Source: Myxococcales bacterium (lineage in GTDB: Bacteria; Myxococcota_A; UBA796; SXON01). From it: 32,163 nt of DNA. This document shows positions 1-32,163 of the stretch, piece after piece. The notes under the pieces were generated by a model. It searched no databases, was not told the origin of the DNA, and was given only the letters and a program-made list of their open reading frames with translations. Position 1 is the stretch's first letter. Every line of letters starts with the position of its first letter. Made by a program: the position numbers and the translations under genes. The stretch spans positions 1 to 32,163 of the forward strand of contig SHYV01000024.1 in NCBI GenBank assembly GCA_009692605.1, written 5' to 3'.

Positions 1-146
1 TTGTCGCCCAACCCCGTCGCCGAGAGGCTGTGCGTAGCCTGTGCGTCCGAGGCGGCTCGACTTCTGTGCGCCCGCCCCCGTGACCTCCCCCTACCCGCCT
101 CAAACCTCAATCCCCGGCGAGCATACGCGATGCACTTCCCCCAGTT

Positions 147-1241
147 CTAAACATTGAACCGAAAATGCATCACATCCCCATCCCGCAACACATACTCCTT
201 GCCTTCCACGCGCATCTTCCCGGATGACTTCAGCGCGGCCTCGCTCCCCGCCGCCACCAGATCAGCGACCCCGTACACCTCGGCACGAATGAACCCTCGC
301 TCGAAGTCGGTGTGGATCACGCCTGCGGCCTGAGGGGCCTTGCACCCCACTGGCACCGTCCAGGCGCGGATCTCCTTGGGGCCACACGTAAAGTAGGTCT
401 GCAACCCGAGCAGTGTGTAGGCTTCCCGGGCGAGCGCTGCCAAGCCTGGCTCGGCGATCCCGAGATCCGCAAGGAAGGAGGGCCGGTCTTCTTCTGGCAG
501 CTCGGAGACCTCGGCCTCCACCTTCGCGCACAGGACCACGACACGCGCGCCCTCCCGCTTCGCTCGTGCGCGCACGGTCGTCACATAGGCGTTGTCCCCA
601 GTGAGCCCGTTCTCGTCCACGTTGCAGACGTACAGGGTGGGCTTCCCGGTGATGAGCTGACATTCGGCGATGCTCGCGCGCTCCTCGGGGGTCCAGTCGC
701 CGGACCGTGCGGTCTTGCCGCTGTCGAGGTGGGCGACCAGCCGCTCGGCGACCGCGAGGTGGAACAGTTGGTCCTTGTCTCCCGCCTTGCTGTTCTTGCG
801 GCACTTGTCCACGCGCTTCTGGGCGGTGTCGATGTCGGACAGGATGAGCTCGGTGTCGATGGTCTCGATGTCCCGGTCGGGGTCCGGTCCGCCGTCGACG
901 TGGACGACGTCGGTGTCGTCAAAACAACGGACCACGTGCAAGATCGCGTCCGTCGCACGGATGTGGCCGAGAAACTGGTTGCCGAGCCCCTCGCCCTTGC
1001 TCGCGCCGCGTACGAGCCCGGCGATGTCGACGATCTCCACCGCGGCCGGCAGGATCTTCTGCGTCGGTTGGACGGCGTTGAGCTGCTGGAGGCGCGCATC
1101 GGGGACGAAGACGATGCCGACGTTCGGGTCGATGGTGCAGAACGGGTAGTTCGCCGCTGCGGCCCCTCCCGCGGTGAGCGCGTTGAACAGGGTCGACTTT
1201 CCGACGTTCGGCAGACCAACGATACCGGCTTGGAGGGACAT
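147..1241 (-). CDS. ychF: Redox-regulated ATPase YchF (Obg-like GTPase family)
   Basis: This is a P-loop NTPase of the Obg/YchF group, a ribosome-associated ATPase linked to stress and translation control. The G1 motif GLPNVGKS lies at residues 9-16, G3 appears as DIAGLVRGAS, and the G4 position reads NVDE. NVDE replaces the GTPase NKxD motif and is the hallmark of YchF's ATP preference. The C-terminal part carries the TGS-type domain ending FRFNV. The length of 364 residues matches the family. The ATG is preceded by GAGG five bases upstream. It diverges from the next gene across 117 bases that hold both start regions. It is a typical single-copy housekeeping gene, so this part of the window is chromosomal. 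Confidence 0.97.
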   Translation of the reverse strand: MSLQAGIVGLPNVGKSTLFNALTAGGAAAANYPFCTIDPNVGIVFVPDARLQQLNAVQPTQKILPAAVEIVDIAGLVRGASKGEGLGNQFLGHIRATDAILHVVRCFDDTDVVHVDGGPDPDRDIETIDTELILSDIDTAQKRVDKCRKNSKAGDKDQLFHLAVAERLVAHLDSGKTARSGDWTPEERASIAECQLITGKPTLYVCNVDENGLTGDNAYVTTVRARAKREGARVVVLCAKVEAEVSELPEEDRPSFLADLGIAEPGLAALAREAYTLLGLQTYFTCGPKEIRAWTVPVGCKAPQAAGVIHTDFERGFIRAEVYGVADLVAAGSEAALKSSGKMRVEGKEYVLRDGDVMHFRFNV

Positions 1242-1358
1242 GGAGACCTCGATTCTGGGAGAGGCGCCGGGCTATCAAGATCTGACCACTTCTGGACGCG
1301 CCCGAGCGCGGAACCGTTGAATCCCGCAGATAAGCTGGGCGGCGATTCAGAGGTCCGT

Positions 1359-2498
1359 TTGCTCTACGCCAGCCTACTCGCGCTCGACATCCTCGTCGGC
1401 CCCTCCCGTGCGGAACCCTACGTCATGGCGGGTGCCGGCATCACCGTGAACATGCCTCGCGGCTGGGAGATGACGCGGTGGTCCGACTGGGACTTCAAGG
1501 CGAAGGCCGACGGGCTGATCCTCGATCTCTGGTACACCCCCTGGCAGGTGGACGTGCCGGTCGGGACCGCGATGCAGCCGGTCTACCTGGAGCACCTTGC
1601 CGAGCAGCACGCGAAGAACCCCGCCGTCCTGCCCGGCATCGCCGGCGAAGGCGCCAAGAGGTGGCTGCACACCCGGGCGACGTTCGATCTGGACGGAGGG
1701 GGCAGGGCTGTCGCCCACTTCGCTGCGATCCCGGGCGACGGCAAGGTGCTCCACATCGGCGTGTACGGCACGTCCAGCGCGGACAAACGCTCGTCTGCCG
1801 CCCTCGACGCCTACGTCGCGGCCTTGACCATGGAGGCCCCGCCGGCCCCGCTCAACGCGGCCTCGCTTGAGGCGCCCGACCGGGGGTTCACCGTGACGCC
1901 GCCGCAGGGATGGCGCAGCGTGCTCCCGTCCGAGCGCGAGAACGCCGAGGCGCTTTTCGGAAAGACGGGCGCGGGAAAGCTCGAGGCGTGTGTCCTCTTG
2001 GCGGCGCCTACGGCCGACGGACGGCACGCTTCCCTCATCGCCGCCTGCCCGCAGGTCTGGCAGGTCGGGTTCGCCGACGATGCTTCGTTCGCCGACGACG
2101 CGCTCGTCCTCCGTGGGCTGGTGTTTGGCAAGGCCGTGGGCAAGATTCCGGCCGCGGAGAAGGTGGCGCTCGCCGACCGCAACGCCATGCTGTTTCGCCC
2201 GACGATCAACGATTACCAGCTGCTTTTTGCGGCAACCAGCTACGACAAGGGTGCCATCAGCCTGTGGGCGATCGGGCCCGACAGCGACGCTGCAGGCCTT
2301 GAAGCCGGAGTAAAGGGGGCGCTCTCGGGGCTGGTCTTCCCGGGACCGGAGAACGGGCTGGCGCAGCACGCGCTCGGCGAGATCGTCTACCACGAGCTCT
2401 CCTACAACCCGCTGGTGATGGGGGTGGCGGGGCTGGGGGTCTTCGGGGTGCTCGGCGGCTTCGGCGCGATGTTGTTTCGAAAGCCAACCGTGGCCTGA
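1359..2498 (+). CDS. Exported, C-terminally membrane-anchored protein with two similar domains
   Basis: Function not recognised. The reading frame is open far upstream, but that stretch is antisense to ychF. I chose the TTG at 1359 because AGAGG sits five bases before it and a short signal peptide follows, with likely cleavage near SRA/EP around residue 19. The 379-residue product seems to contain two related halves. One starts at ITVNMPRGWEM and the other at FTVTPPQGWRS, about 140 residues later. This opening resembles DcrB/PsbP-type domains, but only by pattern. Near the C-terminus a Gly-rich hydrophobic stretch (GVAGLGVFGVLGGFGAMLF) followed by RK looks like a membrane anchor, so the bulk would face the periplasm. 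An alternative ATG start lies at 1423. The radical SAM gene follows 24 bases downstream, possibly in one transcript. Confidence 0.72.
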   Translation: MLYASLLALDILVGPSRAEPYVMAGAGITVNMPRGWEMTRWSDWDFKAKADGLILDLWYTPWQVDVPVGTAMQPVYLEHLAEQHAKNPAVLPGIAGEGAKRWLHTRATFDLDGGGRAVAHFAAIPGDGKVLHIGVYGTSSADKRSSAALDAYVAALTMEAPPAPLNAASLEAPDRGFTVTPPQGWRSVLPSERENAEALFGKTGAGKLEACVLLAAPTADGRHASLIAACPQVWQVGFADDASFADDALVLRGLVFGKAVGKIPAAEKVALADRNAMLFRPTINDYQLLFAATSYDKGAISLWAIGPDSDAAGLEAGVKGALSGLVFPGPENGLAQHALGEIVYHELSYNPLVMGVAGLGVFGVLGGFGAMLFRKPTVA

Positions 2499-2522
2499 GC
2501 GCACCCGGGTTACCGCCCGGTC

Positions 2523-4058
2523 ATGGCCCTTCCGCGCGCGCTGGCAGCCCCGATCCTCACCCGGAGAGGGTTGGAGCGGGGCGCGCCGTTCCCCGGGGGC
2601 CGCCCACGCAAGGTGGCGATGGTCTACCCGTCCCCCTACCGCGTCGGGATGTCCTCGCTCGGCTTCCAGTGGATCTCGTCGGTGCTGGCCGAGCGTGGGT
2701 TTCAGGTGGAACGGGTGTTCTTACCCGAAGACGTCGAGGCCTGGCGCAAGGCGCGCGCCTGCCCGGTGTCGGAAGAGACGCTCACGCCGCTGAGCGAGTT
2801 CCCGATCCTCTGCGTCAGCCTCGCCTACGAGCTTGAGCTGGTCGGGCTCATCGAACTGCTCCGGCTGGCGGGGATCCCTCCGCTGCGGCGCGACCGGCGT
2901 CGGCATAGGTCTGGCGGTCACCCGACGGTGCTGCTCGGCGGCCCGCTCACGTTTTCAAACGCCTTGCCGGCGGCGCCGTTTGTGGATGGCATGATCCTCG
3001 GGGAGGCCGAGGACGTCGTTGCAGACGCCATCGACGGCTTCTTCGCGGACGGCCACCTTGGGGGGCTCGCGGCCCTTCCTGGGGGGTACGTGCCGGACGT
3101 CCACGGCGAGACCCTTCCGCCCGTTGCTCGTGCCGACGACACGCTGCTGCCTGCGCGGTCGCGGATCTGGACGCCCGAGACTGAGCTCCACGACATGTTC
3201 CTCATCGAGGGCGAGCGGGGCTGCCACCGGAGCTGCACCTTCTGCGTGATGCGGCGGGACACCAAGCCCGAGCCCGTGACCGGCCGGCTCGATCGTGGGG
3301 GCATGCGGCTGATCACGCCGGACCGACTGCTAGAGCTCATCCCGGCGGAGGCACCACGGGTCGGGCTGGTCGGCGCTGCGATCTCCGACCACCCGCAGCT
3401 GGTCGGCCTGCTTGAGGCGTTGCTCGATGCCGGAAAGGGCATCGGCATCTCGTCGCTGAGAGGCGATCGCGTCGCGCTCAAGCCCGACATTCCTCGGCTG
3501 CTCCGCCTTGGGGGGTACAAGACGCTCACCGTGGCGAGTGACGCGGCGAGTCAGCGCCTGCGCCGGACGTTGTCGAAAGGGACCACAGAAGCTCAACTCC
3601 TGGCGTGCGCGGAGGCTGCCCGCGAGCACAAGTACCGCCTGCTGAAGGTCTACATGATGCTCGGCGTGCCGGACGAGCAGGACGAGGACATCGAGGAGCT
3701 GATCACGTTCACGCGGCGGCTGGCCGCGATCCACCCGGTCGCGCTGGGGATCGCGCCCTTCGTCCCAAAGCGGAACACGCCGCTGGACGGCGCGCCGTTC
3801 GCGGGCATCGCGGTGGTGGACAAGCGGCTCGACCGGGTCCGCGCGGGGCTGAAGGGGGTCCGCGCCGAGGTGCGGCCGACGTCGGCGCGGTGGGCGTGGG
3901 TGGAGCACCAGCTGGCGCAGGCCGGGTGGGAGGGCGGCGAGGCCTGCCTGCGGGCTACCGAGGCGGGCGGTGCGTTCGCGGACTGGAAGCGGGAGTTCGG
4001 GCGGGAGGGGTTCCCGGCGCCGTGGAGGGTCGTCTCCGATGCCGCCGACCGAGCGTGA
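2523..4058 (+). CDS. B12-binding-type radical SAM protein
   Basis: A 511-residue radical SAM enzyme. The cluster-binding motif is Cys234-x3-Cys238-x2-Cys241 within the run ERGCHRSCTFCVM. It should hold the [4Fe-4S] cluster that cleaves S-adenosylmethionine. The first 200 residues have the Rossmann-like layout of a cobalamin-binding domain (VAMVYPSPYRVGMSSLGFQWI, later PTVLLGGPLTF and GEAEDVV). I do not see the DxHxxG cobalamin-ligand motif, so any cofactor may bind base-off without His, or not at all. The later segment FVPKRNTPLDGAPF is typical of the uncharacterised family that includes TIGR03960-like proteins. The substrate is unknown. The last 104 bases overlap the end of the gene on the other strand. 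It lies 24 bases after the upstream gene. Confidence 0.88.
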   Translation: MALPRALAAPILTRRGLERGAPFPGGRPRKVAMVYPSPYRVGMSSLGFQWISSVLAERGFQVERVFLPEDVEAWRKARACPVSEETLTPLSEFPILCVSLAYELELVGLIELLRLAGIPPLRRDRRRHRSGGHPTVLLGGPLTFSNALPAAPFVDGMILGEAEDVVADAIDGFFADGHLGGLAALPGGYVPDVHGETLPPVARADDTLLPARSRIWTPETELHDMFLIEGERGCHRSCTFCVMRRDTKPEPVTGRLDRGGMRLITPDRLLELIPAEAPRVGLVGAAISDHPQLVGLLEALLDAGKGIGISSLRGDRVALKPDIPRLLRLGGYKTLTVASDAASQRLRRTLSKGTTEAQLLACAEAAREHKYRLLKVYMMLGVPDEQDEDIEELITFTRRLAAIHPVALGIAPFVPKRNTPLDGAPFAGIAVVDKRLDRVRAGLKGVRAEVRPTSARWAWVEHQLAQAGWEGGEACLRATEAGGAFADWKREFGREGFPAPWRVVSDAADRA

Positions 4059-4503
4059 GGGCCGCTAGCAGGGTGATCCCCGAAAGACTCGGGGCGGCCG
4101 AAGGGGTCGCGCAGCCGGTCTCTCCGTCGGGCGTGGCCTCGCGATCGGGCACATAGAACGCCACCTCATCGGGAGCGGACTCGAGGGTCCCGTCGTCCAC
4201 CACGAGCTGGAACCGATATGCGCCGGCCTCTGGGATGGTGAATGAGGGCTGCGAGGTCGGGCCGTCGATGAGCTCGACGCGGGCGCCGTAGATCTGTGTC
4301 CAGATGTAGCTGAGGTGCTCGCCATCTACGTCGCTCGATCCAGTCCCGTTCAGCACGACGGTGTCCCCGGGGTAGGCGAGCACGCCAAGACCGGCGTCGG
4401 CGACGGGGGCGGTGCCCGCAGCGTAGAGGGGGGGCGACAGGAGGGTCAAGGAGAGTAGGATCAAGGAGAGCATCGCCCGGCGGTTAATTCGATTCGAAGC
4501 CAC
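3955..4503 (-). CDS. Secreted PKD/K319-like domain protein with MYXO-CTERM-like tail
   Basis: A 182-residue surface protein. A GTG start gives an n-region with Arg residues and a signal peptide, with cleavage likely after YAA near residue 29. Residues 32-120 form one immunoglobulin-like PKD/K319 (REJ-type) domain. Its signatures are APVADAG, LNGTGSSDVDG, LSYIWTQ and YRFQLVVDDG. Then come a single Cys131, a hydrophobic segment at 140-152 and RRHRRR at 153-158. This Cys, helix and Arg-cluster order resembles the MYXO-CTERM sorting signal, though the match is loose. Unlike typical signals it continues for 24 more Pro/Arg-rich residues. That tail and the Arg cluster lie entirely inside the convergent overlap with the radical SAM gene. 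A start at the internal ATG (residue 11) is possible. It diverges from the PspA-like gene. Confidence 0.72.
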   Translation of the reverse strand: MASNRINRRAMLSLILLSLTLLSPPLYAAGTAPVADAGLGVLAYPGDTVVLNGTGSSDVDGEHLSYIWTQIYGARVELIDGPTSQPSFTIPEAGAYRFQLVVDDGTLESAPDEVAFYVPDREATPDGETGCATPSAAPSLSGITLLAALTLGRRHRRRPSTAPGTPPARTPASSPRTHRPPR

Positions 4504-4566
4504 ATGGGGGGCCGCCCCGAGTTAGCTCGCGCCGTTATCGCCCCTTTTCCCAACAGGACTACGCCC

Positions 4567-5280
4567 ATGGGCTTCTTCGACCGTATCGGCAATCTCTGGA
4601 ATGGCTTCTGGGGCCTGTGGATCAGCGACAAGGAGACCAAGAACCCGGAGGCGGTGTACGAGGCTGCGATTGACGAGCGGATCAAGAAGCACCGCGAGCT
4701 CAAGAAGGCGGTGAGCGGCATCGTCTACCTCCGCAACAAGATCTCGGGGGAGTTGGAGACGAAGGAACGCGAGATGAAGGACGTCAACGTGCAGCTCCCG
4801 GTCGCGCTTGAGAGCGGCGACGACGACGTAGCGCTCGTCCTGCTCGCCAAGAAGAACGAGCTGGAAAAGGCCCTCGAACTGCTGAAGGTCGATCAGGAGA
4901 AGGTTTCGAAGCAGGCGGAGGACGCGAAGGACTCTCTGGTCTCCTTTCAAGGCGAGATCGAGAAGCTCAAGCACGAGCGTGACGAGATGCTCACCAAGAA
5001 GGCGACGGCCGAGGCTCGCATTCAGATCCAGGAGACGCTCGACGGGCTCTCCACCGATGCAGACATCAAGGCGCTTGAGAACGTCCGTACCCACATCAAC
5101 AAGATGCAGGCCGAAGCGGACATCGGCACCGAGATCAAGGAAGACTCGCTCGATGCGCGCCTCGCCAAGGTCAAGGCGAAGGCGCATGACTCGACCGCCC
5201 GCTCGCAGCTCGACGAGCTGAAGAAGCAGATGGCGGCACGAAATGCTGCCGTTGAGGGCGCGGTCAAGAAGACGATGTAG
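4567..5280 (+). CDS. PspA/IM30-like coiled-coil membrane-associated protein
   Basis: A 237-residue protein, almost entirely helical and charged. It opens with an amphipathic stretch (MGFFDRIGNLWNGFWGLW) followed by long coiled coils. This is the plan of PspA/IM30 (ESCRT-III-like) proteins, which bind and remodel stressed inner membrane. The segment LESGDDDVALVLLAKKNELEKA resembles the central hairpin region of the family. I chose ATG 4567 rather than the in-frame ATG at 4504. AGGA lies eight bases before it, and the shorter form starts with the PspA-like MGFFDR. No PspF-type regulator or PspB/C partner is adjacent. A stem of seven G:C pairs (GGCGGGG/CCCCGCC) follows the stop codon. Family assignment rests on pattern and composition, so a generic coiled-coil protein is the alternative. 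Confidence 0.75.
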   Translation: MGFFDRIGNLWNGFWGLWISDKETKNPEAVYEAAIDERIKKHRELKKAVSGIVYLRNKISGELETKEREMKDVNVQLPVALESGDDDVALVLLAKKNELEKALELLKVDQEKVSKQAEDAKDSLVSFQGEIEKLKHERDEMLTKKATAEARIQIQETLDGLSTDADIKALENVRTHINKMQAEADIGTEIKEDSLDARLAKVKAKAHDSTARSQLDELKKQMAARNAAVEGAVKKTM

Positions 5281-5305
5281 GGCGGGGCGCCTCACCGACC
5301 CCGCC
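5281..5305 (+). terminator. Possible hairpin after the PspA-like gene
   Basis: GGCGGGG at 5281-5287 can pair with CCCCGCC at 5299-5305 across an 11-base loop, directly after the stop codon. No T-run follows, so it is not a canonical intrinsic terminator. It could slow transcription or protect the 3' end. G/C-rich stems also arise by chance in DNA of this composition. Confidence 0.25.
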
Positions 5306-5338
5306 CCGCGGGGGGGCATTCGACGACGGAGATTTCAG

Positions 5339-8300
5339 ATGCGGAGCGTGTTGGGTCGGGTTCGGGGCCGCGCGACCTCAGTGGTTATGGCGTGGAGCCC
5401 GGCGCAGCGCCGTCATGCGGTCGTGCTCGCGCTCATCATCGCGTTGTTCCTCGGACATTACGCGGTGTGGTGCATCGGGCAGCCGTTCTTCATCGAGGAT
5501 TCGGGGATCTCCTTCGCGTTCGCACGGAACCTCGCGACTGGGCTCGGCGCGGTGCCGTTCGCCGGTGGTGAGCGGGTTGAGGGCTACTCGAACGCGTCCT
5601 GGACCTTCCTTCTGGCCGGGCTGTACGTGTTTCGGATCGACCCTTTTTTCGCGGCCAAGGCGATGGGTGTGGTGTTCGGGGCCGCGACGCTGCTGCTCAG
5701 CTGGGCGATCGGTCACGAAGCGCGCGGCGGGCACGCCCCTTGGCCCCCGCAGGCCCCCGCTGAGTCGGGCGTCGAGTCGGGCGTCGAGTCGGGCGTCGCC
5801 GCCGACGAGCCGATCCCGGAGTGGGCCCCGCTGGTGGGCCCGGCGCTGCTCGCGGCGTCGACTCAGTTCACGCTCTGGGCGGCATCCGGGCTGGAGAACA
5901 GCCTGTTCAATTTCCTGCTCGCGCTCGGCATCTGGAGGCTGTGCGTGGAGGTGCGGACGGGCGCGCGGGCGCCGTGGAGCGCGCTGGCGTTCTTCCTGCT
6001 GACCATGACGCGGCCGGATGGCCTCGGCTACGCGGCGGTGGGCCTGTTCGCGCGGGTCCTGGGCACGGTCCGGAGCCGGCAGTGGGCCGCGCTGCCGGCG
6101 TGGATCCTTGTTTTTGCCGCACCGTACGCCGCGTACAACGCGCTGCGCTACGAGTACTTCGGGTGGTGGTTCCCGAACACCTACTACGCGAAAGACAAGA
6201 GCGAGACGGTGAAATTGCTCGGCTGGATGACCGGGGGGTGGAAGCAGTTCAAGGACTGGGCCTTTCTCTACGGCGTCGTCTTCGCCGCGCCCGCCCTGGT
6301 CCTGTCCCTCCTGCCGCTCACGGGCACCCGCTCCGATCGCTGGCGCAAGCCGGTCATCGCCGTGATCCTCGGCGGTCTCGCGCTTGGCTGTCTCTCGGAC
6401 GGTCGCATTCCGGCGTCGATGGGGACCCATCTGCCCGCTGTCGTCACCTCCTGGTGGAGCAGCCACATCGGTCGGCAGTGGAACGCAGGGGTCGTTTACT
6501 TCCTCGTCGCTTCGGCCGTGCTGCTCGGGCTGTTGACGCTGCCGCGGAGGGGGTGGGTCGCTCGCGGGCTGCTCTGGGGATGTTTCTCCGCGGGCGTGTT
6601 CTTCTGGGTGTGGTCCAACGGCGACTGGATGAAGGGTTTCCGGTGGGGATCGCTCGTTGCCCTGCCGACGTTCACGCTGATCGGCCTTGGCATCGGCGTG
6701 CTGGTCAAGAGCATCCCCGAGGCCTCGGAGCCGCTCGTGCAGTGGCTCATCAAGCGCTTGCCCGCCACGCGGCACGGGTGGGTGCTGCTGGCGCTGGCCC
6801 TCTCGGGGACGGTCGCGGCCGTGTACATCGGCTCCGTGGCGTTGAGCCCGGCGGGCGCGAAGGCCTTGGTCGAAAACATCAAGCCGCTCAGCTTCAGCGA
6901 CGTGCGCATCACGGTGCCGAAGCGCCGGCTGCTCAGTTTTCTGGCTGCGATCCCGATCTCGGTGATCCTCGGGTTCACCATCGGGACCCTGCGTGCCCGG
7001 CTGCCCGAGCACGCCCGCGACTGGCGTGGGGTAAGCGCGGGTGTCGGGTTCGCCATGCTGATGGCCTTCGCGTTGGCGCTGCCGAACACGTGGAAGAGCC
7101 TCGAGTTCGTCAACGCGCCCGAGACCAGCGTCAACGATGTGCACCGTCGCGCCAACTACATGGGCAGCGTCGCCGAGAAGCTCGATGTAGACGACATCAC
7201 GCTGCTCGACGTGGACATGGGCGCCCACATGTTCTTCACGCGCTGGCGGATCGGGGACCTCGCCGGGTTGATCGACGTGGCGATGTCGCGTCACAAGGCA
7301 CAAAAGAGCTTCGTTGACGACTATATCTTCAACGAGCTGCGACCGACCTTCGCCCACGTTCACGGCAGCTGGGCCAACCAGTCGAAGATCCCGCGTAATC
7401 CAAAGTGGAAGGAGCAGTATCTCGAGATCACCGGGTACCCCTCCGGCAAGCGCGGCTACCACGTCGGCAACCACATCCGGAAGGACCTCGTGGCTCGCAC
7501 CGACTACCGTGGCCCCGCCGACCGCGTGGTGGACTACTCCGGTGGTGTGACGATGGCCGGCTGGGAAGTGCCCGCCCCCGAGATCGCTGCCGGCGGGAAG
7601 CTCTACCTGCACACCTGGTGGATCGCGACACCCCGGAAGATCGGCTTTCGCGTCTTGGTCTTCCTGAAGGACGACAAGGGAAACCTGCACACCGCTGAGG
7701 TTGCGCCTGCGTTCGATTGGTACAAGCCGGAACATTGGCAGCAGGACGAGTACGTGGAAGGAAGCTGGTACATCCCGGTGCCTGAGACCCTGCCGGAGGG
7801 CGACTACGAGCTCGGGGTGGTGGTGCTCAATCAGGAGGACGGCCGTGTGCTGCCCACCCTGGGGGCGGTGAGCGAGCCGGTGCGGTTCCTTCCGGGCGAG
7901 GCGGTGCTCGGCCGCGTCGTGCACGTCGTGCCCGCAGCCACCGCGCTGGAGAAGGCGAACGCGGTGCTCGCGGAGGCGTTGGATCTCGCGGAAGGCGGTC
8001 AGTGCGAAGTGGGCCGGGCCCGCTTCAAGGACGCGCGCCGGCACATCGTTCGGAACATCGGCTGGCGGGACGGCCGCGCTCCTCGGGTCAGCGCCGCGGT
8101 CGTCGCCTGCTACGTGGCTCGGGCCGAGGAGCTTGGCAACCTGTACGGGAAGTCCGAGGCTCTCGCGACGGCGCTCCGCATCACGCCCACCGCGCCGGCG
8201 GCCTTGGCTGCGGGCGAAATCGTGGCCCAGGCGCTGTACGACGAGGGCATGGCCGCGCGGGCTGCCAACAACCCGCAGGGTGCCTACAACGCCTTCCTCG

Positions 8301-8551
8301 CCGCGCTTCGGGCCGACCCCACCTTGTCGCGGGCGCGCATCTACCTCGAGGACGCGCGGGACCTGCGGCTCGGCATCTCCGGCAAGAAGCCCGAGAAGGA
8401 GCCCGCCGGGAAGTCGGCCAGCAAGGCGAAGGTTCCTCCAAGGAAGACCCCCGTGGAGGCGGGCGATGGCGCGATTGTCCCACCTCCCGGCGGCGCCGCG
8501 GTGGGCGCAGAAGCAGAGGTCGGCGACGAGCCCGAGGCCGGCGGGGAATAA
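5339..8551 (+). CDS. Polytopic GT-C-type glycosyltransferase with large C-terminal soluble region
   Basis: A 1070-residue protein. The N-terminal part has many membrane segments and begins like AftB/GT39-type enzymes that use polyprenyl-phosphate sugars. Glu53-Asp54 sits in the first extracytoplasmic loop (FIEDSGISFAFARNLATG) and is followed by GERVEGYSNASWTFLLAG. In this superfamily such acidic residues are catalytic. Residues 142-153 are three ESGV repeats from a perfect 12-bp tandem repeat. From about residue 730 the protein becomes soluble. There is a beta-sandwich-like segment (VTMAGWEVPAP, LYLHTWWIATP, DYELGVVVLNQ), then a helical TPR-like region, then a Lys/Pro/Glu-rich tail after residue 1012. 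ATG 5339 was chosen because GGAG lies seven bases upstream. The next two genes run the same way, suggesting an envelope-glycan unit. Donor and acceptor are unknown. Confidence 0.82.
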   Translation: MRSVLGRVRGRATSVVMAWSPAQRRHAVVLALIIALFLGHYAVWCIGQPFFIEDSGISFAFARNLATGLGAVPFAGGERVEGYSNASWTFLLAGLYVFRIDPFFAAKAMGVVFGAATLLLSWAIGHEARGGHAPWPPQAPAESGVESGVESGVAADEPIPEWAPLVGPALLAASTQFTLWAASGLENSLFNFLLALGIWRLCVEVRTGARAPWSALAFFLLTMTRPDGLGYAAVGLFARVLGTVRSRQWAALPAWILVFAAPYAAYNALRYEYFGWWFPNTYYAKDKSETVKLLGWMTGGWKQFKDWAFLYGVVFAAPALVLSLLPLTGTRSDRWRKPVIAVILGGLALGCLSDGRIPASMGTHLPAVVTSWWSSHIGRQWNAGVVYFLVASAVLLGLLTLPRRGWVARGLLWGCFSAGVFFWVWSNGDWMKGFRWGSLVALPTFTLIGLGIGVLVKSIPEASEPLVQWLIKRLPATRHGWVLLALALSGTVAAVYIGSVALSPAGAKALVENIKPLSFSDVRITVPKRRLLSFLAAIPISVILGFTIGTLRARLPEHARDWRGVSAGVGFAMLMAFALALPNTWKSLEFVNAPETSVNDVHRRANYMGSVAEKLDVDDITLLDVDMGAHMFFTRWRIGDLAGLIDVAMSRHKAQKSFVDDYIFNELRPTFAHVHGSWANQSKIPRNPKWKEQYLEITGYPSGKRGYHVGNHIRKDLVARTDYRGPADRVVDYSGGVTMAGWEVPAPEIAAGGKLYLHTWWIATPRKIGFRVLVFLKDDKGNLHTAEVAPAFDWYKPEHWQQDEYVEGSWYIPVPETLPEGDYELGVVVLNQEDGRVLPTLGAVSEPVRFLPGEAVLGRVVHVVPAATALEKANAVLAEALDLAEGGQCEVGRARFKDARRHIVRNIGWRDGRAPRVSAAVVACYVARAEELGNLYGKSEALATALRITPTAPAALAAGEIVAQALYDEGMAARAANNPQGAYNAFLAALRADPTLSRARIYLEDARDLRLGISGKKPEKEPAGKSASKAKVPPRKTPVEAGDGAIVPPPGGAAVGAEAEVGDEPEAGGE
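5762..5797 (+). repeat. 12-bp tandem repeat, three perfect copies
   Basis: GAGTCGGGCGTC occurs three times head-to-tail at 5762, 5774 and 5786, inside the large glycosyltransferase gene. The unit is a multiple of three and encodes ESGV, so copy-number change would lengthen or shorten the protein without shifting the frame. Confidence 0.9.
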
Positions 8552-8629
8552 TGTCGAATAGGGGTGACTCCCGTACGCGAACGTCCGCTCGCCTTGCCGC
8601 CCTTGGGGTGGTTGGGCTAAGCCCGGCCC

Positions 8630-9985
8630 GTGTTCGCTCGCATCTGGAAGGACCACCCGCTCCGCAATGCCATGGTGGTTGCCTTCTTTTTTCGGCTGGT
8701 TCCGATGCTGCTGTGGATCGACAAGCCCTGCGTCCGCGACGAGTGTACCTACGTCGATCTTGCGGCGTCCATCCTGCGCGGAGAGGGCATGGTCGGAACG
8801 CACGGCTGGCTCTGGGCGCCGGCCTACCCGATGTTGCTGGCGCTCCACCAGTGGTTGTTTGTGCTGCCGGGGTCGGTGCAGCTCGGTCAGCTGCTCGTGG
8901 CGACGTGGTGCGTGCACATGCTCTACGACCTCACCGAGGCGGAGTACGGTCGCCGCGCGGGTCTGTGGGCCGCGTGGGCCTACGCGTTGAACCCGACCTT
9001 CATCTTCTACACGTCGTCCCTGTGGAGCGAGACGTTCTACTCGGGGCTGCTGATCGCCGCGATGTTGTCGCTCCGGGCCGCTAGAGGCTCGCTGCGGGTC
9101 GGTCGGGCGGTCATCGCTGGCGTCATGCTCGGCTGCTGCGTGCTGTTCCGGGGCGTGGCGACGTACATGTTGCCGGTGTTCATCGCCGTTCTGACCTGGG
9201 GACGGGTGCGCGAGGCCGCGGCCTGGAAGCAAGCCATCGCCTGCGCCGTCGCTGCCGTCCTCGTGGTCGCGCCCTACAGCGTGTACGCCACGACGAAGTT
9301 CGGCGGCCTTGTCGTGTCGGACCGTACGCTCGGCCAGATGATGTATCTGGGAAACAACGACTTCCCCCCGATGACCTTTGACTACGGCAACGGGCAGCTG
9401 GCGACCCGGGCCTACCAGCGGGCCATCGACTCGGGGCGCAAACCCTGCAAGCAGGAAGGCAATCCGGTCGAAAAGGACCAGTGCGAGGCCGACCGGGGCG
9501 TCGCCTGGATCACGTCGCACCCTGAGAGCTTCGTGGCCCGCATCCCCTTGCGCGTCGCGCAGCTGGTCACCCCGCACAGCTTCCTGACCCGAAACCTGCG
9601 GTGGGGGCGCTGGCGGGGAATCCCCGACTGGGGCGACGAATTGCTGATCGTTGGCATTTGCGGGTTCAGCTTCGCGACCCTGATCGGCGGGACCATCGGT
9701 TGGTTCACCCGGGCGAAAGGCTGGTATGCCGCGGGCAGTGGCCTCATCCTCTTCTACCATGTGGCGGCGATCGCCGCGCTGGCGGGCTTGTCGCGCTACC
9801 GGATCCCGCTTGAGCCGCTCTGGCTCGTCCACGCAGCGGCGTTTTTCACCGGCCCCCGCGCGGCGTTCAAGACGCTCGCGGACGGGTCCGTCCGCAGCAT
9901 CGTCGGTGTGTTCACCGTCTGCCTCTTGCTCGTCCTGATGCTCCGGTTCCTCCCTTCCGGCTGGCCCTGGTGGCGGGAGTGGTAG
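8630..9985 (+). CDS. Polytopic GT39-like glycosyltransferase
   Basis: A 451-residue integral membrane protein with about ten hydrophobic segments. Near the N-terminus CVRDECTYVDLAASILRGEG, with Asp37-Glu38, is the acidic first-loop signature of PMT/ArnT-like (GT39, PMT_2) transferases. The segment WLWAPAYPMLLAL follows, as is usual for this family. Such enzymes move a sugar from a polyprenyl-phosphate carrier onto lipid or protein on the outer face of the inner membrane. A TAA stop lies four codons before GTG 8630, so this is the first possible start; the ribosome site is weak. A Cys-containing soluble loop (CKQEGNPVEKDQCEADRG) lies mid-protein and could form a disulfide. The end overlaps the next gene by 16 bases, which implies coupled translation. 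Confidence 0.86.
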   Translation: MFARIWKDHPLRNAMVVAFFFRLVPMLLWIDKPCVRDECTYVDLAASILRGEGMVGTHGWLWAPAYPMLLALHQWLFVLPGSVQLGQLLVATWCVHMLYDLTEAEYGRRAGLWAAWAYALNPTFIFYTSSLWSETFYSGLLIAAMLSLRAARGSLRVGRAVIAGVMLGCCVLFRGVATYMLPVFIAVLTWGRVREAAAWKQAIACAVAAVLVVAPYSVYATTKFGGLVVSDRTLGQMMYLGNNDFPPMTFDYGNGQLATRAYQRAIDSGRKPCKQEGNPVEKDQCEADRGVAWITSHPESFVARIPLRVAQLVTPHSFLTRNLRWGRWRGIPDWGDELLIVGICGFSFATLIGGTIGWFTRAKGWYAAGSGLILFYHVAAIAALAGLSRYRIPLEPLWLVHAAAFFTGPRAAFKTLADGSVRSIVGVFTVCLLLVLMLRFLPSGWPWWREW

Positions 9986-11517
9986 GCCCGGGGCGCTTCT
10001 TGGCGCTGGAGCTCGTCCCAGCTGTGGGCCTCGTCGCTGCGCTCTCCGGCTGCCACACGCTGCCACGCGGAGATCCCCATCGTCCGGACGTCGTGGTGAT
10101 TTCCATCGATTCACTCCGGCCCGACCACTTGTCCTCCTACGGCCGAAGCCGGGACACCTCCCCCACTCTCGACAGGCTGGCGGCGCGCGGCACCCGCTAC
10201 ACCGACGCGATGTCGGGCTCGCCCTGGACCCTGCCCGCTCATCTGACCATGATGACCGGGCTGTGGCCGACCGAGCATCTGGTGATCGAAGACGACCGCA
10301 AGCTGGCAGACAATGTCCCGGTCATCGCCGAGCGGATGCGTGCCGCCGGCTACGCCACCGCAGGGTTCGTCAGCGCCGTGTACCTCTCCGGGGCCTACGG
10401 GTTCTCCCGCGGGTTCGACACCTACGAGGACTACGGCCTCTCGGAGAAAGCGAGCCTGGCCCACGAGGTTCGGACCCCACAGCTGGTGGCGGCCGCGCTG
10501 GGCTGGGCCAAAGCGCTGCCTCCCGACCAGCCCGCCTTCGTCTTTCTACACACCTACGACGTGCATTACCCGTATGCGCCCCCAGAGCCCTGGAACGAAC
10601 GGTACAACAAGGCGCTGACTTCGAAGGAGCTTCAGTACCACAACTGGGGGTATTACCTCACCCATCCGGTCGCGCCGCAGCGCATGAAGGCGCTGGTGGC
10701 TCAGTACGACGAGTCCATCCGGTACGTGGACGACAGCCTCAAGCCGATGGTCGACACCTGGAGCTGGGATCGCGATGTGGTCTTCATCGTGACCGCCGAC
10801 CACGGCGAGGAGTTCGGCGAGCGGGGGAGCTGGGGCCACGCCCACACGCTGTACTCCGAGGTCCTTGACATCCCGCTCATCGTGTCGGGCACCGGGATCC
10901 CCGTCGCAGTTCGGGACGAGCGCGTGGGCAGCATCGATCTCGCAGCCACCATCGCCGCGATCGCGGGGGTCGAGTGGGGGATCGGAGACGGGGTGGACGT
11001 CCGCCAGCCGGTCGCCGATCGGCCGTTCTGGACCGAGACCAGCCGGTTCAAGGCGAGCGTGCTCGGAGTGGTCGATGGACCGACGGACCGCGCCATGGCC
11101 TGCATCGTGGACCTCGCGGCGGACCCGAGCGCCGGGGCGGCGGTCGAGCACTACAACCTCTGGAACGACCCCGGGCAGAAGGTCCTCGTCAGGGTGCCAC
11201 GGGACCCTTTGGAGCAACGAATCTACGGGCACCTCGGGCAGGCGTGGTCCGCCGGTCCGGGCACGGTCACGTCCGATGGCGCGCTCTTTCAGGACCAGGC
11301 ACGCGTGACCTCGGTGGCCGGGCCCGGCCGGTTCGGGGTGTGGCCGCCTGACGCGACCTTGACCCTGACGGCCCCCGATCTGGCGGGAGCCGGCGATGCG
11401 GGCCCGGTCGCTCCAGCGTCCAGCGTGACCTTCGAGGGGGTGCGGACCTGGCAGGCGCGCGAGCTCACGGACGAGGTCCGGGCCCAGCTCGAAGCGCTCG
11501 GCTACACCGCGGAGTAG
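9970..11517 (+). CDS. Lipoprotein of the sulfatase/alkaline phosphatase superfamily with Thr at the nucleophile position
   Basis: A 515-residue predicted lipoprotein. A hydrophobic leader ends in ALSGC with Cys28 as the lipid anchor. The fold signatures are VVVISIDSLRPDHLSSYG (Asp47, metal ligand), SPWTLPAHLTMMTG, and VTADHGEEFGERGSWGHAH (Asp277, His278). Aligned with CxPSR of true sulfatases, Thr87 takes the place of the Cys/Ser that becomes formylglycine. A Thr nucleophile is known in phosphotransferase members of this superfamily such as LtaS. The sequence therefore fits a phosphodiesterase or phosphotransferase at least as well as a sulfatase. The GTG start overlaps the glycosyltransferase before it; GTG 9979 is an alternative. 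Context suggests it modifies the glycan made by its neighbours. The last 150 residues may form a separate beta-rich domain. Confidence 0.86.
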   Translation: MAGVVGPGRFLALELVPAVGLVAALSGCHTLPRGDPHRPDVVVISIDSLRPDHLSSYGRSRDTSPTLDRLAARGTRYTDAMSGSPWTLPAHLTMMTGLWPTEHLVIEDDRKLADNVPVIAERMRAAGYATAGFVSAVYLSGAYGFSRGFDTYEDYGLSEKASLAHEVRTPQLVAAALGWAKALPPDQPAFVFLHTYDVHYPYAPPEPWNERYNKALTSKELQYHNWGYYLTHPVAPQRMKALVAQYDESIRYVDDSLKPMVDTWSWDRDVVFIVTADHGEEFGERGSWGHAHTLYSEVLDIPLIVSGTGIPVAVRDERVGSIDLAATIAAIAGVEWGIGDGVDVRQPVADRPFWTETSRFKASVLGVVDGPTDRAMACIVDLAADPSAGAAVEHYNLWNDPGQKVLVRVPRDPLEQRIYGHLGQAWSAGPGTVTSDGALFQDQARVTSVAGPGRFGVWPPDATLTLTAPDLAGAGDAGPVAPASSVTFEGVRTWQARELTDEVRAQLEALGYTAE

Positions 11518-11560
11518 CCACCGATGGCCCCCCCCGTCTCAGTGGGCCAGTTGGGGTGGC

Positions 11561-11579
11561 CACCGCGGCCCCGGCGGTG
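11561..11579 (+). terminator. Possible hairpin after the sulfatase-superfamily gene
   Basis: CACCGC at 11561-11566 pairs with GCGGTG at 11574-11579 around a seven-base loop, 44 bases past the stop codon. There is no T-run. It is weak evidence for a transcript end before the monooxygenase gene. Confidence 0.2.
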
Positions 11580-11696
11580 CCATACTGGCGCGTGCTCCCA
11601 ATCGCCTGTGTCTCCCCCCCCCGCGTGGCCCCCGTCGTGGTCCCCCGCGTAGCCCCTCGCCCCGGCTCGCTCCGTGTCTCTGGTCCGTCGGGGCTC

Positions 11697-12989
11697 ATGC
11701 TCTGGTCGCTGGCCGGTTGTGCTCCCTCGGCGCCGACCTGGCATCAAGACGTCGCGCCGGTTCTGGTGGAGAAGTGTGGTGGGTGCCACACATCGGGCGG
11801 CATCGCGCCGTTCCCGCTCGACTCCTACGAGGCGGCTGCTCCGTACGCCGGTGCTGCCGTCGCCGCCGTGGAAGCTGGCACCATGCCGCCCTTCGACGCC
11901 TACGAGACGGACGACTGCACCCCGCCGCTGTCCTGGAAGGACGATCCCCGGTTGTCTGAGCAGGAGAAGGGGGTCCTTCGGGCATGGGCCGACGCCGGCG
12001 CGCCGGAGGGCAGCGCGCTCACCGCCGACGCTGTGCACTCGCCGATCCAGACCGCGTTGGCCGACCCGACGCAAGAGCTGACTCCGGCCGAGCCGTACAC
12101 CACCTCCGGAGGGGCCGACGAGTTTATGTGCGTCAGCCTCGACCCGGGGTTGACGGAGGACAGCTGGTTCACCGGCATGCAGGTGCTGCCAGGCAACGCG
12201 TCGGTGGTGCACCATGTCGTGGTGTTCGCGGACGCTGGCGGCACCAGCGCATCGTGGGGAGACGGCTATCAGGAGTGTTTCAGCGCGCCGGAGGGGTCGG
12301 CGCTCCTTGGGGTCTGGGTTCCGGGCAGTCCACCGACAGAGGTGCCCGATGGCAGCGGCATCCTTGTGCCTGCGGGCTCACGCATTCTGCTGCAGATCCA
12401 CTACTATCCGGCCGGGGCGGTGGCGGAGCCTGACACCACATCTGTCCAGCTGCGATGGCAGACGGAGACCCCCGAGTGGACCGCGATGATCACCACCATC
12501 GGCAACTTCTCCAGCGCGGATGAGGGCTTGCAGCCCGACCCGGACGACCGGAGAACTGTGGAGTTTCGCATCCCGAAGGGTGTGTCGGATCACGTGGAGA
12601 CTCAAATCCTGGCCACCGAGCCTGACGAGACGGACTTTCGCTTCTTCTCGGTTGAGACACACATGCACATGGTGGGCACCGACATGGAGATCCGTTGGCA
12701 GCGCGCCGATCCGCGCCCCGGCGAGACGAAGGACGAGTGTCTCGTTCAGACCGGCTGGGACTTCGATTGGCAACGGACGTACTACTACGACGCCGCGATC
12801 GAAGACATGCCCCGCGGGCGGGGAGGGGACACCATCTGGATGCAGTGCCAGTACGACAACACCTTGAACAACCCGAGCGTCGTGCGGGCTCTGGCCGATG
12901 CCGGTCTCACCGAGCCCATTCCCGTGGAGCTCGGCGAGGGGTCGCTCGACGAGATGTGCATCGGCATCTTTGGCGTCGTCTACCGGTAG
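11697..12989 (+). CDS. Cytochrome c / copper type II monooxygenase-like fusion lipoprotein
   Basis: A 430-residue protein when read from ATG 11697. The leader MLWSLAGC gives a lipobox but is very short. A GTG at 11637 would supply a basic n-region, so the true start is uncertain. A heme c site Cys27-x2-Cys30-His31 is followed by a small cytochrome-like domain ending near AGTMPPF. The rest resembles peptidylglycine/dopamine monooxygenases. His172-His173 and His235 match the first copper site. His322-x-His324 and Met382 match the second. The complete ligand set suggests an active copper oxygenase, with the heme perhaps feeding electrons in place of ascorbate. The substrate is unknown. The product should sit outside the inner membrane. 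The gene stands alone, ending 20 bases from the pseudogene on the other strand. Confidence 0.85.
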   Translation: MLWSLAGCAPSAPTWHQDVAPVLVEKCGGCHTSGGIAPFPLDSYEAAAPYAGAAVAAVEAGTMPPFDAYETDDCTPPLSWKDDPRLSEQEKGVLRAWADAGAPEGSALTADAVHSPIQTALADPTQELTPAEPYTTSGGADEFMCVSLDPGLTEDSWFTGMQVLPGNASVVHHVVVFADAGGTSASWGDGYQECFSAPEGSALLGVWVPGSPPTEVPDGSGILVPAGSRILLQIHYYPAGAVAEPDTTSVQLRWQTETPEWTAMITTIGNFSSADEGLQPDPDDRRTVEFRIPKGVSDHVETQILATEPDETDFRFFSVETHMHMVGTDMEIRWQRADPRPGETKDECLVQTGWDFDWQRTYYYDAAIEDMPRGRGGDTIWMQCQYDNTLNNPSVVRALADAGLTEPIPVELGEGSLDEMCIGIFGVVYR

Positions 12990-13009
12990 CTGCGCTCCCT
13001 GCGGCTGGG

Positions 13010-13967
13010 CTACAGACCCAGCTCCGCGCGAACGCTGTCGGCGACAGCCCGCCCGACCACCTCGCTGCCTTCGACGCTCAGGTGGTTCGCGTCCAGGAAC
13101 AGCCTGCTCGCAGGCGCCCCGGTTGCGATCAGGGCAGCGGTGGCAGCGACCACGGTGACCCCGGCTGGAAGCTGGGACATAGGCGCGTAGCTGACGATGG
13201 GGTTCCCGGTGAACGGGTAGTCGACGAAGAGGAGCGGAATTTGGCGGGCGGCCGCGAGCTGGGCGATCGCCTCGTGGTTGCCCGCTCCCCCGATCGGGGA
13301 CAGCGGCTGCTCGATGTGCACCGTACCCAACGGCCCGGTGTTTTCCCCCCGCGCCGTAGCGACGGCGAGCCAGAGCAGCCGGTAAACCCGGCTTTGGAAC
13401 AGCAGCTCGCGCGCTGGCCCCCAAGCCCGCTGGTGGTCTCCCGGCAGCGGGGCGCTGTCGTGAACCAAACAATCGACGATGAGGAAGTCCGGGTTGTTGG
13501 GAAGCACGTATGTCTCGATCAGCCGCAAGACCTGTGCGCTGCGGTAGCCGGAGCTCCCCAGGTTGATCAACGAAATATTCAGCCCCTCGCTGCGGAGGAC
13601 TCGCTCGGCGACCGACGGCCACGCCGAGCGCTCCACCACGCTGGCCGCTCCACCACGCTGGCCCCGTGGGTCTGGGAGTCGCCGAACGCGTAGCCCCGGC
13701 GCTCTCCGCTGCTCTTCGGGAGCTTCACGCGGTCGAGGCTATCGTACTTGAATGGCCTCCGGTGATGGTCGGGAAGCCGGACGCTGGGCGCCAGCCGAGC
13801 TCCGCGTCGTAGACGACTCGCTCGGTCGTGACCCAGCCGGCGACATCAGGTGCCAAGAGCCACCGGATCCCCACGAGAATTGCCAGTCGAGAGAGCCCCT
13901 CAAGTAGCACGATCGCGCTGATTACAGCTGATAGCACGAAGGTTATGCGACCGAGCCAGAAGCGCAT
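13010..13967 (-). pseudogene. Membrane-anchored SGNH hydrolase, broken by two frameshifts
   Basis: Three frames together encode one SGNH/GDSL-type hydrolase. Frame one runs from 13967: a membrane anchor, then TTERVVYDAELGWRP. Near 13770-13790 one base appears lost (or two gained), and the second frame continues through RLPDHHRRPFKYDSLDR to block I, FGDSQTHGASVVER. There a perfect 17-bp tandem duplication (13629-13645 and 13646-13662) shifts the frame again. Deleting one copy joins GDSQTHGASVVER directly to SAWPSVAERVLR. The remaining 200 residues hold block II (NLGSSGYRS), a degenerate block III (LVHD instead of GxND) and the Asp-His pair in FLDANHLSVEG. Without repair, no product has both catalytic Ser and His. 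Sequencing error at the single-base site cannot be excluded; the duplication is less likely to be one. The start could also be 13991. Confidence 0.8.
13629..13662. repeat. 17-bp perfect tandem duplication causing a frameshift
   Basis: The unit CGCTCCACCACGCTGGC occurs at 13629-13645 and again at 13646-13662 with no spacer. Its length is not a multiple of three. Removing one copy restores a continuous SGNH reading frame across the catalytic serine block, so the duplication is the likely cause of that frameshift. Confidence 0.95.
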
Positions 13968-14106
13968 GCAGGCGCATAGCCCGGATGTCATGCGCTGTGG
14001 CGCTGCAGGTGTGCCCCCGGCCAACCCCATGCGGCGCGGCGGATCATCCCGTAGGCGCCGGATCCCCGGTTGACCCAAGCTCCCTTACGCCGGTGGAGTT
14101 TGTTTT

Positions 14107-14131
14107 CCGGATTGGCCTCCGGCCCAACCGG
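14107..14131. repeat. Imperfect palindrome, 25 bases
   Basis: The stem pairs CCGG with CCGG, then TTGG with CCAA, then CC with GG, with single-base bulges and a three-base loop (TCC). It is preceded on the plus strand by TTTGTTTT. Neither strand shows the T-run after the stem expected for an intrinsic terminator. Confidence 0.5.
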
Positions 14132-14153
14132 CTTTGGTCGTGGTGTGCCCAAT

Positions 14154-14194
14154 TGCGGGCGGTCAGCCGGCCGGCCGTGTTCCGGCCGCCCGCA
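14154..14194. repeat. Large stem-loop, 9-bp perfect outer stem
   Basis: TGCGGGCGG at 14154-14162 pairs perfectly with CCGCCCGCA at 14186-14194. Inside, CCGG at 14167-14170 can pair with CCGG at 14182-14185. Outside, CAA/TTG pairs extend the stem past a small internal loop. It lies about 125 bases downstream of the minus-strand acidic-tail gene and could serve as its transcript end or as a REP-like element. No T-run follows on either strand. Confidence 0.55.
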
Positions 14195-14318
14195 GCTTGG
14201 GGTGCCCTGCGAATGTCGATGTCGGTATCAATGTCGGAATCGATACAGCGTCGGCTGTCTCCGCCGGACGTTGTTCCGTCGCCAATTTCGGAGGTCGCCT
14301 ATCCGAGCGGCATTGCTC

Positions 14319-15524
14319 CTACCCCGCGGGTTTCTGGTCGTCGCCGCGTTCGTCCTCGCCGCGTTCGTCCTCGTCGAGATCGTCCTCGTCGAGATCGTCC
14401 TCGTCGAGATCGTCCTCGTCGAGATCGTCCTCGCCGGGCTCGTCGCCGTCGTCACTCTCCTCCCCCGTCTCGTCGACCGAATCTTCGTCGTCGCTGGGTT
14501 CGTCGTGCAGGTCTTCGTCGCCACCCGTCTGGCCGCGCTCGTCGTCCCCGCGCTCGTCGTCCCCGCGCTCGTCGTCCCCGCGCTCGTCGTCCCCGCGCTC
14601 GTCGTCCCCGCGCGCGTCGTCCCCTGACTCGTCGTCCCCGCGCTCGTCGTCTGGGGACGCTGTCTCGTCCTCACCCCGCTCATGACGGCGCCGGCGCGAC
14701 CAACGCCCCCCCGCCTCGTCGGCGACCGGCACTGGAAAAGGACCCTGAGCTTCTTCGTCCCAGCCGAGGCGCAGCTCATACAGAGCGCGGTCCCAGCGCG
14801 CGAGCATCGGTGGGATCGAGAACGGAACCGCGAAGCTGTTGCCCTTCGCGGCTACGCTGATCAGCGTGTCGGCTGCGTCCATCGGCTCGGTGGTGTAGAC
14901 CACAAAGGCTGGACCGTGCTTGTCGAGATGGAACAGCACAAGCGCGCGGCAGTGCTCGAGCACCGCCGGAATCCCCATGGCGTTGTAGAGCAGCGCGGGG
15001 CGGCCATCGGGGTCGGAGAAGCCCACGAGCTTGAAGAGGGCGTCCTCTAGCTCTGGGCCCACCTTCGCGTCGATGAGGAGCCCGTCCGCCCTGGGCGCGG
15101 CGATGCCGTCCTTCTCGCCGAGCATGTACACATCGGCCTCGTCTTTCTGGATGAGCGTCAACCAGCGCACCGCCGGGCAGCGACGAAGCCCGCCGCCCGG
15201 AGCGGCCGTCCAGTCCTCCTCGACGATCATCTCGGCGGGGAGCGCCCGCGGGTCGCCGACCTCACGGAAAGCATGCACGTGGCGGCGGGGGAAGAGGGCC
15301 TTGAGCAATGTGTCGGCGGTGACGCCCGCCTCGACCAGACCCCGCGTGGCGTCCCGGGCGCTGTCGTCCGAAAATTTCGCTCCGCTCACGACCAGCCGGT
15401 GAACGCGCGGTGGATAGGGATCTGCGGGGTCCAGCAGCGGCTCGATCCAGCGCTCACGGCCTCGGCAGAGCCGGTCGGGGTTTTGGGGGTCGAGGGTGTC
15501 CAGACAGTAGCCGAAGGCGCGCAT
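14319..15524 (-). CDS. Hypothetical protein with 121-residue acidic repeat tail
   Basis: Function not recognised. Of 401 residues, the first 280 look like a folded cytosolic domain: no signal peptide, no membrane helix, and ordinary hydrophobic strands such as HRLVVSG, ALVLFHLDKHG and AFVVYTTEP. A short basic patch (WSRRRRHERG) leads into the tail from about residue 281. The tail is dominated by Asp, Glu, Gly and Arg. It contains a run of DERGD-type pentapeptides and a separate run of DDLDE pentapeptides, each built on its own 15-bp DNA repeat. Such tails usually bind cations or basic partners, or act as disordered spacers. The ATG lacks an obvious ribosome site. The gene diverges from the MBL-fold gene, with start codons about 58 bases apart if the latter begins at 15583. 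Confidence 0.78.
   Translation of the reverse strand: MRAFGYCLDTLDPQNPDRLCRGRERWIEPLLDPADPYPPRVHRLVVSGAKFSDDSARDATRGLVEAGVTADTLLKALFPRRHVHAFREVGDPRALPAEMIVEEDWTAAPGGGLRRCPAVRWLTLIQKDEADVYMLGEKDGIAAPRADGLLIDAKVGPELEDALFKLVGFSDPDGRPALLYNAMGIPAVLEHCRALVLFHLDKHGPAFVVYTTEPMDAADTLISVAAKGNSFAVPFSIPPMLARWDRALYELRLGWDEEAQGPFPVPVADEAGGRWSRRRRHERGEDETASPDDERGDDESGDDARGDDERGDDERGDDERGDDERGDDERGQTGGDEDLHDEPSDDEDSVDETGEESDDGDEPGEDDLDEDDLDEDDLDEDDLDEDERGEDERGDDQKPAG
14365..14424. repeat. 15-bp minisatellite A, four perfect copies
   Basis: TCGTCCTCGTCGAGA repeats four times head-to-tail with partial copies on both sides. Read on the minus strand it encodes the acidic pentapeptide series DLDED in the tail of the hypothetical protein. 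Copy changes would keep the reading frame. Confidence 0.95.
14536..14655. repeat. 15-bp minisatellite B, five perfect and three degenerate copies
   Basis: CGCTCGTCGTCCCCG repeats perfectly five times (14536-14610), followed by three variants up to 14655. On the minus strand it encodes GDDER pentapeptides in the same protein tail. Its sequence differs from array A, so the two arrays seem to have expanded independently. Confidence 0.95.
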
Positions 15525-15582
15525 GGGGTCGTGGTTATCAAGAAACGAGCCAATCCGGGACGTTGGTGACTACGTTCCGGGG

Positions 15583-16386
15583 GTGATCGACGTCCTGCCA
15601 GTCCGCACCCCGACCCTCCCGCCCGCCACCCATACCAACGTCTACCGTGTCGGGCGCCTCGTTTTCGACGTGGCGTCCCCGTGGGCGGACGAGCAGGCGC
15701 GGACTCTGGCCTGGGTGCGGGCGTTGGGCGAGGACGGTCGCTGCGCGCCCGTGGACACCATCCTGCTGACCCACCATCATGCCGACCACATGGGCGGGGC
15801 CGCCGCCCTGCGCCGGTCACTCCGCGAAGCGGGCGTTCACGCCCGCATCCTCGCCCATGCGGACTCCATCCTCCCGTTCGAGTTGGACGGCACCATCGCT
15901 GACGGTGAGGTGATCGAGACCGGAGACCCGCAGCATCCGAGGCTCACCGCCATGCACACGCCTGGGCATGCAGATGGGCACCTCGTCTACGTCGCCGACG
16001 ACGGGGACGTGATCGCCGGCGACATGGTGGCCGGCATCGGCACCATCCTCGTCGCCCCGCCCGAGGGGCACCTCGGGACCTACCTGAACAGCCTGCGGCG
16101 CATGCTGCCGGTCTCCAAACGCCTCTTTCCAGCCCATGGGCCGGTCCTGCCCGGCCCGGAGACCATCGAGATGTACCTGGCCCACCGTGCGATGCGCTCC
16201 GAGCAGGTTCGCTGCGTCGTCGCCGCGATGACCGCATCCGGGGAGCGGGCGGATCCGCTCACGGTCGCCAGCCGGGTCTACGCGGGGATACCCGGCGTGG
16301 ACCCCGGGGCAGCGGCGCTTCAGGTCGCGGGAATTCTGGAATGGCTATTCGAGCACCCTACGCGTACAGGAGACATCGATGGCTGA
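15583..16386 (+). CDS. Metallo-beta-lactamase-fold hydrolase (LACTB2-like)
   Basis: A zinc hydrolase of the MBL fold, 267 residues from GTG 15583. The metal-binding motifs are LLTHHHADHMGG (HxHxDH), MHTPGHADGH, a metal-bridging Asp in VIAGDMVAG, and LFPAHGPVL. After the catalytic domain a C-terminal helical region (ASRVYAGIPGVDPGAAALQVAGILEWL) resembles the winged-helix end of LACTB2-like proteins, some of which are ribonucleases. An in-frame ATG at 15523 would add 20 residues without MBL character and would overlap the divergent gene, so I prefer the GTG, although its ribosome site is poor. The end overlaps the next gene by eight bases. The substrate cannot be told from sequence. Confidence 0.88.
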   Translation: MIDVLPVRTPTLPPATHTNVYRVGRLVFDVASPWADEQARTLAWVRALGEDGRCAPVDTILLTHHHADHMGGAAALRRSLREAGVHARILAHADSILPFELDGTIADGEVIETGDPQHPRLTAMHTPGHADGHLVYVADDGDVIAGDMVAGIGTILVAPPEGHLGTYLNSLRRMLPVSKRLFPAHGPVLPGPETIEMYLAHRAMRSEQVRCVVAAMTASGERADPLTVASRVYAGIPGVDPGAAALQVAGILEWLFEHPTRTGDIDG

Positions 16387-16831
16387 ACCCAAGGCACCGG
16401 ACGGCGCCGACCCCCACGTTGGAACGGACGATCTCACAGAGGCTGTGGACCGCATCGGGCGGAGCGCGTGGGGGTTGGGCACGCGGCTGTTCGGTCCGAA
16501 GTGGATGCCCCCTCCGAGAGGCGACCAGACGCCGCTGTCGCCTGAGGCCGAAGTCGCGATTCAGGTGGCGGGGGCGACGCTGGGGCGGTGGCTGCATGCG
16601 GCGGGGAAGGGGCTGGAGGCCCACCCAAAGGACCCGATAGCAGCGGTCACGGCGGCGCGGGAGCAGTTGAGCGAGGTCCCGGAGCCCGCCGAGGGTGAGA
16701 CGGTCCTGACCGCCGGGGTTCGTGAGCTTGGCGGAGGGCTCTACAAGATCGCTGAGGGCGTGCTCGACGTGGTCGCGCCGCGGTCGAAGCCGGCCGGGGG
16801 CGAGCCTCCACGCGAGGGCGGCGAACCGTGA
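16379..16831 (+). CDS. Small hypothetical protein
   Basis: Not recognised. The 150-residue product has no signal peptide or clear membrane segment. Its ends are rich in Pro, Gly and Glu. Its middle has helical stretches: EAEVAIQVAGATLGRWLHAAG and LTAGVRELGGGLYKIAEGVL. The start is well supported by AGGAG six bases before the ATG. It overlaps the MBL-fold gene before it by eight bases and the bioD start after it by four, so the three are probably translated together. A small accessory protein is possible, but nothing shows for which partner. Confidence 0.78.
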   Translation: MAEPKAPDGADPHVGTDDLTEAVDRIGRSAWGLGTRLFGPKWMPPPRGDQTPLSPEAEVAIQVAGATLGRWLHAAGKGLEAHPKDPIAAVTAAREQLSEVPEPAEGETVLTAGVRELGGGLYKIAEGVLDVVAPRSKPAGGEPPREGGEP

Positions 16832-17583
16832 GCCCGCAGGCAGTAAACCCGCAGGCAGTGGCCCTGTGGGGTGGCGATTGGCCGTGGCGGGCGATGTTTG
16901 TGAGCGGGACCGACACGGAGGTCGGCAAGACGGTCACGACGGCGTGCCTCGCGGCCGCGTTGCGCAATTATGGGCCTGTGCGAGCGCTGAAGCCGGTCGC
17001 CTCGGGGGTCCAGGCCGGGACCGAAGGGGAGGACGCCACGCTGCTCGCCGGGGCCGCCGGCCATCCAATCCCGTCCGGGAGCGTGAAGCTGCGGGCGCCG
17101 CGCTCGCCTGCGCGGGCAGCGAGGGAGGAGGGCGTGGTGGTGGATCTCCAGACCGTAGCAGACTGGGTCGCGGCGAACGTCGAACGCGGCGGCGCCACGC
17201 TGGTGGAGGGTGTCGGCGGGTGGGAGGTGCCGGTCGGAGTGTCGTGGCGGGTGGCGGACCTGGCGGAGAGCCTCGGTTGGCCGGTACTGGTCGTCGCCTC
17301 GGACCGACTCGGCGTGATCAACCACACCCTGTTGACGGTGGCTGCGGTCAGGCTTCGGGGACTCCGGGTGGCGGGCGTCGTGCTCACCCGCTCCGACAGC
17401 GACGGGAACCGGGAGGACCTTCGTGCCCTGCTGCCCGACCTGCCGATCGTCTCGATGGCCACGCTGGAGCTGTCCGCGGGGAACCGACCCCTGGTGGAGG
17501 TGCTGGCGGAGGCTGGAGCGGCGCTGCTCCGCGACCTGTCTTGGGAGCCCTCTACTCGCTCGGGGCCCGACTACCCGGCGTGA
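16828..17583 (+). CDS. bioD: Dethiobiotin synthetase
   Basis: BioD closes the ureido ring of biotin from diaminopelargonate, CO2 and ATP in the cytosol. The P-loop GTDTEVGKT lies at residues 27-35. Further family motifs are KPVASGVQ (Lys55) and EGVGGWEVPV. The length of 251 residues is normal if the N-terminal 22 residues are an extension. Most BioD proteins begin near MFVSGTDT, and ATG 16894 would give that form. I kept GTG 16828 because it forms a GTGA overlap with the preceding stop and has GAGG upstream. The extension holds a short repeated PQAV. No other biotin genes are next to it, so the pathway must be completed elsewhere. It converges with the deformylase gene, overlapping by 13 bases. 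Confidence 0.92.
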   Translation: MSPQAVNPQAVALWGGDWPWRAMFVSGTDTEVGKTVTTACLAAALRNYGPVRALKPVASGVQAGTEGEDATLLAGAAGHPIPSGSVKLRAPRSPARAAREEGVVVDLQTVADWVAANVERGGATLVEGVGGWEVPVGVSWRVADLAESLGWPVLVVASDRLGVINHTLLTVAAVRLRGLRVAGVVLTRSDSDGNREDLRALLPDLPIVSMATLELSAGNRPLVEVLAEAGAALLRDLSWEPSTRSGPDYPA

Positions 17584-18116
17584 AGCTTCTGCCTCGTGCG
17601 CTTCTGCAGATAACGGCCCTTCTTCAGGCGGCTCACGTGGTCGAGGATCACGGTGCCGTCGAGGTGGTCCATCTCGTGCTGCACCACCACGGCGTCGTAC
17701 CCCTCAAACCACTGCTGCTGGGGCTTGCCGGACTCGTCCAGCCACCGCACGTGCACGCGACGCGGCCGGGCGATGTCCTCGCTGAAGTCGGGCACGGAGA
17801 GGCAGCCTTCGTCCCAGATGACCTTCTCTTTCGACGCCTCAAGGATGATCGGGTTGCACATCGCCGCGAAGCGCGGGTTTGTGGGGCGACCGTTCTCGTC
17901 CTCCTCCCGCTTCGCGTTGCCCGGGTCGGTCACGATGATCCGGCGCAGGTCACCGCACTGCGGAGCGGCGAGGCCAACGCCAGGTGCGGCGTACATCGTC
18001 TCGGCGAGGTCCGAGATGAACCGCCGGAGGTCGTCGTTGAATTCCTGAGGTTCGACGTTGCGGCATCGTCTCGCAAGGAGAGGGTTCGGTACGGTCAGGA
18101 TGCCGAGGATCGCCAT
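17571..18116 (-). CDS. def: Peptide deformylase
   Basis: This enzyme removes the N-formyl group from new proteins. The three family motifs are intact: GVGLAAPQ (residues 46-53), EGCLSVP with metal ligand Cys105, and QHEMDHLDG with His147, catalytic Glu148 and His151. The ATG at 18116 gives 181 residues, the usual size. The frame is open for another 45 codons upstream, but those residues do not resemble the family. The C-terminus is basic (RLKKGRYLQKRTRQKL). No fmt or priA gene is adjacent, unlike in many bacteria. It diverges from the PEP carboxykinase gene, leaving 126 bases for both promoters. Confidence 0.96.
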   Translation of the reverse strand: MAILGILTVPNPLLARRCRNVEPQEFNDDLRRFISDLAETMYAAPGVGLAAPQCGDLRRIIVTDPGNAKREEDENGRPTNPRFAAMCNPIILEASKEKVIWDEGCLSVPDFSEDIARPRRVHVRWLDESGKPQQQWFEGYDAVVVQHEMDHLDGTVILDHVSRLKKGRYLQKRTRQKLHAG

Positions 18117-18242
18117 GCGCGCGCTCTGGAAGACGCGCGTATAGCCCCCGCCCACTACGCGGGCGACCCCCAAGCAAAAGCGGGCGGGATCGCCGGCGGC
18201 CCCCAGGCGCGATAGCGACCGCACCCCTGATCCGGAGTCCCG

Positions 18243-20003
18243 ATGCCGCAAGAGCCGTCAGCCCCTACCCAGAACCCGACGCTGCTCGCCTGGGTGAGAG
18301 AAGTCGCCGCCCACACGCAGCCCGATCGCATCGTCTGGTGCGACGGCTCTCAGGAAGAGGCCGATCGCGTCACGGCGGAGATGCTGGCCGACGGCACGCT
18401 CATCGCGCTCAACGCCGAGAAGAACCCCAACAGCTACCTGCATCGCTCGCACAAGAGTGACGTGGCGCGGACCGAGCACCTCACGTTCATCTGCACCGAG
18501 ACCGCGCTGGCGTGCGGGCCCACGAACAACTGGAAGTCCCCGGCCGACGCCCGCAAGGACGTGTGGCCCTGGTTCGAGGGCGCGATGCGGGGGCGCACCA
18601 TGTACGTGGTGCCGTACATCATGGGCCCGACCACCTCGCCCTACTCGCGGCCGGGCGTCGAGATCACGGACAGCGCCTACGTAGTGGCGAACATGCGGAT
18701 CATGACGCGGATGGGTAAGGTCGCGCTTGAGCGCATCGGCGACTCCGCCGACTTCGTGCGGGGGCTCCACAGCCTCGGAGACCTCTCGCCCGACCGGCGG
18801 GCGATCTGTCACTTCCCACAAGACCGCCTGATCTGGTCGGTGGGCTCCGGGTACGGCGGCAACGCCCTCCTGGGCAAGAAGTGTCACGCCCTTCGCATCG
18901 CCTCGGCGCAGGGGCGCGACGAAGGCTGGATGGCCGAACACATGCTGATCCTCGGCTTGGAATCCCCGGAAGGCGACATCACCTACATGGGGGCGGCGTT
19001 CCCTTCTGCGTGCGGGAAGACCAACCTCGCGATGATGGTGGCTCCGCTCACCCAGCAGGGCTGGCGCGTCTGGACGGTCGGCGACGACATCGCCTGGATG
19101 CACATCGGCGAGGACGGACAGCTGTGGGCCGTCAACCCCGAAGCCGGGTTCTTCGGCGTCGCGCCCGGCACGAGCCTGCGGACCAACCCGAACGCGATCC
19201 GGACCATCGAGAAGAACGCCATCTTCACCAACGTGGCGCTCGCCGACGACAACAGCGTCTGGTGGGAGGGGCTCGGCGACCCGCCGGCGCATCTCGTCGA
19301 TTGGAAGGGCGACGACTGGACTCCCGCCAGCACAGCGCCCGCCGCGCACCCGAACAGCCGGTTCACGGTGGCTGCCGCCCAGTGCCCACAGGCCTCCCCC
19401 CGGATGGAAGATCCGCGTGGTGTGCCAATCTCAGCGATCCTCTTCGGCGGGCGCCGTGCGCGAGTGGCCCCGTTGGTCTTCGAGGCGCGTTCATGGCAGC
19501 ATGGGGTCTACGTCGGCGCTACGGTCGCATCCGAGACCACTGCAGCCGCGACCGGCGCGGTTGGGGTGGTGCGGCGCGACCCGATGGCGATGCGGCCCTT
19601 CTGCGGGTACAACATGGGCGACTACTTTAGCCACTGGCTCAAGATGGGCACCAAGCTCACCAAGCCGCCCAAGGTCTTCCACGTGAACTGGTTCCGCAAG
19701 GGCGCCGACGGGAAGTTCCTGTGGCCCGGGTACGGCGACAACCTTCGCGTGCTGCGGTGGGTGCGGGGGCGAGTGCGCGGCGAGGCGAAAGCACGTGAGA
19801 CCGCCATCGGTTTCGTGCCCGAGCACGGTGAGCTGGACCTCACCGGGCTGGAGGGCGTGGACGTCGATGATCTGCTCGCCGTGGACAATGCCGAGTGGAG
19901 GAGCGAGATTGCGGGCCAACGCGAGTTCTTCGCCGAGTTCGGCGGGACCGTGCCCGCGGAGCTAAGCCTGGAGCTTGAGGGCGTGGCCGCGCGGCTCGGG
20001 TAA
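18243..20003 (+). CDS. pckG: Phosphoenolpyruvate carboxykinase (GTP)
   Basis: This enzyme converts oxaloacetate and GTP to phosphoenolpyruvate, CO2 and GDP, the entry to gluconeogenesis. The 586-residue length is that of the GTP family, not the ATP (pckA) family. The P-loop FPSACGKTNLAMM contains the reactive Cys257 characteristic of GTP-dependent enzymes. Other conserved segments are MGPTTSPYSRPGVEITDSAYVV (substrate binding), DDIAWMH (metal binding) and the run FCGYNMGDYFSHWL. GGAG five bases before the ATG supports the start. GTP-type enzymes are common in Actinobacteria and Myxococcota and in anaplerosis during growth on amino acids, which would suit a predatory or proteolytic lifestyle. 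Confidence 0.98.
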   Translation: MPQEPSAPTQNPTLLAWVREVAAHTQPDRIVWCDGSQEEADRVTAEMLADGTLIALNAEKNPNSYLHRSHKSDVARTEHLTFICTETALACGPTNNWKSPADARKDVWPWFEGAMRGRTMYVVPYIMGPTTSPYSRPGVEITDSAYVVANMRIMTRMGKVALERIGDSADFVRGLHSLGDLSPDRRAICHFPQDRLIWSVGSGYGGNALLGKKCHALRIASAQGRDEGWMAEHMLILGLESPEGDITYMGAAFPSACGKTNLAMMVAPLTQQGWRVWTVGDDIAWMHIGEDGQLWAVNPEAGFFGVAPGTSLRTNPNAIRTIEKNAIFTNVALADDNSVWWEGLGDPPAHLVDWKGDDWTPASTAPAAHPNSRFTVAAAQCPQASPRMEDPRGVPISAILFGGRRARVAPLVFEARSWQHGVYVGATVASETTAAATGAVGVVRRDPMAMRPFCGYNMGDYFSHWLKMGTKLTKPPKVFHVNWFRKGADGKFLWPGYGDNLRVLRWVRGRVRGEAKARETAIGFVPEHGELDLTGLEGVDVDDLLAVDNAEWRSEIAGQREFFAEFGGTVPAELSLELEGVAARLG

Positions 20004-20019
20004 CGGGCTACGTCAGCGC

Positions 20020-21741
20020 ATGATCCTCCTTCTGGCCGTCAGCGGCGCCCTCGCATCTGCGCCCTTCGCCCAAACTCCGGCCGAGATCAGCGCCCAGCGG
20101 GCAACCCTCGAGTCCGCGCTGAAGACAGAGCTGGACCGCTCCCGGGCGCTCCAGCTCAACGACACCGCGCCGCCGTACTCTATCAGCTACGATGTACTCG
20201 ACGGCAGCCTCGCCACGACCTTCGCCGAGTTCGGCGCCACGGTCTCGGACGCCCGGCAGCCCTATCGGAACCTACGCGTCGAGGTGCGCGTCGGCGACCA
20301 CGTGCTCGACTCCTCCAATTTCAACGGGTTCGGCATCCCGAACGGGGTCGTGTCCCGCAACCTGCCGATTGGGACCGGCACGCCGGGTGACGCCCTCGCG
20401 CTCCGGCGCGAGGCATGGCTCGCCACCGACAACGCATACAAGAACGCCGTGCAGTTGCTCGCCCGCAAGCAGGCGGCGCTGAGCGGGGACCACACTCCGC
20501 GGCCGGACGACTGGACCCGCGTCCAGGCCCTCGACTACCCGCTCGGAGGCCTGCCTCCCGCCCCAACGGCCGACGGCGACCGCATCCGCAGCCTCGCCCA
20601 GACCCTCTCCGCCGAGCTGGCGAAGTACCCCAGCTTGGAGCTCGGCCAGGCGGTCGCGCGTGATTGGCAGGGAGCCCGGCTCGAGTTGTCCTCCGAGGGT
20701 ACGCACACCTGGCGTCCAACCGGGTACACGGTCATGCGCGTCGAAGGCACCATCCGCCTGCCGGATGGCACGGAGGTGACGGACAGCCGCTCGTGGATCG
20801 AGCGTAGTCCAGCTGATCTGCCGCCGGAGGCTGAAATGCTGGCCGAGGTCAAGGCAATGGCGGAGTGGCTGACTGCCCTTCCCGCCGCCCCCAAAGAGGA
20901 CGACTACCTCGGCCCGGTGTTGTTCGAGGCGCCGGCGGCCGTAGAGCTGATGAGCCAACTTCTGGCCGCCGAGCTGGTCGGAACGCCACCCGAGATCCAG
21001 GACGGCGACAACATGTTCAGCCCGCGAAGCTCCGCCCGCGCCCGGCTCGGAAGGCGGCTGCTTCCCCATGGCTGGTCGGTGACGGACGACGTGGCCGCCG
21101 CCCCCGAGACGGTGCGGTACGACGTCGATCACGAAGGCGTGGCCCCGCGAAGGGTCGTGCTGGTACGGGATGGTGTCCTGGAAGACACGCTGATGTCGAG
21201 AGTGCCCAACAAGGACCGTAAGGATTCTACGGGCCATGGGCGATCGCTGGGAGACGGACGGCGAGGCGCGATGCCGGGAAACATGGTGGTGACGGCGCAG
21301 AAGACCCACTCACGCCGGGCGCTTGAGCGTCAGGCCTTGCGCTTGGCGGCCCAAACCGGGCACGACTACGTGCTGGTGATCGGCAGCTTGCAGCCCCCTG
21401 CGCTGGACGGCAGCGTGCAGATCGCGATGACTGGAGAGAGTCAACTCGCGGGGTTGACAGCGCCTTACGAGGCATGGAGGCTGTACATGGATGGCCACAC
21501 CGAGCCGGTTCAGGCCTTGCGCTTCAACGGGGTGGACCGTCGCGTGCTCAGGGACATCGAGACCGCCGGGGCGGCGACCGCCATGACGCTGCTCGATGGG
21601 CCGCCGGGCGCGGGTCGCTTCTCGATCGGGTCCACCGGGGGCATCCCGGTGCGCTGGGAGGTCCCCTCGGTCATCATCACCGAGATGGAGCTCTCCGGCG
21701 GGGCGGGCGGCGAGCCGCGTGCGCTCAAGGTGCGCCAGTAG
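20020..21741 (+). CDS. Exported TldD/PmbA-family protein
   Basis: A 573-residue member of the TldD/PmbA superfamily, best matching the large subgroup described as TldD-related metallopeptidases. Supporting segments are APPYSISYDVLDG, LRVEVRVGDHVLDSSNFNGFG, GPVLFEAPAAVELMSQLLAAEL, and the Gly-rich end region. A hydrophobic leader with likely cleavage after PFA suggests export, unlike cytosolic TldD and PmbA. The HExxxH zinc site of TldD is absent; the equivalent place reads VELMSQLLAAEL. It may therefore be inactive or act as a partner subunit, as PmbA (TldE) does for TldD. No second family member is adjacent. The ATG at 20020 has a poor ribosome site; a TTG at 19975 would overlap pckG. It abuts the next gene tail-to-tail with no gap. 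Confidence 0.84.
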   Translation: MILLLAVSGALASAPFAQTPAEISAQRATLESALKTELDRSRALQLNDTAPPYSISYDVLDGSLATTFAEFGATVSDARQPYRNLRVEVRVGDHVLDSSNFNGFGIPNGVVSRNLPIGTGTPGDALALRREAWLATDNAYKNAVQLLARKQAALSGDHTPRPDDWTRVQALDYPLGGLPPAPTADGDRIRSLAQTLSAELAKYPSLELGQAVARDWQGARLELSSEGTHTWRPTGYTVMRVEGTIRLPDGTEVTDSRSWIERSPADLPPEAEMLAEVKAMAEWLTALPAAPKEDDYLGPVLFEAPAAVELMSQLLAAELVGTPPEIQDGDNMFSPRSSARARLGRRLLPHGWSVTDDVAAAPETVRYDVDHEGVAPRRVVLVRDGVLEDTLMSRVPNKDRKDSTGHGRSLGDGRRGAMPGNMVVTAQKTHSRRALERQALRLAAQTGHDYVLVIGSLQPPALDGSVQIAMTGESQLAGLTAPYEAWRLYMDGHTEPVQALRFNGVDRRVLRDIETAGAATAMTLLDGPPGAGRFSIGSTGGIPVRWEVPSVIITEMELSGGAGGEPRALKVRQ

Positions 21742-23178
21742 TCAGGCCAACCGTTCGCCCTCCCACGGCTGTCCGGTCACCCGCCAGACCGGCATCCACG
21801 TGGCGACCACCTCCTCGGATTCGACGACGACCCCCATCCACACCCCGGGCGGCAGCGCTCGCGACAGCCTTGACAGCGCGTCTGGAGTGACCGCTCCTGG
21901 GTCTGTCACCGTGGCTCCCCCGAGCACCAGCAGCGCGACGGGCGCTCCGTCGGTGCGGGCCAGCGCAGCCACGCCGGCTGCGACCTCATCCCAAGTCGGG
22001 ACCATCGCCACCCACACTCCCGCCCCGCCAATCGGGGGCAGGTCGACTGGCCCAGGCAGCGCCACGACAACGCGGCGCTGCTGGACCACCGTGCCGAGGA
22101 GCTCGGTGAGAAAGCGCACCGGCTCGTCAACGCGGAGCACCGCCGCCTGCCCCCAGGTCGGGCCCCCCGGAAACAGGGGTGGCGAGGGATGCGGCCGAAG
22201 CGTTGGGCGAACCTCGAAGGAGCGCTGCCGCTTTACGCTGAGCGCCCCCCCCCCAATGACCGCCGCGGCCAACGCGATGATCCAGGGCCAGGGGCCGAAG
22301 AGCGTGGACCCCACCCCGCTGGCATGCGCCGGCGAAGCGTCGGGGAGCGGAGGAGGGGGAGGAGGGGCAGGAGGGGGAGGAGCCGTACCCGTCGCCGCAT
22401 CCGCCTGACCCACAGCCGCCTCGCCAGCAGCCGCTTGTGGGTTTGGGGTTGGCGCCAACTGGGGGAGCGGCGGGAGTGGGAGATCGAAGGGAGCCGAGGA
22501 CGAGGTGGACGAGGCGACGTCGACCGTGGTGTACTGAATCGGCCCGGCACCCCAGACGAGCGACCCGACAGGGACCCGGGTGCCGTCGCCGGAGTGGAGC
22601 GTCAGGTCGGTGACCGCTGAACCAACCGGGCCAGAGCAGCCGGGCTCGCCGTCGTTCACCACGCGGTCCGGAAACTGCCCGTCATCATGGCAAAAAAGCT
22701 GCGCCGCTCCCCCACCGAGGATCAGCACGGGGGCGGCTCCTGTGCCATACCCGGTCAGGCGTCCGAGCACGATGGCGGCGCCCGGGGCGCTCAAGCTACC
22801 GGGGACCGTCGGCAGGGTCGACTGGTCGGTGGAGATCTGGACGATACCCGAGGCGACCCAGATCGCTGCGGTGTGCGCGGCGCCGGCGTCCCAGCTCAGC
22901 ACGCCACCGCTCACCAACCTGCCATCGACGATGGCTTGAACGTCCGCGGCATCTCCCGCCACCTCGACCGTCTGACACGACCACACGCCGTCGACCGCAG
23001 CGTCCGGCGCAACCGCAGCGTCATTGCACGCCCCGACGCCCCCACCCGCGGCGTCGCGCACCACCGCGATGACCGACTGCGCCTTGCCCAACCCACCAAC
23101 CTGCACGGCTACCGGCGCAGCACGCGCCGGTGAAGCGGCGAGCAAGATGTACGTCAAGTAGATCGACAAGAGAGGCAC
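21742..23178 (-). CDS. Single-pass membrane protein of unknown function
   Basis: Not recognised. The 478 residues are organised as a signal peptide (likely cleaved after ARA at residue 20) and an extracytoplasmic domain of about 200 residues with scattered Cys. Next come a Pro/Ala-rich linker, a membrane helix (WPWIIALAAAVIGGGALSV) followed by KRQR, and a cytoplasmic domain of about 150 residues. The cytoplasmic part has alternating beta strands and helices (RRVVVALPGPVDL, GVWVAMVPTWDEVAAGVAALA, PVALLVLGGATV), as in a small Rossmann-like fold. The topology suggests signalling or a scaffold across the membrane, but no known sensor or effector motif is visible. The start is GTG with AGCAGG just before it. 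It diverges from the operon beginning at 23268 across 89 bases. Confidence 0.78.
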   Translation of the reverse strand: MPLLSIYLTYILLAASPARAAPVAVQVGGLGKAQSVIAVVRDAAGGGVGACNDAAVAPDAAVDGVWSCQTVEVAGDAADVQAIVDGRLVSGGVLSWDAGAAHTAAIWVASGIVQISTDQSTLPTVPGSLSAPGAAIVLGRLTGYGTGAAPVLILGGGAAQLFCHDDGQFPDRVVNDGEPGCSGPVGSAVTDLTLHSGDGTRVPVGSLVWGAGPIQYTTVDVASSTSSSAPFDLPLPPLPQLAPTPNPQAAAGEAAVGQADAATGTAPPPPAPPPPPPLPDASPAHASGVGSTLFGPWPWIIALAAAVIGGGALSVKRQRSFEVRPTLRPHPSPPLFPGGPTWGQAAVLRVDEPVRFLTELLGTVVQQRRVVVALPGPVDLPPIGGAGVWVAMVPTWDEVAAGVAALARTDGAPVALLVLGGATVTDPGAVTPDALSRLSRALPPGVWMGVVVESEEVVATWMPVWRVTGQPWEGERLA

Positions 23179-23267
23179 CCTGCTAAGCCTACGCCGTATG
23201 GACAGGACTTTGCAAGGATGCCGACCGGCCTGTTTCCAAATTCCCGGCTAATCAAGTTCGAGCATAC

Positions 23268-25460
23268 GTGTCCACCTCCTTCGAAACGACCCAAACGCGT
23301 CACCCGGCGAGCCAGTGGTTCTGGGTCTGCGCGGCCTACACGCTCGGCAGCGTGGTGTTTCTGTGGCCGCTTCCGACCTCGATTAGCACGCACGTCTGGG
23401 GAGACCGGTTCGACGTCTGGACCACGCTTTGGCTCATGGACCACGTGCACCACCACCTCGCGCTGGGCACGCTCTCGGCGGTGACCACCGACGTGCTTTT
23501 TCCGTTCGGCTACAACCTGTGGTCGTTCGGCCACGCCATGCTGCAGGCGATCGGAGTGGCGCTGATGTTCCTCGGCGTGCCGCTGGTCACTGCGTACAAC
23601 GTCTTACTGATCGGCGGTTTCGCGACATCCGGGCTCGGAGCGCACCTGCTCGGACGATCGCTCTCCGGGGACCATCTGGGCGGCTTCGTCGCGGGTATCG
23701 TGTTCGCAACCAGCCCCTACCTCTACGGGGAAGGCGCGGCGGGGTGCATCGAGCTGGTCGCGGCAGGCCTCATCCCGCTCTACGCCTACACCCTGGTCCG
23801 CGTGGCGCGGGCGCCCGGCGTGCGCACCGCCGCATGGAGCGCTTTGGTGTTGGCGGTCGTGGGTCCGTTCAACTGGTACTACACGTTGTTTGCCGGCATG
23901 CTCGGCCTCAGCCTCGTGGCCTGGCAGCTTGTGGAGTTTCGCTGGCGATCCGCGGCGTGGATGATGGTCGGGATCCTGGCCGCCGCGCTGGCCGACGCGC
24001 CGCTCATCCCTCTGGTGCGACGGGAAACTCCGACGCGGCCCCCGCTCTCTTCTGCCTTGTTCGAGGATCAGGACGCCTGGGATACGAAGATGGCCGTCTC
24101 CGATGGCAAGATCGAGCTCGGTGATCTCACCGAGAGCATGCTGGAAGAGCATGACGCGATGCAGGTCATGGAGAACTCTACGACCCTGAATGGTCTCATG
24201 CGTGCCCAGTTCACCGTGAACCCGCTCCATAGCACACCGGGAATGCTGGCGTTTGCGGTCGGGGTGGTCGGCGCGCTCGCCTCGTGGCGCCGGGGGGCGG
24301 GCTGGTCGGTCATCGCCTTGGGAGCGACGATGTTGACCCTGGGCCCGTTCCTCCGGCTCGATGAGACGCCGCCGCTGCCGGAATGGTCGGGCGATGTTCC
24401 GTTGCCCTACTACTACGCCTACCAATACCTTCCGTTCTTCTCCAAGGCCTACCGGCCCTATCGCATCGGCGTCATCACCTTGACCTGCTGTGCGGCCCTC
24501 GGGGCGGCTGGGGTAGCCGCCCTGTCCATGGAGGTCCGCCGTCGCTGGCTCCGTGCGGGGACGCTGTTGCTCGGGATCGCCGGGGTCAGTCAGCCCTTCT
24601 GGTCCGGAGATCGGCCCGCCCTTCGGCCGCTCACCGCCGCCGCCATCCCCGAGGTGTACACCCGGCTCGGGGAGCTTCCTCCGGGGGCGGTCGTGGAGAT
24701 CCCGCTCCAGTACCAGCCGCTGACGGTCGCTAACGCCCGCTTCCAGTACAACCAGATCGCCCATCGTCAGCCGACCATCAACTGCAACCAGCTCATTCGC
24801 CGCACCGACCTGCTGAGCTTTCGGGACTACGTCTCAGCGAACAGCTTTCTCACGACCCTCGTCGACCTCAGCCGTCGCAAGACCCCCTACCGCTTCTCCG
24901 CCGCCGATCTGGCCGCGGCGAGAGCGGACGGCTTTCGCTATGTGGTCCTGCACACCACCGCGGAGGCAGACGATACCCGGCTCTCCGGCAACGAGACGAC
25001 CTCCGATCTGGTCGGCGAGCCCGCCGTAAGCATGCTCCACACGGTGCTCGGTGAGCCGGTCCTCGCCGATGAGGCGACACAGGTTTTCCAGATCCCCGAC
25101 ACAGTCGCCGATCCCGCGCGGCATTACACCTGGACCGGCGATGACGTGGTTGACCTCGACTTGCTCACCGACGCCCGGAAGTTCGGCCTGCCGCTCTCGC
25201 TTCCTGCCGACGGCTCGGTCCAGCTCTATCAGGGGAGCGCGCGGCAGGTCTCGTTCTGGGCGCGCCCTGGGTCCGGCGACGGCCTGGTTGTACGCATCCA
25301 GTCCGCCGCCGGGGTTCGCGACGTACCGATCACCCTGATCGAGAGACACTGGCGCTGGCTTCAGGTCCCGGTGACCGAGGCTGGGAGCGTCGAGATCCAC
25401 CTCGTCGCGGCTGGGGGTCCCGCTGCGGTGCGGCTGACGAAGGGTCAGGTGCTCCGGTGA
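23268..25460 (+). CDS. Polytopic membrane protein, GT-C glycosyltransferase-like
   Basis: A 730-residue protein with about ten to twelve hydrophobic segments in its first 420 residues, then a soluble C-terminal region of about 300. The first extracytoplasmic loop carries acidic residues in VWGDRFDVWTTLWLMDH (Asp46, Asp49), as in GT-C enzymes that use lipid-linked sugars. The later segment PYYYAYQYLPFFSKAYRPYRIG is like a conserved part of uncharacterised membrane proteins of this kind. The soluble part ends in strands that look like a beta-sandwich (VSFWARPGSGDGLVVRIQ, VEIHLVAAGG). The GTG start has only a weak ribosome site. The stop overlaps the next start as GTGA, so translation is coupled. 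Glycosyltransferase activity is inferred, not proven. Confidence 0.78.
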   Translation: MSTSFETTQTRHPASQWFWVCAAYTLGSVVFLWPLPTSISTHVWGDRFDVWTTLWLMDHVHHHLALGTLSAVTTDVLFPFGYNLWSFGHAMLQAIGVALMFLGVPLVTAYNVLLIGGFATSGLGAHLLGRSLSGDHLGGFVAGIVFATSPYLYGEGAAGCIELVAAGLIPLYAYTLVRVARAPGVRTAAWSALVLAVVGPFNWYYTLFAGMLGLSLVAWQLVEFRWRSAAWMMVGILAAALADAPLIPLVRRETPTRPPLSSALFEDQDAWDTKMAVSDGKIELGDLTESMLEEHDAMQVMENSTTLNGLMRAQFTVNPLHSTPGMLAFAVGVVGALASWRRGAGWSVIALGATMLTLGPFLRLDETPPLPEWSGDVPLPYYYAYQYLPFFSKAYRPYRIGVITLTCCAALGAAGVAALSMEVRRRWLRAGTLLLGIAGVSQPFWSGDRPALRPLTAAAIPEVYTRLGELPPGAVVEIPLQYQPLTVANARFQYNQIAHRQPTINCNQLIRRTDLLSFRDYVSANSFLTTLVDLSRRKTPYRFSAADLAAARADGFRYVVLHTTAEADDTRLSGNETTSDLVGEPAVSMLHTVLGEPVLADEATQVFQIPDTVADPARHYTWTGDDVVDLDLLTDARKFGLPLSLPADGSVQLYQGSARQVSFWARPGSGDGLVVRIQSAAGVRDVPITLIERHWRWLQVPVTEAGSVEIHLVAAGGPAAVRLTKGQVLR

Positions 25461-26113
25461 CCGCTGTCGGCCGGCTCGCCGTCGGGCTCACCTGCATAGC
25501 GCTCTGGATCCGCCTTGGCGGGCCAGCTGCCACGGGCCTGCTCCAGCAAGCGAGTAGGGAGCGTGCGGGCCCCCCCGCGGTCGCCGACGTCCGCGCCAGG
25601 CTGGCCCTGCTCCCCAACGACGCGCGGTCGACCCCCACGGTTGGGCTGCTCCTCGCCGCGCTCCACGACCACGACGCCACTGACGAGGCGGAGGGTCAGT
25701 GGAGCCGGACCATCGCCGCTGCGCTCAGCGCAGAGCAGCGGGCCCTCGCTTGCGATCTCGCCGACCTCGACGCTCCGACGCCTCCACCGCCCTTCGAGGC
25801 CCCATCGCTCGACGGCGATCTGGTGGGGCTCGTTGAGGCGTTGATGGCCACCTACGGCTACGCCGAGGTGCCGCCGTCGGGAGCGCCGAGCAAGGACCTG
25901 TGGCCGGGCACTGACCGACGCACCCGGGCGCGCGGCATCCTCGCGCTGGTTCACCGGCGCGACTTTGATGACCGTACGGCGCACGTCATCCTGGCGGTCA
26001 GCCTCACCTTTCTGGACACCCAGCTGGATCGCGCGTCCAACCTCGCGCAGGTCGCCAAGCTCCTGCCGATCGCGATGGGCGAGACCCGCGCCAGGGGACC
26101 CCTGACAAGATGA
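25457..26113 (+). CDS. Hypothetical small protein, middle gene of the coupled operon
   Basis: Not recognised. The 218 residues begin with a weakly hydrophobic stretch (VGRLAVGLTCIALWIRLGGPAATGLL) that could be an uncleaved membrane anchor or signal. The rest is mostly helical with an acidic, Pro-rich centre (LADLDAPTPPPPFEAPSLDGD). A 4-base GTGA overlap joins it to the gene before, and an ATGA overlap to the gene after. Its product is therefore probably made in step with two polytopic envelope proteins and may work with them in the periplasm or at the membrane. Confidence 0.75.
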   Translation: MTAVGRLAVGLTCIALWIRLGGPAATGLLQQASRERAGPPAVADVRARLALLPNDARSTPTVGLLLAALHDHDATDEAEGQWSRTIAAALSAEQRALACDLADLDAPTPPPPFEAPSLDGDLVGLVEALMATYGYAEVPPSGAPSKDLWPGTDRRTRARGILALVHRRDFDDRTAHVILAVSLTFLDTQLDRASNLAQVAKLLPIAMGETRARGPLTR

Positions 26114-28305
26114 GCCGTCGACGCAACAGGCGGCCGGTCCTCCCACGAGGGTCGTGGCGCCCGGCCGCGCTCGCTCTGGCGATGGTGCTGCTGGGGGCGA
26201 GCGTCTGCACGGCCGGAGCACCGTGGATCGCGAGCCGTCTGGGGAACCCCGTGGCGCTGGACGCAGGACGCTGGACCCTGCTCGTTCCGGGCCGCAAGGA
26301 GGGCATCGCCAGCAGCGCGGCCGTCGGGGGTAGCGGCGTCTTGGACGGGCGGCTCGTGCTGATCACCCGCAGCCTCGGGCGCGCAGACATCCTCGTGCCG
26401 CACGGTGAACCCATTGTGGGCGGTCTGGACGTGGAGCTGGGTGCCGACAGCGGCACGCTGCTGGTGAACGTGCGCCGCTCCACCGGAGACGTGGTCCGGG
26501 CGCTGGAGCTCGGCCCATCGGGCTGGCGCACCGGGCCGGGGGACGCGTGGCACGCCAACGCAGGCCCAGCCCCGATTGCGGTTCGCTTCGGGGAGAGCGG
26601 CATGATCGTGGACGGCGTGCCGGGCGGCGGGGGCCAGCGCGTACCCGTCGGTCAAGTCGAGCTGTCCTCGGGATCGGGAACGGCGACGGTCGTCGCCATC
26701 CGGCTGCTCAGCCCGGACGGCGAGGTGGTGCTGGAGGACCGTTTTGGCTGGCCGACTCCCAGCGCCAGGGTGCGCGCGCTGTGCGGGCTGGCCGGGGGCC
26801 TGCTCGGGGCTGCGTGTGCGCTGCTGGTCCGGGCCGGTCTCGGAGGCGTGCTCGAATGTGCGGGTTTACTCGTGCCGCCGTTGCTGGTGCTGGCCACCGG
26901 CTACCCGGCCTGGCAAGGATGGACAGAGCGACTGTACCTGACCGCAGCGTCCCCATCGGATCTGCGCAGGTTCTTCTTCGCCGTCGCTTTTCTCCCCCTG
27001 TTTGGCGCGGCGATGGTGGCGTCCCGCGCGCTGGCCGCGGGCAGTCCGGCGCACACCCCCTTTCCGACGGGGCGGCGAGCGACCGCGGCCGCGTGTGTGG
27101 CCTGCGCTTTGCTCTGCGTGGTGGCGTCGCGGGACCTCCACGGCCTGCAGTGGGCGGCGGTTGTGCCCGGCTTTGCTTTTGCGGCGTGGCCGCTTTGGAC
27201 CGCCCGGCAGACCGGCCAGCCGTTGGCCATGCTGCGAGACCTCCCCGCGTTCCTCGCGCTGGCGTTGGGTGGTTGGGGCTTCGGGCTGCTCCCCGCGGCG
27301 CTGTGGCGGTTCACCTGCCTGTTCGCCGACGCGCCGGCGATGGTGCGCGCAGGCGGACGCGCAGAGGCTCGGGCAGGGACCCAGGCGTTCGGCGTCACCA
27401 CGATCGCCACGCTCGTCGGGATCGAGATCGCGGTTCGGGCGAGCTTTGTTGGTGTCGCCTGGGACCCCGCCCTGCTGGCCGGCAACGCGCTTGACGCTGC
27501 CGACCAGCCGCACGCCGCGTTCAAGCCGTTCTGGAGCGGCAGTTGCCCAACGGCCGGCGGAGGCGGCGGAGAAGCGTCGGCCTCGACGATCTACACCTTC
27601 GGGGGCTCATCCGCTGGAGGAGCCTACCAATTCCGCAATGAGCCGGAGGCTTTCTTTCCAGCCCGACTGCATGCGCTTCTTTGCGCCCAGCGGACGCCGG
27701 GCAGCAGCATCGTCTCCCACAATTTCGGGGAGAGCGGGCGCGACAGTTTTGACGCAGCCAACGCGGTGGACACGCTCTTCGCGCAGCACCCGCCAGCGAT
27801 CTCCATCGTCTACCTCGGCGTGAACGACCTCTTGACCGCCGACCACCCGCTCTCCCGCCGGGAGATGGCCGAACGGCGGGCTGCGATGGGAGCTGCCGCC
27901 GAGACGCTCAGCGGAATCAGCTCCTCGATCCGGGTGATCACCGGGCTCTCACTGCTCACGCGGACGCCCGAGGTCGCCCGCCTCGTCGTCGCGGTGCCCC
28001 TCGCGGACGCGGAGGTCAATCTCCGACGCATCATCGCGTCCACCACGGCGCTGGGCGGACAGGTCCTGCTCGTTCCCGAGTACGCGGCGGCGAACGTAGC
28101 GGGCACGCTGCGCCCCTATTTCGCGATGGAGGAGCGGCTGGCCGGCGAGCTGCCCGGCACTCGATACGTCGACCTCTACGCCGCCCTGGAGCCCGCCGGC
28201 GGGGCCACCTTGCTGGCGGACCGGAACCACCTGACCCGCGAGGGCTGCGTCAAGGTCGCAGAGACGCTGGCGCCGATGGCTGCGGCGCTGCTCGGGTCGC
28301 CGTAA
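26110..28305 (+). CDS. Polytopic membrane protein with C-terminal SGNH hydrolase domain
   Basis: A 731-residue protein. An Arg-rich N-terminus and membrane helix lead to a beta-rich extracytoplasmic domain of about 180 residues. Some six to seven membrane segments follow (about 230-470), then an SGNH hydrolase domain. The catalytic blocks are complete: GGSSAGG with Ser500, NFGESGRDS, YLGVNDLL (GxND), and Asp704-x2-His707 in DRNHLT. SGNH domains act as esterases or acyltransferases, and fusion to membrane helices suggests removal or transfer of acyl groups on a surface glycan. The arrangement differs from the known acyltransferase-3 plus SGNH fusions, because I see no acyltransferase-3 motifs in the membrane part. 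The ATG overlaps the preceding stop. Its SGNH part is a distant relative of the pseudogene near 13 kb. Confidence 0.84.
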   Translation: MSRRRNRRPVLPRGSWRPAALALAMVLLGASVCTAGAPWIASRLGNPVALDAGRWTLLVPGRKEGIASSAAVGGSGVLDGRLVLITRSLGRADILVPHGEPIVGGLDVELGADSGTLLVNVRRSTGDVVRALELGPSGWRTGPGDAWHANAGPAPIAVRFGESGMIVDGVPGGGGQRVPVGQVELSSGSGTATVVAIRLLSPDGEVVLEDRFGWPTPSARVRALCGLAGGLLGAACALLVRAGLGGVLECAGLLVPPLLVLATGYPAWQGWTERLYLTAASPSDLRRFFFAVAFLPLFGAAMVASRALAAGSPAHTPFPTGRRATAAACVACALLCVVASRDLHGLQWAAVVPGFAFAAWPLWTARQTGQPLAMLRDLPAFLALALGGWGFGLLPAALWRFTCLFADAPAMVRAGGRAEARAGTQAFGVTTIATLVGIEIAVRASFVGVAWDPALLAGNALDAADQPHAAFKPFWSGSCPTAGGGGGEASASTIYTFGGSSAGGAYQFRNEPEAFFPARLHALLCAQRTPGSSIVSHNFGESGRDSFDAANAVDTLFAQHPPAISIVYLGVNDLLTADHPLSRREMAERRAAMGAAAETLSGISSSIRVITGLSLLTRTPEVARLVVAVPLADAEVNLRRIIASTTALGGQVLLVPEYAAANVAGTLRPYFAMEERLAGELPGTRYVDLYAALEPAGGATLLADRNHLTREGCVKVAETLAPMAAALLGSP

Positions 28306-28378
28306 CGATTCATCACCCCGGCCGGCCGGCGAGGGACGCCCCGACGGCAGCGCAATAGCGGGCGGAGCAGGAGTCTCC

Positions 28379-29350
28379 ATGCCCGAGCTCGAGTCCGAGT
28401 TGCAGCACGCGGCCGTACAACTTCGCGCCGTGCGCGCCGAGGTAGCAAAAGTCATCGTCGGCCAGAAGTACATGGTGGAGCGCCTGCTCGTCGCGCTGCT
28501 CGCTGACGGTCACGTGCTGCTGGAGGGCGTGCCCGGTTTGGCCAAGACCACCGCCGTCAAGGCGCTGGCGGGCGCCATGCAGGCGCGCTTTTCACGGGTG
28601 CAGTTCACGCCCGATCTCCTGCCCGCCGACGTGCTGGGAGGCCAGGTCTACAACCCGCGTGAGGGCTCGTTCACGGTGCGCAAGGGGCCGATCTTCGCCA
28701 ACCTGCTGCTCGCCGACGAGATCAACCGCGCCCCCGCGAAGGTCCAGTCGGCCCTGCTTGAGGCGATGCAGGAGCGTCAGGTGACGCTGGCGGACGAGAC
28801 CTTTCCGCTGCCGCTGCCCTTTCTCGTGCTCGCCACGCAGAATCCGATCGAGCAGGAAGGCACCTACCCGCTCCCCGAGGCGCAAGTCGACCGCTTCCTG
28901 ATGAAGCTGGTCGTCGGCTACCCGTCGCGGGACGAGGAGCGTGAGATCCTCTTCCGCGCGACCCGGCCACCCGAGCCGCCCAACGCCGTGTTGAGCCCGG
29001 ACGCGCTGTCCCGGATGCAGCAGCTCTGCGGCCAGATCACCCTGAAGCCCGTGCTGGCCGACTACATCGTCTCACTCGTGCATACGACACGTCAGGCGGG
29101 CAGCATCTCGCCGCAGATGGCGCGGTACATACAGTACGGCGCTTCGCCCCGGGCCACGCTCGCGCTCGCCTCCTGCGCCCGAGCCTGGGCGATGCTGGAC
29201 GGTCGGGACTTTGCTACGCCGGATGACGTCAAGGACATCGCTCCGGACGTACTGCGACACCGCATCACGCTCGCCTACGAGGCCGAGGCCGACGGGGTCA
29301 CAGCGGACATGGTGGTCAAGGAGATTCTGGCGAAGGTGAAGACACCGTGA
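28379..29350 (+). CDS. MoxR-family AAA+ ATPase
   Basis: A 323-residue MoxR ATPase. The Walker A motif GVPGLAKT is at residues 50-57, and Walker B is LLLADEIN with Asp113-Glu114. Other family segments are GGQVYNPREGSFTVRKGPIF, QNPIEQEGTYPLPEAQVDRF (sensor 1 region) and SPRATLALA. MoxR proteins act as chaperones for assembling membrane or von Willebrand factor A complexes, usually together with DUF58 and VWA genes. None follows here, since the next gene is on the other strand. GGAG lies before the ATG. A gap of 73 bases separates it from the SGNH gene, so it may share that transcript. The last 35 bases overlap the opposite gene. Confidence 0.95.
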   Translation: MPELESELQHAAVQLRAVRAEVAKVIVGQKYMVERLLVALLADGHVLLEGVPGLAKTTAVKALAGAMQARFSRVQFTPDLLPADVLGGQVYNPREGSFTVRKGPIFANLLLADEINRAPAKVQSALLEAMQERQVTLADETFPLPLPFLVLATQNPIEQEGTYPLPEAQVDRFLMKLVVGYPSRDEEREILFRATRPPEPPNAVLSPDALSRMQQLCGQITLKPVLADYIVSLVHTTRQAGSISPQMARYIQYGASPRATLALASCARAWAMLDGRDFATPDDVKDIAPDVLRHRITLAYEAEADGVTADMVVKEILAKVKTP

Positions 29351-30269
29351 CGTGACCGGGGGCGGCTGTCGCGAGGACCTGCTCCCCCTCCCGCCAGATC
29401 AGCCACCCGGCGCCGAGCGATGGCCAGCGTTGGTCGCCCGGACGATCCACCACGGTGCCGTCCGAGCAGTGGATGTCGATCCCTGCAGGCGTCCCGAACG
29501 CGCGGCGGTCCTCCCAGCACGACAGGCTGCCGTCCTCCGCGAGCGCGAGACCGGCTTCGAATCCGGTGAACGCCAAGAATCGACGCTCCGCCCCGGTGTG
29601 GACGTCGAGCTTCACCACCTCGTCTCCGTCGACCCACCAAAGCGAGCTCCCGCCCCCGCCCACCCCGTGCTGATCACCACGGCCCCCGCCGACCACCGCG
29701 GGCGCTCTCATCGGCGCGACGTCCCCCTGAGCCACCTCCGTGCGGACCAGCCACACGTCCCGTTCGGCCTCGCCCCCCAGACCTCGCTCACTCCATGCGA
29801 CCCACCCGACCCCGACGGCCACCGACTCCCCGGGTAGGGGACGGGCATCCCAGCGCGGCCAAACGTGGCGAGAAAGGTCGATGAGATCGACGTGCGTCTC
29901 GTACGGCACGGCCGCCCTCCGGGTCCCGCCATCGTAGGTGACCGTGGCTGGGGCCACCCCGTCGTGGGGGACCATCACCGCCTCTGCGCCGTCGAACCCG
30001 CCCCGCGCCGCGACCGGCAAGACCCAGCCGCCCGCCGGTCGTCCCGTTGCCCAGAGCCAGCCGTCCCCGAGCGACGGGGAGAGCACCGGGGCCGTCAGGG
30101 TCACCACCCGTCCGGTGACCAGAGAGACCGCCACATTGACCCGATCATCCCCTACGCAGCCGACCACCCACTCCCCGGCGAGCGCGGGGTAGCGGTCATC
30201 AGCGCAGCGGCGAGCCTGCAGTACCGGCACCGGCCGGACCGCGACCTGATCCACGTAGGGAGCCGGCAA
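29316..30269 (-). CDS. Predicted beta-propeller protein, last gene of the PKD operon
   Basis: A 317-residue beta-rich protein. Its repeating pattern is a Pro and small residues, then G-x-W and a short strand: YPALAGEWVVGCV, SPSLGDGWLWATG, GESVAVGVGWVAWSE, WPSLGAGWLIWRE. This is how TolB-like or related beta-propeller blades look, so I predict a propeller that binds a protein or carbohydrate. No clear signal peptide is visible. The TTG start at 30269 was chosen because AGG lies just before it, 11 bases after the stop of the PKD lipoprotein gene, which suits an operon. A later start is possible. Its end overlaps moxR by 35 bases on the opposite strand. Confidence 0.68.
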   Translation of the reverse strand: MPAPYVDQVAVRPVPVLQARRCADDRYPALAGEWVVGCVGDDRVNVAVSLVTGRVVTLTAPVLSPSLGDGWLWATGRPAGGWVLPVAARGGFDGAEAVMVPHDGVAPATVTYDGGTRRAAVPYETHVDLIDLSRHVWPRWDARPLPGESVAVGVGWVAWSERGLGGEAERDVWLVRTEVAQGDVAPMRAPAVVGGGRGDQHGVGGGGSSLWWVDGDEVVKLDVHTGAERRFLAFTGFEAGLALAEDGSLSCWEDRRAFGTPAGIDIHCSDGTVVDRPGDQRWPSLGAGWLIWREGEQVLATAAPGHVTVSSPSPESP

Positions 30270-30280
30270 GCGGGCCTAAG

Positions 30281-31684
30281 TCAGCGCGAAGACGTGTCTT
30301 CTGTGCCGCAGCACGTGGCCGTGAACTTCACGGTGTCCGTGGAGACCGCGCCGGTGCAATCGGTGACGGAGAGCTTGAACGTCACGCTGGTGTCTTCACA
30401 GGCACCCGGCTCGCTCGGCTCGATCTTCTCAAGGGTGACCGAGGTGGTCAGCGAGGTCGCGTCGGCGATCGTCGCTACGCCGCTCTCAAGCGTCCAGACG
30501 AGGCTGATGGGGTCGCCATCCGGGTCGGAGACGCTGGCATCGGAGCCGAGGGCCACGACCTTGTCGCTGCACTCGTCACAGTCGTAGACGTAGCCGCTGG
30601 GCTCGCAGGTGGCAGAGCCGGCGTCCACAGCGTGATCCACGCCAGCGTTCACCACGGGGCGGGTGTTGACCGTACGCTCGGCCGCGACCACCGTCACGGT
30701 GTCCGGAACGGACCAGTTCGTGCCGTCCTTCACCGCGCAGGAGAAGACATAGCTACCAGCAATGTCAGGGTAGAACGTCGGGTTTGCGGCGCCCTGATCC
30801 GACAAGGTGGTGTTGTCCGTGTTCGACCCGGCCGGGTTGCTCTGCAGCGACCAGAAGTAGCTCAGCGGGTCACCGTCCGGATCGCTCGAACCCAAACAAT
30901 TCAGCGTCAACGTCGTACAGTCCTGCGCGGCCATCTGGTCCGGACCGGCGTTGGCGGTCGGCGGGCTGTCGTCTGCCGTGCCGGTGACCGACATCTCGTC
31001 CGCATTGCTGGACGCCAACCCGTTGTTGACGACGAGCGAGAGGATGTACGTCCCCTTCGCGTCGACGCCGAGCGTCGGGGAAACTGCGGTCGGGTCAGTG
31101 ACCGCCGTTACGGTGGAGTTTGTCGGCTTGCCGACGATCGTCCAGACGTAAGTCAGGGCCCGACCCACGGGGTCGTAGCTCCCCGTGCCGCTCAGGGCGG
31201 CGCTGCTACCCACCGGGACGGACTGATCGGCCCCCGCGTTGGCGACGGGGATGGACTCCGGGTCAGCCGCGGTGACGATCACATAGTCGGGCGAGGAGGT
31301 CGCGCCAGACGGATCGGTGACCACCAGCGAAACGACGTAGGTGCCGACCTTGTCTGGCTGGAACGTCGTTGTGTCTGCAGTGGTGGTGTGGTTGCGTGAG
31401 AACGGCGCTTCGCGGTCCTGAATCGCGGAGCCGGGCGGGACGTGGTCGAAGGTCCAGCCATACGTCAACGCGTCGCCGTCCGCGTCGATCGAGCCGGATC
31501 CGTTGAGCGTGATGGTGAGATCGGCAGGCTGGGTCTGGTCGGAGCCGGCGTTGGCGGTCGGCGCCGTATTCCCGCGGTCGACGACACCGGGCGCGGAGTC
31601 TGCCCCCTTGTCCTGGTTGCAGCCGGAGGCACAGAGCATCCCGAACGGCAGCAGGGCGAGGGCAGAGTAGTGAGAAGTGCGCAT
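30281..31684 (-). CDS. Lipoprotein with four PKD/K319-like domains
   Basis: A 467-residue surface lipoprotein. A hydrophobic leader ends in CASGC with Cys22 as the anchor. Four tandem immunoglobulin-like domains follow, each opening like PTANAGSDQ, PVANAGADQ, PTANAGPDQ and PVVNAGVDH. Each then has a D-x-D-G-D or similar turn and a strand such as LTYGWTF. Such repeats act in adhesion or carbohydrate binding outside the cell. Domain four contains an insertion Cys-x8-Cys-x2-Cys (bases 30569-30607) plus later cysteines, suggesting disulfides; domain three also has extra Cys. AAGG of the ribosome site overlaps the stop of the upstream gene, so the two are translated in sequence. It lacks a visible enzymatic domain. 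Confidence 0.88.
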   Translation of the reverse strand: MRTSHYSALALLPFGMLCASGCNQDKGADSAPGVVDRGNTAPTANAGSDQTQPADLTITLNGSGSIDADGDALTYGWTFDHVPPGSAIQDREAPFSRNHTTTADTTTFQPDKVGTYVVSLVVTDPSGATSSPDYVIVTAADPESIPVANAGADQSVPVGSSAALSGTGSYDPVGRALTYVWTIVGKPTNSTVTAVTDPTAVSPTLGVDAKGTYILSLVVNNGLASSNADEMSVTGTADDSPPTANAGPDQMAAQDCTTLTLNCLGSSDPDGDPLSYFWSLQSNPAGSNTDNTTLSDQGAANPTFYPDIAGSYVFSCAVKDGTNWSVPDTVTVVAAERTVNTRPVVNAGVDHAVDAGSATCEPSGYVYDCDECSDKVVALGSDASVSDPDGDPISLVWTLESGVATIADATSLTTSVTLEKIEPSEPGACEDTSVTFKLSVTDCTGAVSTDTVKFTATCCGTEDTSSR

Positions 31685-31696
31685 CGTCGGTTCGCC

Positions 31697-32163
31697 TTAG
31701 GGTGAGTAGGTACCGGTACAGGTGTAGGTGACAGTGACCGAATCGCTGGCGGAGTCGGCGCAGTCGCTGACCGACAGGCCAACGGTCCAGGTTTTGGTCT
31801 CGGCTACGTTTCGGGTGGCCGGGAACGAAGGCGTGATGACGCGCGTGCTGGCGCTGTTGGGGCTCTCGATCGTCAGACCGCCGGTGGACTCGGTCCACTT
31901 GAACTGGAGATCGTCGCCGTCTACAGGGTCGTCGGACGCGGTGCCGTCCAGCGTGACGTCATCGGAAGGACAGTCCTCACACGCGAAGGTGTAGGACGCC
32001 GTGGTGCACTCGGGCTCGTGGCTGATCGTCTCGTCTTCGCCGGCGTTGGCGATCGGCATCGCGTTCTCCTCCACGTCGTGGAAGGTGAGGACCACAACGT
32101 CGGGGGGCGAGACCTGCGTGCCGTCATTCACCTGCAGCGCGAAGGTATATACGCCTGGGACGT
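31697..32163 (-). CDS. PKD-domain protein, C-terminal part (runs off the window)
   Basis: Only the last 155 residues are present, because the reading frame continues past the window end. The fragment begins with the end of one PKD-like domain (PGVYTFALQVNDGTQ), followed by a complete one from PIANAGEDETI to the C-terminus. The complete domain carries Cys-x8-Cys-x2-Cys (bases 31970-32008) with aromatic residues at the same places as in domain four of the next gene, plus two matching C-terminal cysteines. It ends TYTCTGTYSP with no anchor sequence. The stop lies 12 bases before the next gene's start. It is probably another surface protein of the same family, perhaps with many repeats upstream. 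Confidence 0.85.
   Translation of the reverse strand, partial: VPGVYTFALQVNDGTQVSPPDVVVLTFHDVEENAMPIANAGEDETISHEPECTTASYTFACEDCPSDDVTLDGTASDDPVDGDDLQFKWTESTGGLTIESPNSASTRVITPSFPATRNVAETKTWTVGLSVSDCADSASDSVTVTYTCTGTYSP

Follow-up and report, generated by a model that had tools for sequence, protein, structure and literature searches.

The closest described relatives of the domains reported here are ordinary PKD domains. The families K319L-like PKD (PF22352) and PKD_4 (PF18911), the structures of KIAA0319L, the AAV receptor (6ihb, 6nz0), and also 2yrl have the same fold and the same sequence core. PKD domains are, to our knowledge, usually described without disulfides, and a search of open-licence papers found no description of cysteine-braced PKD domains. 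Two other systems are comparable in the placement of their domains. The type IX C-terminal domains (CTDs) of Bacteroidota, compared here by description only, are Ig-like and occupy the C-terminal end of proteins not related to one another. MYXO-CTERM tags, which are said to be universal among Myxococcota (PMC11980579), share with the present domains the C-terminal position, an invariant cysteine and the phylum; the corresponding model, TIGR03901, detects tags in 81 of the 84 relatives searched, which makes Myxococcota the most probable phylum of these genomes.

The window, the whole stretch of 32,163 nucleotides analysed, is an entire contig from a Myxococcales bacterium. It carries on its minus strand two neighbouring PKD genes, B (upstream) and A (downstream), each ending in a cysteine-rich PKD domain (Cys-PKD), followed by a gene for a propeller-like protein. 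Gene B is open at its 5' side and truncated by the contig end, so that only its last 154 aa are visible; its full-length homologues are mostly lipoproteins of about 457–500 aa with four PKD-like domains. The features of the locus are as follows, C1 to C5 denoting the conserved cysteines of the terminal domain.

31697–32161, minus strand: gene B, C-terminal 154 aa only, 5'-open reading frame (PF22352, E 3.3e-10)
about 31712–32065, minus strand: terminal Cys-PKD domain of B, the visible content of this gene together with the end of a third PKD domain
31970–32008, minus strand: CX8CX2C of B, CTTASYTFACEDC (C1, C2, C3)
31718–31762, minus strand: C4 to C5 of B, with C4 in SVSDC (31760–31762, start of the F-G turn) and C5 in TYTC (31718–31720, end of strand G)
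30281–31684, minus strand: gene A, lipoprotein of 467 aa with four PKD domains (PF22352, E 1.4e-31, 4 stretches)
31619–31684, minus strand: lipoprotein signal peptide of A, MRTSHYSALALLPFGMLCASGC, with lipobox LCASGC and lipobox cysteine Cys22, as read from the sequence
30668–30970, minus strand: penultimate PKD domain of A (D3), three cysteines, of which C256 (QDC, 30917–30919) is the conserved sixth cysteine
30896–30898 and 30737–30739, minus strand: C263/C316 pair in D3 of A (LDC, SC)
30284–30667, minus strand: terminal Cys-PKD domain of A (seven cysteines) with a short tail; mean pLDDT of the D3–D4 model 92.0
30569–30607, minus strand: CX8CX2C of A, CEPSGYVYDCDEC (C1, C2, C3)
30308–30400, minus strand: C-terminal cysteines of A, namely the extra cysteine of GAC (30398–30400), C4 (30356–30358), and C5 with the extra second cysteine of TCC (30308–30313)
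29316–30269, minus strand: gene for the propeller-like protein (about 317 aa), third of the set, TTG start uncertain

The three genes are closely packed, with 12 bases between the stop of B and the start of A, and 11 between the stop of A and the propeller gene. Both PKD proteins score well above the PF22352 cut-off of 27 bits (108.8 bits for A, 40.3 for B), which places them among PKD proteins by sequence. AlphaFold2 models reach a mean pLDDT of 94.3 (terminal domain of B) and 92.0 (final two domains of A). The best Foldseek matches of the B model are the PKD domains of KIAA0319L and KIAA1837 (E 1.2e-4 and 1.5e-4, TMt 0.62–0.69); model and matches alike indicate an Ig-like sandwich resembling the solved PKD domains. 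The cysteine domain is thus a variant of the known PKD fold and not a new fold. It differs from the solved domains in its N-terminal part: no matched solved chain covers profile positions 1–33, where C1–C3 lie, and the listed PDB matches start at position 34 or later. In the models, the Cys-PKD domain is also longer than its solved counterparts; it carries an A'-B hairpin, and its F-G hairpin is long. A match of the window genes to the myxosortase-dependent M36 peptidase model (NF038112) was rejected, having reached 199 bits against a cut-off of 1500 through its PKD part only.

The original prediction drew attention to a CX8CX2C motif, shared by the two genes, whose positions 6 and 8 are aromatic, and to a DC...TC pair at the end of each domain. 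Both observations are confirmed on the minus strand, the pairs reading SVTDC/TATC and SVSDC/TYTC. When the domains were shuffled at fixed composition, CX8CX2C arose in 1.3% of cases for the downstream and 0.38% for the upstream domain (both together about 5e-5), so the motif pair is not due to chance. The two terminal domains are homologous throughout and 37% identical over their length. Beyond what had been noted, the terminal domain of A has two more cysteines (in GAC and the second of TCC), which B does not have, and the penultimate domain of A bears cysteines as well, whilst its D1 and D2 have none.

The cysteines are conserved far outside this pair, and the refuting condition named in the original prediction, a lack of such conservation, has failed. 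A profile built from the two window domains alone matched 62 of 142 relatives. Most of the genomes that share the genus, family or order gave two matches about 1.4 kb apart, corresponding to the same tandem pair. In a set of 144 distinct homologous domains taken from the collected loci, C1, C2, C3, C4 and C5 are present in 143, 144, 144, 143 and 144 domains, respectively. They account for five of the 12 invariant columns in a 34-member alignment and for five of the ten in a broader 24-member set. The arrangement C1..C2xxC3..C4..C5 in the last domain, by which we propose to define a Cys-PKD subfamily, is present, and the suggestion that the two window domains mark a real PKD subfamily is borne out. 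The motif is identical within the window pair, but CX8CX2C is no more than the most frequent form: across the family the C1–C2 spacing is 8 in 83 domains, 10 in 27, 9 in 17, and otherwise 4, 7, 11 or 12, and a third Cys-PKD copy in the window's own genome (contig G000:C123) reads CX9CX2C. This third copy (L045:4693–5508; domain G000:C123:13651–14004) lies in a frame of 272 aa whose start is apparently out of frame. A relative (L075) has 814 aa, and the 272-aa frame is a broken gene or an assembly error.

It could be argued that these are ordinary PKD domains whose cysteines are shared through a recent duplication of neighbouring genes and carry no structural meaning, since A and B are both adjacent and homologous. 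This is highly improbable: the cysteines are among the few columns left invariant at about 30% identity, and their presence in 143–144 of the 144 domains contradicts it. Furthermore, the downstream-type domains form a group of their own across the order (SH-aLRT 96, with one exception inside the group), from which it follows that the duplication is old.

The position of the domain is as strict as its cysteines. Cys-PKD is the last domain in all 144 carriers and is followed by 0–15 residues, one residue being commonest (58 domains). A lipobox was found in at least 104 of the 144 carriers by a simple rule, which replaced a stricter one that had missed obvious cases; of the remaining 40, most are truncated by the edge of a locus or start in a misplaced frame. 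The lipoboxes of homologues are clearer than that of A (LVLTAC, LMLAAC, ALLTGC, LALVGC). Judged by sequence, nearly all intact carriers are lipoproteins. With a lipoprotein signal at the N-terminus and Cys-PKD as the last domain, the cysteine domain lies at the free end of the chain, opposite the lipid anchor, and is probably displayed on the outside of the outer membrane. Carriers that stand alone, outside the tandem pair, differ in their bodies, which contain MopE repeats, a lamin-tail domain or PKD domains. Several MopE-repeat and lamin-tail proteins (PF11617, PF00932) of the same genomes, in which MopE repeats, some with a lamin-tail domain, replace part of the PKD rod, end in the same module of PKD plus Cys-PKD.

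Such a distribution might be expected of a tag for sorting or export, in which a folded C-terminal domain would be read by some machinery for surface delivery, in the manner of the Ig-like C-terminal domains of the type IX system in Bacteroidota. The domain is always last, occurs once per protein on differing bodies (PKD rods and MopE/LTD proteins), and, within the genomes searched, is restricted to a single class. We nevertheless regard a role as tag as quite unlikely. The carriers already have an N-terminal lipid anchor, the chain ends 0–15 residues after the domain in variable tails with no evident cut site, and about ten copies or fewer per genome were detected in the class, a small number beside the many proteins that usually bear type IX tags. 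The carriers also differ from type IX substrates in their N-terminal lipoprotein signals, and Pfam and NCBIfam scans of the window genes listed no type IX CTD family. In contrast to MYXO-CTERM, Cys-PKD is a folded domain, occurs on proteins lipid-anchored at the N-terminus, and is followed by neither a membrane helix nor a basic tail; at E ≤ 0.1 the window genes gave no TIGR03901 match, and we do not assign them to that family. More speculative, and doubtful at best, is the idea that the braced PKD pair is a class-wide C-terminal tag, comparable with type IX CTDs and MYXO-CTERM though unrelated to them, which an outer-membrane machinery would read for the surface delivery of lipoproteins. Elsewhere in the window (3955–4503, minus strand) a short ORF combines a PKD-like domain with a MYXO-CTERM-like end (19.4 bits against a cut-off of 20) and is similar to the C-terminal region of an M36 peptidase of the myxosortase-dependent type.

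The original prediction described an insertion in one domain. The conserved unit is instead a C-terminal module of two domains, which includes a cysteine of the preceding PKD domain. This sixth cysteine lies in the penultimate domain at the entry to strand B and is present in all 132 carriers that have a PKD domain upstream; in the window it is C256 of gene A, whilst the corresponding site of B lies beyond the contig end. With it, the conserved cysteine totals become even: 6, 8 or 10. The D3–D4 model puts the sixth cysteine in the A'-B loop of D3, and C4 where the F-G turn of the last domain begins. In Ig-like sandwiches the A'-B and F-G loops face each other across a domain joint, and since the cysteine-bearing loop of D3 faces the loop with C4, the model makes an interdomain disulfide likely. 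L091, the one domain in which C4 is missing, is not preceded by a PKD domain. Some carriers (L087, L095, L099 and L193) have MopE repeats in place of the preceding PKD domain and still keep C4; MopE repeats have cysteines of their own, which leaves the partner of C4 in these proteins ambiguous.

Further cysteines come and go in pairs. Both members of the downstream-type extra pair (GAC and the second cysteine of TCC) occur in 39 domains, neither in 105 and a single one in none. The C263/C316-type pair of the penultimate domain in the downstream type, at positions where one would expect an Ig-type B-F disulfide, is complete in 22 carriers and absent from 110, with neither cysteine ever found alone. 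On a poorly resolved tree the extra pair changes two times and the C263/C316 pair five times, always together; these changes are too few for a significant test, and the co-occurrence counts overstate the independence of the cases. The modelled F-G register (strands 196–209 and 214–229) makes GAC and the second cysteine of TCC near cross-strand partners. In a family at class level (f7; L079, L081, L083, L163), the second genes of the pair have an extra hairpin cysteine (CxxCPNC) and a GSC-like cysteine in place of those of GAC and TCC. These may possibly be another solution for the same extra bond.

The inserted hairpin itself can be read in a similar manner. In the predicted models C1 and C2 occupy mirrored positions, 20 and 29 about a turn at 24–25 and 127 and 136 about a turn at 131–132. 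Of the 141 domains in which their spacing can be read, 116 have an even number of residues between them, as a hairpin with a two-residue turn needs. The original prediction had offered disulfide bracing and metal binding as alternatives for this subfamily, and of the two we favour bracing, given the export signals of the carriers, the even totals of conserved cysteines and the gain of extra cysteines in pairs. Were C4 to pair between domains, four conserved cysteines (C1, C2, C3 and C5) would be left, and a CX2C accompanied by two other cysteines nearby in the fold is a frequent layout for a structural zinc or iron site; some solitary carriers, moreover, contain MopE repeats, whose Pfam family takes its name from copper binding. 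A metal site is nonetheless unlikely, as the carriers are lipoproteins with export signals, the compartments reached by exported lipoproteins oxidise thiols, C1 and C2 lie directly opposite one another in the modelled hairpin, and the downstream type gains exactly two cysteines together, as a disulfide would.

Taken as a whole, our preferred reading, to which we give a probability of about 0.62, is that A and B are lipid-anchored rods of four PKD domains with a disulfide-braced, two-domain distal tip and a propeller partner. Each protein would be held by its N-terminal lipid, its PKD domains forming the rod and the last two constituting a single covalently braced module at the free end. A bond from the cysteine in the A'-B loop of the penultimate domain to C4 in the F-G turn would lock the domain joint. 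C1, C2, C3 and C5, gathered where the hairpin that follows strand A meets the end of strand G, would form two more disulfides, either C1–C2 across the hairpin with C3–C5, or C1–C5 with C2–C3. The downstream type would add one more cross-strand bond, from GAC to the second cysteine of TCC. The propeller protein, with its four conserved cysteines, is probably exported and acts together with the two rods. The tip would most likely contact an outside ligand or neighbouring proteins of the operon; a part in adhesion or ligand binding is suggested by its position alone.

The inclusion of a propeller gene in the set, foreseen in the original prediction, holds beyond this contig, the gene belonging to the same conserved cluster as the pair. 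The order B-A-propeller is found in 16 of the 19 order-level loci examined, and the B-A tandem pair occurs also in other families of the class. The propeller protein has no match in Pfam, NCBIfam or PHROGs, and its four cysteines are invariant in 11 aligned sequences. A MoxR-type AAA ATPase gene (28379–29350, plus strand; PF07726, E 1.1e-64) converges on the propeller gene, and a MoxR match beside the trio was seen in two loci of the same genus only. Next to it, at 26110–28305 on the plus strand, lies a gene whose product is GDSL-lipase-like in its C-terminal part (PF13472, slightly below the cut-off); a GDSL-lipase-like protein also stands beside MoxR in one same-genus locus.

For the scan of genome contigs the tighter alignment of downstream-type domains was the query, a mixed one being too divergent; the scan therefore favours the downstream type, and its matches are to be read as at least the numbers found. 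Among 379 genomes of the phylum, strong Cys-PKD matches are confined to the class. Weaker matches in other parts of the phylum (E 1e-7 to 1e-12) were not accepted as members, since nearly all of those in the genomes checked cover only positions of about 31–115, the ordinary PKD core without C1–C3. The domain, its cysteines and the gene pair are kept across most of the class. The titles of the matching records, among the matches listed, point mainly to lake and other aquatic metagenomes. Three records titled Klebsiella pneumoniae (L108, L111 and L116) carry this gene pair and are surely mislabelled metagenome bins.

What is distinctive here is the combination of a cysteine set spanning two domains, a strict C-terminal position and a conserved set of three genes. 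An apparent covalent lock between the two terminal PKD domains, at the free end of anchored rods, would suit a surface role that is mechanically or chemically demanding. The fixed three-gene set, including a propeller family which has no name in Pfam, NCBIfam or PHROGs, offers a small testable system, and one that has been kept across an uncultured class of Myxococcota.
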